From Mucilaginibacter achroorhodeus (GTDB lineage: Bacteria; Bacteroidota; Bacteroidia; Sphingobacteriales; Sphingobacteriaceae), in NCBI RefSeq assembly GCF_007846095.1, contig NZ_VOEI01000008.1:62001-126000 (forward strand): a DNA stretch of 64,000 nucleotides. Reading direction: 5' to 3'. Position 1 is the stretch's first letter. Each line of letters begins with the position of its first letter. Under the pieces are notes generated by a model. It was not told where the DNA came from. It ran no database searches and was given only the letters and a program-made list of their open reading frames with translations. Positions 1-64,000 of the stretch are shown piece after piece. The translations under genes and the position numbers were made by a program.

Positions 1-1020
1 GTTGCTGGTGACAACGCTCCGGCTACTGGTAGCTACTCAACCCGTTTCTACCAAGCTACTTTAAGCGGTGTTGTTAACGTTGCAACTATCGACTTCATCC
101 GTCGTAAAAACTCTGTTAACTTCTTCATCAACGCTGGTGCTGGTTTGGCTATGTACAACCCAACTGGTGTTCTTCCAAACGGTCAAACTTTTAACTTCAA
201 AGATGGTGGCCAGGCAAACGCTGGTACTGGCGAGTGGGTTAAAGAATACGTTATCCCGGTAGGTGCTGGTGTTAAGTTCCGCTTAAGCGAAGCAGTTGCT
301 TTAAACTTAGGTTACACTCAAAACTTTATTGATGGTGGTAACTTTGACGGCCGTACAACTGGTAACAACAAAAAAGACCACTACTCTTACGGTTACGGTG
401 GTTTAGAGTTCACCCTTGGCTCAAGCTCAAAACCAAGCTTAGAGTGGGTTAACCCAGTTGCTATGATGTATGACGAACTTTACGATGCAGCTCTTCGTCA
501 AGAAGTTGAAGCTCTTAAAGGCCGTGTAACTAACGTAGAGAACGCTGTTAACGATCTTAAGAAAGATTCTGACGGTGACGGTGTATCTGATCAATTTGAC
601 AAATGCCCTAACACTCCTGCTGGTAGCGTTGTTGACGGTTCTGGTTGTGTTATCGTATTCCCTAAAGCAGATTCAACTGCTGCGACTGCTGGTGTAGCTT
701 ACTCTAACATCCAGTTCGAATTCGATAGCTCAGTATTACGTACTTCAGCTTACCCAGCATTAGATGCTACTTCAGCTGACCTACGTTCATCTGGTAAAAC
801 TGTTGAGATCCAAGGTTACGCTTCATCTGAAGGTACTGCAGCTCACAACATGACTTTATCTCGTGACCGTGCTAACTCAGTAAAAACTTACTTAGTTAAC
901 TCTGGTGTATCTGCTTCTAAATTGAAAGTTAAAGCTTTTGGTGAAACTAACCCAATCGCTGATAACTCAACTGAAGAAGGCCGTATCGCTAACCGTCGTG
1001 TTGCTTTCAAACAAAGATAA
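1..1020 (+). CDS. OmpA family outer membrane protein, 5' end outside the window
   Basis: The reading frame is open from the first base, so the start lies upstream; 339 codons are visible. The first part has alternating aromatic/Gly strands typical of an outer membrane beta-barrel. A short heptad helix follows (around LRQEVEALKGRV), then an Asp-rich thrombospondin type-3-like calcium repeat (DSDGDGVSDQFDKCP), and a C-terminal OmpA/MotB domain ending in GRIANRRVAF, which binds peptidoglycan in this family. It probably tethers the outer membrane to the cell wall. Codon use is strongly biased to a few codons (ggt, gct, aac, gtt), unlike most neighbours, which suggests very high expression. A strong terminator follows the stop. 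Family assignment is firm; the exact porin role is inferred. Confidence 0.93.
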   Translation, partial: VAGDNAPATGSYSTRFYQATLSGVVNVATIDFIRRKNSVNFFINAGAGLAMYNPTGVLPNGQTFNFKDGGQANAGTGEWVKEYVIPVGAGVKFRLSEAVALNLGYTQNFIDGGNFDGRTTGNNKKDHYSYGYGGLEFTLGSSSKPSLEWVNPVAMMYDELYDAALRQEVEALKGRVTNVENAVNDLKKDSDGDGVSDQFDKCPNTPAGSVVDGSGCVIVFPKADSTAATAGVAYSNIQFEFDSSVLRTSAYPALDATSADLRSSGKTVEIQGYASSEGTAAHNMTLSRDRANSVKTYLVNSGVSASKLKVKAFGETNPIADNSTEEGRIANRRVAFKQR

Positions 1021-1042
1021 TTTCGATTAAATAATCTTTAAG

Positions 1043-1078
1043 AAGCCCCCCGAATAACTCGGGGGGCTTTCTTTTTTT
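1043..1078 (+). terminator. Rho-independent terminator of the OmpA gene
   Basis: An 11-bp perfect stem (1043-1053 with 1059-1069, containing six C opposite six G) closes a 5-nt loop and is followed by a run of T. It lies 23 bases after the OmpA stop codon. Confidence 0.93.
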
Positions 1079-1092
1079 ATTAACTTTGTGAT

Positions 1093-1236
1093 ATGTACTT
1101 TTTTAGAAAGAAAGACCCAAACAGGCCAACCAGCTTTAACCTGAAGGTAATGCATACCATCAATGCCATTGCCATCATCATGTTTTTAGCAGGTATTATC
1201 TACAAGATTGCGCAGTGGTTATTTTTCTCTAAGTAA
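1093..1236 (+). CDS. Small single-pass membrane protein (47 aa)
   Basis: A 47-codon frame opens with ATG at 1093 and ends with TAA at 1236. The N-terminus is basic and polar (MYFFRKKDPNRPTSFNLK), followed by one hydrophobic helix at about residues 22-38 and an aromatic end. It resembles the short Bacteroidota family I recall as DUF6728, which shares a KDPN-P-FNLK-like start, but I could not check this. A TAACTTTG box (1081-1088), matching the Bacteroidota -7 consensus, sits only 4 bases before the ATG, so the transcript may be nearly leaderless. RidA follows 18 bases downstream. No function is known to me. Confidence 0.72.
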   Translation: MYFFRKKDPNRPTSFNLKVMHTINAIAIIMFLAGIIYKIAQWLFFSK

Positions 1237-1254
1237 AACACTTTCACATCGTTT

Positions 1255-1635
1255 ATGAAAACCATCATTAAAACTGATAAAGCACCGGCACCTATAGGCC
1301 CGTATAACCAGGCCGTTGCAGCAAACGGATTATTATTTGTATCTGGCCAGATCCCGGCAGACCCTTCAACCGGCGACATTGTAACTACCGGTATTACCGA
1401 CGAAGCTAAGTTGGTGATGGAAAATCTTAAAGCCATTTTAACCGAAGCCGGTTTAGGCTTTGATGCAGTAGTAAAGTCAACCATTTTTTTAACCGATATG
1501 CAAACCTTTGCCCAGGTTAATGAGGTGTATGGCTCATACTTTTCTGCCGATTTCCCTGCCCGCGAAACCGTACAGGTGGCAGCCCTGCCTAAGGGTGTAA
1601 ATGTTGAGATATCTGTAATTGCATTAAAGGACTGA
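1255..1635 (+). CDS. ridA: RidA family reactive enamine/imine deaminase
   Basis: This 126-residue protein has the full length of the YjgF/YER057c/UK114 family. It begins with the family signature TDKAPAPIGPYNQAV and contains the conserved arginine segment PARETVQVAALPKG near residue 105, which binds the carboxylate of 2-iminoacids. RidA enzymes hydrolyse reactive 2-aminoacrylate and related imines made by PLP enzymes, protecting cytosolic PLP proteins; they act as trimers. The gene lies 18 bases after the small membrane protein and 10 bases before recG, so the three may be co-transcribed, although the functions are unrelated. Subfamily (RidA proper) is judged from the sequence style only. Confidence 0.92.
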   Translation: MKTIIKTDKAPAPIGPYNQAVAANGLLFVSGQIPADPSTGDIVTTGITDEAKLVMENLKAILTEAGLGFDAVVKSTIFLTDMQTFAQVNEVYGSYFSADFPARETVQVAALPKGVNVEISVIALKD

Positions 1636-1645
1636 GTAATTTGCC

Positions 1646-3751
1646 TTGAATAGTCAGCATCTCCAAACTCCTATTGAGTATTTAAAAGGGGTAGGCCTCT
1701 CTCGCGCCGAGGTGCTTAAGAAAGAGCTGCAGATCTACACCTTTGAAGATCTGCTGAGGCATATCCCTTACAAGTATATTGACCGTACCCGCTTTTATAA
1801 GGCAAAGGACGTACAGCCCGATATGCCTTATGTACAGGTATTAGCCCGTGTTTTCAGTAAAGAAATAATGGGCGAAAAGCACACCAAGCGCCTGATAGTG
1901 CAGGCTAAGGACGATACCGGCGTTATTGAACTCGCCTGGTTCCAGGGCATAAAATGGGTGGAGAAGACAATTCAGATCGGAAAGGTTTACGTATTATTTG
2001 GTAAACCGGGTTTCTTTAACGGCAAAACCCAAATGTCGCATCCCGAGCTGGATCTTTACGTACCCGGCGCACGCCAAAAAGGCAACCTTACCCTGCAACC
2101 GGCTTACAACTCTACAGAAAAATTAAAACAGTTTACTTTAGATAGCAAGGGCATTCAAAAACTTGTTGCTTCGATGCTTGAGCAGCATAGCCGCGACATT
2201 GAAGAAAACCTGCCTGCATATATCTTAAACCGTTTTAAGTTAATGGCCCGTGCAGAGGCCTATCGTTGTATCCATTTTCCCGGGGATGCTAACCAGTTAA
2301 AAGAAGCAGAGTACCGCTTAAAGTTTGAAGAGCTATTTTTTCTGCAGCTCAAACTTTTTAAGAATAAACTGCTGAATACGCAAAAGTTTAAGGGTAATGT
2401 TTTTGATAAGGTAGGCGATTACTTTAACGATTTCTTCCATCATAAACTCCCCTTCCCGCTAACCAACGCGCAAAAACGGGTATTAAAGGAGATCCGTTTG
2501 GACACCCAGCGTGGTGTACAAATGAACCGTTTATTACAGGGGGATGTGGGTAGCGGCAAAACCGTTGTAGCGCTGATGTGCATGTTGCTGGCAATAGATA
2601 ACGGCTTTCAAACCTGCATAATGGCACCTACCGAGATTTTGGCTACACAGCATTATGAAACCATTAAAAGCCTGGTTGGCGAAGGTTTTGTTGATGTGGC
2701 CCTGCTCACCGGTTCTGTTCCGCAAAAACTACGCAAAGGTATTCATGAACGCCTGGAAGATGGCCGGCTGCACATTTTAGTAGGTACACATGCTTTAATT
2801 GAAGATAAGGTACAGTACAAAAACCTGGGACTGGTAGTTATTGATGAGCAACACCGTTTTGGTGTTGAACAAAGATCAAAACTCTGGAAGAAAGCCACTG
2901 TACCACCGCACATGCTGGTGATGACGGCTACCCCTATCCCCCGCACCCTGGCCATGACCATGTATGGTGACCTGGATATTTCTGTAATTGATGAGTTACC
3001 TGCCAACAGAAAGCCCATACAAACGCATCATTATTATGAAGCACAGCGCCTGCGTATGTTCGGTTTCATGAAACAGGAAATAGCTAAGGGGCGGCAGATC
3101 TATGTGGTTTACCCGTTGATACAGGAAAGTGAAAAACTTGACCTGAAGAACCTGCAGGATGGTGTAGAGATCATGTCGCGCGAGTTTCCGTTACCGCAAT
3201 ACCGCATAAGTATTGTACACGGTAAACTTAAAGCCGCGGAAAAAGATTTTGAGATGCAGCGCTTTATTAAAGGCGAAACGCAGATAATGGTGGCTACCAC
3301 AGTGATAGAGGTTGGCGTAAATGTACCAAACGCATCAGTAATGATCATTGAAAATGCCGAACGCTTTGGCCTGTCGCAATTGCACCAGTTACGTGGCAGA
3401 GTTGGGCGCGGTGCCGAGCAGTCTTACTGTATTTTGATGAGTAAAGAAAAGCTAAGCAATGATGGCCGCATAAGACTGAATACCATGGTGAAAACTAACA
3501 ATGGTTTTGAGATAGCGGAAACAGATATGCAGCTACGCGGCCCCGGCGACATTGCAGGTACGCAGCAAAGCGGAGTGCTCGATCTTAAAGTTGCCGATCT
3601 TACAACAGATCAGGAAGTATTGCAGCAGGCACGCAACATGGTGATAGAGATCTTTGACAAGGACCCACAGCTTGCATCGCCCGAAAACCAGATACTTAAC
3701 AGGGCATTCAATCAAAAAAAAGACGGTTTAACCTGGGATAAGATTTCCTGA
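1646..3751 (+). CDS. recG: ATP-dependent DNA helicase RecG
   Basis: This 701-residue protein remodels stalled replication forks and branch-migrates Holliday junctions. The N-terminal wedge/OB region (start TPIEYLKGVGLSRAEVL) precedes a superfamily 2 helicase core: Walker A GDVGSGKT near residue 298, the DEQH box (DEQHRFGVEQ) near 400, TATPIPRTLA, and the C-terminal motifs TTVIEVGVNVPNA and QLRGRVGRG. Length is normal for RecG. The start codon is TTG at 1646; the protein from there aligns with the usual RecG N-terminus and there is no better ATG. It follows ridA by 10 bases. Confidence 0.97.
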   Translation: MNSQHLQTPIEYLKGVGLSRAEVLKKELQIYTFEDLLRHIPYKYIDRTRFYKAKDVQPDMPYVQVLARVFSKEIMGEKHTKRLIVQAKDDTGVIELAWFQGIKWVEKTIQIGKVYVLFGKPGFFNGKTQMSHPELDLYVPGARQKGNLTLQPAYNSTEKLKQFTLDSKGIQKLVASMLEQHSRDIEENLPAYILNRFKLMARAEAYRCIHFPGDANQLKEAEYRLKFEELFFLQLKLFKNKLLNTQKFKGNVFDKVGDYFNDFFHHKLPFPLTNAQKRVLKEIRLDTQRGVQMNRLLQGDVGSGKTVVALMCMLLAIDNGFQTCIMAPTEILATQHYETIKSLVGEGFVDVALLTGSVPQKLRKGIHERLEDGRLHILVGTHALIEDKVQYKNLGLVVIDEQHRFGVEQRSKLWKKATVPPHMLVMTATPIPRTLAMTMYGDLDISVIDELPANRKPIQTHHYYEAQRLRMFGFMKQEIAKGRQIYVVYPLIQESEKLDLKNLQDGVEIMSREFPLPQYRISIVHGKLKAAEKDFEMQRFIKGETQIMVATTVIEVGVNVPNASVMIIENAERFGLSQLHQLRGRVGRGAEQSYCILMSKEKLSNDGRIRLNTMVKTNNGFEIAETDMQLRGPGDIAGTQQSGVLDLKVADLTTDQEVLQQARNMVIEIFDKDPQLASPENQILNRAFNQKKDGLTWDKIS

Positions 3752-3754
3752 GGA

Positions 3755-3785
3755 TTGGCATTTGCGCCTGCAAATATTACATTTG
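3755..3785 (+). promoter_or_regulatory. Bacteroidota-type promoter for the M28 peptidase
   Basis: TTG at 3755-3757 is followed after exactly 20 bases by TACATTTG (3778-3785), matching the TAnnTTTG -7 consensus with standard spacing. It lies 19 bases before the peptidase ATG and just after the recG stop. Confidence 0.6.
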
Positions 3786-3804
3786 CTTAAACACTCATCT
3801 TATC

Positions 3805-5187
3805 ATGAAGAGATATCTACTATTAGCCGCCTTGTTTTTTTCTGCAACTGCTTCTCAGGCGCAAGACTCACTATTCATCCGCAAAATTTACGACGAAGCG
3901 CTGGTTAACGGCCAGGCTTATGACAACCTTCGCTATTTGTGTAAGAACATCGGTCAGCGTTTAAGCGGGTCTGCCGGTGCAGAGAAAGCTGTTACCTGGA
4001 GCAAAAAGCTGATGGATGGTTATGGTTTTGATAAGGTGTACCTGCAGGAAGTGATGGTGCCGCATTGGGTACGCGGTGCAAAAGAGCAGGCTTACATTAT
4101 TGATGGTAATAAAAAAATTGCCGTACCTATAGCGGCTTTAGGCTCATCGATAGCAACACCGGCAAGCGGCATAACCGCTAACATTGTAGAGGTAAAAAGC
4201 ATTAAAGAGCTTGAGACACTTGGCGAGAGCGTAATAAAGGGTAAAATAGTATTCTTTAATGGTGCATTCGATCAGCGCTTTATTGAAACGGGGGCAGGTT
4301 ACGGCGCGGCAGGCGTTCAGCGCTTTGCAGGACCATCGGCGGCGGCTAAATACGGTGCTGTTGGTGCAATAGTACGCTCTATTACACCTGCGCTGGATGA
4401 TTACCCACATACCGGCGGTACAGTTTACGTAGACGGGGTTACAAAAATCCCGGCGGCCGCCATATCAACCCTCGCTGCTAACAAGTTGAGCAACATGCTG
4501 AGGTTACGTAAGCTCCCGCTAATTAAATTTTACTTTAAACAAAACTGCCAAACCCTCCCCGATGTGAAATCATACAACGTTATCGGAGAAATAAAGGGTA
4601 GCGAGAATCCGAATAAATTTATCACAGTAGGCGGACACCTTGACTCGTGGGACCTTGCAGAGGGCGCGCATGATGATGGCACAGGGGTTATGCAATCTGT
4701 AGAGGTGCTGCGCATTTTAAAAACCACCGGTTATAAGCCGAAGAATTCCATCCGCGCAGTATTTTTTATGAATGAAGAGAACGGCCATAAAGGCGGTATC
4801 AAATATGCAGAACAAGCCGCTGCCGATAAGGAAGAGCATATTGCCGCTATTGAAACTGATGAGGGCGGTTTTACTCCTCGCGGTTTCAGCTTTGAGGGTG
4901 CCTCTCCTGCTTTTATTAAACAGGTAAACGCAAAATTTAAGAACTTGCTTGAGCCTTACGAAGCCGACAGGCTGGTAGAAGGCGGAGGGGGTACAGACAT
5001 CGGCCCGCTTAAAGAGACCGTACCCTCTATCAAACTCATCGGTTTCAGGCCCGATTCGCAGCGTTATTTTGACATCCACCACACCGCTAACGATGTATTT
5101 GAAAATGTAAACAAGCGCGAATTACATTTAGGGGCTGCAGCCATTGCCAGCATGGTTTACCTCATAGACCAGCACGGCTTAAACTAA
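3805..5187 (+). CDS. Secreted M28 family zinc metallopeptidase
   Basis: This 460-residue protein starts with a Sec signal peptide (residues 1-19, cleavage after SQA). It has an inserted PA domain (about 95-250) and a co-catalytic zinc peptidase core. The ligands are visible in order: GGHLDSWD, the bridging AspAsp in AHDDGTG, the NEEN pair (general base and ligand), ETDEGG, and the final IHHTAND. The family removes N-terminal amino acids from peptides, so this is likely a periplasmic or exported aminopeptidase feeding peptide use. It has its own promoter between recG and itself and is followed by an MFS gene on the same strand. The precise substrate cannot be told. Confidence 0.93.
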   Translation: MKRYLLLAALFFSATASQAQDSLFIRKIYDEALVNGQAYDNLRYLCKNIGQRLSGSAGAEKAVTWSKKLMDGYGFDKVYLQEVMVPHWVRGAKEQAYIIDGNKKIAVPIAALGSSIATPASGITANIVEVKSIKELETLGESVIKGKIVFFNGAFDQRFIETGAGYGAAGVQRFAGPSAAAKYGAVGAIVRSITPALDDYPHTGGTVYVDGVTKIPAAAISTLAANKLSNMLRLRKLPLIKFYFKQNCQTLPDVKSYNVIGEIKGSENPNKFITVGGHLDSWDLAEGAHDDGTGVMQSVEVLRILKTTGYKPKNSIRAVFFMNEENGHKGGIKYAEQAAADKEEHIAAIETDEGGFTPRGFSFEGASPAFIKQVNAKFKNLLEPYEADRLVEGGGGTDIGPLKETVPSIKLIGFRPDSQRYFDIHHTANDVFENVNKRELHLGAAAIASMVYLIDQHGLN

Positions 5188-5259
5188 TAAAAGTTTTACA
5201 ATCAAACGTTTTGCACCGCGGGTAAGCTGTCGTAACTTGCGGCCTTTAATCACATCATC

Positions 5260-6576
5260 GTGTCAACAGACGACTCCGCCCCCCAGAAAGTAGATTCATT
5301 TGCCGCATTACGCTATAAAGATTTTCGGTCGTACATCGGCATGCGCTTCTTTTTCACGTTTGCATATCAAATGCAAACCACGGTGCTGGGTTTCTATATC
5401 TACCAGCTAACGCACAGCAAAATAGCTATTGCGTTTATCGGCCTTGCCGAAGCTATACCTGCGGTAGGTATCGCCCTTTATGGTGGATACATTGCAGATA
5501 AATATGAAAAGCGAAAAATGCTGCTCATTATTTTTGCAGGCGTATTTGTGGCCGCGCTGGCCATGTTCACGGTAACGCTTGATAGTTTAAAAGCCTACAT
5601 CCATCACGCCTGGATACTGCCAACCCTGTATGCCATGATTTTTTGCAACGGACTTGCCCGTGCATTTTATGGCCCTGCAACATTTGTGATATACGCCAAC
5701 AGCATTCCAAAGGACTTATACCCCAACGGCAGCACCTGGAGCAGTTCCAGCTGGCAGGTAGCATCTATATTGGGGCCGCTAACAGGTGGTGCCATTTACG
5801 GCTTTGCAGGGCATATCATTCCAGGCTTAAGCGGTATCACTGCTACCTTTGTAATTATACTGGCATTTTTGCTGGTAGCTTTAGTGTTAGTTTACCTGCT
5901 AAGGAAATTCCCGCCTGTATTTGTGCCAAAAGAGAACATCTGGAAAAGCTTAAAAGAAGGTCTCGACTTTGTTTTCACCAACAAGATCATGTTTTACGCC
6001 ATGAGCCTTGACCTATTTTCTGTTTTCTTCGGCGGCGTGGTAGCTTTGCTTCCGGTGTTTGCTTTAGATATTCTTAAGGTTGGGCCCGAAGGCTTGGGCA
6101 TCATGCGTATGGCAACATCATTAGGTGCAGCCCTCACCATGATAACGATGGTACGCTTCTCTCCCATGAATCGCCCATGGCGCAATTTGCTCATTGCAGT
6201 GGCAGGGTTTGGTTTAGCAATAATTGGCTTCGGTTTATCGAGGGTATTCTACCTATCGCTTATATTCTTATTCTTGCAGGGTGCTTTTGATAGTGTAAGT
6301 GTTATCATCAGGGGCACGTTAATGCAGTTGTTAACTCCTGACCACATGCGCGGGCGCGTGTCAGCAGTTAACTCTATGTTCATCGGTTCTTCAAATGAAA
6401 TAGGCGATTTTGAATCGGGTGTGGCGGCCAAACTTATGGGTACGGTCCCGGCCGTGATCTTTGGTGGCAGCATGACTATTTTGATCGTTACACTCACTTT
6501 CCTGAAAACTAAAAAATTGCTGCCGCTTTCGCTCACAGAGATACACACACCGCAAGCGGGCGAAAAAGTGGCTTAA
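5260..6576 (+). CDS. MFS transporter, EntS/MFS_3-like exporter
   Basis: A 438-residue membrane protein with about 12 hydrophobic segments and the MFS motif A-like loop GGYIADKYEKRKMLL after the second helix. A central hydrophilic loop (KEGLDFVFTNKIM) and the late DHMRGRVSAVNSMFIG segment are typical of the enterobactin-exporter-like MFS group. It would export small molecules across the inner membrane by proton antiport; the substrate is unknown. The start codon taken is GTG at 5260, since the following residues (MSTDDSAPQKV) give a normal cytosolic N-terminus; no upstream ATG is in frame. It lies 72 bases after the peptidase gene. Confidence 0.88.
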   Translation: MSTDDSAPQKVDSFAALRYKDFRSYIGMRFFFTFAYQMQTTVLGFYIYQLTHSKIAIAFIGLAEAIPAVGIALYGGYIADKYEKRKMLLIIFAGVFVAALAMFTVTLDSLKAYIHHAWILPTLYAMIFCNGLARAFYGPATFVIYANSIPKDLYPNGSTWSSSSWQVASILGPLTGGAIYGFAGHIIPGLSGITATFVIILAFLLVALVLVYLLRKFPPVFVPKENIWKSLKEGLDFVFTNKIMFYAMSLDLFSVFFGGVVALLPVFALDILKVGPEGLGIMRMATSLGAALTMITMVRFSPMNRPWRNLLIAVAGFGLAIIGFGLSRVFYLSLIFLFLQGAFDSVSVIIRGTLMQLLTPDHMRGRVSAVNSMFIGSSNEIGDFESGVAAKLMGTVPAVIFGGSMTILIVTLTFLKTKKLLPLSLTEIHTPQAGEKVA

Positions 6577-6686
6577 TCAGGGCGAAAAGCACTTAAATAA
6601 TAGGTGAAAATCTTTTTTCGGTAATCTACACTGGTTTATTACCTTAGCGGGATAATCCCCCTGCTTAAATAAATAACTTAAACCCA

Positions 6687-8471
6687 GTGACCAAAAAGAG
6701 ATTGCACATCTTAAAGGTCTGTATGTTTAGCGTGGCCATGCTGTGGCTGCTGCTTTACATCCCGACGTTTTGCAAAGCCCAAAAGCTACTTCAAACACAA
6801 ACTTATCGCCCCGGAATTTTTGAAACCCTAAAAGACTCATCTGCTGACGGGAGAGTTGAAGCTGCGCGCAGACTGAGCCGCCCTGCCAGAAAAATGACCG
6901 AGGTTGATGCCATGCGCACCATTGATGATCTCAATAAGATCGCCATCAAACTTAATGACATCCCGCTTCAATGCGCGGTATATGATCTCCGGGCCGATTA
7001 TTACTCCGTTAACAATGGCTACAATGAGCTAAGCACCAAATATTACAAACAGGCCATCTCCCTTGCCGAAGAAAAGAAAGACCAAATGCTGGCCGGCATT
7101 TATCAGCATCGTATTGCCAACTACTTTGCGCTCTACAAGCAAAATGTTGAGGCGGCCAAATATTATCTCCTATCCGATCGTAATTTACGGGAGGTTGGTT
7201 ACAGTAAAGTGCCCGGTATGGGAAATCTTTTCTCAGAGACGTCGAACTTTTACTACTCACTCGGCGATTATGAAGATGCCCGGGAAAATCTTAAAAATGC
7301 GCTTACATATCAGCCCGAAGCATCGCGCACCCGTGTTAACGTTTTAAATACGATAGGGCTTACCTACCGCAACAGCAACAATTACCCGCTGGCCCTTAAT
7401 TATTTTGACAAAGCCCTAAAACTTGCCGAGCAACTGCGGGATAGTATATGGATAGCCTTGGCAAAAGGTAATATAGGCTCGGTTTACGTTATGCAAAAAC
7501 GGTATAAAGAAGCTTTACCGCTGGTTAGGGAAGATTATGAGCAATCTGTAAAGTACGATGAAGGTGGAAACTGTGCTATTGCCATGCTCAGGCTTGCGAA
7601 AATAAGCCTTCATTTTAATAACGTGAAACTTGCGGTAGGCCAGCTTGATACCGCCAACCGGGTTTTATTAACTACTAAAGAGAACGTGCTTAAAGAGCGC
7701 ATTGAATATTTTGAGTTACTGGCACAGGTTAAAGAACGATCAAACAACACTACCCTTGCCGAACATTACCGACTCTTATCTGAGCAACTAAAAGATACCC
7801 TTGCCGAACGGGATAACGTTACTGCAATTGAACGCGTAAGACTTAAGTGGACAAAAGAGAAAAGTTTTGAAGATTACAAGGACCTGCAGAAAACTGCAGA
7901 ATTAAATTCTTACAAACAATACACCGTCATCTTAGGCTTAATACTGATCATCATCATCGGGGTGTTCATATTTAACCACCAATGGTTAAAAACACAAAAA
8001 GATAAAGAATTATTAGCATCTGAATTGCGACGTATTGAAGAGGAACACAAAAACGCGGAAGACGCCTTGAGCGGCTACACTGAAAACCTGAAGCAGAAAA
8101 ACGAGATCATCGAAGAATTTAAAACTGAGCTCGAAAAGCTGCAAAGCAACGTAACCGACCGCGACTTTGCGGCCAACATTGAGAAGCTGATGCAGGCCCA
8201 CATCATGACAGATGATAGCTGGGAGGATTTTAAAAAATTATTTATCAAGGTACACCCTGACTTTTTGTACAACGTACGGCATAATCACCAAGGATTATCT
8301 GATACAGATGTACGGCTGCTTGCCTTGATCAAGCTAAAACTTAATAATAAAGAAATGGCCGGCATGCTGGGCATAACGGTAGATGGAGTAAAGAAAGCTA
8401 AACAACGCCTTCGTAAAAAAATGAACCTGGATGAAGGTGATGAGATAGAAAATGTGGTAAATAAACTCTAA
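6687..8471 (+). CDS. TPR-repeat membrane protein with C-terminal LuxR-like HTH
   Basis: The 594-residue protein has a signal/anchor segment (residues about 14-31), a periplasmic array of tetratricopeptide repeats (about 60-360, for example YPLALNYFDKALKLAEQ), one transmembrane helix (about 412-430, ILGLILIIIIGVFIF), a cytosolic coiled coil (about 435-490), and a helix-turn-helix at the C-terminus (MAGMLGITVDGVKKAKQRLRKKM). This is the Bacteroidota one-component regulator layout: external sensing by TPRs and DNA binding inside. Start is GTG at 6687. It stands alone, with no partner gene suggesting a regulon. Architecture is clear; ligand and targets are unknown. Confidence 0.85.
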   Translation: MTKKRLHILKVCMFSVAMLWLLLYIPTFCKAQKLLQTQTYRPGIFETLKDSSADGRVEAARRLSRPARKMTEVDAMRTIDDLNKIAIKLNDIPLQCAVYDLRADYYSVNNGYNELSTKYYKQAISLAEEKKDQMLAGIYQHRIANYFALYKQNVEAAKYYLLSDRNLREVGYSKVPGMGNLFSETSNFYYSLGDYEDARENLKNALTYQPEASRTRVNVLNTIGLTYRNSNNYPLALNYFDKALKLAEQLRDSIWIALAKGNIGSVYVMQKRYKEALPLVREDYEQSVKYDEGGNCAIAMLRLAKISLHFNNVKLAVGQLDTANRVLLTTKENVLKERIEYFELLAQVKERSNNTTLAEHYRLLSEQLKDTLAERDNVTAIERVRLKWTKEKSFEDYKDLQKTAELNSYKQYTVILGLILIIIIGVFIFNHQWLKTQKDKELLASELRRIEEEHKNAEDALSGYTENLKQKNEIIEEFKTELEKLQSNVTDRDFAANIEKLMQAHIMTDDSWEDFKKLFIKVHPDFLYNVRHNHQGLSDTDVRLLALIKLKLNNKEMAGMLGITVDGVKKAKQRLRKKMNLDEGDEIENVVNKL

Positions 8472-8719
8472 AAAGAGCCTTTTGCTATATAAAAACGCAT
8501 TTGTCGCGATTTTGTCCACCCCAAAAAATCTACAAAAATCAGTTTTACGCTGATATTTGTAATTAAATAAGCTGTTCCCCCAAATTAAATAATAGCTCTG
8601 CCATTAACACTTGATTAATAGCGGAGGTAACTTTTAAGAGTTATACGAAATAACGTATATAGAAGGTTACAAAAATATTGAATAAACTAAAAATTTTTTA
8701 AACGTTTACTGTACCCCTT

Positions 8720-8926
8720 ATGCAGACCAAACAAACAAAGAAATGCCCGCACTGTGAGCGGGGGCGCCTATCCTTCCGGGTTAAAAGACAACCCTTAGTT
8801 AAAACACTTTTGTTTTGGCTTCCTATTAAACGCTACGAATGTAATTTGTGCCAAAGGGCCACAAATGTGTACGGTAGCGTTTGGGAAAAATCAGAAAATA
8901 AAAAGACACTAATTAATACGATTTAG
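8720..8926 (+). CDS. Small zinc-ribbon protein (68 aa)
   Basis: The 68-residue product has two Cys pairs, CPHC near residue 9 and CNLC near residue 42, separated by a basic stretch (RVKRQPLVKTLLFWLPIKR). This is a plausible treble-clef or zinc-ribbon metal site. No enzymatic motif is present. It is isolated: 248 bases of non-coding DNA precede it and a hairpin follows. I do not recognise a named family; a regulatory or RNA/DNA-binding role is only a guess. Confidence 0.65.
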   Translation: MQTKQTKKCPHCERGRLSFRVKRQPLVKTLLFWLPIKRYECNLCQRATNVYGSVWEKSENKKTLINTI

Positions 8927-8963
8927 AAGGGGGATTTTCTGAATCAATTGTGTGCATCATTAC

Positions 8964-8986
8964 CTATCGGGCATTTTGCCCGATAG
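8964..8986 (+). terminator. Hairpin after the zinc-ribbon gene
   Basis: A 9-bp perfect stem (8964-8972 with 8978-8986) has a 5-nt loop but no T-run. It may be a weak terminator or an RNA-stabilising hairpin 37 bases after the stop. Confidence 0.4.
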
Positions 8987-9050
8987 TGTACATGGTGCTC
9001 GCTACCCAATCGTATATCAAAATATTTCCATAACCAATAACTACCCCTAC

Positions 9051-9079
9051 AAAGCGCAACCTCTCGGTGCGCTTTTTTT
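9051..9079 (+). terminator. Rho-independent terminator upstream of the TetR operon
   Basis: An 8-bp stem (9051-9058 with 9068-9075) is followed by a T-run to 9079. It separates the zinc-ribbon transcript from the TetR operon. Confidence 0.72.
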
Positions 9080-9098
9080 ATTTAAAAACATTCTATAA

Positions 9099-9118
9099 AT
9101 AAATGAACATTCATTTAT
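9099..9118. promoter_or_regulatory. Palindromic operator of the TetR/MFS operon
   Basis: ATAAATGAA and its exact reverse complement TTCATTTAT are separated by CA, giving a 20-bp inverted repeat. It overlaps a TATATTTG -7 box (9116-9123) that lies 9 bases before the tetR start codon. A palindrome of this size on the gene's own promoter is the classic position for TetR-family autorepression. Binding by the adjacent regulator is inferred. Confidence 0.72.
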
Positions 9119-9132
9119 ATTTGTAACGAACT

Positions 9133-9723
9133 ATGCGCATAAGAGATAATAATAAAGTTGAACTGGTAAAAAAAACCGCGATAGAACTGATCGTAAAAGA
9201 GGGCCTGGAAGGGTTTAGCATGAACAAGCTGGCCCGTGCCTGCAACATATCTGTGGCAACACTTTACATTTATTATAAAGATAGGGACGACTTGATCGTC
9301 AATATAGCTAAGGAAGAAGGCCGGGGCATGAGTGATACCATTACAAAGGACTTTGATGCTTCGATGTCTTTTGAAGAAGGTTTGCGTGTGCAGTGGCGTA
9401 ACAGGTACCAGTACGTTAGAGATAACCCGATGATGAACGGTTTTTTTGAGCAGTTACGGAGCTCGAGCTACCAGCAGGAATTTTTGGAAAGCTTTCTTGC
9501 AGATTTTAAACTGGCCATGGGATCGTTTATGAACAACGCTGTTGCACGCGGCGAACTGCAAGAAATGCCTTTTGAAACCTATTGGTCTATAGCTTACGGC
9601 CCGCTGTACTCGCTCATCCGCTTTGACCAGGAAGGCAAGAGCATGGGTGGCCGTCCCTTTAAAATGACGGATGAGATCTTATGGACAACGTTTGACCTGG
9701 TAATAAAGGCATTTAAGAAATAA
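9133..9723 (+). CDS. TetR/AcrR family transcriptional regulator
   Basis: 196 residues. The N-terminal three-helix HTH domain is plain (KTAIELIVKEGLEGFSM, then ACNISVATLYIYYKDRDDL at about 38-56), followed by an all-helical ligand domain of normal size. It heads a three-gene operon (11 and 5 bases between genes) ending in an MFS exporter, so it most likely represses the exporter until a toxic ligand binds. A 20-bp palindrome on its promoter is the probable operator. The ligand is unknown. Confidence 0.9.
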   Translation: MRIRDNNKVELVKKTAIELIVKEGLEGFSMNKLARACNISVATLYIYYKDRDDLIVNIAKEEGRGMSDTITKDFDASMSFEEGLRVQWRNRYQYVRDNPMMNGFFEQLRSSSYQQEFLESFLADFKLAMGSFMNNAVARGELQEMPFETYWSIAYGPLYSLIRFDQEGKSMGGRPFKMTDEILWTTFDLVIKAFKK

Positions 9724-9734
9724 CATCAAAACTT

Positions 9735-9959
9735 ATGGAAGGCTTTGAACATATATTACTTTTTAAAACCAACATCAACTGTGATAGCGATAAACAGTTG
9801 CTGCACACCCTGCTGGACAATGACCATGCTGTAGAAAGTTGGAGTATAGATATGGAAGATGAAGACTGCGTGTTACGTATCATATCACCAACCATCGGCC
9901 ATCGCCAAATTATTCAGTTATTAAACAAACACGGCCACCAGTGCTGTGAACTAACCTAA
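9735..9959 (+). CDS. Small conserved-looking protein between TetR and MFS (74 aa)
   Basis: This 74-residue frame starts at ATG 9735, 11 bases after tetR, and ends 5 bases before the MFS ATG, so it is well packed in the operon and unlikely to be chance. Its alternation of strands and helices (HILLFKTNI, then KQLLHTLLDN, SWSIDMEDEDCVLRI, IIQLLNKHGHQC) resembles a beta-alpha-beta-beta-alpha-beta ferredoxin-like fold like that of heavy-metal chaperones, but the metal-binding CxxC is absent. It may bind a small ligand or partner protein; no function can be assigned. Confidence 0.68.
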   Translation: MEGFEHILLFKTNINCDSDKQLLHTLLDNDHAVESWSIDMEDEDCVLRIISPTIGHRQIIQLLNKHGHQCCELT

Positions 9960-9964
9960 ACAAA

Positions 9965-11245
9965 ATGAGATCAGAACAATCGGTTCCCCTATCGGGATAC
10001 CAAAAATTTGTAATATTCATCCTGGCTATCACCCAGTTTACCGTAATACTTGATTTTATGGTAATGTCGCCTCTTGGCGATATGCTGATGAAAGCACTTT
10101 CGCTTAAACCATCTGCCTTTGGGGTAGCTGTATCCGGTTATGCCATAAGCGCAGGCATCAGCGGCCTGCTAACCGCAGCATTCGCCGATAAATTTGACCG
10201 CAAAAAGCTGCTGCTTTTCTTTTATTGCGGCTTTATTGTAGGCACTATATTTTGCGGCCTCGCACATAGCTATGCGGCATTGGTGGCTGCACGTATTGTT
10301 ACCGGTTTATTCGGCGGCGTTATCGGATCAATATCAATGGCTATTATTACCGATGTATTTCCGTTAGAGAAACGCGGCCAGGTAATGAGCTTTATACAAA
10401 TGGGCTTTGGCGCCAGCCAGGTGTTGGGTGTACCTATCGGGATATACATAGCAACGCTTTGGCAATGGGAAGCGCCGTTTTGGATGGTTGCCGGCTTAAG
10501 TATCTTAATCGCGATAACTATTGCCATGTATCTTAAACCACTTACCGCACACCTTGCGCTGCAAAAGGGTACATCGGCATTTGCGCACCTGGGTAAAACA
10601 CTATCAAACAGCAACTACCGTATAGCATTTACATCAACTGCGTTACTATCTATAGGTGGTTTTATGATGATGCCGTTCGGCAGCACCTTTGCCGTTAATA
10701 ACCTCGGCGTAAACTATAACCAGCTAACCATGCTGCTAATGGTATCAGGCATCAGCTCACTGGTAGTAATGCCGTTTGTAGGTAAGCTGAGCGATAAAAT
10801 AGATAAGTTTAAAATATTTGTTGCAGCCTCTGTGTGGATGATGATAACCTGCGTGCTGTACACCAATTTGGGCGTAACACCTTTACCGCTAATAATGGTA
10901 TTCAACATTATGATGATGATAGGTGTAATGAGCAGGATGATCCCATCATCGGCTCTTACAAGTGCCATACCTGATGCCGCCGACCGCGGGGCTTTCATGA
11001 GCATTAACTCATCGTTACAGCAAATTGCAGGCGGTATTGCGGCCATAGCTGCGGGTAAAATAGTTACCCAGGCAGCCAAAGGCGCACCGTTACAGCATTA
11101 CAATATCGTAGGCTATGTAATTGTAGTAATTTCTATTATCAGTATAGGTTTAATGTGGCGGGTTGATAAAATGACCAAAAGAAAAATGGAAGGTAGCAAG
11201 CCTAATGCTATACCCGAAGATGCCTTTTTGCCGGAAGGGGCTTAA
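9965..11245 (+). CDS. MFS transporter, drug-efflux type
   Basis: 426 residues with 12 predicted helices. Motif A appears as LTAAFADKFDRKKLLLFF after helix 2, and helix 5 carries the exporter-type glycine/proline motif (GFGASQVLGVPIGIYIATLW). This is the AraJ/YdhP-like group of proton-driven exporters in the inner membrane. It is the last gene of the TetR operon (5 bases after the small protein) and is presumably induced when the repressor binds its ligand. The substrate is unknown. Confidence 0.88.
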   Translation: MRSEQSVPLSGYQKFVIFILAITQFTVILDFMVMSPLGDMLMKALSLKPSAFGVAVSGYAISAGISGLLTAAFADKFDRKKLLLFFYCGFIVGTIFCGLAHSYAALVAARIVTGLFGGVIGSISMAIITDVFPLEKRGQVMSFIQMGFGASQVLGVPIGIYIATLWQWEAPFWMVAGLSILIAITIAMYLKPLTAHLALQKGTSAFAHLGKTLSNSNYRIAFTSTALLSIGGFMMMPFGSTFAVNNLGVNYNQLTMLLMVSGISSLVVMPFVGKLSDKIDKFKIFVAASVWMMITCVLYTNLGVTPLPLIMVFNIMMMIGVMSRMIPSSALTSAIPDAADRGAFMSINSSLQQIAGGIAAIAAGKIVTQAAKGAPLQHYNIVGYVIVVISIISIGLMWRVDKMTKRKMEGSKPNAIPEDAFLPEGA

Positions 11246-11264
11246 CTTAAAAGGCTTTTAAAAT

Positions 11265-11299
11265 TTAACATCTGTTTTATATAATAAAACAGATGTTAA
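11265..11299. terminator. Perfect 16-bp hairpin between convergent genes
   Basis: Bases 11265-11280 pair perfectly with 11284-11299 around a 3-base loop. The stem is AT-rich and lies between the MFS gene (plus) and the serine hydrolase (minus), so it probably ends transcription from both sides, although no long T-run follows. Confidence 0.6.
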
Positions 11300-11345
11300 T
11301 CCTTGTTATGCTGTTGCTATCCGCACTTCTCTATTAATAATCAGC

Positions 11346-12476
11346 TTAGGGCTTGATTATGTTGTCGGCCAAATTGATCAAGGCGCCTTGCGCGGCTGGG
11401 TCTGCCTCATTGGTAAGCAATACTATCCCAGTCTTCTTATCCGGGTAGAAAACGATGTAACTGCTAAAGCCTAAACTTCCGCCAGTATGAGAAAACTTGC
11501 GTGTGCCTTTGTCCGTCATATTCACTTTCCAATTTAATGCGATAGCGCCTTTATCCGGCGTTCCGTTAGTCGGCTGATGGCTAAGCAACACATCAGGATT
11601 TTTTTCATCCATTTGGTATGCCATATATTTTAACATATCATTAGCGGTTGAAGCAAGGCTTGCCGCCACCCGCAGATCGTCCCAAACAACAAATGGCATA
11701 ATTCTTCCCTTACCGTCATACCCTGTTGCCAGGTTGGCCGGAAGTCTGCCTTCAGACAAAAAAGTACTGTTTTTCATCTTTAGTGGCTTTGCAAAGTACT
11801 GCTCAAACAATTTATCTATAGGGGCACCATACACACGTTCCATGATATACCCCAGTAACTGCGCTGCGGTATTACAATGCCTTGTGACCGCGCCGGGGAC
11901 GGTGTCCAGTTTTACGCTATGGAGATCGCGGTAAAGCTGTGCACGGCTGTACTTCTTATGTATAGCATCCAGGATATCCGCAATAGAATCCGGGTTGGCC
12001 TTACTGAAAAGGTCTCTGTTATCGGGCATCCAATTGGGCAAGCCAGAGGTAAGATTAGCTAAATTAACCAGTTTAATGGGTATACCATTGTATGCTAAGT
12101 TGGGATATTTTCCGTCTAAATACAGCCTGATATCATCGTTAAGATTTACCTTTTTATCTATAACTGCTTTTGCAAGCAAAGCCGAGCTGAATGTTTTAGT
12201 TATAGAGGCCAATTCATAAACTGAATTACCGGTTGGGAGTTGCTTTTTCCCTTTTACCGTTGTACCATAATTGTAAATAAGGGAGCTGCCATCTTTGATG
12301 ATCCCAATGGAAATACCAACTCGTGGGCCAGCATTCATAAACGCCGAAACAAAGTTATCAACCACCGAGTCGAACTTGGTAGTCATTTTATTATCGGTCA
12401 GTTTTTCTTTGGCATTTTGGGCACTACAGGTAAATCCGAATAATACCGTAAATAATACAATGGCAACTTTTTTCAT
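11346..12476 (-). CDS. Secreted class-C beta-lactamase-like serine hydrolase with altered YxN motif
   Basis: 376 residues with an N-terminal signal peptide (to about residue 19, ending CSA). The penicillin-binding fold is recognised from the nucleophile motif SITK (in ELASITKTFSSALLAK), the helix segment AAQLLGYIMERVYG, and the third motif HTGGSLGFSS. The second motif, normally Tyr-x-Asn, reads HCN here (TRHCNTAAQLLG), so the usual catalytic tyrosine is a histidine; the bases at 11870-11890 support this directly. Activity may be changed or the protein may be a binder. It is convergent with the MFS gene and divergent from the prolyl oligopeptidase gene. Substrate is unknown; a resistance role should not be assumed. 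Confidence 0.85.
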   Translation of the reverse strand: MKKVAIVLFTVLFGFTCSAQNAKEKLTDNKMTTKFDSVVDNFVSAFMNAGPRVGISIGIIKDGSSLIYNYGTTVKGKKQLPTGNSVYELASITKTFSSALLAKAVIDKKVNLNDDIRLYLDGKYPNLAYNGIPIKLVNLANLTSGLPNWMPDNRDLFSKANPDSIADILDAIHKKYSRAQLYRDLHSVKLDTVPGAVTRHCNTAAQLLGYIMERVYGAPIDKLFEQYFAKPLKMKNSTFLSEGRLPANLATGYDGKGRIMPFVVWDDLRVAASLASTANDMLKYMAYQMDEKNPDVLLSHQPTNGTPDKGAIALNWKVNMTDKGTRKFSHTGGSLGFSSYIVFYPDKKTGIVLLTNEADPAAQGALINLADNIIKP

Positions 12477-12650
12477 ACTGCGTAGGTTTGTTTAGTAGAT
12501 GATAGAAAGGCGGTAAAGGTTGCGCTGTTTATGAAATATAGTTTTGTAGATGAACATCCTTGGGGTTTTATATCTTATCAATAATGGGCTGCTGTTGCCA
12601 CCAACAACTTCTTTGTATATATTTAGCTCATTATCCTTATCGATATCGCA

Positions 12651-14723
12651 ATGAAAAAAGGCCTGCTACTCACCCTAATTACTACCGTCGCTATGGCTGC
12701 ACAAGCTCAAGTAAAATTCGATCCGCCAAAAACAAAAGCCAAACCCGTTGTTGATACCCTGCATGGGGTCCAGCTTACCGATTACTATCGTTGGCTGGAG
12801 GATAAGAAAGACCCTGACGTAATTGAGTGGACCAAAAAGCAGCACGACTATGGTGTCGAGTATCTGAACAAGACCCAAAAAACACACCCTGACCTTAAAG
12901 CCGGCATCTCGGCATACCTGAACATGGATTACGAAGGTCCGTTAAACAACGTAGGCAAACGAGTTTTCCAAACGGTGAAAAAGAAAGGCGATAAGCAATA
13001 TAAAACCTACACCATTATTGATGGTAAAAAGATATTGATATGGGACCCGGTAACGCTCGACCCTGATGGAAAGATATCTACCAGTGGCATTTCTTACACC
13101 TACGATGGCGAACGCGCTGCTATAAGCGCCCAAAAAAGCGGTGCCGAGGTAAACACTGTTTATTTTATTGATACCCGCACCGGCAAACAGATCCACGAAC
13201 CATTGACCGGCACCAGCGGTTTTCAATGGTGTAAAGATCAGCAGCATGCCTACGTAACCTTGCGCACGCAGGAGGATGTGGATAAGCAGCGCCCGCTTAA
13301 AACTTACTATATAAAGGTTGGCGACCCTATTGAAAAGGCAACATTTGTAGGCACAACGGCCGATGCCAAGAACAGCTTCTTTATTTATGATAACCGTTAC
13401 AGTGATGTTACCTTTAGCGGCGAGGGCGATTTTTACTCAAACAGTTTAAAGATGCGCCCAACCGGCAGCCTCAAAGATGGCAAGCTGATCTACAACAGTA
13501 AAAAATTCCAGGCCTACCCGGAAGCCATTGGCGATAAGCTTTACATCAAAACCAACGATAATGCGCCAAACAGCCGCTTAATGGTAGCTGATAAGCTTCA
13601 TCCTGATTATAAGAACTGGAAAGTGCTTATCCCGGAGAGCAGCACCGTAATGGAAGATTTTGTGGTAACCAAAGGCAATAACATTATTGTACAGGATAAG
13701 AAGGACATACAAAGCCGCCTTACCATTTACGACATTAAAGGAAAGAAGCTTCGCCCGGTACCATTGCCGGAGGAAGGCAGCATTGGCAGCATGAGTTACG
13801 ACCGTGAAGAGGATAAGCTTTACATTTCGCTGGTTACCTTCACCTCTACCCCAAAAACCTACGTCTGTTCGCCAAAGGATTATAAGTGGAAGCTGTTTTA
13901 CCAGCGCCAACTACCGGTTGACATGAGCGATATTACCGGCGAGATCAAATTCTACACCTCTAAAGATGGCAGCCGTGTGCCGGTATTTGTGGTGCATCGT
14001 AAGGACATCAAGATGGACGGCAAAAACCCGGTGTTGTTGACAGCCTATGGTGGTTTCCAGTCGGGCATTAAGCCGGGGTATTATGGTTTTTATGCGCCGT
14101 TCATCAAAGCCGGTGGTATAGTTGTTCAGCCGGGCATCCGTGGCGGCGACGAGTTTGGCGAAAAATGGCACCTGGATGGGATGCTGGCCAAAAAGCAAAA
14201 CAGCTTTGACGATTTCTACGCCTGCGCAGAGTGGCTGATAAAAGAGAAGTACACTACTGAAAGTAAGATTGTAGCCCTTGGTGGCAGCAACGGCGGCTTA
14301 TTAATGGGGGCAGCAGCAACCCAGCGCCCCGACCTGTTTAAAGCTATTGTATGTGAAGTACCATTGCTGGATATGCTGCGTTACCACAAATTCCTGATAG
14401 CACGCTATTGGATACCCGAGTATGGTTCATCAGAAGATCCAGAGCAGTTCCGCTGGTTGCTGCGTTACTCACCTTACCAAAACATCCGCATGGGTGTAAA
14501 CGTGCCACCGACGCTGGTAACCGCCGGTGCCAACGATACCCGTGTTGACCCGATGAACGCCAAAAAGTTTGTAGCGGCGTTGCAGAACAACCCCGGCCAA
14601 ACCAGCCCTATCATCCTCCACATGGATTTTGACAGCGGCCACGGCAGCGGCCAAAGCACCCAGCAATCCATAGATAACTGGACGTTTATTTTTGAGTATG
14701 TGATGAACCAGTTGGGGATGTAA
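12651..14723 (+). CDS. Prolyl oligopeptidase family serine peptidase (S9A)
   Basis: 690 residues with a signal peptide (about 1-20, ending AQAQ). An N-terminal YxRWLEDK segment typical of S9A is followed by a beta-propeller (about 80-420) and a C-terminal alpha/beta hydrolase domain. The triad is visible: Ser in GGSNGGLLMG, Asp in NDTRVDP, His in DSGHGSG. These enzymes cut short proline-containing peptides; the signal peptide places this one in the periplasm. Start ATG 12651 gives a normal signal peptide. No gene is closely linked. Confidence 0.95.
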   Translation: MKKGLLLTLITTVAMAAQAQVKFDPPKTKAKPVVDTLHGVQLTDYYRWLEDKKDPDVIEWTKKQHDYGVEYLNKTQKTHPDLKAGISAYLNMDYEGPLNNVGKRVFQTVKKKGDKQYKTYTIIDGKKILIWDPVTLDPDGKISTSGISYTYDGERAAISAQKSGAEVNTVYFIDTRTGKQIHEPLTGTSGFQWCKDQQHAYVTLRTQEDVDKQRPLKTYYIKVGDPIEKATFVGTTADAKNSFFIYDNRYSDVTFSGEGDFYSNSLKMRPTGSLKDGKLIYNSKKFQAYPEAIGDKLYIKTNDNAPNSRLMVADKLHPDYKNWKVLIPESSTVMEDFVVTKGNNIIVQDKKDIQSRLTIYDIKGKKLRPVPLPEEGSIGSMSYDREEDKLYISLVTFTSTPKTYVCSPKDYKWKLFYQRQLPVDMSDITGEIKFYTSKDGSRVPVFVVHRKDIKMDGKNPVLLTAYGGFQSGIKPGYYGFYAPFIKAGGIVVQPGIRGGDEFGEKWHLDGMLAKKQNSFDDFYACAEWLIKEKYTTESKIVALGGSNGGLLMGAAATQRPDLFKAIVCEVPLLDMLRYHKFLIARYWIPEYGSSEDPEQFRWLLRYSPYQNIRMGVNVPPTLVTAGANDTRVDPMNAKKFVAALQNNPGQTSPIILHMDFDSGHGSGQSTQQSIDNWTFIFEYVMNQLGM

Positions 14724-14730
14724 GAAACGG

Positions 14731-14817
14731 TGTCATTGCGAGGAGCGTAGCGACGCGGCAATCTCATCGCGTTTGCTTACAAGCGACGAGATTGCCACGC
14801 TATCGCTCGCAATGACA
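14731..14817. repeat. REP-like inverted repeat, copy 1
   Basis: An 87-base imperfect palindrome. The left end TGTCATTGCGAG and the core GCGGCAATCTC are answered by the reverse complements on the right. Copies 2 (33731-33817, same length) and 3 (48764-48847) share the ends and core, so this is a dispersed family. It lies just after the oligopeptidase stop. Confidence 0.85.
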
Positions 14818-14855
14818 TATTTATATAACGGCTTTATATTGTTCCACACCTCACT

Positions 14856-14878
14856 GGTCGAAGTTTCTAACTTCGACC
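14856..14878. repeat. 10-bp stem inverted repeat
   Basis: GGTCGAAGTT and its exact complement flank a 3-base loop. It sits in the 256-base gap between the oligopeptidase and the PfkB gene, next to a GCCGAAATAAATTGGGC word (14942-14958) that recurs in altered form near 52910. Confidence 0.6.
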
Positions 14879-14979
14879 TAAAATGACGTAAACTTCCAGC
14901 TTACGCAAGCGGAGTGCCTATGCAAGACTCAACATGTGGGATGCCGAAATAAATTGGGCATTACGTTTTATAACAGATA

Positions 14980-15849
14980 CTACCTGTTCATCATCGCCAG
15001 AACATCTTCCTCGGTCCCCTCAAAAGGCCCGGAGGTTTCTATTTTCAATCCTGCCATGGCGGCGGCAAATTCGCCTGCTTGTTGTATATAGATGCCTTTA
15101 ACGCGTTTGTAGAGGTAGCCGGCCATGTATGTATCGCCGCAACCGGTAGCATCCACTACTTCGGTAGGCTTGTAGGCCGGTATGGTGTAAAAAATATTGT
15201 CGTTAAGGATAACGGAGCCCATGCTGCCCAGCGTTACCACTACTTCTTTAACGCCCCATTCTGCTAATACTTTAGCACCTTCTTTAATATCGCTGAGGCC
15301 GGTAAGTACTTCCAGTTCGTGTTCGTTTACTTTCAGTATGTCTACATATTGCAGGGCTTCGCGTTTGTCGGCCCAGTCAATGGCATGTACCTGTTGGTCC
15401 ACCACCTCGCGCAGGTAACCCTGGGCATCAACAGAAACATTACCTCGCTGAAATAATGACTTGATAAAGTCGGTCGACATATCATCTGCCAGCAGCGCGC
15501 CCAAATGGAAGATCACGGCTTCGGTATCCTGCAGGTCTTGGCTGGTGAACGCATCTGCCTTTTGCAAAACACGCTGCGTACGGTTATCCTGATTATCGCC
15601 ATAGATATTCTCAAAATAAACACTATGCGCGCTCGGAACAGCTTTTACCTCGATGCCCTTATCAGTAAGCTTTTTTACGCTTGGCAATTCGCTTTCGGCA
15701 ACGGCGGTAACCAGTTTGTATTTCACATCCATGTTGCGGATGGCATTCGAGAAATAAAAAGCAGTACCACCGGCCATGTGCTTCTCGGCCCTGGGGGTAA
15801 CAACTTTATCGAGGGTGATATGCCCAATACAACAGATATCGTACAACAT
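14980..15849 (-). CDS. PfkB family carbohydrate kinase
   Basis: 289 residues of the ribokinase/PfkB superfamily. The N-terminal GHITLDKV segment and the double-glycine GGTAFYFSNA are the first signature; the C-terminal ATP-binding/catalytic signature is VDATGCGDTYMAGYL, with the Asp of GCGD as catalytic base. The protein would phosphorylate a sugar or nucleoside in the cytosol. It is a shorter member without an obvious substrate lid. It is monocistronic, with ahpC starting divergently 240 bases away. The substrate cannot be inferred from context. Confidence 0.88.
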   Translation of the reverse strand: MLYDICCIGHITLDKVVTPRAEKHMAGGTAFYFSNAIRNMDVKYKLVTAVAESELPSVKKLTDKGIEVKAVPSAHSVYFENIYGDNQDNRTQRVLQKADAFTSQDLQDTEAVIFHLGALLADDMSTDFIKSLFQRGNVSVDAQGYLREVVDQQVHAIDWADKREALQYVDILKVNEHELEVLTGLSDIKEGAKVLAEWGVKEVVVTLGSMGSVILNDNIFYTIPAYKPTEVVDATGCGDTYMAGYLYKRVKGIYIQQAGEFAAAMAGLKIETSGPFEGTEEDVLAMMNR

Positions 15850-16053
15850 TAAAAGGATATGAATTAAATGTTACGCGGGGATACAAATGTAGCATTAAGT
15901 AGAATATTTACAATTGGTGTTTTAAACCTGCAATAAATATTGACAAAAAGCTACCAGTAAACCATAAACCTTTACAATACAAACAGTTAATATTTATAGA
16001 AAATCTTTATATCGCATAGATATTTCCAATGCGTACCCAACAGCTCAAAAACG

Positions 16054-16061
16054 TATCTTTG
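16054..16061 (+). promoter_or_regulatory. -7 promoter element of ahpC
   Basis: TATCTTTG matches TAnnTTTG and lies 28 bases before the ahpC ATG. No good -33 TTTG is seen at the standard distance. Confidence 0.45.
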
Positions 16062-16089
16062 TTGCAGTAATTTTAATAATACATCCATT

Positions 16090-16635
16090 ATGTTAACGAT
16101 AGGACAAAAATTTCCCGCTTTTAGTAAAACTGCCGTTGTTTCTTTAGAGAAAGGTAAAGAGTTTGAAACCATTACATCAGACTACCTTACTAATGATGAT
16201 AACGTTTGGACAGTAATGTTCTGGTGGCCAAAAGATTTCACTTTTGTTTGCCCTACAGAGATTGCTGAGTTCAACAAAAACTTCGGCGAGTTCCGCGACC
16301 GTGAGACCCGTTTGATCGGCGCTTCTACCGACAGCGAGTTTGTTCATGCTGCCTGGAGAACCCACCACGATGATCTTCGCGACCTTAAATTCCCGATGCT
16401 TGCCGATACTTCAAAATCATTGGCAGAAGACCTGGGTATTTTAGAGCCAAACGAAAAGATCGCTTACCGAGCTACTTTCATCATCGACCCACAAGGCATT
16501 ATCCGTTGGGTATCAGTTAACGACCTTAATGTTGGCCGTAACGTTAAAGAAGTATTACGCGTGTTAGACGGTTTGCAAACAGACGAGCTTTGCCCTTGCA
16601 ACTGGGAAAAAGGCCAGGAAACTTTAACTGCATAA
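16090..16635 (+). CDS. ahpC: Peroxiredoxin AhpC, mycobacterial type
   Basis: 181 residues. The peroxidatic cysteine is C54 in FVCPTEI, preceded by the WWPKDFTF segment. The C-terminus carries two further cysteines, C168 and C170, in ELCPCNWEKG. This LCxCNW ending is the pattern of the Mycobacterium AhpC, which uses both C-terminal cysteines and is reduced by AhpD rather than AhpF. The next gene encodes an AhpD-like protein, which fits. Role: reduction of hydrogen peroxide and organic peroxides in the cytosol. A TATCTTTG promoter box precedes it; no OxyR site was recognised. Confidence 0.93.
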   Translation: MLTIGQKFPAFSKTAVVSLEKGKEFETITSDYLTNDDNVWTVMFWWPKDFTFVCPTEIAEFNKNFGEFRDRETRLIGASTDSEFVHAAWRTHHDDLRDLKFPMLADTSKSLAEDLGILEPNEKIAYRATFIIDPQGIIRWVSVNDLNVGRNVKEVLRVLDGLQTDELCPCNWEKGQETLTA

Positions 16636-16655
16636 TTATATAAATAAGTAATTAT

Positions 16656-16740
16656 CTGATGTGCAAATTTCAGATGTGCAGATGTGCAAATTAGTACCAT
16701 CTATGCATCCGGATTTTGCACATTTTTATATCTACACACC
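16656..16740. repeat. Self-complementary word repeat before the ahpD-like gene
   Basis: GATGTGCAAATT occurs at 16658-16669 and 16681-16692 with a partial copy between, and the complement TTTGCACAT at 16715-16723 pairs with 16659-16667. The block ends at the ATG at 16741. Confidence 0.65.
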
Positions 16741-17325
16741 ATGAGCGAAAGCACCGAATTGATACAGGAAATATTAGGCAGCATTGGCCAACCGGCAGAT
16801 TACCGTACAGATGCGCTGCAACTTTTAGAAACAGGCGAAAGCCGTTACCTGCGCGATTTTAAACTTAACTTCAGCAGCACACTTACATCAGAGCACTTAA
16901 GCGCTAAAGAATGCGCCCTGCTTGGTTTAAGCACCGCGGTTAACAACCAGAACAAACCGCTGATACAGTATTATACCACGGTTGCCAAACAAAACGAAGC
17001 TACCGATGCCGAAGTTGCCGAGGCTGTTGGCTGTGCATCGTTACTGGCATCAAACAACATTTTCTACCGTTTCAGGCATTTTACCCAAAAAGAAAAATAT
17101 TCTCAGATACCGGCACGTATCCGCATGCAATTAATGATGAAGCCTGTTACCGGTAAAGAATTTTTTGAGTTGATGAGCCTTGCCATATCTGCAGTAAATG
17201 GCTGCGAGATGTGTGTAAACGCACATGAAGACTCGCTTATAAATTTAGGCACAACCGAAGAACGTATCTTTGATGCCGTAAGAATTGCATCATTGGTAAC
17301 AGCTACGGGGAAAGTAATTTTCTAA
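16741..17325 (+). CDS. AhpD-like carboxymuconolactone decarboxylase family protein
   Basis: 194 residues from ATG 16741; the frame extends upstream to a GTG at 16684, but that part translates a repeat-like spacer, so the ATG is preferred. The C-terminal half has the AhpD active site: AVNGCEMCVNAHED, with C155-x-x-C158 and H162. The N-terminal half contains the matching helical segment ALLGLSTAVNNQ. AhpD reduces AhpC in mycobacteria via this CxxC. Its place 105 bases after an AhpC with the mycobacterial C-terminus supports the same pairing. It probably passes electrons from lipoamide or a similar donor; that donor is inferred. Confidence 0.87.
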   Translation: MSESTELIQEILGSIGQPADYRTDALQLLETGESRYLRDFKLNFSSTLTSEHLSAKECALLGLSTAVNNQNKPLIQYYTTVAKQNEATDAEVAEAVGCASLLASNNIFYRFRHFTQKEKYSQIPARIRMQLMMKPVTGKEFFELMSLAISAVNGCEMCVNAHEDSLINLGTTEERIFDAVRIASLVTATGKVIF

Positions 17326-17379
17326 ATAATAAAAAATGTGCAAAACTATTAGCTGCACTTATTTGGCATTGTCAACAAA

Positions 17380-17401
17380 AAAGGCTTAATTTTAAGCCTT
17401 T
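17380..17401. terminator. Hairpin terminator after ahpD
   Basis: A 9-bp perfect stem (17380-17388 with 17393-17401) with loop ATTT. The T-run is better on the minus strand, so it may act in both directions between the ahpD and emrB ends. Confidence 0.6.
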
Positions 17402-17503
17402 AAGATAGTAATCTCCCAATGTTATACTGCTTTGTAGTAAACTTATAAAGGCAGTAGCCTCAAAGGGTTAATACAAAATTTAATTGTTGATTTTTTGGAA
17501 AAG

Positions 17504-17540
17504 AAGCCGTTCTGTTGAAAAACAGAACGGCTTTGTTTTT
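17504..17540 (-). terminator. Terminator of the efflux operon
   Basis: A 13-bp perfect stem (17504-17516 with 17521-17533) with loop GAAA lies just past the emrB stop and is T-rich on both flanks. It is a probable bidirectional terminator. Confidence 0.82.
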
Positions 17541-17541
17541 A

Positions 17542-19083
17542 TTAGTGTGCATCTGTAACGGCTTTCAGTTTTTTGAAAGGCTGCAGGTACAATAAAGGTA
17601 TTGAGAAAAGCATGATCAAACCTGATACCCAATAAGCATCATCATAAGTAAGCAACATTGTTTGCCTTACAACCGCACCCTCAATGGCTGCATAAGCCAT
17701 ATGGGTAGCATCAAGCATTGACTTACCTTTTGCCATAAACCCATGCATCAGCAAGTTAAAACGCTCCGTATAAGCCGGATTATATGGGTTGATGTTGGTG
17801 ATAAGGTTTGAGCGGTGAAGGCCCTGCCTGATGTGTATTAAGGTTGTTAAAGCCGCAATACCGAATGAACCACCCAACTGCCTCATCATGTTATTTAAGC
17901 CGGATCCCTGGCCTATCTCCGGCCCTTTAAGGTCGGCCATAGCCAATGTGGTTAACGGTACAAATAACAGTGCCATACCCACACCGCGGATAAGCAAAGG
18001 TACCAGCACATCGTTCTCGCCTGTTGCCAGGGTAGAGTTACTCAGCATCCACGTAAACACAAAGAACAGGAACATACCACCGGTAGCTAAAAATTGCGCA
18101 GGCACACCTTTATTAAGCATTTTACCTATAAACGGCATCATGGCAATGGTACATAAACCACCGGGGAATAAAAGCTCGCCGGTTTGCTGGGCGTTAAAGC
18201 CTAACAGGTTTTGACAGAACACCGGGAACACGAAAACCGAGCCGTACAAACCAAAACCAAGTATAAACGACGTAAACATCCCCACCGAAAAACTTCGGTG
18301 CCGCATAATGCTGAAGTTCACGATCGGGTGATCAGTACTCAGCTCTCTCCATATAAACAATATAAAGCCCAGCACCGCAGCTACTGTTAACACAATGATA
18401 TATGTTTTAGCAAACCAGTCTTCAGATTCACCTTTTTCAAGGATGGTTTGCAAACTGCCTACAGCTACAGCCAGCAGGATAATACCCCACCAGTCGATAG
18501 GTTTCTTGGCTTCCTTAGGCGTCTCATTGATATATGTATAGGTAAGGAAGGCGGCCAGTGCACCAACAGGAAGGTTCACATAAAATATCCATGGCCATGA
18601 GTAGTTCTCTGTTATCCAGCCGCCGATGGTTGGGCCCACTGTTGGGCCTACCACCGCACCTAAACCGAATAATGCCGTAGCCGTACCGATCTGTTCACGC
18701 GGCCAGGTTTCAAGCAGGATGGTTTGGCCCGTTGAGATCAAACCACCACCGGCAACCCCTTGCAGGATACGGAACAGCACCAGCTCATCAAGAGACGTTG
18801 CGTTACCACACAGGAACGAGGCTATAGTAAATATGATGATAGATGTAAGGAAGTAGTTTTTACGGCCGAAACGCCCGCCCAACCAGCCCGACATGGGCAG
18901 GATGATAACGTTTGCAACGGCATAACCGGTAACCACCCATGCAATATCCTCAAGGGTTGCACCAAGGTTACCTTGTATGTGCGGTATAGCTACGTTTACA
19001 ATGGTCGTGTCAATCAGCTCCAGGAGCGATGCCATGATCACCGTAATGGTAATTATCCACTTTTTAAAGCCAGTTTCAGCCAT
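17542..19083 (-). CDS. DHA2 family MFS multidrug transporter (EmrB-like)
   Basis: 513 residues with about 14 helices, the DHA2 hallmark. Visible motifs are LIDTTIVNVAIPHI in helix 1, GWLGGRFGRKNYFL (motif A), and the antiporter motif C GAVVGPTVGPTIGGWI in helix 5. It is the inner-membrane proton antiporter of a tripartite pump with the EmrA-like and TolC-like proteins encoded immediately before it; the gap to emrA is 4 bases. It would expel hydrophobic toxins directly out of the cell. It is the last gene of the operon. Confidence 0.94.
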   Translation of the reverse strand: MAETGFKKWIITITVIMASLLELIDTTIVNVAIPHIQGNLGATLEDIAWVVTGYAVANVIILPMSGWLGGRFGRKNYFLTSIIIFTIASFLCGNATSLDELVLFRILQGVAGGGLISTGQTILLETWPREQIGTATALFGLGAVVGPTVGPTIGGWITENYSWPWIFYVNLPVGALAAFLTYTYINETPKEAKKPIDWWGIILLAVAVGSLQTILEKGESEDWFAKTYIIVLTVAAVLGFILFIWRELSTDHPIVNFSIMRHRSFSVGMFTSFILGFGLYGSVFVFPVFCQNLLGFNAQQTGELLFPGGLCTIAMMPFIGKMLNKGVPAQFLATGGMFLFFVFTWMLSNSTLATGENDVLVPLLIRGVGMALLFVPLTTLAMADLKGPEIGQGSGLNNMMRQLGGSFGIAALTTLIHIRQGLHRSNLITNINPYNPAYTERFNLLMHGFMAKGKSMLDATHMAYAAIEGAVVRQTMLLTYDDAYWVSGLIMLFSIPLLYLQPFKKLKAVTDAH

Positions 19084-19087
19084 TTTA

Positions 19088-20140
19088 TTAGTCTTTTATT
19101 ATTACAGAAACATCTACGCTCATACCAGGGCGTAATTTTGCGATATCTTCTTTGCTACCGCTTAGTTTAATTTTTACCGGGATACGTTGTACTACCTTAA
19201 CAAAGTTACCTGTAGCGTTATCTGGTGGCAGCAATGAGAATTTAGCACCTGTTGCAGGCGAAAAATTGTATACCTGTCCATCAATTTTAAGATCAGGATA
19301 AGCATCAACTTTAACATCTACCTTTTGGCCGTTACGGATGTGCTCTAACTGCGTTTCTTTAAAGTTTGCAGTAATGTATAAGCTGTTATCATTAACTACA
19401 GAGAACAAGGTTTGACCCGCCTGTACTAACTGGCCAACCTGCACATTCTTTTTAGCAGCTAAACCACTTGCAGGTGATTTGATGTTAGTATAAGATAGTT
19501 GCAGTTTAGCAAAGTCAACCTCGGCCTGGCGTGCAGTAACACCTGTATTAGTTACCTTTAACTGGCTGCGGGTGGTACCTACCTGTTGTTGTGCAGCTTT
19601 ATATTGGTCAAGCGCTGCCTGATAGTTAGCTTGTGCTACCTGCAGGTCGGCTTTGGCCTGGTCAAATTGCTGGCGGGTTACAGAACCGTCTTGAACCAGA
19701 TTAGCATAACGGGCATAATCTTTACGTACTTTTTCTAAACGTGCCTTTGCAGATTCTGCCTCTGCTTTTGCACTTGCCGAGTTAGCTGCAGTGCTATAGA
19801 TCTGAGATTGGCCTACGTTGATACCGGCGCTTGCACCTTGTTGTGCAGCTATCGCCTGCTCAACCTTCACTTTATAATCGCGGTCGTCAATTTTTACCAA
19901 TAACTGGTCTTTTTTAACGTGAGTATTTTCTTCAAAAAAGATAGAATCAACGTAACCACCAACACGTGCTACAACCGGGCTAATGTCGCCATCTATCTGG
20001 GCATCGTCCGTATCAACGTGTTTGCTGAAGTATATATATTCTTTTATACCAAAAATAACACCGCCAATAAGTATGATCCCTAAAATGATGGGGATAACTT
20101 TATTCGGTTTCTTTTTAGTTTCGGTTTCCTGAGTTGCCAT
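19088..20140 (-). CDS. EmrA/HlyD family membrane fusion protein
   Basis: 350 residues. One transmembrane helix (about residues 17-31, VIPIILGIILIGGVIFG) is followed by the HVDTDDAQIDGDISPVVARVGGYV-like lipoyl half-motif, a long coiled coil rich in Ala/Gln/Lys (about 85-200), the second lipoyl half (SPASGLAAKKNVQVG), and the beta-barrel domain. It bridges the inner-membrane pump to the outer-membrane channel in the periplasm. It lies 11 bases after the tolC-like gene and 4 before emrB. Confidence 0.94.
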   Translation of the reverse strand: MATQETETKKKPNKVIPIILGIILIGGVIFGIKEYIYFSKHVDTDDAQIDGDISPVVARVGGYVDSIFFEENTHVKKDQLLVKIDDRDYKVKVEQAIAAQQGASAGINVGQSQIYSTAANSASAKAEAESAKARLEKVRKDYARYANLVQDGSVTRQQFDQAKADLQVAQANYQAALDQYKAAQQQVGTTRSQLKVTNTGVTARQAEVDFAKLQLSYTNIKSPASGLAAKKNVQVGQLVQAGQTLFSVVNDNSLYITANFKETQLEHIRNGQKVDVKVDAYPDLKIDGQVYNFSPATGAKFSLLPPDNATGNFVKVVQRIPVKIKLSGSKEDIAKLRPGMSVDVSVIIKD

Positions 20141-20151
20141 TGTGTTGTGTA

Positions 20152-21516
20152 TTATTTGTTAAGTTTTCCTGTTGATTTTAATAATGTATAGTAAGCAAGG
20201 CCGGCATCGGCTTTTGCCAGTTCCAGGTTTATCTCTGCCTGGTAAAGTAAGGTTTGCGCATCAGCACGGTCAATTGATGACGATATGTTGCTGCGGTATT
20301 TATTTTCGAGAATGCGGTTGTTCTCCTGCGCCTGGTTGATAGAGGTTTGTAATAAATTGATCTTATCAACTGCTGTTTTGTAATTCTGGTAGTTTTGGTT
20401 TACCTCATTACGGATGTTGTCGCTATCAATACTTTTATTGATCGTAACTTCCTCACGTTCTAATTTGGCTTGCTTTACTTTGTTCTTATTGGTCCAAAGG
20501 GCGCCAAAATCCCACCCAAGCGTTAACCCTAATGATATAGGAGTAATAAAATTGCCGCTTTTAGGGATAGGGTTGCCTGATATGCCTACATAATAAGCGC
20601 TGCCTGATGCAGATAAACTTGGCGACAAATTAGCCTGGATGCTTTTTACATTGTAATCGGCAACCTTGGCTCTCACGTCAGCCTGTCTTAGCTCCGGGCG
20701 ATTGGCCATTGCGGTATCCAGGTAATTGGCAAGCGGCGCTACATCCCTTGTGCTGTTATCTATCTGGGCAATATTAAGCTCGGTAGTTTCAGGTAAACCA
20801 AGCAAAATATTCATGTTATAGTTGATGATCTTGCGGTTGTTTTCCAAATCGATACCGTTCAGCTGAATATTTGAGCGCTGTAATTGAAAACGCAGCACAT
20901 CGTTCTTGGTAACCAGGCCCTGGTCAAAAAAGCGCTGGGCTTGTTTTATTTGTGCATCAATGGTAGCCAAATTCTGGTCAACCACTTTTTTGCTTTGCAG
21001 CACCTTGTACAAGTTATAGTAAGCACTGATAACTGCGTAAGCGATCTGGTCTTTATCGTTCTCAGCATCAAGGCGTGCTACCTGTGTTAACAATTCTGTG
21101 CTTTTTTGAGCATACCTTAATTTACCACCAGCCCAAATAGTTTGGTTTAATGATAGTGTACCTAACCATGCATTGGCACTGGTTGGCAGGGTAAGGTTCT
21201 CTTCGCCAAGCTTTAAGTTGTTGGCAGGTATTTGTGCGCGGTTGTAACCAAAGCTGGCCTTACCGGTAGGCAACGCACGATCTTTAGCCTGCTCGTACTG
21301 TGATACGGCCTGGTCTATACGTGATTGCGACAACTTAAGCACCTTACTGTTTTGGATGCCAAGTTTAAGGGCCTCATCTAACGTAATGGCCCTGTCTTGT
21401 GCAAATGCGGTTGTGGCAGCCAACGTAGCCAGCATAAGCAGGGCAAAACGTGCGGCGGCCTTTAGCGCACTGCTAAATAAAGGTTTCGGAGATATGTTAT
21501 TTGTTGTCATTTTCAT
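20152..21516 (-). CDS. TolC family outer membrane efflux protein
   Basis: 454 residues. A signal peptide ending near TTAFA is followed by two repeats of the outer membrane efflux domain (LDEALKLGIQNSKVLKL and later RPELRQADVRAKVADYNVKS), with the long alpha-helical barrel rich in Asn/Gln/Leu. It forms the exit duct of the tripartite pump. Start is placed at 21516, overlapping the end of the tetR frame by 20 bases; the Met two codons later is an equal candidate. Overlap implies translational coupling to the regulator. Confidence 0.94.
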   Translation of the reverse strand: MKMTTNNISPKPLFSSALKAAARFALLMLATLAATTAFAQDRAITLDEALKLGIQNSKVLKLSQSRIDQAVSQYEQAKDRALPTGKASFGYNRAQIPANNLKLGEENLTLPTSANAWLGTLSLNQTIWAGGKLRYAQKSTELLTQVARLDAENDKDQIAYAVISAYYNLYKVLQSKKVVDQNLATIDAQIKQAQRFFDQGLVTKNDVLRFQLQRSNIQLNGIDLENNRKIINYNMNILLGLPETTELNIAQIDNSTRDVAPLANYLDTAMANRPELRQADVRAKVADYNVKSIQANLSPSLSASGSAYYVGISGNPIPKSGNFITPISLGLTLGWDFGALWTNKNKVKQAKLEREEVTINKSIDSDNIRNEVNQNYQNYKTAVDKINLLQTSINQAQENNRILENKYRSNISSSIDRADAQTLLYQAEINLELAKADAGLAYYTLLKSTGKLNK

Positions 21517-22141
21517 TCATTAAATAAGCTTTAAGGAGGGTTTTCATGTAGTTTTTCAATCTTGGTTTTAGTTTATCTTCCTGCATTTTGGTATCCATTA
21601 CATCATAACCCAATATGGCCGATGAGATATGCGGCGTGTTCACGATGTAGTTTTTGGTACCAAACATGGTAGCTATCAGCAATTCCCGGTCGGCATCTTT
21701 ATTAAAGGCGCCGGTTTTAATGCCATCTTCAATAATGTCTTTAAAAACATGAACATTTCTCATGATGATGGTTGTAATTTTATCTGTAAGCTCGGTCTTT
21801 TTAGACTTCGATACTTCGCGGTTAAGCATAATGTGGAAACAGTTATTGTTGATCACTTTATCTAAGTACTTGTCAACAAACTGCGATAACCTGGCCCATG
21901 GGTCAAGGCCACTATCATTACTTATTCCTAAAAGAGTACTTTGAAAAGCTGATATCCTGCGCTCGAAAATGGCCAGGAAAACACCCTCTTTAGAGCCAAA
22001 ATAATAGTTAAGCATAGCCATGTTCACACCAGCCTCGCCGGATATCATACGGGTTGATGCGCCATCGTATCCCTGCTCAGCAAAAACACGCTCGGCAACG
22101 TCAAGTATGTGGTCTTTTTTATCTATCTTTTCTTTTTCCAT
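21497..22141 (-). CDS. TetR/AcrR family regulator of the efflux operon
   Basis: 214 residues. The HTH is clear (ILDVAERVFAEQGYDGAST, then SGEAGVNMAMLNYYFGSKEG). The ligand domain is all-helical and ends with a lysine-rich tail. As first gene of a four-gene operon with TolC-EmrA-EmrB it should control that pump. Two palindromes with TTAATC/GATTAA halves lie upstream, one covering the probable -7 box. The effector is unknown. Confidence 0.92.
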   Translation of the reverse strand: MEKEKIDKKDHILDVAERVFAEQGYDGASTRMISGEAGVNMAMLNYYFGSKEGVFLAIFERRISAFQSTLLGISNDSGLDPWARLSQFVDKYLDKVINNNCFHIMLNREVSKSKKTELTDKITTIIMRNVHVFKDIIEDGIKTGAFNKDADRELLIATMFGTKNYIVNTPHISSAILGYDVMDTKMQEDKLKPRLKNYMKTLLKAYLMNENDNK

Positions 22142-22157
22142 TTTCCTTTGTCCCGCA

Positions 22158-22165
22158 CAAAATTA
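22158..22165 (-). promoter_or_regulatory. -7 promoter element of the efflux operon
   Basis: The minus strand reads TAATTTTG, matching TAnnTTTG, 16 bases before the tetR ATG. It overlaps the first palindrome by 3 bases. Confidence 0.5.
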
Positions 22166-22182
22166 ATCAAGCGATTGATTAA
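22163..22182. promoter_or_regulatory. Operator-like palindrome 1 of the efflux operon
   Basis: TTAATCAA and its exact complement TTGATTAA are separated by four bases, overlapping the -7 box of the tetR-tolC-emrAB operon. It is the likely binding site of the TetR protein encoded next to it. Confidence 0.7.
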
Positions 22183-22237
22183 TGCCGTCATCTTTTTGTC
22201 ATACGTGCATAATGCACTGATTAACAGACATAAAAAA

Positions 22238-22253
22238 TTAATCGATTGATTAA
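22238..22253. promoter_or_regulatory. Operator-like palindrome 2
   Basis: TTAATCGATTGATTAA repeats the TTAATC/GATTAA half-sites of palindrome 1, 75 bases further upstream, with one mismatch in the halves and no spacer. It may be a second site for the same repressor. Confidence 0.55.
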
Positions 22254-22324
22254 ATAGTACAGTGTAAGATGTACACAGGGGCAGGGTTTCAGAAAGCAAT
22301 TATTGAACCAAAATCCGGATAAAC

Positions 22325-22349
22325 AAAAAGCCGCATCGCGCGGCTTTTT
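22325..22349. terminator. Orphan Rho-independent terminator hairpin
   Basis: A 10-bp perfect stem (22325-22334 with 22340-22349), GC core and A/T ends, forms a terminator in either direction. No gene on either strand reads into it: tetR departs from one side and the sugar dehydrogenase from the other. It may end a small RNA. Confidence 0.75.
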
Positions 22350-22580
22350 GTATCAGAGCTTATTCCAATAACACAACTGATATTACTATATTAAAACTTA
22401 CTTGCACTATAAGTTTGCTATAGCCTATTATAATAAGGTTTAGATAGTTCAAATCTAAAGCAGCAGATCGGTAAAAAACCACGTAAAAACACGTGATTTT
22501 CATTTTGTTTGTTTGAACATTGTTTACAGCTACTAAACATCGAAGTATTGAAAATTGAATGTGCTGACATTTTCCCGTCA

Positions 22581-22625
22581 GCGTTCACGGTGTTCACGAG
22601 TGTTCATGGTGTGAACGTGAACACC
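22581..22625. repeat. GTTCAC word repeat with 10-bp stem
   Basis: GGTGTTCACG (22589-22598) pairs exactly with CGTGAACACC (22616-22625), and the word gttca recurs inside with its complement tgaac. No T-run is present. Confidence 0.65.
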
Positions 22626-22761
22626 TCATATAATGAGCGATCAGTAAGTGTATAGTAAAAAAAGTAAGCCATAGTAAGGGCATACTAAGCCAAAGTAACA
22701 CTGCAAACAATATAAACCGGTTTGCGGTTACTTATTATAACACCCACACAAAATCAACTTT

Positions 22762-23865
22762 ATGAAAAAACTAACCACTTTGGCAGCACTGGTGGGTGCA
22801 CTGCTATTAACCAACTGTAGTAAAGACAAGCCATCAACAGGTAACCAATCCACTACCCCGGCAACGTTAACCGACCGTGTATTAACTGAAAACCTCACCC
22901 TGCCCTGGGAAATACTCTGGGGGCCTGATAACCAGCTTTGGATAACCGAGCGCAGCGGCAAAATAAGCCGGATAGATCCTGCTACCGGGAGAGCAACAGC
23001 ATTGCTTACCATAAGCGAGGTGGTTTCCCGTGGTGAGGGCGGCTTATTGGGAATGGTGTTGCACCCTGATTTTGCCACCACGCCGGAAGTATTTGTGGCC
23101 TATAACTACCTTAACGGCAACAACTATCTTAAAAAGGTGGTTAAGTATACCTTCCGTAATAATGCTTTAAGCAACCCGGTTACGCTCATTAACAATATAC
23201 CTGCTAACAATACCCACAACGGAACAAGGCTGGCCATATCGCCAGACAGGAAACTGTACATCACAAGCGGCGATGCAGCAGACGCATCCAGGGCGCAGGA
23301 TAAGAACAGCCTTGCGGGCAAAATACAACGCATCAACCTTGACGGCACCATACCCGGCGACAACTCCATTGCCGGCAGTACGCTTTGGAGCTTTGGGCAC
23401 CGCAATCCGCAGGGGTTGGTATTTGTGGGCGATCGCCTTTATAGTTCCGAGCACGGCAACGCTACCGACGACGAAGTGAACATCATAGAAAAAGGACGCA
23501 ATTTTGGCTGGCCCAATGTTGAGGGCTATTGCAATACCGCAAACGAGCAAACCTTCTGCGGCGCTAACAATGTTGCCCAGCCCATACAAGCCTGGACACC
23601 AACCATCGCGCCATCCGGCATCGATTACTATAATAACAATGCCATCCCCCAATGGAAAAACTCTTTACTGTTAGCCGTACTTAAGGACAGTGAATTATTG
23701 CAACTGCAACTTAACGCCGCCGGTACCGGTGTAGAGAAGGTGAATGCATTTCTAAAGGGTAAGTATGGCCGCATGCGTGATGTAGCTATTTCGCCTGAGG
23801 GAAAGGTTTATATCATCACCAGCAATGGGAATAATGACAAGGTGATCGAAGTGAGCGGGAAGTAA
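22762..23865 (+). CDS. PQQ-dependent sugar dehydrogenase, lipoprotein
   Basis: 367 residues. A lipoprotein signal ends in LLTNC (Cys at residue 19), so the protein is membrane-anchored outside the cytosol. The six-bladed propeller of the GSDH/sorbosone dehydrogenase family begins with the LPWEILWGPD motif. Cofactor and calcium region motifs are visible: HNGTRLAISPD, GHRNPQGLVF and SEHGNATDDEVN. The family oxidises aldoses with PQQ; here the acceptor is unknown. No PQQ synthesis genes are in the window, so the cofactor may be scavenged. It is monocistronic, after a 620-base gap. Confidence 0.9.
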   Translation: MKKLTTLAALVGALLLTNCSKDKPSTGNQSTTPATLTDRVLTENLTLPWEILWGPDNQLWITERSGKISRIDPATGRATALLTISEVVSRGEGGLLGMVLHPDFATTPEVFVAYNYLNGNNYLKKVVKYTFRNNALSNPVTLINNIPANNTHNGTRLAISPDRKLYITSGDAADASRAQDKNSLAGKIQRINLDGTIPGDNSIAGSTLWSFGHRNPQGLVFVGDRLYSSEHGNATDDEVNIIEKGRNFGWPNVEGYCNTANEQTFCGANNVAQPIQAWTPTIAPSGIDYYNNNAIPQWKNSLLLAVLKDSELLQLQLNAAGTGVEKVNAFLKGKYGRMRDVAISPEGKVYIITSNGNNDKVIEVSGK

Positions 23866-24022
23866 GCTGGCAGATTGAAACCGGCAAAGTCTTATTTAGA
23901 ATATATCCAAATAGTATTTGTACAAGTCCCTGACTGTGAATAAAGTTTATAATTTGTAAATTCGCGGCTGTTGGCCCAGAACGGGTTACAACATCTTTTT
24001 ACCTCATAAAGATCAATTTATT

Positions 24023-26290
24023 ATGGCCTTTGATATAGACATGATCAAAAAGGTTTATGATCGCTACAGCACCCGTGTGGATGCTGCCCGCAAAGCGACC
24101 GGTAAACCTCTTACTTTAACCGAAAAAATATTATACGCCCACTTATCAGAGGGAGACGCTAAAAAAGCATTTGAACGCGGTACAGACTATGTAGATTTTG
24201 CACCAGACCGTGTTGCCATGCAGGATGCTACTGCACAAATGGCGCTTTTACAATTTATGCAGGCTGGTCGCCCGCAGGTTGCAGTACCTTCTACCGTACA
24301 TTGCGACCACTTGATTCAAGCAAAAGTAGGCGCTACTGCCGACTTAAATACAGCTGTTGATGTTAACCGCGAGGTTTATGATTTCCTTTCATCAGTATCA
24401 GATAAATACGGTATCGGTTTCTGGAAAGCCGGTGCAGGTATCATCCACCAGGTAGTGTTAGAGAACTACGCTTTCCCGGGTGGTATGATGATAGGTACCG
24501 ATTCACACACACCTAATGCAGGTGGTTTGGGTATGGTTGCCATTGGTGTTGGCGGTGCCGATGCTTGTGACGTTATGGCCGGCCTACCTTGGGAGCTAAA
24601 ATTCCCTAAACTGCTGGGTGTTAAATTAACCGGTAAATTATCTGGCTGGTCATCAGCTAAAGACGTTATTCTACGTGTTGCAGGTATCCTTACCGTAAAA
24701 GGTGGTACCGGTTTCATTGTTGAGTATTTTGGCGAAGGCGCACGTTCATTATCTGCTACAGGTAAAGCTACCATCTGTAACATGGGTGCCGAGATTGGTG
24801 CTACTACTTCTATCTTCGGTTACGATGAAAAAGCCGGTGTTTATTTGCGCGGCACCAAACGTGCTGACATTGCTGACCTTGCTGACGGCATTGCCGAGCA
24901 CTTAACAGGCGATGATGAGGTTTACGCTAACCCTGAGCAATACTTTGACCAGGTTATTGAAATTAACTTAGACGAGCTTGAACCGCATGTGAATGGCCCG
25001 TTCACTCCTGACTTGGCATGGCCTATCTCTAAATTTGCACAAGCGGTTAAAGAAAACAACTGGCCTGCAATTCTTGAAGTTGGTTTGATAGGTTCATGTA
25101 CCAACTCATCTTATGAGGATATTACCCGCTCTGCATCAATTGCACAGCAGGCTGTAGATAAAAACCTGAAAACCAAAGCCGAGTTCACCATCACTCCGGG
25201 TTCTGAGCAGGTACGTTATACAGTTGATCGCGATGGTTACTTAGATACTTTCGCTAAAATGGGTGGCGTTGTATTGGCTAACGCTTGTGGCCCATGTATC
25301 GGCCAGTGGGCGCGTCATACTGATGATCCTACACGCAAAAACTCTATCATCACGTCGTTTAACCGTAACTTCGCTAAACGCCAGGATGGTAACCCTAATA
25401 CCCACGCTTTCGTGGCATCGCCGGAAATTGTTACAGCATTTGCCATCGCAGGTGACTTAACTTTTAACCCGCTTACTGATACCTTGACCAACCTTAACGG
25501 CGAGCAAGTTAAACTTGATGAGCCGCAAGGTATTGAAATGCCGATAAATGGTTATGCAGTTGAGGATGCCGGTTACCAGGCACCTGCCGAAGATGGCAGC
25601 CAGGTACAGGTTATCGTTAGTCCGGAGTCTTCTCGTCTGCAATTGTTGGCACCATTCTCACCTTGGGAAGGTACCGATCTTAGCGGCTTAAAGCTCCTTA
25701 TTAAAGCTAAAGGTAAATGTACTACTGACCACATTTCTATGGCCGGCCCATGGTTAAAGTTCCGTGGTCACTTAGATAACATTTCAAACAACATGCTTAT
25801 CGGTGCCATCAACTACTTTAATAATACTGCCGATAGCGTTAAAAATCAATTAACCGGTGAATACGGCCCGGTACCCGCCACCCAGCGCGATTACAAAGCT
25901 GCCGGTATTGGTACTGTTGTAGTTGGTGACGAGAACTACGGTGAAGGTTCATCACGCGAGCACGCGGCGATGGAACCACGCCACCTGGGTGTACGTGTTA
26001 TATTGGTAAAATCGTTTGCCCGTATCCACGAAACCAACCTTAAAAAACAAGGTATGTTGGGTATCACCTTTGCTGATTCTAACGATTACGATAAAATTCA
26101 GGAAGATGATATCTTCGATATTGTAGGCCTAACTTCTTTTGCCCCTGGTAAACAGCTTACCGTTGTATTACATCATTCAAATGGCACAACAGAAAGCTTC
26201 CAGGTAAACCACACTTACAATGCACAGCAAATTGAGTGGTTTAAAGCAGGTGGTGCGCTAAACATCATCCGTAAGCAAATGGCTTCATAA
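24023..26290 (+). CDS. Aconitate hydratase
   Basis: 755 residues, of the mitochondrial-type aconitase used by many Bacteroidota. It isomerises citrate and isocitrate in the TCA cycle through a [4Fe-4S] cluster. Cluster cysteines are in [11 protein letters not shown] and in [10 protein letters not shown]; the mobile C-terminal swivel domain has [21 protein letters not shown]. The N-terminal [14 protein letters not shown]-like segment ([16 protein letters not shown]) is intact. Codon use is biased towards a preferred set, consistent with high expression. A terminator follows the stop. It is monocistronic. Confidence 0.97.
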
Positions 26291-26317
26291 TAAGTAAAAA
26301 GTCAAAATTAAAAATTC

Positions 26318-26349
26318 AAAAAGCCTTTCCGTTTGGAGAGGCTTTTTTT
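26318..26349 (+). terminator. Rho-independent terminator of the aconitase gene
   Basis: AAAAAGCCT and AGGCTTTTT frame a further TCC/GGA stem with loop GTTT, followed by T. It begins 28 bases after the stop. Confidence 0.88.
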
Positions 26350-26399
26350 GTTGGCTGCTCACCAATCCCTATTCAAAGGAGAGGGTCTTAAACACCGCA

Positions 26400-26428
26400 T
26401 CATTGCGAGGTACGAAGCTATGACGCTT
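26400..26428. repeat. Degenerate REP-like fragment
   Basis: CATTGCGAGGTACGAAGC matches the left end of the 87-base repeat family but has no matching right arm. It is a probable remnant upstream of the TonB-domain gene. Confidence 0.45.
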
Positions 26429-26472
26429 TTAGTGTAAGATTTTCCTATCTTGGCTAAGCCATTAACACTCCC

Positions 26473-27396
26473 ATGAAAACCCTTACCGCCGTTTCATTAC
26501 TCATACTTTCAGCAACCACTCTCTTTGCCCAAACCAATAAAAAACTGGCGGTTGAGATAGCCGCCATTGGCAAGGCCGATCAGCAGTACCGGGTTGCTGC
26601 TATTGCCGAAGCTAAAAAGCATGGAACAGGCTCTGAACAAGACAAGGCTTTAATGGCAAAGCAGTCGGCGGCGGATGTGGCCAATCTGGCCAAGGTAGCG
26701 CGTATCATAACCGATTATGGCTATCCGGGCAAAACACTTGTAGGCCAAAACTTGAGCGATGTTGCCTTTAACGTTATACAGCATAATGATCTGGAGGCGC
26801 AGGAAAAATATCTTCCTGTAATTATTGAGGCTGCAGATAAAGGCGAACTTTCGCCGTCGCTGATACCTTTAATGGTAGATAGGGTGCGGATAACGCAGAA
26901 CCAACCACAGGTTTACGGTACACAACTGCATGAGTCAAAAAAAGGCATATTTCAATTATACCCAATTGGTGATGAAGCTTTCGTGAACGACAGGCGCAAA
27001 AAAGCAGGGTTATCTTCCTTGCAATCTTATCTCAAAAAGTGGGGAATTGACTATAAACCTGTAAGCAGCACTGCAAATCTTAATCCACCTAACCTTTACT
27101 ATAAGGTAACCGAGGAAGAGCTGCCGGCCATTGAACCTGTGGGAGGCAATAAAGCCATCTACAGTCAACTTGCTTATCCGGAGCAGGCTAAGGCCGCCAA
27201 CATTAATGGCTTCGTAACAGTACAACTTACCGTTACCGGATCCGGTAGCACAAAAGATATTACGGTTGTAAAAGGCTTAGGGTACGGGTGCGACGAAGAA
27301 GCCGTGCGCGTACTTAAGGAAGCCAAATTTACTAACAAAGCTGGTGAGGACAGCGAGATCAGGATGAGGTTACCGTTTCCTTATCAGCAGCAATAA
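26473..27396 (+). CDS. Secreted DUF6624 protein with C-terminal TonB domain
   Basis: 307 residues. A signal peptide (1-19, ending LFAQ) precedes a helical domain (about 25-190) that resembles DUF6624 in its LAVEIAAIGKADQQYR start and the DYGYPGKTLVG and HNDLEAQEKYLP segments. The C-terminal 90 residues are a TonB_C-like domain (YPEQAKAANINGFVTVQLTV and GCDEEAVRVLKEAKF). Unlike true TonB it has no N-terminal membrane anchor or proline-rich stretch, so it is probably not an energy transducer; the domain may bind proteins or cell wall. Domain calls are from memory of the families. It stands alone between aconitase and the next gene. Confidence 0.8.
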   Translation: MKTLTAVSLLILSATTLFAQTNKKLAVEIAAIGKADQQYRVAAIAEAKKHGTGSEQDKALMAKQSAADVANLAKVARIITDYGYPGKTLVGQNLSDVAFNVIQHNDLEAQEKYLPVIIEAADKGELSPSLIPLMVDRVRITQNQPQVYGTQLHESKKGIFQLYPIGDEAFVNDRRKKAGLSSLQSYLKKWGIDYKPVSSTANLNPPNLYYKVTEEELPAIEPVGGNKAIYSQLAYPEQAKAANINGFVTVQLTVTGSGSTKDITVVKGLGYGCDEEAVRVLKEAKFTNKAGEDSEIRMRLPFPYQQQ

Positions 27397-27441
27397 TATA
27401 TTGTAAATTTTTAAGACCTTAAGGTAACCAAACCTGTGTTT

Positions 27442-28284
27442 ATGAATGCACAAGAAAGAGCGCTTTGGGACAAACTACAAGCGTTCGAAATAGATGACCC
27501 GGAAGTTGACTTCAAATTCTCAGCCCGGCTTGCGCGAGAGAATGGATGGAACATCCCCTTTTCACTGCGTGTTATTGAAGAATATAAAAAGTTTATCTTT
27601 TTATGTTGTGTAACCAAACATGGCGTTACACCATCTGACCCGGTTGACCAGGCATGGCATCTGCACCTTACCTTTACCTGGTCATACTGGACCGACCTTT
27701 GTAAAAACACTTTAGGACAGGAAGTCCATCACAACCCTACTAAAGGGGGCAAACAGGAAGCCAATAAATTTAATGGTTTTTACACTTCAACACATCAGCT
27801 ATACAAAGACAAATTTGGACACGAACCGCCTGCAGATATTTGGCAGGATAACCATACGCGTTTCTCTGATGTCAATTTTCAGCGTGTGAACCTGGGTAAG
27901 TATTGGTTGGTTAAAAAGCCCGCTATAACTGTTTACTCAATAGTTATGCTGATTGTTGCAGCAGCTTGTTTTACTTTTATACAAGCCGTTGATAGTTTTA
28001 TCCCTTTCATTGTGATTGGTATATTCGTACTGATAACAATAGCGGTCTACAAAGCTGAAGGGAGTTCTGATAAATGGCGAAACGGCAATGACAGAGATGA
28101 CTCTGGCGGAAGTGGTTGCACCGCTGGAGGTAGTTCGGATTGGAACAGCGGAGAGCACCATCATGGTCATTCAGGTTGCGGCAACCACCATGGCGGAGAT
28201 AGCGGATGTAGCAGCGGGTGCTCAGGTTGTTCATCATCTGGATGTAGCGGATGCGGAAGCGGCTGTAGCGGAGGTGGGGACTAA
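27442..28284 (+). CDS. Membrane protein with GRDP-like N-terminus and Cys/Gly-rich tail
   Basis: 280 residues from ATG 27442 (GTG at 27436 is an alternative). The N-terminal half contains VDQAWHLHLTFTWSYW, close to the WHLH motif of glycine-rich-domain-containing proteins. Two hydrophobic helices follow (about 165-182 and 188-205). The end is extremely rich in Gly, Ser, Cys and His (from about 218, for example HHHGHSGCGNHHGG, then CSGCGSGCSGGGD). The layout matches the TIGR04222-type membrane proteins of bacteria, whose function is unknown. The tail could bind metal. A hairpin terminator follows. Confidence 0.78.
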   Translation: MNAQERALWDKLQAFEIDDPEVDFKFSARLARENGWNIPFSLRVIEEYKKFIFLCCVTKHGVTPSDPVDQAWHLHLTFTWSYWTDLCKNTLGQEVHHNPTKGGKQEANKFNGFYTSTHQLYKDKFGHEPPADIWQDNHTRFSDVNFQRVNLGKYWLVKKPAITVYSIVMLIVAAACFTFIQAVDSFIPFIVIGIFVLITIAVYKAEGSSDKWRNGNDRDDSGGSGCTAGGSSDWNSGEHHHGHSGCGNHHGGDSGCSSGCSGCSSSGCSGCGSGCSGGGD

Positions 28285-28292
28285 TAAAAAAA

Positions 28293-28314
28293 GCGATGAG
28301 TTATCATCGCCTTT
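28293..28314. terminator. Hairpin terminator between convergent genes
   Basis: GCGATGA pairs with TCATCGC around loop GTTA, with A-rich 5' and T-containing 3' flanks. It lies 8 bases after the Cys/Gly-tail gene. Confidence 0.65.
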
Positions 28315-28332
28315 CAATTCTATTATGCTTCC

Positions 28333-28378
28333 GTCAGCTGAAAGCTGACATTATGCTCAGACACGGGCTGTAAGCCCG
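28333..28378. repeat. Two adjacent short hairpins before the uvrA end
   Basis: GTCAGCT/AGCTGAC (28333-28349, 3-base loop) and CGGGCT/AGCCCG (28364-28378, 3-base loop). They may help end uvrA transcription from the minus strand. Confidence 0.5.
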
Positions 28379-28399
28379 CGCCAGTAATGTGATATTTTA

Positions 28400-31291
28400 T
28401 TACTCGAATCGCTCTTTCAAAAATTTACCGGTGTAGTTATCTTTTTTCTTGATTAGATCTTCGGGTACGCCTTCAAAAACCACCTTACCGCCGCGTTCGC
28501 CGCCTTCGGGGCCAATGTCGATAACCCAGTCGGCACATTTGATCACGTCCATGTTATGTTCAATCACCAGGATGGTGTTGCCATTTTCAATCAAGGCATC
28601 AAATGATTTCAGGAGCTTTTTGATATCTGCAAAATGCAAACCAGTAGTAGGTTCATCAAAAATGAACATGGTTTTGTGGGTGTTGTTACCTTTTACCAGG
28701 AAGCTTGCGAGCTTAATGCGCTGCGCCTCGCCGCCGGATAGCGTGTTGGACGATTGACCCAACTGAACGTAGCCCAAACCTACATCAACCAGTGGCTTTA
28801 TCTTAGCGAGTATTTTTGTTTCCTTAGCGAAGAACTCCACGGCCTCATCTATGGTCATATCCAACACTTCAGATACATTCTTATCATTATAAGTAATGTC
28901 CAGAATGTGCTGCTTAAAACGCTTGCCACCGCAGGCTTCGCAGGTAAGAAAGATATCGGCCATAAACTGCATCTCTATCTTCACCTCACCCTCGCCCTGG
29001 CAAACATCACAACGGCCGCCTTCAACGTTAAAAGAGAATGCCGAAGGCTTTAAACCGCCTGCCTTTGCCGCCGGCAGTGCGGCAAATAAATTTCGGATCT
29101 CGTCCCATGCTTTAACATAGGTAACAGGGTTTGAGCGTGACGAACGACCGATAGGGTTTTGATCTACTAATTCAACCTGTTCAATTTTATTGTAATCACC
29201 TTCAATGCTGTCAAACGAACCGCTTTGGTCGCCGGTGTAATTACCTAATGTTTTTTGCAGTGCAGGCGCCAGAATACGTTTAACCAAACTGGTTTTACCC
29301 GAACCGGATACGCCGGTAACTACCGTAAGCACACCTAACGGAAACTTAGCCGAGGCATGTTTTAAGTTATTCTCGCGCGCACCTTTTATCTCGATATAGT
29401 CGTGCCATTTACGACGGCTTTTAGGGATGGCGATCTCCTCGCGACCACTGAGATATTTACCGGTAAGGCTGTCGTCATCAACAATGATCTGGTCGTACGT
29501 ACCGGTGAATATGAGGTTACCTCCATGGGTCCCTGCTTCCGGGCCAATATCGATAATATGGTCGGCGGCTTTCATTATCTCTTCCTCGTGTTCTACCACC
29601 AACACCGTGTTACCTACATCGCGCAGCGAACGTAAAACGGAGATCAACCTTTCGGTATCGCGCGGGTGTAAGCCAATGCTTGGCTCATCCAATACGTAAA
29701 CCGAACCAACCAAGCTACTACCTAACGAGGTTGCCAGGTTGATACGCTGTGATTCTCCGCCCGACAACGTGTTAGATAAGCGGTTCAACGTCAGATAGCT
29801 CAAACCCACATCGTTAAGGAAACGCAGGCGACTGGTTATCTCCATCAACAGGCGTTTACCAATTTTTTCTTCCGTTTCGTTAAGTTTCAGCGTACTAAAA
29901 AATTCAGAAGCGGTATCAAGTGGCATCAGCACCACATCGGTTATTGATCTGCCATCTATCTTCACATAAGAAGCATCCTTGCGCAGTCGGCTACCTTTAC
30001 ACTCGGGGCAGGTAGTTTTTCCGCGGTAGCGTGATAATAGAACACGGTACTGGATCTTGTAGGTCTGCTCCTCCATCTCTTTGAAAAAAGCATCAAGCCC
30101 GCGAAAGTACTGGTTACCTGTCCACAGTAAACGCTGCTCCTTTTCTGTTAGCTGGTTATACTGGCGGTGTATCGGGAAGTCGAACTTAAGGGCATTTTTA
30201 ACCAGCACATCGTTCCACTCGCGCATCTTCTCGCCGCGCCAAGGGGCAATTGCGCCTTCGTATACGGTCTTGCTTTTATCGGGTATAACCAGGTCCTCAT
30301 CAATCCCTATCACCTTGCCGTAGCCCTCGCAGCGTTTACAAGCACCATACGGGTTGTTAAAGCTGAAGAAGTTTGGCGTAGGCTCTTCAAAACGCATCCC
30401 GTCAAGTTCAAAGCGGTCGCAGAAGAAACGTTCGGTTTCAGAAGCTCCCTCTAAATCTCCCCCGTCGTTCGAGGCTTGATTATATCTCACGTAGCAATCG
30501 CCTTTACCTTCAAAAAAGGCCGTTTGTACAGAATCTGCCAAACGGCTGATCGTTTCGTCTTCCATGTTTTTGGTAACACGATCGATCACAATGCGCACGT
30601 GCTCATTATAACCGTCAGACTGTTCATGGTCTGCACTGGCTTTTTTCTTTTTCTTTTCCTTAACCTCCGTATCGGCAGCAATGCTTTCGTCCTCGAGCAG
30701 GCTTTCAATACGAGCTAACTTACCGTCTAACTCCACCCGCACAAAGCCTTTTTGCATCAACACAGCCAGTTCCTCTTTAAGGCTTCGGTTATTGTGAGGA
30801 TGCAGCGGACATAGGATAGTTACTTGTGTTTCATCAGGCAAGGCCGAAATAAAATTCACTACATCGGTAACCGTATCGCGTTTTACCACCCCGCCTGATA
30901 CGGGCGAAATAGTTTTACCTATACGAGAGAACAGTAATTTTAAATAATCGTATATCTCGGTTGATGTACCTACCGTAGAGCGCGGGTTGCTGGTGATCAC
31001 TTTTTGCTCAATGGCAATTGCGGGCGCTATACCTTTTATGTAGTCAACGTCGGGCTTGTTCATACGGCCCAAAAACTGGCGTGCGTATGATGATAAGCTC
31101 TCCACGTAACGGCGCTGGCCTTCGGCGTAGAGCGTATCAAATGCCAATGACGATTTGCCGGAACCCGACATACCGGTTACCACCACCAGTTTATTTTTGG
31201 GTATGGCTACATCAAGGTTCTTAAGATTATGAACCCTTGCACCTTTTATGATTATATGTTTCTGCGGATCTTTATCTGCTTCTTTGATCAT
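28400..31291 (-). CDS. uvrA: Excinuclease ABC subunit A
   Basis: 963 residues. UvrA scans DNA for lesions in nucleotide excision repair, working with UvrB and UvrC. Both ABC modules are complete: Walker [15 protein letters not shown] and [15 protein letters not shown], signature [14 protein letters not shown] and [14 protein letters not shown]. Zinc-site cysteines are visible in [26 protein letters not shown] and [10 protein letters not shown] lysine-rich insertion (KEKKKKKAS, near residue 215) is unusual but lies in a variable region. A long inverted repeat sits immediately upstream of the start. Confidence 0.98.
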
Positions 31292-31305
31292 AATTTTTAG
31301 TTCGT

Positions 31306-31419
31306 AGTTGATGGTTGATAGATCATGGCAGAAATTTGCATGGTGCGTTAAACCTCAAAGAAAACATGTAGTCTAACAGATAGTTTTTGTTATGAACTAT
31401 GATCTATCAACCATCAACT
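31306..31419. repeat. Long inverted repeat upstream of uvrA
   Basis: A perfect 21-bp arm (31306-31326) matches the complement at 31399-31419 across 72 bases. The arm is itself built from the word GTTGAT repeated (GTTGATGGTTGAT). The block starts 15 bases before the uvrA ATG on the minus strand. Confidence 0.9.
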
Positions 31420-31565
31420 TTTTGAGACTGCAAAAATCCTAAAATTTTTAGCCTTTTGCAAATGAGTTTAGGTTTTGAATATGATTATTAAGCAGTTATT
31501 TAAATGCTTAATTAATGGCAAGCAAACAATATTTGGCAAAACGCAACTCTCCCTGCTAAAAAATA

Positions 31566-31597
31566 TTTGCTTTTATTTTTTAAGATGATTATATTTG
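31566..31597 (+). promoter_or_regulatory. Bacteroidota-type promoter for the ECF sigma gene
   Basis: TTTG (31566-31569), exactly 20 bases, then TATATTTG (31590-31597): both elements and spacing match the group's housekeeping promoter. The leader to the ATG is about 100 bases. Confidence 0.78.
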
Positions 31598-31706
31598 AGG
31601 ATAGATTATTTGATTCACCCCCTAAAACGAACGCTATAGATAGAACTCTACTTTTATTAAGTTAATAACGAACAAGAATTTAATTTAGTTTATCAGTAGT
31701 AATTCT

Positions 31707-32291
31707 ATGGATTTTCAATTGAAAAGTGATCAGGATCTAATCCATCTCTATATTGGCGGCGAAGAAGCAGGGCTTGTTGAGTTGATACGCCGTTACCAGG
31801 CCAAAATTTACACTTCTATTTACTTACTGGTTAAAGACGAGGCGCTTGCCGAGGATATCTTCCAAGATACTTTTATCAAAGTAATTAACACCCTAAAGGC
31901 CGGCAAATACAACGAGGAGGGCAAGTTTTTACCGTGGGTTACCCGCATTGGCCATAACCTGGTTATTGACCATTTCCGCCGTGAAAAACGTGCGCCGATG
32001 GTTAGCGGCGGCGACGACTTTGACATCTTTGAAGTGCTTGGCCATTATGACGAAAGTGCCGAAGACCGCATGGTTCGCGAGCAAACGCACAAAGATCTTA
32101 AAGCTTTGATACAACTTTTACCTGCTGAGCAAAAGGAGGTTTTAATTATGCGTCACTTTGGTGATATGAGCTTTAAAGAAATAGCCGATGTTACTGATGT
32201 GAGTATCAATACCGCTCTTGGCCGTATGCGCTATGCCTTAAACAACCTGCGTAAAATGATGCAGAATAAAGAACTGAGCTTAAAAAATTAG
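31707..32291 (+). CDS. ECF-type RNA polymerase sigma factor
   Basis: 194 residues. Region 2 is clear (LVKDEALAEDIFQDTFIKV, WVTRIGHNLVIDHFRREKR), as is region 4 with its HTH (VLIMRHFGDMSFKEIADVTDVSINTALGRMRYAL). No anti-sigma gene follows, so control is likely transcriptional or by a distant partner. The gene has its own housekeeping-type promoter and its own terminator. The target regulon cannot be told from the window. Confidence 0.93.
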   Translation: MDFQLKSDQDLIHLYIGGEEAGLVELIRRYQAKIYTSIYLLVKDEALAEDIFQDTFIKVINTLKAGKYNEEGKFLPWVTRIGHNLVIDHFRREKRAPMVSGGDDFDIFEVLGHYDESAEDRMVREQTHKDLKALIQLLPAEQKEVLIMRHFGDMSFKEIADVTDVSINTALGRMRYALNNLRKMMQNKELSLKN

Positions 32292-32345
32292 TTTGTTAAC
32301 GACAGGTTTGTTCACTTTTCGTTAAACTAAAATATTTTACAAAAT

Positions 32346-32382
32346 AAAAGCCTCCGATATATAATATATCGGGGGCTTTTTA
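32346..32382 (+). terminator. Rho-independent terminator of the sigma gene
   Basis: A stem of about 15 pairs (32346-32360 with 32366-32380) with one G-T pair, short AT loop, followed by T. It lies 55 bases after the stop. Confidence 0.9.
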
Positions 32383-32516
32383 GTTTAATGGATGTTAGTT
32401 TAAACGATTTTGGAGAGGCAAAAGCCAACATGAAAAAAATTTCATTTAATTTTCATCTTTCTAAAATATTAGTGAAAAACTATCGTTAATTTTATAATTA
32501 TAAACTTAAAAAGCTT

Positions 32517-32714
32517 ATGGGTGAAACCTTTACATCAACACTTAATGCGTTCACTAATAAAGCACAGGTGAAAGAATCTGATCTACATGAAAATTTAGAA
32601 GCGGACGATGTGATATTTTATCACTCTATCCGGGCGGAACTTGATCTTCTGAAGAAAAAGCCGAATCCGCAGACCATTCATAAGATACTTGATTATTCAA
32701 AAAGCCTGCGTTAA
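32517..32714 (+). CDS. Small soluble hypothetical protein (65 aa)
   Basis: 65 residues starting at ATG 32517. It is highly charged, with a helical N-terminal half (STLNAFTNKAQVKESDLHENLEADD-like composition) and a second helix with LDLLKKKPNPQTIHKILDYSKSL. No membrane segment or cysteine. It is separated from the sigma gene by a terminator, so it is a separate unit. Codon pattern and clean boundaries suggest a real gene; I do not recognise a family. Confidence 0.6.
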   Translation: MGETFTSTLNAFTNKAQVKESDLHENLEADDVIFYHSIRAELDLLKKKPNPQTIHKILDYSKSLR

Positions 32715-32732
32715 TTAGTACGCAAACCACGT

Positions 32733-32930
32733 AACTGGTTCATAGTTCAAAACACGGATAGCGATATCTTACTTTTGAGGTATGAACCTTTCTATTTTAT
32801 ATAGGGTTCATTTGTTCACAGGTTCATTAGTTTATTGGTGAATAGTTTGATAATTTTACGTGCGGTTTGTTGTTCTACAAATGCTCAGTACTAATGAACA
32901 ACTCAACTAATGAACCATTGAACTAACCAA
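32733..32930. repeat. GGTTCATTAGTT word repeat before nth
   Basis: GGTTCATTAGTT (32821-32832) pairs exactly with AACTAATGAACC (32905-32916); further copies of GTTCA and its complement TGAAC are scattered through the block. The block ends directly at the nth ATG. Confidence 0.7.
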
Positions 32931-33692
32931 ATGCTAAAAAAAGAACGCTACAAGCATTTTGTAGAATATTTCTCAAAGAACCAACCCAACGCCGTTACCG
33001 AACTGCATTATAATAATCCCTATCAGCTGCTTGTTGCCGTAGTGCTATCTGCTCAGTGTACTGATAAGCGTATTAACCAGGTCACCCCAGCATTATTTGA
33101 ACGTTTCCCCGATGCTTTTGCCCTGGCTGCTTCTGATGCTGATGAGATATTTAATTATATCCGCAGCGTAAGCTATCCCAATAACAAGGCAAAGCACCTG
33201 GCCGGCTTGGGCAAAATGCTGGTAGAAAAGTTCAACGGCGAAGTACCATCAGATATGGCCGACTTGCAGCAGTTGCCCGGCGTTGGCCGCAAAACAGCGA
33301 ATGTGATCACCTCGGTTGTGTTTGATGCACCGGCCATTGCGGTAGATACGCACGTTTTTAGGGTGGCCAACCGCATTGGCTTAACCAACAGGGCTACAAC
33401 GCCTTTGGCCGTTGAAAAACAACTGGTTGAGAACCTGCCGCAAAACACTTTGTCCATTGCGCATCATTGGCTGATATTGCATGGCAGATACATCTGCGTG
33501 GCCCGGACACCCAAATGTGACATATGCCCGCTTACCTGGTTCTGCAAGTACTACGAACAGCACAATACAGAAAAAGCGCTTCTTAAAGCAGAAGCCGCAC
33601 GGATAAAAAAGGCAGAAGCTGCTAAAAAGAAACGCACGCTCAACAGCATCAGCAAGGAGTTGAAGAAACGTAGTGTTGATAAGAATAGTTGA
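32931..33692 (+). CDS. nth: Endonuclease III (DNA glycosylase/AP lyase)
   Basis: 253 residues. It removes oxidised pyrimidines and cuts at abasic sites in base-excision repair. The helix-hairpin-helix with catalytic lysine is LPGVGRKTANVI, and the catalytic aspartate is in VDTHVFR. The [4Fe-4S] loop is complete: C-x6-C-x2-C-x5-C in CVARTPKCDICPLTWFC. A C-terminal basic extension of about 40 residues (RIKKAEAAKKKRTL) goes beyond the 211-residue E. coli protein and may bind DNA. Start at ATG 32931. Confidence 0.96.
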   Translation: MLKKERYKHFVEYFSKNQPNAVTELHYNNPYQLLVAVVLSAQCTDKRINQVTPALFERFPDAFALAASDADEIFNYIRSVSYPNNKAKHLAGLGKMLVEKFNGEVPSDMADLQQLPGVGRKTANVITSVVFDAPAIAVDTHVFRVANRIGLTNRATTPLAVEKQLVENLPQNTLSIAHHWLILHGRYICVARTPKCDICPLTWFCKYYEQHNTEKALLKAEAARIKKAEAAKKKRTLNSISKELKKRSVDKNS

Positions 33693-33730
33693 TGGATTAG
33701 GGATGGTTGGGTAAGTTTACCCAACCAATA

Positions 33731-33817
33731 TGTCATTGCGAGCGATAGCGCGGCAATCTCATCGCATGCAAACAAACGCGAAGAGATTGCCGCGTCGCTC
33801 CGCTCCTCGCAATAACA
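33731..33817. repeat. REP-like inverted repeat, copy 2
   Basis: 87 bases, the same length as copy 1, with TGTCATTGCGAGCGATAGCG at the left and the complementary TGCCGCG...CTCGCAAT at the right. It lies between nth and recA. Confidence 0.85.
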
Positions 33818-33870
33818 ATAAAACGATAAAAAATATTTACTAAAAAAATTAGCATTTAATAAAACTTTGT

Positions 33871-33878
33871 TATATTTG
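33871..33878 (+). promoter_or_regulatory. -7 promoter element of recA
   Basis: TATATTTG matches TAnnTTTG and lies 17 bases before the recA ATG. The -33 element is not clear, and no LexA-type palindrome was recognised. Confidence 0.5.
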
Positions 33879-33895
33879 TTTCACATTAGATTAAG

Positions 33896-34903
33896 ATGAG
33901 CAACACAGATAAATTGAAAGCACTACAGCTTACGCTTGATAAGCTGGAAAAATCATACGGTAAAGGTACCATTATGAAACTGGGCGATTCGGTTATTGAA
34001 CAAACCGAAACCATTTCTACCGGTTCATTGGGCCTTGATATTGCCTTAGGTGTTAATGGTTTGCCAAAAGGCAGGGTTATCGAGATCTATGGCCCGGAAT
34101 CATCTGGTAAAACCACGTTGGCTATCCATGCCATTGCAGAGTCGCAAAAGAAAGGCGGCATTGCTGCTTTTATCGATGCGGAGCACGCTTTCGACCGTTT
34201 CTACGCTAAAAAATTAGGTGTTGATGTAGAGAACCTATTGATCTCACAGCCGGATAACGGTGAGCAGGCTTTGGAAATTGCCGACAACCTGATCCGCTCA
34301 GGAGCTATTGATATCCTGGTTATCGACTCTGTTGCTGCCCTTGTACCAAAAGCAGAGATAGAAGGCGAAATGGGCGATTCTAAAATGGGTTTGCACGCAC
34401 GTTTAATGTCGCAGGCATTGCGTAAGCTTACCGGTACCATCAGCAAAACCGGATGTTGCTGTATCTTTATTAACCAGTTGCGCGATAAGATCGGTGTAAT
34501 GTTTGGTAACCCTGAAACCACTACCGGTGGTAACGCACTAAAATTCTACGCTTCGGTACGTTTGGATGTTCGCCGTATATCGCAAATTAAAGATACCGAC
34601 GAGGTATCTGGTAACCGCGTTAAGGTGAAGATCGTTAAAAATAAAGTAGCACCTCCATTCCGTGTCGCAGAGTTCGATATCATGTTTGGCGAGGGTATCT
34701 CTAAAGCCGGCGAGATCATTGACCTGGGTGTGGAATACAACATCATCAAAAAAGCTGGCTCATGGTTCAGCTATGGCGAAACCCGCCTGGGCCAGGGCCG
34801 CGATGCAGTTAAACAGCTGATAATGGACAACCCCGAACTTGCGGACGAACTTGAAGCAAAAATAAAAGCTACCGTAACCGGTGATTCATTGGTTGAGGAA
34901 TAA
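33896..34903 (+). CDS. recA: Recombinase RecA
   Basis: 335 residues. RecA forms filaments on single-stranded DNA for strand exchange and triggers self-cleavage of repressors. Visible are Walker [11 protein letters not shown] (about residue 64), the DNA-binding loop regions ([20 protein letters not shown] is the L1 area), Walker [15 protein letters not shown], and [21 protein letters not shown] (L2). The C-terminal acidic tail is shorter than that of E. coli (352 residues), which is common in this phylum. It is monocistronic. Confidence 0.99.
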
Positions 34904-34904
34904 G

Positions 34905-35040
34905 TCCTCGCCGGCGTGACATGGTTAGCTTATCGAACCATTATCGCACGCACAGGTCTTCGACACGCTCAGACTGACAATACAGTTTTGTCATGGTGAG
35001 CCGGTCGAACCATAAACGAGCCATTACTTTAAATCTTTTA
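34905..35040. repeat. Degenerate palindromic repeat after recA
   Basis: The words GTCATGGTGAGC and GGTCGAACCAT on one side answer GTCTTCGACACGCTCAGACTGAC on the other imperfectly. It is a different family from the 87-base repeats. Confidence 0.5.
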
Positions 35041-35048
35041 ATAGATGG

Positions 35049-35080
35049 GCCTCTCCTAACGGAGAGGCTTTTTTGTTTTT
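35049..35080 (+). terminator. Rho-independent terminator of recA
   Basis: GCCTCTCC pairs with GGAGAGGC around loop TAAC, followed by six T and a T-rich stretch. It lies 145 bases after the recA stop, just before the convergent gene ends. Confidence 0.88.
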
Positions 35081-35088
35081 GAATGGAA

Positions 35089-35946
35089 TTATTCTAATAT
35101 CTGCAGCAACTCGTTCAGCTCATCAACCTTTTCTGATGAACCTAAATGCTCATAAGCGCTGATGAGGTTACGGATAACGCGCTTAATGATGTCAGTATTA
35201 GAGCATGGCTCATAAAATTGTTTATCATATTGCAGGTTCAACTGCTTTAAAAACATATCTACATCCCTGCGGCCAAACACCATCCCTTTATTAAAGGCAT
35301 TGATGTAAAAAAGTATGCCCCCGTCAAATTCGCTCTCGCGGCTTTCATCAAGATAAGCCAATATGAAATGCTGCGGAAGATTTACGCCATAAACCGGAAT
35401 ATCAAGCTTTTGAGCAATAATAGAATAAATAATAGCTAAAGATATTTGATTACCTTTTTTGGTTTCTAATACCTGGCTGATGTAACTATTCTGCGGATCG
35501 CGGTGATTTGTTGTATTACCGCTAAACCCGTGGATGCTGTAAAGGATATGATTGATCAGTTTTATCTGTTCTACCGGGCTGCCTTCGTTGCTCATCTGTA
35601 TCCATATATCCCGCTTGATAGCTTCTATCTGGTTAATAACCTTTTGTTCGTCCAGATCAGGGTATTGATAACGGTTAATAATAAGGATACCCTGTAGCAA
35701 GTCAAAGGCGCCACCTTGATACCATAGCTCAAGATCTTTCTTTAAAGAAGTAAATTGTATCTCGTGCACCAGGTTGGCAATACGCTCCTGCAGTACGGGG
35801 TCAAACGCCTCGCCAAAGGCGTTTTCTAAATATTCTATCGCTTCGGCACCATATGAGAACAACTTTTTTTGAACATGCTCGTATACCTCTGCATCGGGGT
35901 CATCAAGCAGGCTGATAAGAGATCGTATTTCAATAGGATCAATCAT
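35089..35946 (-). CDS. SirB1-like transglutaminase-fold protein
   Basis: 285 residues. The N-terminal part is helical with HEAT-like spacing (LISLLDDPDAEVYEHV). The middle has the Transglut_core2 pattern of the SirB1/YchA family: DPQNSYISQVLETKKGNQISLAIIYS, then LDIPVYGVNLPQHFILAY. The catalytic cysteine of true transglutaminases is not obvious, as is usual in this family. The usual C-terminal TPR portion is short (IKRVIRNLISAYEHLG). Function is unknown. It is divergent from the methyltransferase gene, with a 44-base gap. Confidence 0.82.
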   Translation of the reverse strand: MIDPIEIRSLISLLDDPDAEVYEHVQKKLFSYGAEAIEYLENAFGEAFDPVLQERIANLVHEIQFTSLKKDLELWYQGGAFDLLQGILIINRYQYPDLDEQKVINQIEAIKRDIWIQMSNEGSPVEQIKLINHILYSIHGFSGNTTNHRDPQNSYISQVLETKKGNQISLAIIYSIIAQKLDIPVYGVNLPQHFILAYLDESRESEFDGGILFYINAFNKGMVFGRRDVDMFLKQLNLQYDKQFYEPCSNTDIIKRVIRNLISAYEHLGSSEKVDELNELLQILE

Positions 35947-35990
35947 ACTGTGTATACTAAAATAATAAACGTTTTCATACTTTTACGGCT

Positions 35991-36776
35991 ATGTCCAATA
36001 TAACGATTGCAAGGGATTTTCTGTTGCACCGCTTCACGTCAAAAAACCGTCATGGTTTGCACTCTCCCTTCATTTACAAGTTGGTGGACGAGGTTATTTA
36101 CGATAAAACAGACAAACCTGCATACTTTACTATTGAACAGGAACGCGATAAACTACTTATTAATGATAACTATATAACCGTTACCGATTTGGGTGCCGGC
36201 TCACATGTAAACAACAATAAGCAGAAAAAAGTTAGCGACATTACCATAAATGCGCTTAAACCTCCACGTTTGGCTAAGTTATTATATCGCCTGGCAGCAT
36301 TTGTAAAGCCAAAAAATATTATTGAATTGGGCACTTGTTTAGGTATAACCACGCTGTACCTGAAAGCGGCGGCACCAACCGCACGGGTATACACGCTTGA
36401 AGGCTGCCCGCAAACGGCAGGTGTAGCTAAAAATGTATTTGCTGAAGCCGGCGTTAACGATATCAATGTGATCACCGGGAATTTTGACGATACGCTTCCG
36501 GGTGTGTTAAACGGAGAGCCCACGCTTGATTTTGTTTATATCGACGGCAACCATCAATATGATGCCACTATCAGGTATTTTAACTGGTGCCTGCCCAAAG
36601 TGCACGAAGGCAGCATGTTAATATTTGATGATATTTACTGGAGCAATGGCATGAAAAAAGCCTGGGCGGAGATCAAAAATCACCCAAGCGTAACAGCAAC
36701 CGTTGATATGTTTTGGATAGGATTGGTATTCTTCAATCCCGGGCAGGCAAAAGAACATTTTAAGATCCGTTTTTAA
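35991..36776 (+). CDS. Class I SAM-dependent methyltransferase
   Basis: 261 residues. The SAM-binding motif I is ELGTCLGITTLYLKAAAP; VYTLEGCPQTAGVAKNVF gives the acidic ribose-binding residue; DFVYIDGNHQYDATIRYF and GSMLIFDDIYWSNGM match the O-methyltransferase-like group that acts on small molecules. The N-terminal 90 residues are less typical. Its stop overlaps the stop of the convergent reductase gene by a few bases. The substrate is unknown. Confidence 0.85.
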   Translation: MSNITIARDFLLHRFTSKNRHGLHSPFIYKLVDEVIYDKTDKPAYFTIEQERDKLLINDNYITVTDLGAGSHVNNNKQKKVSDITINALKPPRLAKLLYRLAAFVKPKNIIELGTCLGITTLYLKAAAPTARVYTLEGCPQTAGVAKNVFAEAGVNDINVITGNFDDTLPGVLNGEPTLDFVYIDGNHQYDATIRYFNWCLPKVHEGSMLIFDDIYWSNGMKKAWAEIKNHPSVTATVDMFWIGLVFFNPGQAKEHFKIRF

Positions 36777-37351
36777 ACGGACCGATAGCACATCAGCACT
36801 ACCCCATTCTGAAACCTTTTTGAAGACGATAACCGTATGTTTGGAGCCTTGATAAAACTTCCGAACAAAGGCCTGCCTTTTTGTATAGCCACAGGATGCA
36901 GCCATAAGCGGTATTCGTCTATCAGGTTTAACTTGGCCAGTGTTGCTACCAATTTGCCGCTGCCATAAACCAGCATTTCTTTGCCATCAGCAGCTTTTAA
37001 ACTATTTATTTCTTTGCTTAAGTTTCTGCTGGCCAGGCGGCAATTACCCCAGCCACCGGCACGGGTAAGCGTGCGCGAGAATATAACTTTCTCATGCCTA
37101 AGCATCAGATCGCTAAAATCCGCATCAAGCCTGGGCGGGTTTACATTTTGTGCCATACTTTGCCAGTAAGGCGCCATTGCCTCATACGTTTTGCGGCCTA
37201 ATAGCAACGTATCTGCATCGGCCAATTGCAATGTGAGAGCGCGGGCTAACTCATCATCCCAAAAATCGGTATGCCAGGCCAGGTCGCCATTACTGGCGGC
37301 CATAAAGCCATTAAGCGTTAAATTCATGGATACCACAAGCCGCCGCATCAT
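36773..37351 (-). CDS. Dihydrofolate reductase/RibD C-terminal family protein, copy 2
   Basis: 192 residues if the start is the ATG at 37351 (another ATG follows at once, 37348). The frame extends 17 codons further upstream, but that part overlaps the preceding gene and is not needed. Family marks are the N-terminal VSMNLTLNGFMA, LLGRKTYEAMAPYW and the late VYGSGKLVATLAKLNLIDEYRLWLHP. This NADPH-binding fold reduces pteridine- or pyrimidine-like rings, but many members are of unknown substrate. It follows copy 1 tightly. Confidence 0.82.
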   Translation of the reverse strand: MMRRLVVSMNLTLNGFMAASNGDLAWHTDFWDDELARALTLQLADADTLLLGRKTYEAMAPYWQSMAQNVNPPRLDADFSDLMLRHEKVIFSRTLTRAGGWGNCRLASRNLSKEINSLKAADGKEMLVYGSGKLVATLAKLNLIDEYRLWLHPVAIQKGRPLFGSFIKAPNIRLSSSKRFQNGVVLMCYRSV

Positions 37352-37355
37352 CAAC

Positions 37356-37922
37356 TTATTTTTGTGTGGATCTATAACGAAGTACGGTAACCCCGCAATC
37401 AAACTGCCTGGCTTCTTCGAGAGTTAATGATAGTCTATCTTCAATCGAGCTAAAAATTGCCATGCCCTTGCCTATAGCCTCAGGGTTAATGAACAGGTGG
37501 TACTCATCTATCAGGTTATGCTTGATCAATGACGATACAAAACCTGCACCGCCGTAAACGATGATGTCTTTTCCCTCACCTGATTTAATTTTATTCACTT
37601 CCTCTGCAAAATCGCCGGTTGCTAATTCAGTAAACTCCCAGGGGCTATCGTCAAGTGTTTTAGTAAATACATGCTTAGGCGTTTCAACCATGGTGCGGGC
37701 AAACTCGGCCATTTGAGGGTCGGCAAGCCGTTCCTTCCAAACCGGGATAAACCCTTCGGCCAGTTTACGGCCCATAATAATGGTATCTATCGAAGCAGTA
37801 AGTTCGCCTACATAGTTCTTCAACTCATCATCCCAATTCCAGGTCAGCCAGTCCATCTCACCGTTCGGCCCGGCAACAAAGCCGTCAACACTTAGCTGCA
37901 TCTGCAATTTTACCTTTTTCAT
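37356..37922 (-). CDS. Dihydrofolate reductase/RibD C-terminal family protein, copy 1
   Basis: 188 residues. It is paralogous to the next gene: LQMQLSVDGFVAGPNGEMDW, IIMGRKLAEGFIPVW and VYGGAGFVSSLIKHNLIDEYHLF line up with the same landmarks. Start ATG 37922. The gap to copy 2 is 4 bases, so both are in one operon. The two differ clearly in sequence, so the duplication is old. A GlxA/AraC-type regulator lies divergently 147 bases away and may control them; that is inferred from position only. Confidence 0.85.
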   Translation of the reverse strand: MKKVKLQMQLSVDGFVAGPNGEMDWLTWNWDDELKNYVGELTASIDTIIMGRKLAEGFIPVWKERLADPQMAEFARTMVETPKHVFTKTLDDSPWEFTELATGDFAEEVNKIKSGEGKDIIVYGGAGFVSSLIKHNLIDEYHLFINPEAIGKGMAIFSSIEDRLSLTLEEARQFDCGVTVLRYRSTQK

Positions 37923-38069
37923 ATTCGCTTATGTTTGATAGTACAAAGGTAAACGCACTGCCGGCATAGCATAAGGTGTAAAAAGGACTTTTTAGGGGTT
38001 GTTTACGACTTGCTATTGTTTTGCGATAATGGTAACCCTATCTTGCAATATAAACCGGCACCCACCACC

Positions 38070-39050
38070 ATGAAACACATCTCGATACTGATAACCAACG
38101 AAGCTGTTTTGGCCAGCATTGCCGACCCGCGGATTATGTTTACGGGCGTTAACGACTTTTTAGAAGCCGCCGGCAAGCCAGCATTATTTAATGTTCAATT
38201 GGTTGGCCTGCAAAAGGAGGTGAAATTGCATGGCGGGCTATTCTCGGTACATACGGATGCATTGATAAGTGATGTTAAAAAGACCGATCTGATCATTATC
38301 CCTGCCATATCCGGCGATATTAAAACAACGCTTAAGCATAACGAGGCATTTTTGCCCTGGATAATAGAACAGCACCATAAAGGAGCCGAAGCTGCCAGCC
38401 TTTGTATTGGTGCCTTTATGCTGGCTGCTACCGGCCTGTTGGATGGCAAGGAGTGCAGCAGCCATTGGCGTACGGCTAACGAATTCAGGGAGATGTTCCC
38501 CAAAGTTACCCTGGTTGACGACCGTATTGTTACCGAACAAAAAGGTTTATACAGCAGCGGCGGTGCAACATCATACTGGAATTTGCTTTTGTACCTGGTG
38601 GAGAAATACGCCGGACGTGATATGTCGATAATGGCGGCCAAGGTTTTTGCCCTGGAGATAGACCGTAAGAGCCAGTCGCCGTTTATTATGTTCAACGGAC
38701 AAAAAACACACGAGGACGAGCCGATAAAAAAAGCGCAGGAATTTATTGAGGCCAACATTGCCGAACGTATCTCTGTTGAGGACCTGGCTATGAAATATGC
38801 CATAGGCAAGCGCCACTTTGAGCGCCGTTTTAAAAAGGCCACCAACAACAGCCCTTTAGAATATATTCAGCGCGTTAAAATAGAAGCTGCAAAGAAACAA
38901 CTGGAAAGCAGCCGCAAAAACGTGAATGAAGTGATGTACGATGTTGGCTATTCTGATACCAAAGCCTTCCGTGCAGTATTTAAAAAGATCACCGGTTTAT
39001 CTCCTGTAGAGTATCGCAACAAATACAATACGGCAAATCAGCCTGCTTAG
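38070..39050 (+). CDS. GlxA family transcriptional regulator (DJ-1/PfpI + AraC)
   Basis: 326 residues from ATG 38070; the longer frame starts with TTG at 38010 but adds a non-family N-terminus. The N-terminal DJ-1/PfpI domain has the cysteine elbow SLCIGAFMLAATGLLDG, and the C-terminal AraC domain has two HTHs (ISVEDLAMKYAIGKRHFERRF, VNEVMYDVGYSDTKAFRAVF). Such regulators sense small molecules. It is divergent from the two DHFR-family reductases and convergent with the next gene (6-base gap). Confidence 0.9.
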   Translation: MKHISILITNEAVLASIADPRIMFTGVNDFLEAAGKPALFNVQLVGLQKEVKLHGGLFSVHTDALISDVKKTDLIIIPAISGDIKTTLKHNEAFLPWIIEQHHKGAEAASLCIGAFMLAATGLLDGKECSSHWRTANEFREMFPKVTLVDDRIVTEQKGLYSSGGATSYWNLLLYLVEKYAGRDMSIMAAKVFALEIDRKSQSPFIMFNGQKTHEDEPIKKAQEFIEANIAERISVEDLAMKYAIGKRHFERRFKKATNNSPLEYIQRVKIEAAKKQLESSRKNVNEVMYDVGYSDTKAFRAVFKKITGLSPVEYRNKYNTANQPA

Positions 39051-39056
39051 TGCGGG

Positions 39057-40037
39057 TTATTTCCCGGCCTGCGCAGTTAGTGCAGCACAAACTTCTTTGA
39101 TGGTTTCGCTGATGGGCCTGAATTGATAACCTATAGCCTCTTTGATTTTGCTGGTATCAAAAACACGGGTTACCGATGCCGCCTTTGCACTGGTTTTATC
39201 AATAGCCGGGTCGCTGCCGGTTAGCGCGCCCCAAAAAGATGCGCCCCGCCAGGCTACTTCCATCATCCAGGGTTTGGCAAGTTTACTTGGCGCTTCAACA
39301 TGCATGCAATTAGCTATCTCTTCAAAAAGCTGTTTATAAGCCCTGTTCTCTCCGTTAATAATATAGCGCTCGCCGCTGATGTCGCTTTCCATCAGGGCTA
39401 TCATACACTTGGCAACGTCCTGCACATCTACAAAGCCCATGGTTCCCTGCGTGTAATATTTGAGGCCTTTGCGCACGGTCTCAAATATTTGTCCGCTACC
39501 TGCAGTGCCCGCACTGGCTCCAATTATAATGGTTGGGTTAACAATTACGGCATCCAAACCTTCGGCAATGCCTCGCCAAACTTCCATCTCACTCTCAAGT
39601 TTAGAAATGGCGTAACCATCCGTTTCTGTTGTTGGGTCGAGGTGATGTTTTTCAGTGATCTGCTCACCGGCAGGCGCTTCCCCTACTGCTGCTACCGAAC
39701 TGGTATGCACCACACGGATACCTCGGTAATTGCAAAGATCAACCAGGTTGGCCGTGCCGGTAACATTTGTGCGGATCATGGCATCCTTATCAGCCGCCTT
39801 CAGCGACACAAACGCAGCGCAATTGTATACATGTGTAACGCCTTCAAGGGCCTCCTCAAGTGCATCGGCATCCATCAGGTCGGCAGTTACCCATTCTATC
39901 TTATTGCTGTAAGGTTGCAACAGCACCGGTAACTTTGATGAAGCTCTTTTGCTGCACCTGATAAGGTTACCCCGAAGCACCAACTCCTTTGCAACTTCTG
40001 CACCTAAAAAACCCGTTGCCCCGGTTACAAGTATCAT
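39057..40037 (-). CDS. NAD-dependent epimerase/dihydroflavonol reductase-like protein
   Basis: 326 residues from ATG 40037; the frame upstream (to 40226) crosses a word-repeat block and is rejected. The Rossmann glycine motif is VTGATGFLGAEVAKEL at the start, followed by the extended-SDR features: YNCAAFVS, HTSSVAAVGE, the catalytic YAISKLESE. Extended SDRs of this kind act on sugar nucleotides or sterol-like carbonyls; the substrate is unknown. It is divergent from the arginase-like gene. Confidence 0.87.
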   Translation of the reverse strand: MILVTGATGFLGAEVAKELVLRGNLIRCSKRASSKLPVLLQPYSNKIEWVTADLMDADALEEALEGVTHVYNCAAFVSLKAADKDAMIRTNVTGTANLVDLCNYRGIRVVHTSSVAAVGEAPAGEQITEKHHLDPTTETDGYAISKLESEMEVWRGIAEGLDAVIVNPTIIIGASAGTAGSGQIFETVRKGLKYYTQGTMGFVDVQDVAKCMIALMESDISGERYIINGENRAYKQLFEEIANCMHVEAPSKLAKPWMMEVAWRGASFWGALTGSDPAIDKTSAKAASVTRVFDTSKIKEAIGYQFRPISETIKEVCAALTAQAGK

Positions 40038-40078
40038 GTTATATTTTGAAGATTTGAAAATGTAAAGGTGCACAAAAG

Positions 40079-40197
40079 TAGAGTAAATGTGCGGATATGA
40101 GTATGGGCATAAGTGCAAATTGAAAAACGAATGATGGTTCAACATCAACCAAAATCTGCATATTTGCATATCTGCACACCTGCACATCAAAAACAAT
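40079..40197. repeat. TGTGCA/TGCACA word repeat before the arginase-like gene
   Basis: Left words (GTGCAC, ATGTGCGGATATG, AAGTGCAAATTG) are answered by TGCATATTTGCATATCTGCA and CACCTGCACATC on the right. The pairing is imperfect. The block runs to within a few bases of the next ATG, and its words resemble those at 16656-16740. Confidence 0.6.
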
Positions 40198-41379
40198 ATG
40201 TCCTTAGCTGATTTTTTTTCACCCATCGATATTAAAAAGATAACGCCTAAGAACGGTTATTTCACCAGCCAGTTGGGTAGTAAGATAGAGCACTACTCTG
40301 TTGATTTCCCATCGATGGAAGATAAGGTTGATATTGCAATTATTGGTGTGCTTGATGATCGTAACGCTATAAATAACCCAGGTTGCGCCCTCGCACCCGA
40401 TTATGTGCGCGAGAAACTTTACCAGCTTCATGAGGGGAGCTATAATACCAAAATAGTAGACCTCGGCAATATCACCCGCGGCGAAACTGTGGTTGATACC
40501 TACTACGCCTTAAAGACCGTGGTTGAGGAGTTGATGAAAAAAGATATTGTTCCCGTGATCATTGGCGGCGGGCAAGATCTTACCTACGCGCAATACCTGG
40601 GCTACGAGCATCTTGAACAAAAGGTTGACCTGCTGGTAGTAGATTCACAGTTCGACCTGGAGGACGATGCTCATCCGGAAACCATCGAGGCCACATCTGC
40701 ATCTTACCTCAGCAAAATCTTCCTGCACGAACCTAACTATTTGTTCAACTATAGCAATATGGGTTATCAAACCTATTTTGCCAGCCAGGATAGTTTGCGG
40801 GTAATGGATAAACTTTATTTTGATGTACACCGCCTTGGCGAGTTAACCCAAAATATTGCGGTAGCAGAACCCATTATCCGCAATGCGAACATGCTAAGCT
40901 TTGATGTAAGCGCTATACGCTCATCTGATGCTGCGGCCAATGCGAATGCCAAACCTAACGGTTTTTACGGCGAGGAAGCCTGCCAGATCTGCAGGTACGC
41001 CGGGTTTAGCGATAAACTAAGTTCGATCGGCTTTTACGAATTTAATCCTGCTTACGATACCAACGGGCAAACAGCCATGTTACTCTCGCAGATGGTATGG
41101 TATTTTATCGATGGCTTTTATAACCGCAAAAAGGATTTCCCGCTTAACCCTAAATCGCAATACCTCATCTACAAAACAAGCTTAAAGCATGATGACCACG
41201 AACTGGTATTTGTGAAAAGCAAAAAAAGCGACCGCTGGTGGATGCAGGTACCATACCCTACAGGTGGCTCTAAAAACGAGCGTTTCCATCTGGTGCCCTG
41301 CCGTTATGAAGACTACCGCACGGCCACATCCGGCGAGATGCCCGATCTTTGGTGGCGCACCTATCAAAAGTTAAATTAA
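40198..41379 (+). CDS. Arginase/formimidoylglutamase-fold protein with altered metal sites
   Basis: 393 residues of the ureohydrolase fold. The normal manganese motifs are changed: GGDHS reads GGGQD (IIGGGQDLTYAQ), DAHxD reads DSQFD (LLVVDSQFDLED), and SxDxDxxDP reads SFDVSAIRSSD. Thus the His ligands and one Asp of the usual bimetal site are missing, although single Asp residues remain. The C-terminal 90 residues (KSKKSDRWWMQVPYP) are an extension seen in this phylum. Annotation tools usually call this formimidoylglutamase; activity is doubtful. It precedes two TlpA-like genes by 48 bases. Confidence 0.78.
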   Translation: MSLADFFSPIDIKKITPKNGYFTSQLGSKIEHYSVDFPSMEDKVDIAIIGVLDDRNAINNPGCALAPDYVREKLYQLHEGSYNTKIVDLGNITRGETVVDTYYALKTVVEELMKKDIVPVIIGGGQDLTYAQYLGYEHLEQKVDLLVVDSQFDLEDDAHPETIEATSASYLSKIFLHEPNYLFNYSNMGYQTYFASQDSLRVMDKLYFDVHRLGELTQNIAVAEPIIRNANMLSFDVSAIRSSDAAANANAKPNGFYGEEACQICRYAGFSDKLSSIGFYEFNPAYDTNGQTAMLLSQMVWYFIDGFYNRKKDFPLNPKSQYLIYKTSLKHDDHELVFVKSKKSDRWWMQVPYPTGGSKNERFHLVPCRYEDYRTATSGEMPDLWWRTYQKLN

Positions 41380-41427
41380 ACGGCAATTAACCAGCCTTTT
41401 ACACGTTATTAGTACTTTAGTAAATTA

Positions 41428-42600
41428 ATGAAAAAACTATTGTTCCCCGTCCTGGCATTGCTGCCTGTACTTTCTTTCGCCCAAACCGCAAAAGATTTCT
41501 CTATAAAAGGCAAGGTTGCCAATGCCACTACGCCAACCAAAGTTTACCTGGTTTATAACGTAGGCTCAAACAACGTTACCGATTCATCAACCGTAACTAA
41601 CGGCGATTTCACCTTTAAAGGCGCTGTTGCAGAACCTGTTACCGCCACCCTGTTTTTAGACAGAAAGAATCTCGGCTTCGGCAAATACGTTGATATCAAT
41701 TTCCCGGACGGTCGCCCATCTACCTCCGCAGATGGCCTGGCGTTTTTCCTGGAGCAGGGTAACATGAATATCGCCATCAAAGACTCAGCAGCCAAAGCAG
41801 ATATAACCGGCTCGCAGCTCAATGTAGATAACAAAACACTAAAAGGACAGCTGCAGACAATCACCGACAAAGCCCGTGCACTGACAGCCGAAGCTAAGAA
41901 AGCATCGCCCGAACAACAACGCTCACCGGCCTTTCAAAACGCCATGCAGGTTAAATACAAAGCCTTGCAGGCCGAACAAAAAGGTATACTTAAAAATTTC
42001 ATAACCACTCATCCTGACAGCTATTTAAGCTTGCTGGCACTATCCAGCTATGGTGGCCCTTCACCGGATGTAAATGACCTGGAGCCGCTGTACAACGGTC
42101 TTTCTGATAAATTGAAAGTTTCTGACGGCGGCCGCGCAATGAAAGCCGGACTTGATGGCCTTAAGGTTACCGCCATTGGCGCAACAGCGCCGGATTTCAC
42201 ACAAAATGATGTGAACGGCAAACCTGTAAGCCTGTCATCTTTTAAAGGGAAATACGTGTTGCTTGATTTCTGGGCATCTTGGTGTCCTCCGTGCCGCCAG
42301 GAAAACCCTAACGTGGTTAAGCTTTATAATAAATACAAAGGCAAAAACTTCACTGTGCTGGGCGTATCGCTCGATAAAAATACAGGCAGGGCAGATTGGC
42401 TGGCAGCTATTAAAAATGATGGCCTAACCTGGACACAGGTATCAGACCTGCAATACTGGAACAACCTGGCCGCAAAGCTTTATAACGTGCAGTCTATCCC
42501 GGCGAACTTCCTGATAGACCCGCAAGGCAAGATCGTAGCCAGGGACCTACGGGGCGATGACCTGGATGCCGCTTTAGAGAAATATCTCGGCAAGATTTGA
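41428..42600 (+). CDS. TlpA-like thiol-disulfide protein with DUF4369, CPPC type
   Basis: 390 residues. A signal peptide (1-18, ending SFAQ) is followed by a DUF4369 beta-domain (about 22-130, FSIKGKVANATTPTKVYL), a charged helical linker (about 135-235), and a thioredoxin-fold domain with active site WASWCPPCRQENP (C286, C289) and the cis-Pro loop SIPANFLIDP. Such proteins are periplasmic, probably reducing disulfides or serving cytochrome c maturation. A close paralogue follows 45 bases downstream. CPPC suggests different redox properties from its neighbour. Confidence 0.9.
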   Translation: MKKLLFPVLALLPVLSFAQTAKDFSIKGKVANATTPTKVYLVYNVGSNNVTDSSTVTNGDFTFKGAVAEPVTATLFLDRKNLGFGKYVDINFPDGRPSTSADGLAFFLEQGNMNIAIKDSAAKADITGSQLNVDNKTLKGQLQTITDKARALTAEAKKASPEQQRSPAFQNAMQVKYKALQAEQKGILKNFITTHPDSYLSLLALSSYGGPSPDVNDLEPLYNGLSDKLKVSDGGRAMKAGLDGLKVTAIGATAPDFTQNDVNGKPVSLSSFKGKYVLLDFWASWCPPCRQENPNVVKLYNKYKGKNFTVLGVSLDKNTGRADWLAAIKNDGLTWTQVSDLQYWNNLAAKLYNVQSIPANFLIDPQGKIVARDLRGDDLDAALEKYLGKI

Positions 42601-42645
42601 TTTATGCGGTTTTAGCCGCATATTGCAGTCCTAACTTTACTAACA

Positions 42646-43761
42646 ATGAAAAAACTACTTTTAAGTGCAGTTGCCATATTACCTACCCTTGCTTTTGCCC
42701 AAACCGGCAAATTTACTATACAGGGTAAATTGGGTAAAATAAACGCCCCGGCTAAAGCATATCTGCAATACCGCAAAGATGGCAAGATAGCCATTGACTC
42801 TACGATTGTTAATAACGGCCAGTTTACCTTTACAGGTGATGCCGGTGCGGTACCAATGAGCGGGTATCTTATCCTTAACCAAAAGGGGGATGGCATGCGT
42901 AAATCGAAAGATTATCATCCGATCTTCGTGGAAGCAGGTACCATTACGGTTATGTCGCCGGATACATTGGCAAATGCATTGATAACCGGTACAAAAACTA
43001 ACAAAGAGAGTGCAGAGTTACAAGCTTCCCTGAAACCTGTTAACGATGCTTACACGGCCCTTGAAGAAAAACAAAAGAATGCGATTACCGATGCGCAAAA
43101 AGAAGCTGTAACCAAAGAGGAAAAGGCGATTGAAAAGCAGGAATCTGCCATCAACAAAAAATTCATTAAAACGCATCCTGACTCTTACCTTGCCTTAAGT
43201 GCATTGCAATCTTATGCTTACAGTGCAGACTACCCTGAGCTTGCAGAATTATACGGTGGCTTGTCTCCGGCATTAAAAGCTACCGAAAGCGGCAAACAAT
43301 TTGGAGAGCTATTGCCAAAATTGAAAAACGTTGCACTTGGTGCTACAGCGCCTGAGTTTGCCGAGGCTGATACAGCAGGCAAAACAGTTGCTTTATCATC
43401 ATTCCGCGGAAAGTATTTATTGGTTGATTTCTGGGCATCATGGTGCGGCCCATGCCGTCACGAAAATCCCAATGTGGTTAAGGCCTTCAATAAATACAAA
43501 GGCAAAAACTTTACCATCTTAGGTGTATCGTTAGACAGGCCTGACGCTAAAGCTGCTTGGTTGGGTGCTATCCACAAAGATGGTTTGACCTGGACACAGG
43601 TATCAGACCTGCAATTCTGGAAAAGTAAAACTGCAGATCTGTATGCAGTGCGTGCCATTCCGCAAAACTTCCTGATAGACCCTAATGGTAAGATCATCGC
43701 TAAAAACCTTACCGGCCAGGACCTGGAAAATAAACTGGCAGAGATATTCGGTAAGATATAG
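42646..43761 (+). CDS. TlpA-like thiol-disulfide protein with DUF4369, CGPC type
   Basis: 371 residues, with the same layout as the preceding gene: signal peptide ending AFAQ, DUF4369 domain (FTIQGKLGKINAPAKAYL), charged linker, thioredoxin domain with WASWCGPCRHENP (C267, C270) and AIPQNFLIDPNG. The two are tandem duplicates by conserved landmarks but clearly diverged. CGPC is the thioredoxin-like dithiol. A word-repeat hairpin follows the stop and separates it from purD, which runs the opposite way. Confidence 0.9.
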   Translation: MKKLLLSAVAILPTLAFAQTGKFTIQGKLGKINAPAKAYLQYRKDGKIAIDSTIVNNGQFTFTGDAGAVPMSGYLILNQKGDGMRKSKDYHPIFVEAGTITVMSPDTLANALITGTKTNKESAELQASLKPVNDAYTALEEKQKNAITDAQKEAVTKEEKAIEKQESAINKKFIKTHPDSYLALSALQSYAYSADYPELAELYGGLSPALKATESGKQFGELLPKLKNVALGATAPEFAEADTAGKTVALSSFRGKYLLVDFWASWCGPCRHENPNVVKAFNKYKGKNFTILGVSLDRPDAKAAWLGAIHKDGLTWTQVSDLQFWKSKTADLYAVRAIPQNFLIDPNGKIIAKNLTGQDLENKLAEIFGKI

Positions 43762-43932
43762 TCTTTAGTCGGATAGTCCGAAAAGACAGAAGTCCGAAAG
43801 TAGAAGCTTATCAGCTAAAACTTTCGGACTTTCTCTTTTGATTTCATCTTACAGACTTTTCGTCGTTTTGACTTCCGGTCTATTGTTTATTCGTCTTTCG
43901 GGCTATCGGGCACCCGACTTACGGCCTGTAAA
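43762..43932. repeat. AGTCCGAAAGT word repeat with hairpin
   Basis: AGTCCGAAAGT (43791-43801) and ACTTTCGGACT (43820-43830) form an 11-bp stem; related words (CTTCCGG, CTTTCGGG) continue to 43906. T-rich bases after the stem could make it a terminator for the TlpA gene. Confidence 0.6.
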
Positions 43933-45207
43933 TTAAAGCAGATCAAAGCCGATATCTTTCCTGAAATAAACGCCATCGTAATAGATACGTGCAGCGTCGG
44001 CTGTGGCTTGTTGCAGCGCGTTAAACATATCATCCTGCAAGCTGCTTACAGCTAACACACGTCCACCTGTTGCCTGTACTTCATCGCCAACCTGCGTGGT
44101 GCCGGCATGGAAAACATGCGAGTCGCGAACGTTCTCAATACCTGCTATGGCTTTATTTTTTAGATATTCGCCAGGATAACCACCAGCTACGCAAACTACC
44201 GTAGCAGCAGTTTTGGTAGAAATGATCAATTCCTTCTCGTGCAGGTTACCTTCGGCCACTCCTTCCAGCAGATCAACAAAGTCACTTTCAATACGCAGCA
44301 TTACGCTTTCTGTTTCAGGGTCACCCATACGGCAGTTGTATTCAATAACCCATGGCTCACCGTGGGTATTCATCAGGCCGATAAAGATGAAGCCTTTATA
44401 AGGAATGCCCTCCTTTTTTAACCCATCAATAGTTGGGATGATCACCCTTTGCTCAACCTTTTGCATAAATGCTTCGTCGGCAAATGGTACGGGCGAAATA
44501 GAACCCATGCCGCCCGTGTTTAAGCCGGTATCGCCCTCGCCTATGCGTTTGTAATCTTTAGCTTCAGGTAAAATTTTGTAGCTGTTACCATCCGTCATTA
44601 CAAAAACCGAAAGCTCTATGCCCTGTAGAAACTGTTCTACCACCACCTTTGAGCTGGCATCGCCAAATTTGGCTTCGGCAAGCATAGCGTTCAGTTCCTG
44701 TTTTGCTTCTTCAAGGCTTAGGCATATCAGTACACCTTTGCCTGCGGCAAGTCCGTCGGCTTTTAAAACGATGGGGAGGCCTGCAGTTGCCAGGTAATCC
44801 ATGCCTTCCTGCAAGGTATCGCGGGTAAAGGTTTTTGATGCAGCGGTAGGTACACCGTTACGCTGCATAAATTCTTTAGAGAAATCCTTACTGCCCTCCA
44901 GCTGCGCCGCCTCTTGTTGCGGGCCAACAACAGGGATATTTTTCAACTGCTCATCAGCCAAAAAGAAATCATGAATACCTTTTACCAGCGGCTCCTCGGG
45001 GCCAACCAGCACCAGGTTAATATCATTTGCCAAAGCAAAGGCCTTAATACCTTCAAAATCTGTAACCTTTAGGTTTACATTGGTGCCGTAAGCGCCGGTG
45101 CCTGCATTGCCCGGGGCAATGTAAAGGTTGGTGCATTTGGGGCTTTGGGCAATCTTCCAGGCGAAGGCACTTTCCCTTCCACCCGAACCAAGGATCAGGA
45201 TATTCAT
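43933..45207 (-). CDS. purD: Phosphoribosylamine-glycine ligase
   Basis: 424 residues, the normal length. PurD joins glycine to phosphoribosylamine with ATP in purine synthesis. The ATP-grasp fold shows LILGSGGRESAFAWK at the N-terminus, LKADGLAAGKGVLI, and YNCRMGDPETE for metal and ATP binding. It stands alone here. A TATCTTTG -7 box lies 5 bases before the start on the minus strand (45220-45213), leaving almost no leader, so a nearly leaderless transcript or a slightly later start is possible. Confidence 0.97.
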   Translation of the reverse strand: MNILILGSGGRESAFAWKIAQSPKCTNLYIAPGNAGTGAYGTNVNLKVTDFEGIKAFALANDINLVLVGPEEPLVKGIHDFFLADEQLKNIPVVGPQQEAAQLEGSKDFSKEFMQRNGVPTAASKTFTRDTLQEGMDYLATAGLPIVLKADGLAAGKGVLICLSLEEAKQELNAMLAEAKFGDASSKVVVEQFLQGIELSVFVMTDGNSYKILPEAKDYKRIGEGDTGLNTGGMGSISPVPFADEAFMQKVEQRVIIPTIDGLKKEGIPYKGFIFIGLMNTHGEPWVIEYNCRMGDPETESVMLRIESDFVDLLEGVAEGNLHEKELIISTKTAATVVCVAGGYPGEYLKNKAIAGIENVRDSHVFHAGTTQVGDEVQATGGRVLAVSSLQDDMFNALQQATADAARIYYDGVYFRKDIGFDLL

Positions 45208-45230
45208 GCGGGCAAAGATAACATTTTGGG

Positions 45231-45345
45231 TAGTATCAAGTATTTAGTATCAGGTATCATGAGTTTTTATGTCAACCGGGCGCTGTACTTACTACTTGAT
45301 ACCTGCTACTTGATACTATTTTCTTACCTTTGCCTGTCAAAATGA
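45231..45345. repeat. AGTATCAAGTA word repeat before secA
   Basis: TAGTATCAAGTA (45231-45242) pairs exactly with TACTTGATACTA (45307-45318); a variant AGTATCAGGTATCAT and complement ACTTGATACC lie inside. The same 11-mer occurs before metH. Confidence 0.78.
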
Positions 45346-45400
45346 CTTTATAATTGCATTGGCTTAATTGTTGAGTTGGGTGCACCATATATAAATTGAT

Positions 45401-48400
45401 ATGTTAGATTTTTTCAGTAAGCTTTTTGGAAGTAAATCGGAGCGTGATGTTAAAGGGATAACGCCTATAGTTGAGAAAATAAAGGCTGCTTATGCCAAGC
45501 TTGACCAATTGAGCAACGATGACCTTCGGGCTAAAACCATAGAATTTAAAGAGACCATTGCCACCGGGCTTTCCGGCATCGATAGCGAGATAAAAGCTAT
45601 TAAAGACCGTACCGAGAACGAGCCAGGTATGGATGTAAACGAGAAAGTAAACTTGTTTACCCAATTAGATAAGCTGGAAAAAGACCGTAATAAAGAGCTG
45701 GAAGAGATATTAATAAACATCCTTCCTGAAGCTTTTGCTGTGGTTAAAGAAACTGCCCGCCGTTTTAGCGGCAGCCCAACCATTGAGGTTACTGCTACCG
45801 AGTTTGACCGCCAGTTGGCTTCGCGCAAAAACAACGTTATTATAAAAGGCGATAAAGCCATACACCATAATACCTGGCTTGCTGCAGGCAATGAGGTTAC
45901 CTGGAACATGGTACACTATGATGTGCAGCTGATAGGCGGTATTGTATTGCACCAGGGTAAAATTGCCGAGATGGCAACGGGTGAAGGTAAAACATTGGTA
46001 GCTACGCTACCTGCATACCTTAACGCATTGGCCGGCCAGGGTGTACATATTGTAACCGTGAACGATTACCTTGCCCGCCGTGATAGCGAATGGATGGGCC
46101 CGTTGTATGAATTCCACGGTTTATCTGTTGATTGTATTGATAAACACGAGCCAAACTCTGAAGAGCGCCGCCAGGCTTATTTGGCCGATATTACTTTTGG
46201 TACCAACAACGAGTTTGGTTTTGATTACCTGCGTGACAACATGACACGTAGCCCTGAAGAATTGGTACAGCGCAAGCTGCATTATGCCATGGTGGATGAG
46301 GTTGACTCCGTATTAGTAGATGATGCCCGTACCCCATTGATCATCTCCGGCCCTATCCCGCGTGGTGACGAGCATGAGTTTTATGAACTGAAACCACGCA
46401 TAGAGCGTTTGGTTAACGCTCAAAAAGCTTACGTAAATACCGTATTGAACGAGGCTAAAAAAGCCATCAATGAAGGCAAAACTGGTGTTGATGATGGTGG
46501 TTTAGCTTTGATACGTGCACACCGTGCGTTACCGAAGAACAAAGCTTTGATCAAATTCCTGAGCGAGGGTGCTAACCGTACCGTGCTCCAAAAAACTGAG
46601 AACTATTACATGCAGGACCAGGGCAAGGAAATGCCTAAGGTTGATTCTGAATTGTTCTTTATCATTGATGAGAAAAGCAATTCGGTAGAGTTATCAGAAA
46701 AAGGTATCGAGTTGATCACCGCGTCAGGCGAGGATCCAAATTTCTTTGTAATGCCGGATGTGGGTACAGAGATAGCCAAGATCGAAAAATCAGACCTGCC
46801 AGCCGACGAAAAACTGGCAAGGAAAGATGAATTGATGCGCGACTTCTCCATCAAATCAGAACGTATCCACTCTGTTAATCAATTGCTTAAAGCTTACACT
46901 TTATTTGAAAAAGACACCGAGTATATTCTTGATGATGGCAAGGTTAAGATAGTTGACGAGCAAACAGGCCGTGTATTGGATGGCCGCCGTTACTCTGATG
47001 GCTTGCACCAGGCTATTGAGGCTAAAGAGAATGTTAAGGTTGAGGATGCTACCCAAACATTTGCTACCGTTACCCTGCAAAACTACTTCAGGATGTACCA
47101 CAAACTTTGCGGTATGACCGGTACTGCAGTTACTGAAGCAGGCGAGTTATGGCAGATCTATAAACTGGATGTGGTAGAGATACCAACCAATACCCCAACT
47201 GCCCGCGAAGACAGGCAAGACCTTGTTTACCGTACCGTACGTGAGAAATACAATGCGGTTGCTGCCGAGATAGAAGAATTGACCAAGGCCGGTCGCCCGG
47301 TGTTGGTGGGTACTACATCGGTAGAGATCTCAGAATTACTGAGCCGCATGCTTAAACTTCGTGGTATTAAACATAACGTACTGAACGCTAAACTTCACCA
47401 GAAGGAGGCAGACATTGTTGCCGAAGCTGGTAAAGCCGGCACGGTAACCATTGCTACCAACATGGCGGGCCGTGGTACGGATATTAAATTGGGCACAGGT
47501 GTTAAAGAGGCCGGCGGTTTAGCCATCATCGGTACGGAGCGCCATGAGTCGCGCCGTGTTGACAGGCAGTTGCGCGGTCGTGCTGGTCGCCAGGGTGATA
47601 CCGGTTCTTCGCAGTTCTTTGTATCGCTTGAGGATAACCTGATGCGTTTATTTGGTTCAGAGCGTATCTCTAACCTGATGGTACGTATGGGTATTGAGGA
47701 AGGTGAAGTGATCCAACACTCCATGATCTCAAAATCTATTGAGCGTGCACAGAAGAAAGTGGAAGAGAACAACTTCGGTATCCGTAAGCGTTTGCTTGAG
47801 TATGACGACGTGATGAACTCACAGCGTACCGTTATCTACGCAAAACGTAAGAACGCACTGTTTGGTGATCGTTTGGATGTAGATATCAGCAACACCATTT
47901 TCGATGTTATTGAGGATATCGTAACCGAATATAAAGAGAGCAACAATTTTGAAGGCTTCCAGTTAGAGATCATCCGTATCTTCTCTGTTGATACCGAGAT
48001 CACTGCCGAAGAGTTTGCCAACACCCCGCTGCCAAAGCTGGTTGATAGCACCTTTATTGAGGTAAGCGAGTTTTACAAACGCAAAGCCGAAGCCGTAGCG
48101 CAGCAAGCTTACCCGGTTATAAAAGATGTTTACGATACCCGCGGCCAGTATGTAGAGAACATTGTTGTTCCGTTTACTGATGGCGTACATGGCATGCAGG
48201 TAGCTGTACCGTTGAAAAAAGCGGTAGAGAACCACGGCCAGGAAGTATTTAAATCTTTTGAGAAAAACGTAACCCTTTCATTGATAGACGATGCTTGGAA
48301 AGAGCACCTGCGTGAGATGGATGAGTTGAAACAATCGGTACAAAACGCCGTTTACGAACAAAAGGATCCGCTTTTGGTGTACAAGTTTGAAGCATTCGAA

Positions 48401-48709
48401 CTTTTCCGCCAGATGCTTGCCAGCGTGAACAAAGAGTTGATGAGCTTCCTGTTCAGAGGTGGTATTGCCGTACAGCAGGCACCAGAACAAGTGCGCGAAG
48501 CAGCACCGGCCCCTAAAACAGATATGCGCCAGATGCGTACCTCAAAACCGGAGATGGTAGACCAAAGCGGTTTACCGGTTGAGGAGATGCAGCAGGAGAT
48601 ACAAAAGCCCAGCCCGGTAAAGGTTGAGCAAAAAATTGGCAGGAACGATCCTTGCCCGTGCGGAAGCGGCAAAAAATTCAAAAATTGCCACGGTATAGGG
48701 CAGAATTAA
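45401..48709 (+). CDS. secA: Preprotein translocase ATPase SecA
   Basis: 1102 residues. SecA drives unfolded proteins through SecYEG. Motor motifs: [19 protein letters not shown] (Walker A, about 192), [20 protein letters not shown] (DEAD and preprotein-binding), and [24 protein letters not shown] in the second RecA domain. The C-terminus has the zinc/SecB tail [14 protein letters not shown]. Length exceeds E. coli (901) by about 200 residues through insertions typical of this phylum (for example the 425-470 region). Start ATG 45401. Confidence 0.99.
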
Positions 48710-48723
48710 GAGCCTCACCCAAA

Positions 48724-48743
48724 CCCTCTCCTGAAGGAGAGGG
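48724..48743. terminator. Hairpin after secA
   Basis: CCCTCTCCT and its complement AGGAGAGGG flank two bases. There is no T-run, and similar CTCTCC-type hairpins recur at intergenic sites (26380, 35050), so it may be repeat-derived. Confidence 0.5.
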
Positions 48744-48763
48744 CTAAATAAATAAAAACCACG

Positions 48764-48847
48764 CGTCATTGCGAGAAACGAAGCAATCTCTACACAGGAA
48801 AGTCTGCCCTGTATAGTTTGGAGATTGCTTCGTTCCTCGCAATGACG
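48764..48847. repeat. REP-like inverted repeat, copy 3
   Basis: 84 bases: CGTCATTGCGAGAAACGAAG and the complementary right end, with the shared core GCAATCTC/GAGATTGC. It differs from copies 1 and 2 inside the loop. It lies between secA and the SPOR gene. Confidence 0.82.
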
Positions 48848-48867
48848 GTTAAAGGAATAATATAACT

Positions 48868-49335
48868 ATGAAGAAAGCAATATTTGATCATAAAGCTATC
48901 CCGGCAGGTATCAAATATTGCTTTTTGCTTTTACTGCTTTCTGCATCGGTAAAAAGCTTTGGGCAAACCAGGGGAAAGGTACAGGTTGTAGCACCTCCAT
49001 TATTTGATACCCTGCTTGCCAAACGCGCTGCGCTTAATAGCGGCAAGGCAGGCGGTTCTCCGCGATATTCATCGTCTTACGGCTATCGCGTGCAAATCTA
49101 CAGCGGCACAAACCGTTCTGCTGCATTTAATGCCCAGGCAAAATGCAATAAAGAATTTCCTGAGCTGCGTACTTACATCGTTTACCGCGAGCCAAACTTT
49201 AAGATCCGCGCAGGTGATTTCCGCACGCGGATAGAAGCCGAACGCTTTAAGCAACAGCTATCGGCCTATTTTACTTCGCTATTTATCATATCGGAGAAGA
49301 TAAACCCACCCAAAATAACTACCAGTGATGATTAA
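48868..49335 (+). CDS. SPOR domain protein, secreted
   Basis: 155 residues. A hydrophobic signal/anchor segment (about residues 17-33) precedes a spacer and a C-terminal SPOR domain (SYGYRVQIYSGTNRSAA and VYREPNFKIRAGDFRTRIEA). SPOR domains bind denuded peptidoglycan at division sites, so the protein likely acts at the septum or cell wall. The last bases overlap the start of the next gene, suggesting coupling. Confidence 0.85.
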   Translation: MKKAIFDHKAIPAGIKYCFLLLLLSASVKSFGQTRGKVQVVAPPLFDTLLAKRAALNSGKAGGSPRYSSSYGYRVQIYSGTNRSAAFNAQAKCNKEFPELRTYIVYREPNFKIRAGDFRTRIEAERFKQQLSAYFTSLFIISEKINPPKITTSDD

Positions 49336-50512
49336 AGAGAAGATACAGCAATTAGCTAAAGAGATATTTGATGATGTTGTTGCTAACCGCAGGCACTTAC
49401 ACGCCCACCCGGAGCTGTCTTTCCACGAAGTGGAAACTTCTGTTTTTGTAGCCCGCAAGCTGGAAGAACTGGGTATCGAATATCATAAAATGGCTGATAC
49501 GGGTTTGGTTGCTCTTATAAAAGGCGATAAGCCCGGAGATAAGGTAGTTGCCCTGCGTGCAGATATGGATGCACTGCCAATTTTAGAGGCCAACGATGTT
49601 TCCTACAGATCGCAAAACGAGGGCGTAATGCACGCTTGTGGTCATGATGTACATACGTCGTCACTGTTAGGTGTAGCCAAAATACTTACGGAGATCAAAA
49701 GCGAATTTGGCGGCACGGTAAAATTCATCTTTCAACCTGCGGAAGAAAAATTGCCGGGCGGTGCCAGCCTCATGATCAAAGAAGGCGTATTGGAAAACCC
49801 GAAGCCATCAGCCGTAATCGGTCAGCATGTTATGCCGCTGATAGATGCCGGCAAGGTGGGTTTCCGCGCGGGCAAATATATGGCCAGCACGGATGAGTTA
49901 TATGTTACTGTAAAAGGCAAAGGCGGCCACGGCGCGCAGCCACAACAAAATGTTGACCCGGTGATCATCACCGCCCACATATTAACAGCCCTGCAACAGG
50001 TGATAAGCCGCTTTGCAGATCCTAAAAGCCCGTCGGTGCTATCATTTGGTAAGGTTATCGCCAACGGTGCAACCAATGTTATCCCTAACGAGGTTTATCT
50101 TGAAGGGACCTTCCGTACCATGGACGAGCAATGGCGTAATGAAGCGCATGTTAAGATGAAGAAAATGGCCGAAGGTATTGCCGAAAGCATGGGCGGCAGC
50201 TGCGATTTTAACATCATGAAGGGTTATCCTTTCCTTATTAACGAAGAAAAACTCACTGCAAAGGTACGCGGCTTTGCCGAAGATTTTTTGGGTAAAGAGA
50301 ACGTGCTGGACCTGGACATATGGATGGCCGCTGAAGATTTTGCTTATTACTCGCAAGTGGCTAATTCGTGCTTTTACCGCTTAGGTACACGTAACGAGGC
50401 ACGGGGTATAACCTCATCAGTACATACTCCAACCTTTGATGTTGAGGAAAGTGCGTTGGAACAGAGTGTTGGTCTGATGGCTTACATTGCTGTTAAGCAA
50501 TTAGGTAATTAG
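49328..50512 (+). CDS. M20 family amidohydrolase (N-acyl-amino acid type)
   Basis: 394 residues from ATG 49328, overlapping the SPOR gene by 8 bases (a GTG at 49325 is also possible). Metal-binding motifs: MHACGHDVHTSSLLG (Cys, His ligands), QPAEEKLPGGASLM (Glu pair), and a lid domain with GKGGHGAQPQQNVDPV. It belongs to the hippuricase/IAA-amino acid hydrolase group and probably releases amino acids from N-acyl conjugates in the cytosol. The exact substrate is unknown. Confidence 0.92.
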   Translation: MIKEKIQQLAKEIFDDVVANRRHLHAHPELSFHEVETSVFVARKLEELGIEYHKMADTGLVALIKGDKPGDKVVALRADMDALPILEANDVSYRSQNEGVMHACGHDVHTSSLLGVAKILTEIKSEFGGTVKFIFQPAEEKLPGGASLMIKEGVLENPKPSAVIGQHVMPLIDAGKVGFRAGKYMASTDELYVTVKGKGGHGAQPQQNVDPVIITAHILTALQQVISRFADPKSPSVLSFGKVIANGATNVIPNEVYLEGTFRTMDEQWRNEAHVKMKKMAEGIAESMGGSCDFNIMKGYPFLINEEKLTAKVRGFAEDFLGKENVLDLDIWMAAEDFAYYSQVANSCFYRLGTRNEARGITSSVHTPTFDVEESALEQSVGLMAYIAVKQLGN

Positions 50513-50573
50513 TTGGTTGATGGTCTATAGCTGATAGCCAATGGCTGCCACTATGAACTAATATCCATAAACC
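50513..50573. repeat. Short word repeat before the secreted hypothetical gene
   Basis: GTTGGTTGATGGTCTATAGC, with the words GATGG and TATAG. It resembles the arm of the uvrA repeat (GTTGATGG...). It abuts the ATG at 50574. Confidence 0.45.
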
Positions 50574-51527
50574 ATGAACAAAAAAATATTCATCGCCTGC
50601 TGCCTGATCATTACTGCCTTTACCTCAAAGGCGCAGCAGATCCAGCGTTTTAATCCTGACACCATCCGCACCATCGTTATCGATTCTGCAGTTAACATCG
50701 TTTCTCACCGGTTGCGCGCGCAGGATTTTATCGACGCTGTAGTGAGCGACACCAGCTTTTACAGGGCTTTTCAGAACATGAAGCGGTACGCCTTTACCGC
50801 CGAGAACCGCATTTACACCTACGACAAGAAGAACAAGGTTAACGGTAAGATCTACCGTAAAATAAGGCACGACTTTTTGAACGGTAAACGCCAGACCACC
50901 TATCTGATCAATCAGGATACCGGCGCCGTTAAGAAAAAGAATGGCAAGTACGATCTATACACCGTAGAGATGTTTGATTATATCTTTATGAATGCTTACA
51001 ATTCTGATTTTACCAGCGGTTCGGCATCTTCTGCGCCGGGCAAAGGGAAAAACGCCGGCTACAAGGCGAAGTTAAAGGCGCTGGTATTTACTCCGGGCAG
51101 GCGTATATCCGGCATACCTTTTATCAGCGGTAAAACAGAGATCTTTGGGCCGGAGTTACGCCAGTATTACAACTACGAATTTGCCCGCGGTACATACATG
51201 GACAGTATCCCTGTATATCGCTTTAAAGTGGTAAAAAAGCCCAGCACAGCTGATGATGATACGATGATCAAAGAGATGACCACCATCTTTGACATGAACA
51301 CCTTCCAGATACTGGGCCGCTACATCGATATGAAGTTCAGCAACATGTTTGTTGATTTTAATGTGCAGATGAATATTGAGCTTAACCGCTTCAACGGTGA
51401 ACTATTACCTACAAAAATCACTTACCAGGGTAACTGGGATATTCCGTTCCACAAAGAAGAACGCGCAAGCTTTTTAATTGTGCATAAGGACTACGCCCCA
51501 CAGGCACCTAAGGCGGCAGCAAAATAA
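50574..51527 (+). CDS. Secreted protein of unknown function (317 aa)
   Basis: 317 residues. A signal peptide (1-21, ending FTSKAQ) precedes a region with regularly spaced aromatic/polar strands (for example SFYRAFQNMKRYAFTAENR, IDMKFSNMFVDFNVQMNIEL), which suggests a periplasmic beta-rich domain rather than a barrel of many strands. It carries no enzyme motif I recognise. It lies 61 bases after the amidohydrolase gene. I do not name a family. Confidence 0.72.
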   Translation: MNKKIFIACCLIITAFTSKAQQIQRFNPDTIRTIVIDSAVNIVSHRLRAQDFIDAVVSDTSFYRAFQNMKRYAFTAENRIYTYDKKNKVNGKIYRKIRHDFLNGKRQTTYLINQDTGAVKKKNGKYDLYTVEMFDYIFMNAYNSDFTSGSASSAPGKGKNAGYKAKLKALVFTPGRRISGIPFISGKTEIFGPELRQYYNYEFARGTYMDSIPVYRFKVVKKPSTADDDTMIKEMTTIFDMNTFQILGRYIDMKFSNMFVDFNVQMNIELNRFNGELLPTKITYQGNWDIPFHKEERASFLIVHKDYAPQAPKAAAK

Positions 51528-51634
51528 TGCTTCAGCTACCTAAGTTATTATTTTCCCTTTATCACCCCAATGAAATATTAATACGATAAGGGTGCATCTC
51601 TAAGCTAAAATACCCCTGCATTAAAATTAGTTTC

Positions 51635-51642
51635 TAATTTTG
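51635..51642 (+). promoter_or_regulatory. -7 promoter element of the MFS gene
   Basis: TAATTTTG fits TAnnTTTG, 26 bases before the ATG at 51669; the -33 element is not clear. Confidence 0.4.
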
Positions 51643-51668
51643 CCGCTCTACCAAACGGAGCAAGCAAA

Positions 51669-52883
51669 ATGAGACGCGTTACAGATAGCAACAGGAACAT
51701 CAGCGCGATACTGGCATTTATCCTTATCCCTATATCGGGTTTTGCGATGGATGTTTACGTGCCATCGTTCCCGGCAATGGTGCATGACCTGGGTACATCG
51801 GTTTCTGATGTGCGCCTCACCATGACTATCTTTCTCATCAGCTACGGTTTATCGCAATTATTTGTGGGCAGCATTATAGATAGCTATGGCCGTTACAAAC
51901 TGGGCCTGGCCTCGTTGGCTGCTTTTATTGTCACTAACCTGGTAATTGTAAGTACCCGCAGCATCGAGCTGATATTTGTGATGCGGGCATTGCAGGGCTT
52001 CCTCATTTCCATCATTATGGTATCTAAGCGATCCTTATTTATCGATGTGTTTGAGGGCGATAAACAAAAGCACTACACCAGCTTATTGTCGGTAGTGTGG
52101 TCGGCTGCTCCGGTTATAGCACCCTTTTTAGGTGGATATCTGCAACACGCTTTTGCCTGGCGGGCAAACTTTTACTTCCTGGCCATCTATGCCTTTGTGA
52201 TGCTGTTGCTGGAACTCCGCTATAGTGGTGAGACGCTACCCCGTACAAAACCGTTCCACTTGGGCTCGATAGTAAACACATACAAAAAGATGATAACCGC
52301 ACCGGATTTTGCCTATGGCATCGTTATCCTGGGCCTAAGCTACTCCATGGCGATCATCTTTGGTATGTCGGCACCTTTTTTTATTGAGAATGTGTTTCAT
52401 TACTCGCCGGTAGTTACAGGTTATGCGGCTTTAAGTTCGGGTATTGCATTGCTGCTGGGCGGGATGTTGAGCAAATCCATGATAGCGCGTAATTTTATGG
52501 TGAAGCTTACTACGGCTAATTTATTGCAAGCTGCATTTGCTGTAGCCATGTTTGTTACCGCAAGCTGGTTCAGCAGCATTTATGCCATCATGTTCTTTGT
52601 GATAAGTCTGCATTTTTTAATGGGTTTTATGTACAACATCTACTTTACCTACTGCCTAACCCGCTTCCCGGAGAATGCAGGTGTTTCGGGCGGCATCACC
52701 AGCGGCGGGGGTTACATTGTAACATCTTTTTTCAGTTACCTGCTGGCCAATACACTTAACATCCATAACCAGCAAACCTTTGCCATCAGCTATATGATAT
52801 TGATTGTACTGATCGGAATTATGCTTTTGTTTTTAAGAGCGTACTTGAACAAACCAAAAGCGGTAAATACTTTCAAGGAGTAG
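51669..52883 (+). CDS. Bcr/CflA-type MFS multidrug transporter
   Basis: 404 residues with 12 helices. N-terminal motifs MDVYVPSFPAMVHDL and GLSQLFVGSIIDSYGRYKLGL (motif A), and helix 5 SAAPVIAPFLGGYL, fit the Bcr/CflA drug-exporter group. It would expel drugs or similar compounds from the cytosol. No regulator is adjacent. It has its own promoter box. The next gene runs the opposite way. Confidence 0.88.
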   Translation: MRRVTDSNRNISAILAFILIPISGFAMDVYVPSFPAMVHDLGTSVSDVRLTMTIFLISYGLSQLFVGSIIDSYGRYKLGLASLAAFIVTNLVIVSTRSIELIFVMRALQGFLISIIMVSKRSLFIDVFEGDKQKHYTSLLSVVWSAAPVIAPFLGGYLQHAFAWRANFYFLAIYAFVMLLLELRYSGETLPRTKPFHLGSIVNTYKKMITAPDFAYGIVILGLSYSMAIIFGMSAPFFIENVFHYSPVVTGYAALSSGIALLLGGMLSKSMIARNFMVKLTTANLLQAAFAVAMFVTASWFSSIYAIMFFVISLHFLMGFMYNIYFTYCLTRFPENAGVSGGITSGGGYIVTSFFSYLLANTLNIHNQQTFAISYMILIVLIGIMLLFLRAYLNKPKAVNTFKE

Positions 52884-52905
52884 ATCAGATTTTGGAGATC
52901 GTCTC

Positions 52906-52937
52906 GTGGGATACCGAAATAAATTCGGCATGACGGT
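52906..52937. repeat. Short palindromic repeat (CCGAAATAAATTCGG)
   Basis: CCGAAATAAATTCGG is near palindromic, and the same word in altered form (GCCGAAATAAATTGGGC) appears at 14942-14958. It lies between two convergent gene ends. Confidence 0.55.
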
Positions 52938-53395
52938 CAGTTGTTAATTTTCTCCGCCTCACCTTTTATCACCCCATTCCGGATGATTAATAGCCTTTTC
53001 ATGTAATGCTTAACAAACAGGAAATCTGCCAACTTGCCTAACACCCCTAACGGTGATCGATAATCAAACACATCGCGCATAATGGTGCTGTCGCCGCTCG
53101 CCTCAAAATGGTGCTCATGACGAAAGCTTTTAAAAGCGCCATTAACCATCTCATCAACAAAGTACTCAGGGAACTTAAATTCCGTGATCTTTGAAGTCAG
53201 GTTCTGCCATATCCCAAAATGTTTGGCCCGCCAGGTAACGCTTTCTCCCAAACCTATCAAGCCGCTGGTACGGCCGGCAATTGCGCGTTCACCGGTATGA
53301 ACAGTAGATGCGATGTGGATATCGATATCCCTGGAAATATCGAAGCAGCGCTCCACAGGCGCATTGATGATTGTTGTCAGAGTGATGACTGGCAT
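52937..53395 (-). CDS. SRPBCC-family ligand-binding protein
   Basis: 152 residues. The N-terminal LTTIINAPVERCFDISRDID and central segment GLIGLGESVTWRAKHFG match the SRPBCC/START-like fold with a helix-grip pocket; the ending (MRDVFDYRSPLGVLGKLADF, then KRLLIIRNGVIKGE) is typical of the cell-division-inhibitor-annotated group in bacteria. It likely binds a hydrophobic ligand in the cytosol; no ligand is known. It is convergent with the MFS gene. Confidence 0.82.
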   Translation of the reverse strand: MPVITLTTIINAPVERCFDISRDIDIHIASTVHTGERAIAGRTSGLIGLGESVTWRAKHFGIWQNLTSKITEFKFPEYFVDEMVNGAFKSFRHEHHFEASGDSTIMRDVFDYRSPLGVLGKLADFLFVKHYMKRLLIIRNGVIKGEAEKINN

Positions 53396-53492
53396 TGATC
53401 AAAAATAAAAAACGCCGACCATAAAGGTCAGCGTTATCATAAAATCATTATTTATCAATGTAATCAACCAAGATCGGTGAAATCCACCAATA

Positions 53493-54929
53493 TTAAAACT
53501 CAGCATTCTTAGGGAAACGAGGGAAAGGTATCACATCGCGGATGTTACCCATGCCGGTAACAAACAGCACTAAACGCTCAAAACCCAAACCAAAGCCTGC
53601 GTGCGGGCAGCCACCAAAACGGCGGGTATCCAGGTACCACCAAAGCTCATCTTTAGGAATGCCTATCTCGTCCATGCGTTGTTCCAGTCTGTCCAAACGC
53701 TCCTCACGTTGCGAGCCACCAACTATCTCGCCGATGCCCGGGAAAAGGATATCCATAGCGGCAACGGTTTTGCCGTCGTCGTTCTGGCGCATGTAGAATG
53801 ATTTGATCTCTTTTGGGTAATCCGTAAGGATAACCGGTTTTTTAAAGTGTTTCTCAACCAGGTAACGCTCGTGTTCTGATTGCAGGTCGGTGCCCCAGCC
53901 TTCAACCAGGTACTGGAATTTCTTTTTCTTGTTCGGGGTCGATTCCTTCAGGATATCGATAGCCTCGGTATACGTTAAACGCTCAAAATCATTAGCCAGG
54001 CAGAACTGCAGTTTCTCTATCAGCGTCATTTCAGAACGCTCGTTCTGCGGCTTCTGTTTCTCTTCCTCTAATAAACGCTGGGTTAAAAACTCAATATCAT
54101 CCTTGTTCTTATCCAGCGCGTAGGTGATCACATATTTCAGTAACGCTTCGGCAAGGTCGGCGTTATCTTTGGCATCATAGAAAGCCATCTCCGGCTCAAT
54201 CATCCAGAACTCGGCCAGGTGCCGTGTGGTATTTGAATTTTCGGCACGGAATGTAGGGCCAAAGGTATAAATATCGCTCATGCCCATTGCACCCAGTTCG
54301 CCCTCTAACTGGCCAGATACCGTCAGGTTAGTAGCACGACCAAAGAAATCCTGCTTGTAGTCTATCTCGCCGGTCTCGGTTTTTGGCGGGTTGGCCATGT
54401 CAAAATTGGTAACGTGAAAAGTTTCGCCGGCACCCTCCGCATCAGATGCCGTGATGATAGGCGTATGCAGGTAAATAAAACCGCGTTCCTGGAAAAACTG
54501 GTGAACCGCAAATGCCAGCGTATTACGCACACGGAACACCGCGCCAAACGTATTGGTACGGAAACGCAGGTGGGCTATCTCACGCAAAAACTCCAGGCTG
54601 TGTTTTTTTGGCTGCAGCGGATATTTCTCCGGGTCGCTATCACCCAAAATTTCTATGGTAGCAGCCTTAACCTCTACGGACTGGCCTTTACCCAACGAGG
54701 CAACCAGTTTACCTGTAGCGCTAATGGCAGCGCCGGTAGTGATACGTTTAAGCAGGGCAGGGGCTGTATTCTCAAAATCAACAATAACCTGCAGGGTATT
54801 ATTTGTTGAGCCATCATTTAAAGCTATGAACTGATTGTTACGGAAGGTGCGTACCCATCCTTTTACGGTTACATCAATGTCTGTCTTACCGCTCTCGAGC
54901 AGTGCTTTAATTTTTGTACGTTGGCTCAT
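53493..54929 (-). CDS. asnS: Asparaginyl-tRNA synthetase
   Basis: 478 residues from ATG 54929; an in-frame upstream start at 54953 adds 8 unusual residues and is rejected. AsnRS charges tRNA-Asn. The N-terminal anticodon-binding OB domain ([18 protein letters not shown]) is followed by the class II catalytic domain: motif 2 [20 protein letters not shown] and motif 3 [15 protein letters not shown]. The protein has normal length. It is monocistronic here. Confidence 0.97.
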
Positions 54930-55056
54930 ATAAAAAGTATTATCGGGCAGCAAAAATACAATTATTTGCCAAAAAAGCCCCGCTCTTCGGCCGCCTTTTA
55001 AGCAGGGCCATGAGCGAGGCTTTTCTAAGTATAAACAGTATTACACGCTTGAAAAA

Positions 55057-55542
55057 TTATCTCGGCAAGGCAATAACAAACTGCCCTTTGGTAAATTTCA
55101 CACTATCCGGGTATATGCTTGATGTTGCAGGGAACGTGCGTTTTAGTTTAATGGTAAATGTTCCGCCAATAACCTTGTTGATAGAGTCAAGCGCAACAAT
55201 CTGAACTTTGCTGCTGGTATCTAAACCAACGTTGTAACGGCTTACCGTATCCTTGCCCAAAAGCTGGTAATATTTTGCCTGGTTACCGGTAAGTGCATAA
55301 GTGCCCTTGCCGGTATATTTAAAATTCATGCGCAGGCCGGCATCATTGCTTCTGCCTGATACCTGTATAGAATCAGTGCCAACTTTTGCAGAGAACGGAA
55401 CAGCATAAACAGCAAGGCCATTTTTTTCTGCAACAAAATAAGGATCATAGTAAAAGCCGGTGTTGTTGTTATTATCGTTCTTAAAACAGGAAGAAAATAA
55501 AACTGTTGCCAGCGCTAAAAGGGTAAATGTGTACTTTTTCAT
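55057..55542 (-). CDS. Small lipoprotein of unknown function (161 aa)
   Basis: 161 residues from ATG 55542; the frame runs further up to 55635 but that part lacks signal character. A lipoprotein signal (MKKYTFTLLALATVLFSSC, Cys at residue 19) is followed by a low-complexity Asn spacer (NDNNNN) and a beta-rich domain (ADDRESS-like strands FYYDPYFVAEKNGLAVYAV, LRMNFKYTGKGTYALTG, IGGTFTIKLKRTF). The layout resembles the DUF6252 lipoproteins of Bacteroidota, but I am not certain. It probably sits on the outer face of a membrane. Confidence 0.7.
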   Translation of the reverse strand: MKKYTFTLLALATVLFSSCFKNDNNNNTGFYYDPYFVAEKNGLAVYAVPFSAKVGTDSIQVSGRSNDAGLRMNFKYTGKGTYALTGNQAKYYQLLGKDTVSRYNVGLDTSSKVQIVALDSINKVIGGTFTIKLKRTFPATSSIYPDSVKFTKGQFVIALPR

Positions 55543-55734
55543 TTTAGTGTTATTAATAGTGTACTTATCCTTTACGTTAAAAATTTTAAGAGTGCTACAA
55601 TGGCAATGAGAATTTTTTAGACAGCCTTTCCCCAACCTTTCTCCGGGGGAGAGGTGGCTTAAAAAGTCTCCCCTTTCGGGGGAGATTTAGAGGGGGCTGA
55701 ATGCGACGATGAAGACTCACCCCGCGACACTTCG

Positions 55735-55838
55735 TGCGCGACCCTCTCTGCTCCGCAAAGAGGCGGAGAAAAAATATCCCTCTTTTCGCGCAGCGAAGAG
55801 AGGGTGGTCCAGCGTAGCAAAGACCGGGTGAGTCCTTT
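55735..55838. repeat. Tandem long repeat, copy A
   Basis: The first 29 bases (55735-55763) are identical to 55877-55905, 142 bases downstream. The centre carries inverted halves, CCCTCTC near the left and GAGAGGG near the right, so each copy is self-complementary. Confidence 0.85.
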
Positions 55839-55876
55839 GCGTTGTTCCACTCACCTCGTCCCGATTGCTACCGGGA

Positions 55877-55985
55877 TGCGCGACCCTCTCTGCTCCGCAA
55901 AGAGGGTAAGAAAAAAACGACCCTCTTTTCACACAACGAAGAGAGGGTCGACGATCCGCCGAATGGCAGAGACGTCGGGGTGAGT
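55877..55985. repeat. Tandem long repeat, copy B
   Basis: This copy starts with the same 29 bases as copy A and has the CCCTCTC/GAGAGGG inverted halves; beyond about 55905 the two copies diverge in places (for example GGTAAG against CGGAG). Confidence 0.85.
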
Positions 55986-56032
55986 AAACTCAATTACTTA
56001 TATTTTTCTATCTTTATAAAAGCCCAAAACGC

Positions 56033-56040
56033 TACTTTTG
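56033..56040 (+). promoter_or_regulatory. -7 promoter element of dnaG
   Basis: TACTTTTG fits TAnnTTTG, 31 bases before the dnaG ATG at 56072. The -33 region is weak. Confidence 0.5.
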
Positions 56041-56071
56041 TAGCCCGCAATTTTTTGTCCTCAACAGCAGC

Positions 56072-58027
56072 ATGATCACCAAATCAACTATCGACCGTAT
56101 AATGGAAGCCACAGATATTGTGGAGGTGATAGGAGAATTTGTGCAGTTGAAGAAACGCGGTGCCAACTTTATTGGCCTCTCCCCTTTTGTGAACGAGAAA
56201 ACGCCATCGTTCACGGTGTCGCCGGCAAAGGGCATTTTCAAAGATTTTTCATCGGGTAAGGGCGGCAGCGCGGTTACCTTTTTGATGGAGCTGGAGAAAT
56301 TCACCTATCCCGAAGCGCTTAAATGGCTGGCTAAGAAGTACAGCATAGAGATAGAGGAAACGGTTGAAAGCAAAGAGAACCGCGAGGAAGATAACCGCCG
56401 CGAGAGCCTGATGATCGTATCGGCATATGCGGCTAAGTTTTTCCACGAGAGCTTGCTGGAAACCGATGAGGGCCAAAGCATAGGGCTAAGCTATTTTAAG
56501 GAACGCGGCTTTAGCACCGAGACCATTAAAAAGTTTGAGCTGGGTTACTCACCCGACCAGTGGGAAGCTTTTACCGGGCAGGCACTTAAAGAAGGCTACC
56601 AGGAAGAGTTTTTAGTTGATAGCGGGCTATCTGTTAAACGTGACAACGGCAGTTTGTACGACCGTTACCGCGGCCGCGTAATGTTCCCTATCCATAGCTT
56701 TACAGGCAGGATTATTGCGTTTGGGGGGCGTACACTAAAAAAAGACAAGAACGTACCAAAATACGTTAACTCGCCCGAGTCTGAGATCTACCATAAGTCA
56801 AACGTACTATATGGCCTCTATTTTGCCAAGCGTGCCATTCGCGACGAGGATAACTGCTACCTGGTAGAGGGCTATGCCGACGTGATATCCGTGCACCAGG
56901 CCGGTATCGAGAACGTAGTTGCCTCATCCGGAACTTCACTTACTGTTGAGCAGATTCGCCTTATCGGTCGCCTCACCAAAAATATCACCATTTTATACGA
57001 TGGGGATGCGGCGGGTATTAAGGCATCCCTCCGCGGGCTGGATATGATATTGGAAGAAGGGCTTAATGTAAAAGTAGTGCTCTTCCCTGATGGACACGAC
57101 CCGGATTCGTTTGTGCAGCAGTTTGGCACCAGCGTTTTCAAGAAGCATATTGAGGATAATAAAAAAGATTTCATCCTCTATAAAACCGATATCCTGCTTA
57201 AGGATGCCGGTAATGATCCGATTAAAAAAGCTACCGTTATACGCGAGATAGTTGAGAGCATCTCTAAAATACCTGATTCTATAAAGGCATCGGTGTTTAT
57301 CAAGGAGTGCAGTATGCAGCTACAGATAGATGAGCGCGCACTGCTATCAGAGCTGAACAAGATGCGCCAGGCCAAGGCCAAAAAGGATCACGAGAAAAGC
57401 GAAAAGACCACTACCTATCGCCCTGAACTATCCCCGGAAGATGCTGCCTTATTTGGCGAACAACCCGATGTTGCCGAAGCTGCACCAAAGCCCGAAAAGG
57501 AATCTGACACGCAGGAAAAAGAGATCATCCGCCTGTTGTTGCTGTACGGTAACAAAATGATAGACTGGGATGGCATTGCCAATACTTACATCGGCCCGTT
57601 TATGGTGGCCGAGTTGAGTGATGTTGAATTTGAGCAGCCAGTTTGCAAGGAATTTTTAGAAATTTACCGCCAGGAAGTAGAGAACGGCGTGCTGCCCGAT
57701 GAACAGTTCTTCATTCATTCGCAGGATAAAAACCTGGTCGACCTTACTGTTAACCTGTTAGCCAACAAGTACATGCTAAGCGAAAACTGGCTGGAGATGC
57801 ACAAGATCTTCGTGCCCGATGAACAGGCCAACATGAAGGCAACCATCCTTGGGGCTATCTTTCACCTTAAAAAGCAAAAGGTTGGCAAGATACTGGAGAG
57901 CCTGCGCAAGCAACTGCAAACCACCACAGAAGCCGCCGACCAGGAAATTCTGCTGAACCAGTACATGCACATGAAAAAGGTAGAAAAGCATATATCTGAT
58001 TATCTTGGTTCGGTTATATTGAAATGA
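56072..58027 (+). CDS. dnaG: DNA primase with zinc-less N-terminal domain
   Basis: 651 residues. DnaG makes RNA primers for replication. The Toprim core is clear: VEGYADVISVHQAG (with catalytic Glu), then TILYDGDAAGIKASLRGLDM (DxD-like), and the C-terminal helicase-binding part is present. The N-terminal zinc-ribbon is folded in outline (LKKRGANFIGLSPFVNEKTPSFTVSP, then GIFKDFSSGKGGSAVTF), but the expected CPFH...C..C ligands read S37, V40, D58 and S61, so all four metal ligands are absent. DNA supports this directly at 56180-56260. The stop overlaps nothing; the next gene begins one base later. Confidence 0.97.
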   Translation: MITKSTIDRIMEATDIVEVIGEFVQLKKRGANFIGLSPFVNEKTPSFTVSPAKGIFKDFSSGKGGSAVTFLMELEKFTYPEALKWLAKKYSIEIEETVESKENREEDNRRESLMIVSAYAAKFFHESLLETDEGQSIGLSYFKERGFSTETIKKFELGYSPDQWEAFTGQALKEGYQEEFLVDSGLSVKRDNGSLYDRYRGRVMFPIHSFTGRIIAFGGRTLKKDKNVPKYVNSPESEIYHKSNVLYGLYFAKRAIRDEDNCYLVEGYADVISVHQAGIENVVASSGTSLTVEQIRLIGRLTKNITILYDGDAAGIKASLRGLDMILEEGLNVKVVLFPDGHDPDSFVQQFGTSVFKKHIEDNKKDFILYKTDILLKDAGNDPIKKATVIREIVESISKIPDSIKASVFIKECSMQLQIDERALLSELNKMRQAKAKKDHEKSEKTTTYRPELSPEDAALFGEQPDVAEAAPKPEKESDTQEKEIIRLLLLYGNKMIDWDGIANTYIGPFMVAELSDVEFEQPVCKEFLEIYRQEVENGVLPDEQFFIHSQDKNLVDLTVNLLANKYMLSENWLEMHKIFVPDEQANMKATILGAIFHLKKQKVGKILESLRKQLQTTTEAADQEILLNQYMHMKKVEKHISDYLGSVILK

Positions 58028-58294
58028 ATGAAATACACTTACCTAATCCTTTCTCTCATTATAGAAGCTATAGGTATTTGGCTTGCGAGGGAACATCCTG
58101 AGATAATAACACCTCCATTTATAATACTGCTTTTTCTAATCCTTGGTATAAGTCTTAAAGTGTTGAGTAGGCACCAACATAAAGAACTGAAAAACCTGAG
58201 TTGGGGTTTGTTTATTGGAAGTTTAATTCATTTGGCGATAGGCATAGGCATCGTCCTTTACGTATTATTTTTATTCCGTAATATCGCTGACTAA
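58028..58294 (+). CDS. Small membrane protein (88 aa)
   Basis: 88 residues starting at the base after the dnaG stop. Three hydrophobic stretches (LILSLIIEAIGIWLA, PPFIILLFLILGISLKVL, GLFIGSLIHLAIGIGIVLYVLFLF) mark an integral membrane protein. It ends exactly one base into the start of yraN (the stop and ATG share a base), so dnaG, this gene and yraN are coupled. No family or function is recognised. Confidence 0.72.
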   Translation: MKYTYLILSLIIEAIGIWLAREHPEIITPPFIILLFLILGISLKVLSRHQHKELKNLSWGLFIGSLIHLAIGIGIVLYVLFLFRNIAD

Positions 58295-58662
58295 TGGCAA
58301 CCCACAACGATCTCGGCAAACAGGGCGAAACACTTGCCAAAGCGTTTTTAGAAGCTTCGGGGTATGAGATATTGGATGAGAACTGGGTTTTCGGCAAAGC
58401 AGAGATAGATCTTATTGCTTATAAAAACAAGGTGATTATATTTACCGAAGTAAAAGCGCGCAGCGGCACAGGATTTGGCCTGCCCGAGGATTTTGTTGAT
58501 ACCCGTAAGCAGAACTTACTGGCTCAAGCTGCCGACGAATACATTTATTTAATGAACCATAACGGAGAAGTGAGGTTTGATATAATATCTGTGCTTTTTA
58601 ACCGTAATAATACCCATACCATAAAACATATCGAAGATGCCTTTTGGCCTTCTGCCACCTAA
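58294..58662 (+). CDS. yraN: YraN family protein (UPF0102)
   Basis: 122 residues. It has the Holliday-junction-resolvase-like nuclease fold of UPF0102: GKQGETLAKAFLEASGYEIL at the start, then AEIDLIAYKNKVIIFTEVKARSG, which includes the usual Asp and ExK metal-site residues. The function of YraN is not settled. It overlaps the preceding gene by one base and is followed 6 bases later by the next gene. Confidence 0.92.
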   Translation: MATHNDLGKQGETLAKAFLEASGYEILDENWVFGKAEIDLIAYKNKVIIFTEVKARSGTGFGLPEDFVDTRKQNLLAQAADEYIYLMNHNGEVRFDIISVLFNRNNTHTIKHIEDAFWPSAT

Positions 58663-58668
58663 CAAAAA

Positions 58669-59754
58669 ATGGATAAAAAATTAGTGCTTTTGGCCTTTGC
58701 GGGTTCTTTGCTTGCTTACGGCTGCCATACTGATACAGATAATGCCCAGCAAGACCTTACCGTTAGCCCCGATGCCGGCACCACTTACAAAGCCGGTCAG
58801 CAGGTTGAGATAAAGGTAAATTTCCCGAAGGATGCAAAAGTTGATTCTGTGGTGTACCTGGTTGATAGCACCCGCATCGGTTCAAAAAAAGACCAGACCG
58901 GCGTTACGCTAAAAACAGATAGCCTTAGCTTAGGCGCACGCACCATCACTGCCAAGGTTTACCAACCCGGTTCTGCCGCACAAGATGTTACAACCAACAT
59001 CGTGTTACTACCGGCCAAAGCACCCGAGGAACTGACGTTTACCGTAGAAAAGGTTTTTCCGCATGATACCAGTCTTTACACCGAAGGCTTGATATATGAC
59101 AACAACGGCTTTTATGAAAGCAGCGGTGGTTATGCCCAACCTCCAGCCGGTGTGCCGGCCGATGGCCAGTCTAAATTGGTAAAAACGACCCTGCCAAGTG
59201 GCAAAATTGTTCAGCAGAAAATGATCGACCCTAAAGTATTTGGCGAAGGAATTGTGGTTATCGGCGATAAGATAATGATGCTTACCTGGAAAGAAAAGAT
59301 AGGCTACGTTTTTGACCGCAAGACGTTTGATCTGAAAAACACCTTTAATAACAACGTGGGTGTTGAAGGCTGGGGCATGACCTACGATGGTAATAAGATC
59401 TACATGGATGATAGCACCAACCGCATCTGGTTCCTGAATAAGGACACTTATCAGCAAACCGGCTATATTGATGTTTATGATGATAAAGGGCCTGTTAACG
59501 AGATCAACGAGTTGGAATATATTGATGGTAAGATCTATGCCAACGTATACAACACAGAAAACATCCTGGTGATAGACCCAAAAACAGGTGCGGTATTGCA
59601 GCGTGCTAACATGGCTGATATGTACCCGGCAAGCAAGCGTAACATTGAGGCCAATGTGCTTAACGGCATCGCTTATGACAAAGCCACCAAGCGCATCTTT
59701 GTTACCGGCAAAAAATGGGATAAGCTGTTCCAGGTTAAGTTCAGCAAAAAATAA
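58669..59754 (+). CDS. Glutaminyl-peptide cyclotransferase-like lipoprotein
   Basis: 361 residues. The N-terminal lipobox is LLAYGC (Cys at residue 19). A small Ig-like region (about 30-115) precedes the beta-propeller of the PF05096 glutamine cyclotransferase family: FPHDTSLYTEGLIYDNNGFYESSGGY, then LVKTTLPSGKIVQQ, WGMTYDGNKIYMDD and EANVLNGIAYD. In plants, this family converts N-terminal Gln to pyroglutamate; in bacteria the role is little studied. It is the fourth gene of the dnaG operon by spacing. A terminator follows. Confidence 0.85.
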   Translation: MDKKLVLLAFAGSLLAYGCHTDTDNAQQDLTVSPDAGTTYKAGQQVEIKVNFPKDAKVDSVVYLVDSTRIGSKKDQTGVTLKTDSLSLGARTITAKVYQPGSAAQDVTTNIVLLPAKAPEELTFTVEKVFPHDTSLYTEGLIYDNNGFYESSGGYAQPPAGVPADGQSKLVKTTLPSGKIVQQKMIDPKVFGEGIVVIGDKIMMLTWKEKIGYVFDRKTFDLKNTFNNNVGVEGWGMTYDGNKIYMDDSTNRIWFLNKDTYQQTGYIDVYDDKGPVNEINELEYIDGKIYANVYNTENILVIDPKTGAVLQRANMADMYPASKRNIEANVLNGIAYDKATKRIFVTGKKWDKLFQVKFSKK

Positions 59755-59760
59755 CAAAAG

Positions 59761-59783
59761 AGGCAGCCATCGGGCTGCCTTTT
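59761..59783 (+). terminator. Rho-independent terminator after the lipoprotein gene
   Basis: AGGCAGCC pairs with GGCTGCCT around loop ATCG, followed by TTT. It separates this transcript from the metH promoter. Confidence 0.8.
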
Positions 59784-59843
59784 ACGTTCATGAGGATTCG
59801 GAGCACGAACGTGAACATAGTTGTGAGATGCAACCCCGTTTCA

Positions 59844-59875
59844 TTTGCACTTTACAACATTATTATTCATCTTTG
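59844..59875 (+). promoter_or_regulatory. Promoter of the riboswitch-metH transcript
   Basis: TTTG at 59844-59847, exactly 20 bases, then CATCTTTG (59868-59875), one base off the TAnnTTTG consensus. It places transcription start at the first base of the riboswitch. Confidence 0.65.
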
Positions 59876-59880
59876 CACTG

Positions 59881-59988
59881 CTTATGGAGAAAGACGGAGG
59901 GATTAGACCCTGCGATGTCTTAGCAACCTGTTACTTAACAAGGTGCTACATTCTACCCGGATCAGCAATACTGCCCGGGACAGATAAG
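59881..59988 (+). ncRNA. SAM-I type riboswitch
   Basis: P1 is CTTAT (59881-59885) paired with ATAAG (59984-59988). P2 GAC/GTC (59893-59895, 59917-59919) encloses GGAGGGA and its complement CCCT with the kink-turn-like GA. P3 is the AGCAACCT (59922-59929) and AAGGTGCT (59940-59947) pair, with the conserved AGCAACC and AAGGTGCTA joints. P4 is CCCGG/CCGGG (59956-59960, 59975-59979). The layout matches SAM-I riboswitches of Bacteroidota, which reduce expression when SAM is high. It lies upstream of metH, a methionine gene, which fits. No clear terminator follows, so the switch may act on translation. Confidence 0.92.
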
Positions 59989-60033
59989 TGAAAGTCAACC
60001 GTTAACACCCCGACTTTTCGAAATAAGTCTACG

Positions 60034-60135
60034 TAGTATCAAGTAATTAGTATCAAGTATCAGGATTTTTTCTTGTGCAAGATATGATATGGTATCCATG
60101 CGGTACTTGCTACTTGATACTCGCTACTTGATACC
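60034..60135. repeat. AGTATCAAGTA word repeat between the riboswitch and metH
   Basis: AGTATCAAGTA occurs at 60035-60045 and 60049-60059; the complement TACTTGATACT occurs at 60111-60121, and most of it again at 60125-60134. The same word occurs before secA. It ends 6 bases before the metH ATG. Confidence 0.82.
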
Positions 60136-60140
60136 GAAAA

Positions 60141-63100
60141 ATGGACATTAGAAAAGAACTACAGAAACGCATCCTGGTAATTGACGGGGCAATGGGCACC
60201 ATGATACAGCGGTACGAACTAACGGAAGCTGATTTTCGTGGGGAGCGTTTCCGTGATCATCCGTCAGACCTTAAGGGCAACAACGACCTGTTGAACCTTA
60301 CCCGCCCGGATGTAATTAAAGCTATACACAAAGAGTACCTGGAGGCCGGTGCCGATATCATCGAAACCAATACTTTCAGCACCCAGCGCATTTCCCTGGC
60401 AGATTATCACATGGAAGAGCTGGGTTATGAGCTAAGCTACGAGGGTGCCCGCCTTGCCCGCGAAGCTGCTGATGAATACACTGCTCTTACGCCCGATAAA
60501 CCACGTTTTGTGGCCGGTGCGGTTGGCCCCACCAACCGTACGGCATCGTTATCACCTGATGTAAACGACCCGGGTTACCGTGCCGTTACTTTTGATGACC
60601 TGGCCGAGGCCTACTATGAGCAGGTACGCGGTTTGGTTGATGGCGGATCGGATGTACTGCTGGTTGAAACCATTTTCGATACACTGAATGCCAAAGCGGC
60701 ACTATTTGCGATAGATAGATATAAACAGGAATGTTTGGCTGCCGGTAAAGATTACGCAGCTTTCCGCCCTGCAGGTGGCATCATGATCTCCGGAACGATT
60801 ACCGATGCATCGGGCCGTACCCTGTCGGGCCAAACGGTTGAGGCTTTCTGGAACTCGGTTAGTCATGCTAATTTATTGTCGGTTGGTTTAAATTGTGCCT
60901 TGGGTGCCCGCGAAATGCGCCCGCACTTAGAGGAGTTATCTGAAAAGGCTGGTGTGTTTATTTCAGCCTACCCTAACGCAGGTCTGCCTAACGAGTTTGG
61001 TGCCTACGATGAAACCCCGCACGAAACCGCCCACCAGGTTGACGACTTTATAAAAGCTGGTCTGGTAAATATTGTTGGCGGTTGTTGTGGTACTACGCCG
61101 GATCACATCAAATGTATTGCTGATAAAGCGGCGAAATATCCGCCCCGTGCTATTCCGGAGATACAGCCTTATCTGCGCCTAAGCGGCTTAGAAGCTGTTA
61201 CGCTAACGCAGGAGACCAACTTTGTAAACATTGGTGAGCGTACCAACATCACCGGTTCGCCAAAATTCTCTAAACTCATCCTTGCCGAAAATTACGAAGA
61301 AGCCCTTTCTGTTGCCTTGCAGCAGGTAGAAGGCGGTGCCCAGGTTATTGATATTAACATGGATGAGGGGATGATCGACTCTGAAGCCGTGATGGTGAAA
61401 TTCCTGAACCTGGTTGCCAGCGAGCCGGATATTGCCAAACTGCCCATCATGGTCGATTCATCAAAATGGAGCGTGCTGGAAGCCGGCTTAAAGTGTTTGC
61501 AGGGCAAGGGAATTGTAAACTCCATCTCCCTCAAAGAAGGCGAAGAAAAATTTAAAGAATATGCCCGCAAGATATTAAGCTATGGTGCTGCCACGGTGGT
61601 GATGGCCTTTGATGAGACCGGCCAGGCCGATTCACTGGAACGCCGTAAAGAGATCTGCGAACGCAGCTATCGCATCCTGGTTGATGAGGTTGGCTTTCCA
61701 CCGCAGGATATTATTTTCGACCCTAACATCCTTACCGTTGCAACCGGTTTGGAAGAACATAACAACTACGCGGTAGACTTTATTGAGGCTACCCGCTGGA
61801 TAAAACAAAACCTGCCGCATGCAAAGGTAAGCGGTGGGGTGAGTAACATTTCCTTCTCGTTCCGCGGTAATAACGTGGTGCGCGAAGCCATGCACTCGGC
61901 CTTCCTTTACCATGCCATAAAAGCCGGCCTGGATATGGGTATTGTTAACGCCGGTATGCTGGAGGTGTACGAGCAGATCCCGAAAGACCTGTTAGAACTG
62001 GTTGAGGATGTATTGCTTAACCGTCGCCCCGATGCTACCGAGCGCCTGGTTGAATTTGCCGATACTATCAAGAGCAAAGGCAAGGAAGTGGTGCGTGATG
62101 AAGAATGGCGTAAAGGTTCTGTTGAAGAACGCCTGTCGCACTCTCTGGTAAAAGGTATTGTAGAGTACCTGGATGCCGATGTGGAAGAAGCCCGCCAGAA
62201 ATATCCCCGCCCGCTGGAAGTAATTGAAGGCCCGCTGATGGATGGCATGAACATCGTTGGTGATCTGTTTGGTGCCGGTAAAATGTTTTTGCCCCAGGTG
62301 GTAAAATCGGCTCGTGTAATGAAAAAGGCGGTGGCTTACCTGCTGCCGTTTATCGAAGCCGAAAAGCAACGCATTATCGATGCCGGTGGCGATAGCAGCG
62401 GCGGCCGTGCAAATGCAGGCAAAGTACTGATGGCTACCGTAAAAGGCGACGTGCACGATATTGGCAAAAACATTGTGGGCGTGGTATTGGCCTGTAATAA
62501 CTTTGAGATCATCGATCTCGGGGTGATGGTGCCTGCACAAAAAATTATAGAAGAAGCAAAGAAACAGGATGTAGATATCATCGGCCTCAGCGGCTTGATC
62601 ACCCCATCATTAGATGAGATGGTGCATTTTGCCAAAGAGATGGAGCGCGAAGGTTTTACCATTCCGCTGATATTGGGTGGTGCCACTACATCGCGTATCC
62701 ATGCAGCTGTTAAGGTTGCGCCGCATTATTCGGGCGCTGCTATCCACGTGCTGGATGCATCGCGCAGTGTAACGGTTTGCAGCAGCCTGATGAACAAGGA
62801 CACCCGCGATAGCTACATCCAGGGTATAAAAGATGAATATGCTAAAGCCCGCGAAGCCCATGCCAACAAGAAAAGCGACAAGCGTTTTGTAAGCATTGAG
62901 GAAGCACGCGCGCAAAAATTTCAGATAGATGTGAACGCTGTGGCACCTGCGCCAGGCTTTTTAGGCACAAAAGTATTTGAGTCCGTCCCGCTTGAGGAAT
63001 TGGTGCCGTATATCGACTGGACACCGTTCTTCCATACCTGGGAGTTGCGTGGCAGCTATCCAAGGATATTCGAAGATAAGTTTGTAGGCGATGAAGCCAA

Positions 63101-63857
63101 AAAACTATTCGACGATGCGCAGGCATTACTGAATAAAATAGTAGATGAGAAGTTGCTGCGTGCAGATGGTGTTATCGGTTTCTGGCCGGCCAACAGCGTG
63201 GGTGATGATATCGAGATCTATGCCGATGACACCCGCCAGCATTTGTTAGCGAGGATCCATACGCTTCGCCAGCAGAACGAGAAAGTAAAAGGCGAGCCTT
63301 ATTACGCCCTGTCGGATTTTATCGCCCCAAAAGAAAGTGGCGTGGCCGATTACTGGGGAGGATTTGCAGTGACTGCCGGCCTGGGTTGTGATGAACTGGT
63401 TGCGGAATTTGAACGCGACCACGACGATTACAACAGTATTATGGCCAAAGCCCTTGCAGATCGTTTGGCTGAGGCCTTTGCCGAAAAAATGCACGAACTG
63501 GTACGTAAAGAATACTGGGGCTATGCCAAAACCGAGGAGTTGAGCAATACCGATCTGATCAAAGAGGAATACCAGGGGATCCGCCCGGCACCGGGTTATC
63601 CCGCCTGCCCGGACCATACCGAAAAGACGACCTTATTCGAGATATTGAAAGCAGAAGAAAACGCCCACATGCATCTTACCGAAAGCCTGGCCATGACACC
63701 GGCAGCATCAGTAAGCGGTTTCTACTTCGCGCATCCGCAATCAAGATATTTTGGTTTAAATAAGATCAGCAAAGATCAGATTGAAGATTATGCAGTGAGA
63801 AAGAACATGAGCGTGGACACTGTAGAACGCTGGTTAGGGCCTAATTTGAATTATTAA
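60141..63857 (+). CDS. metH: Cobalamin-dependent methionine synthase
   Basis: 1238 residues, full-length four-module enzyme. The homocysteine module (about 1-330) has zinc ligands C252 (in VGLNCALGA), C315 and C316 (in [10 protein letters not shown]). The folate module (about 360-640) starts [15 protein letters not shown]. The cobalamin module (about 660-890) has the base-off His in [14 protein letters not shown] (H772) and the [12 protein letters not shown] segment. The activation module (about 910-1238) has [15 protein letters not shown], which binds SAM. The enzyme needs B12; no B12 synthesis genes are in the window. A SAM-I riboswitch is upstream. Confidence 0.98.
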
Positions 63858-63962
63858 TATGGTGCGAGAGTTTGGAGCGAGGAGCGGGATAGAGGAAAAA
63901 AAGGTGCGGGATGGTGGTGCGAGAAGCGAGAGGTAAAGGGATTACTGGAGATAAATTATAAT
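63858..63962. repeat. GCGAGAGG-type word repeat before the last gene
   Basis: Repeated words (GGTGCGAGAG, GGAGCGAGGAGCGGGA, GGTGCGAGAAGCGAGAGG) fill the gap between metH and the next start codon. This is similar in style to other pre-start blocks, but the complementary arm is not visible. Confidence 0.5.
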
Positions 63963-64000
63963 ATGATATTTACTGATTTAGAAGCATGGAAAGAGGCACG
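63963..64000 (+). CDS. Four-helix-bundle protein, 3' end outside the window
   Basis: Only the first 12 codons are visible: MIFTDLEAWKEA. This start (M-D/T-x-D-L-x-x-W-x-x-A) is typical of the short four-helix-bundle family (23S rRNA intervening-sequence protein type), common in Bacteroidota. Function is unclear for free-standing members. The call rests on few residues. Confidence 0.45.
   Translation, partial: MIFTDLEAWKEA

Follow-up and report, generated by a model that had tools for sequence, protein, structure and literature searches.

A head without zinc ligands in the DNA primase of Mucilaginibacter, probably gained by block exchange and recurrent in Bacteroidota

The window analysed here, a stretch of 64,000 nucleotides from Mucilaginibacter achroorhodeus, carries a complete dnaG gene (56072..58027, + strand) encoding a DNA primase of 651 amino acids. 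The reading frame is full length from its ATG start and shows no frameshift, as had been stated in a first, sequence-only reading of this DNA. The protein has the architecture of a bacterial DnaG: Pfam finds, in this order, PF01807 (Zn_ribbon_DnaG; residues 3-97, 100 bits for a cut-off of 24.9), DNAG_N, the Toprim families and DnaB_bind, and the NCBIfam model TIGR01391 (dnaG) is matched with 447.8 bits, above its equivalog threshold of 283.6. The motifs EGYAD (residue 266) and YDGDAAG (residue 309), which we take to be the catalytic motifs of Toprim in DnaG, are intact (56867..57016, +), and KYVNSPES stands beside them at residue 230. With its domains in order and its Toprim motifs intact, the protein outside the ligand positions is the normal primase that the first reading had described, flanking motifs included. 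Judging from its sequence, this DnaG is the replicative primase of Mucilaginibacter, with an intact core that is predicted to synthesize primers. Among solved structures, the Aquifex primase (2au3) is the nearest in sequence, and 1d0q is the nearest to the head. Upstream of dnaG, at 55800-55975 of the window, lie repeated stretches rich in GAGGGT / ACCCTC.

The N-terminal head of this primase (residues 1-100; 56072..56371, +) belongs to the CHC2/zinc-ribbon type, and none of the four ligands, Cys-His-Cys-Cys, that define the CHC2 motif is present in it. The first Cys is replaced by Ser37 (TCC, 56180..56182), the His by Val40 (GTG, 56189..56191), the second Cys by Asp58 (GAT, 56243..56245) and the last Cys by Ser61 (TCG, 56252..56254), all on the + strand; these codons confirm the four positions named in the first reading. 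Comparison of aligned rows revealed, beside the ligands, a change that had escaped that reading: zinc-type rows have Gly at position 60 (93 of 97), whereas the window has Ser (Ser60, 56249..56251, +), as do 53 of the 54 zinc-less rows, all from Bacteroidota. In these 54 rows position 37 is always Ser, position 58 is Asp (37 rows) or Cys (17 rows) and position 61 is Ser (32 rows) or Thr (22 rows), while position 40 is variable, mostly T, A, S, V or K, with a single His; the common signature of zinc-less heads is Ser37, Asp/Cys58, Ser60 and Ser/Thr61.

The loss of the ligands is a property of the genus. The best relatives of the window's DnaG belong to Mucilaginibacter (top identity 94%), and 80 loci carrying this DnaG were collected, most of them titled Mucilaginibacter and a few 'Bacteroidetes' or 'Sphingobacteriaceae bacterium'. 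Two of the 80 are cut before the head; the 78 that are readable at these positions have all lost the four ligands, with the patterns SADS (31 loci), SADT (24), SVDS (14) and SSDS (9), and all 17 genomes of the genus in the genome sample are zinc-less. Because all 78 readable related loci lack the four ligands, and with the reading frame intact, an assembly error or a frameshift is ruled out as the cause; the first reading would have fallen had the positions been misread here and close relatives kept CHCC, and these 78 loci proved zinc-less throughout. On these sequences, the zinc-less DnaG head is fixed in Mucilaginibacter.

The AlphaFold (AF2) model of the head has a pLDDT of 89.5, rising to 95-97 over residues 11-80, and reproduces the fold of the zinc-bound head 1d0q (Z 17.3, rmsd 1.3 over 98 residues; rmsd 0.9 over 92 columns by Foldseek) as well as that of 2au3 (Z 16.2). 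This prediction, proposed along with the first reading, fits a zinc-ribbon head whose fold is kept without ligands, and it upholds in part the earlier suggestion that the domain folds without metal: a metal-free model keeps the known fold, but AlphaFold does not model metals, so that the model is compatible with a zinc-free head but does not demonstrate one. The other option raised in that reading, altered DNA recognition, draws neither support nor contradiction from the data presented here. The window's head thus has the position, the fold and the flanking motifs of the DnaG zinc-binding domain (PF01807; 1d0q, 2au3), from which it differs by the replacement of the four ligands and of Gly60 by Ser. 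We infer that a polar network formed by Ser37, Asp58, Ser60 and Ser61 substitutes for zinc in holding this fold. A metal could in principle be bound otherwise at the site, by Asp58 together with Ser or with a leftover Cys or His. We give this very little credence. All 54 zinc-less rows do have Asp or Cys at position 58, but Ala, Thr, Ser, Val or Lys mostly occupies position 40, and positions 37 and 61 carry Ser or Thr. A zinc site made of one Asp and hydroxyl groups would be unusual. A general flight from zinc was also considered and set aside after a weak check: the ORF at 28400-31291 of the window, presumably UvrA from its start sequence, keeps its CxxC pairs, and a stand-alone primase head encoded elsewhere in the genome (see below) keeps CHCC.

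Several observations suggest that the zinc-less head is a working part of the primase. Zinc-less heads are conserved, with 17 invariant columns across 27 sequences. In addition, because 15 of the 20 zinc-less genomes of the class sample have no PF01807 match besides DnaG, and because the stand-alone zinc head is absent from 55 of 120 Mucilaginibacter genomes, the zinc-less head alone most likely suffices for the primase. A review describes the zinc ligands of DnaG as highly conserved (PMC6163395), and the precedent for their loss is animal mitochondrial Twinkle, which also has a primase-type zinc head with lost ligands and which has lost primase activity too (PMC7231222); its structure 7t8c is a weak fold match to our head (Z 5.8). 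That animal Twinkle lacks three of the four cysteines of its zinc-binding domain together with its primase activity (PMC7231222) could be taken to mean that the head of Mucilaginibacter DnaG is likewise a vanishing remnant and that priming is independent of it. This is most improbable, as zinc-less heads are strongly conserved, the head in the window matches PF01807 with 100 bits and is followed by an intact core, and DnaG is the sole PF01807 protein in most zinc-less genomes of the class sample: whereas the primase activity of Twinkle is gone, the window's DnaG is predicted to be an essential primase with both core and head conserved.

Zinc-less heads extend far beyond Mucilaginibacter. PF01807 searches were run on 198 genomes of the phylum, 109 of the class, 131 of the family and 29 chosen genomes. 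The DnaG head could be read in 203 Bacteroidota genomes, 66 of them zinc-less and 137 CHCC; this set is non-random, since the family, and the genus within the family, are over-represented and the lowest-scoring genomes in the phylum draw were picked deliberately, and these counts are therefore not frequencies. By family, 46 of 63 are zinc-type, 12 are zinc-less and five are mixed (f1, f8, f31, f49 and f68); no mixed genus occurs among the genera read in these 203 genomes. Within f1, the family to which the window belongs, 17 zinc-type genera were read, and the zinc-less ones are Mucilaginibacter (g1, 17 genomes), g167 (three genomes) and g169 (four genomes). Zinc-less heads are not confined to the window's class: families f14, f16 and f27 have them, and so does one genus of f31. 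The alignment that the first reading had called for, over the family and other Bacteroidota, thus maps the four positions and reveals a widespread zinc-less type. In one genome of family f38 the PF01807 match is split across two frames of 82 and 617 amino acids (G179:C1:4513397-4513677), possibly by a frameshift in dnaG.

The CHCC head is presumably the ancestral state. The number of switches was counted on trees of the core, from which the head was excluded. The underlying alignment left out 17 loci below 150 bits, mostly stand-alone heads, with the partial genes L008 and L038 and the second copy L108 among them. A first tree was built from 151 rows kept of 286, after removal of L268, L272 and L331, which have gaps at the ligands, and of the short L036, L059 and L306, and after thinning of the Mucilaginibacter, f1, f2, f4, f16 and outgroup loci; for a second tree, of 74 rows, the long branches L039 and L099 were also dropped and the rest thinned. 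The zinc label needs 18 changes on the 151-row tree, 12 of them forced by well-supported (starred) branches, and 17 on the 74-row tree, inferred with a mixture model and bootstraps, 11 of them forced (16-17 in 200 bootstrap trees); these counts do not tell gain from loss, and they come from single-gene trees in which some branches are long and the deep forks are weakly supported. On the 74-row tree the label is barely more clustered than in shuffles, 46-49 out of 500 being as low. A head tree made without the ligand columns needs nine changes, three of them forced, and because the label changes differ between core and head trees, heads and cores have different histories. A single ancestral loss was rejected as a full account, the core trees needing 17-18 switches and the AU test rejecting it within the family (see below). 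The first reading had spoken of a neat evolutionary loss; what remains of it is the wide presence of the zinc-less type in Bacteroidota, while a single loss is contradicted by the mixed families (5 of 63) and the 17-18 switches. We infer that the switch to a zinc-less head happened many times in Bacteroidota, in part by exchange of heads between lineages, perhaps by way of phages.

In the window's family, head and core point to different relatives. The core trees place Mucilaginibacter and g167 inside the zinc-type genera (98/84, 99/88) and pair g169 with the zinc-type genus g172 (99/96), and an AU test on the 549-column core rejects a single zinc-less clade of g1, g167 and g169 (p 0.004); the head tree unites these three genera (98). 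Mucilaginibacter shares with the zinc-type genera a mean identity of 0.73 (core) and 0.62 (head), and with g169 one of 0.68 (core) and 0.81 (head), and identity in a sliding window flips near residue 100. At 83 diagnostic columns outside the ligands, the ratio of g169-like to zinc-type-like residues is 17:1 up to residue 107 and 12:53 beyond it. The inferred recombination breakpoint falls in an interval covering residues 85-117 (56324..56422, +; maximum chi-square 35.8, permutation p 0.0002), none of 5000 permutations being as strong. No flip was seen in controls in which 16 zinc-type genera were taken singly, their head sites being 15-21 of their own kind versus 0-4. The head of Mucilaginibacter DnaG, from residue 1 to about 85-117, was probably replaced as a block by recombination, and not by loss of the ligands in place.

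The opposite account, in which the ligands were lost by point mutations in each lineage, few residues fit an empty zinc site and the likeness to g169 is convergence, is one that we hold to be unlikely. It would explain why distantly related families have almost the same signature and why the label changes so often on the core tree, a Cys-to-Ser change takes one base, and the AU test on the head alone is not decisive: with 101 head columns the grouping of the core is not rejected (p 0.12), nor is a single clade of the whole family (p 0.58). It has more difficulty with the sharp flip near residue 100, and with the rarity in other zinc-less heads of several of the 17 head sites common to Mucilaginibacter and g169 (frequencies of 0.08 for S66, 0.03 for L74, 0.0 for V34, 0.13 for M11 and 0.10 for W85). 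Moreover, the Mucilaginibacter head is 0.81 identical to that of g169 and 0.59-0.70 identical to those of ten other zinc-less families. Convergence alone is a poor account because the shared residues are rare elsewhere and because the head is so much nearer to that of g169. Intermediates are also lacking, as Cys37 or Cys61 kept after loss of another ligand was found in 0 of 283 readable DnaG rows; the sole partial loss seen is in a viral contig (L381) whose head reads CPCC, the His ligand alone being replaced. Change in place does occur at position 58: one genus of family f49 (g112; L109, L111 and L116) has the zinc-less heads STCS, SVCS and SVDS, and this mixture of Cys58 and Asp58, which favours loss in place and counts against blocks as the only route, suggests that position 58 changes last.

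Two further observations temper the case for block exchange. The head of g172 is 0.60 identical to that of its own sister g169 and 0.64 to that of Mucilaginibacter, which counts against a settled direction of the exchange, and the head is nearer to an outsider than the core is in all 54 zinc-less rows, yet 37 of 97 zinc-type rows show the same, a contrast inflated by the choice of partner. In the scenario that we favour, the common ancestor of Mucilaginibacter and its sister genus g167 would have borne a zinc-type head, and this head would have been swapped, in one recombination block, for an already existing zinc-less head akin to the one in g169; the Ser37/Asp58/Ser60/Ser61 network would keep the fold in place of zinc, and the head would still hold the template DNA for the catalytic core. 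We consider it likely, as a whole, that Mucilaginibacter DnaG has a metal-free head gained by block exchange, which is stabilized by a polar network, keeps its usual job and belongs to a type that recurs in Bacteroidota. In a Mucilaginibacter subgroup (L265, L269 and L174) the core is strongly diverged and the zinc-less head nearly unchanged.

Primases of phages have both types of head. Three phages of Flavobacteriaceae have zinc-less heads, Flavobacterium phages laban6-1 (SVDS) and 6H (STDS) and Cellulophaga phage Ingeline_1 (SVCS), and CHCC heads are found in one Porphyromonas phage, one fecal phage contig, and Prevotella and Persicobacter records. Of 541 viral contigs, the best 80 were chosen for their similarity to a zinc-less query; 20 of these carry zinc-less heads, 59 are CHCC and one is CPCC. 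Phages may be carriers of primase heads, and these very few cases suggest, as a lead only, that the type of the phage head follows the host.

In textbook accounts, zinc is an integral part of the DnaG head, with which priming sites of the lagging strand are read. Its role is open to a natural experiment in Bacteroidota, where closely related genera combine either type of head, zinc or zinc-less, with a core that is nearly the same (77% identical), and head swaps between such genera would be a direct test of what zinc does in primer initiation. The finding is also relevant to the design of drugs against DnaG and to annotation, since profiles call a zinc domain where the ligands are absent. C-plus and C-minus ribosomal proteins are zinc and zinc-free paralogues, usually regulated, within one genome. 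There too a structural zinc site is replaced by a zinc-free version, but the members of such pairs are paralogues, whereas the zinc-less DnaG is a single-copy essential enzyme that has been switched. Among the open-access titles and abstracts listed in literature searches, none reported a zinc-less bacterial DnaG.

Another contig of the same genome encodes the stand-alone head mentioned above, an ORF of 114 amino acids that consists of a head only, with CPFH and CFGC intact (G000:C9:381716-381958; L002 1474-1818); its start perhaps lies further in. Such a zinc head is present in 65 of 120 Mucilaginibacter genomes (E <1e-20; G430, G481 and G487 have only copies with in-frame stops) and in at least 11 of the 17 Mucilaginibacter genomes of the family search, in varied neighbourhoods, and none occurs in other zinc-less genera among the matches listed (down to about 4e-10 in the family list), its range spanning this one genus. 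The four ligands are kept in the 11 aligned stand-alone heads and in the 30 best loci. The protein is under purifying selection in the one pair with usable dS (dN 0.061, dS 0.80 for L154/L155), two other pairs being saturated, and AF2 predicts its structure with mediocre confidence (pLDDT 74.8 overall, 81-93 over residues 31-100).

A study by Corn in 2005 reportedly dealt with the separability of primase head and core. The stand-alone head can be likened to the separable-head primases of T7, Aquifex and Arabidopsis Twinkle, in which head and core are pieces, and primase heads and cores can act as separate pieces (PMC10557236); in the parts of the open-access primase literature covered, no description of a natural stand-alone zinc head was found. 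By analogy, the stand-alone head might assist the zinc-less primase; a role as its required helper is not supported, given its absence from 55 of the 120 Mucilaginibacter genomes. A bolder reading, which we regard as doubtful, treats the head as an exchangeable cassette: metal-free heads would pass between chromosomes and phages and take the place of zinc heads as whole blocks, the phage type suiting the host, and in Mucilaginibacter the function of the zinc head would have moved to the stand-alone protein (65 of 120 genomes), acting in trans on the zinc-less primase, for example where zinc is plentiful or at particular priming sites. The same genome also encodes a CHC2/Toprim-like protein of 308 amino acids that has lost its ligands (SPLR...WFDF; G000:C7:221905-222099, L003 859-1785), next to a short ORF which we take to resemble a mobilisation protein.
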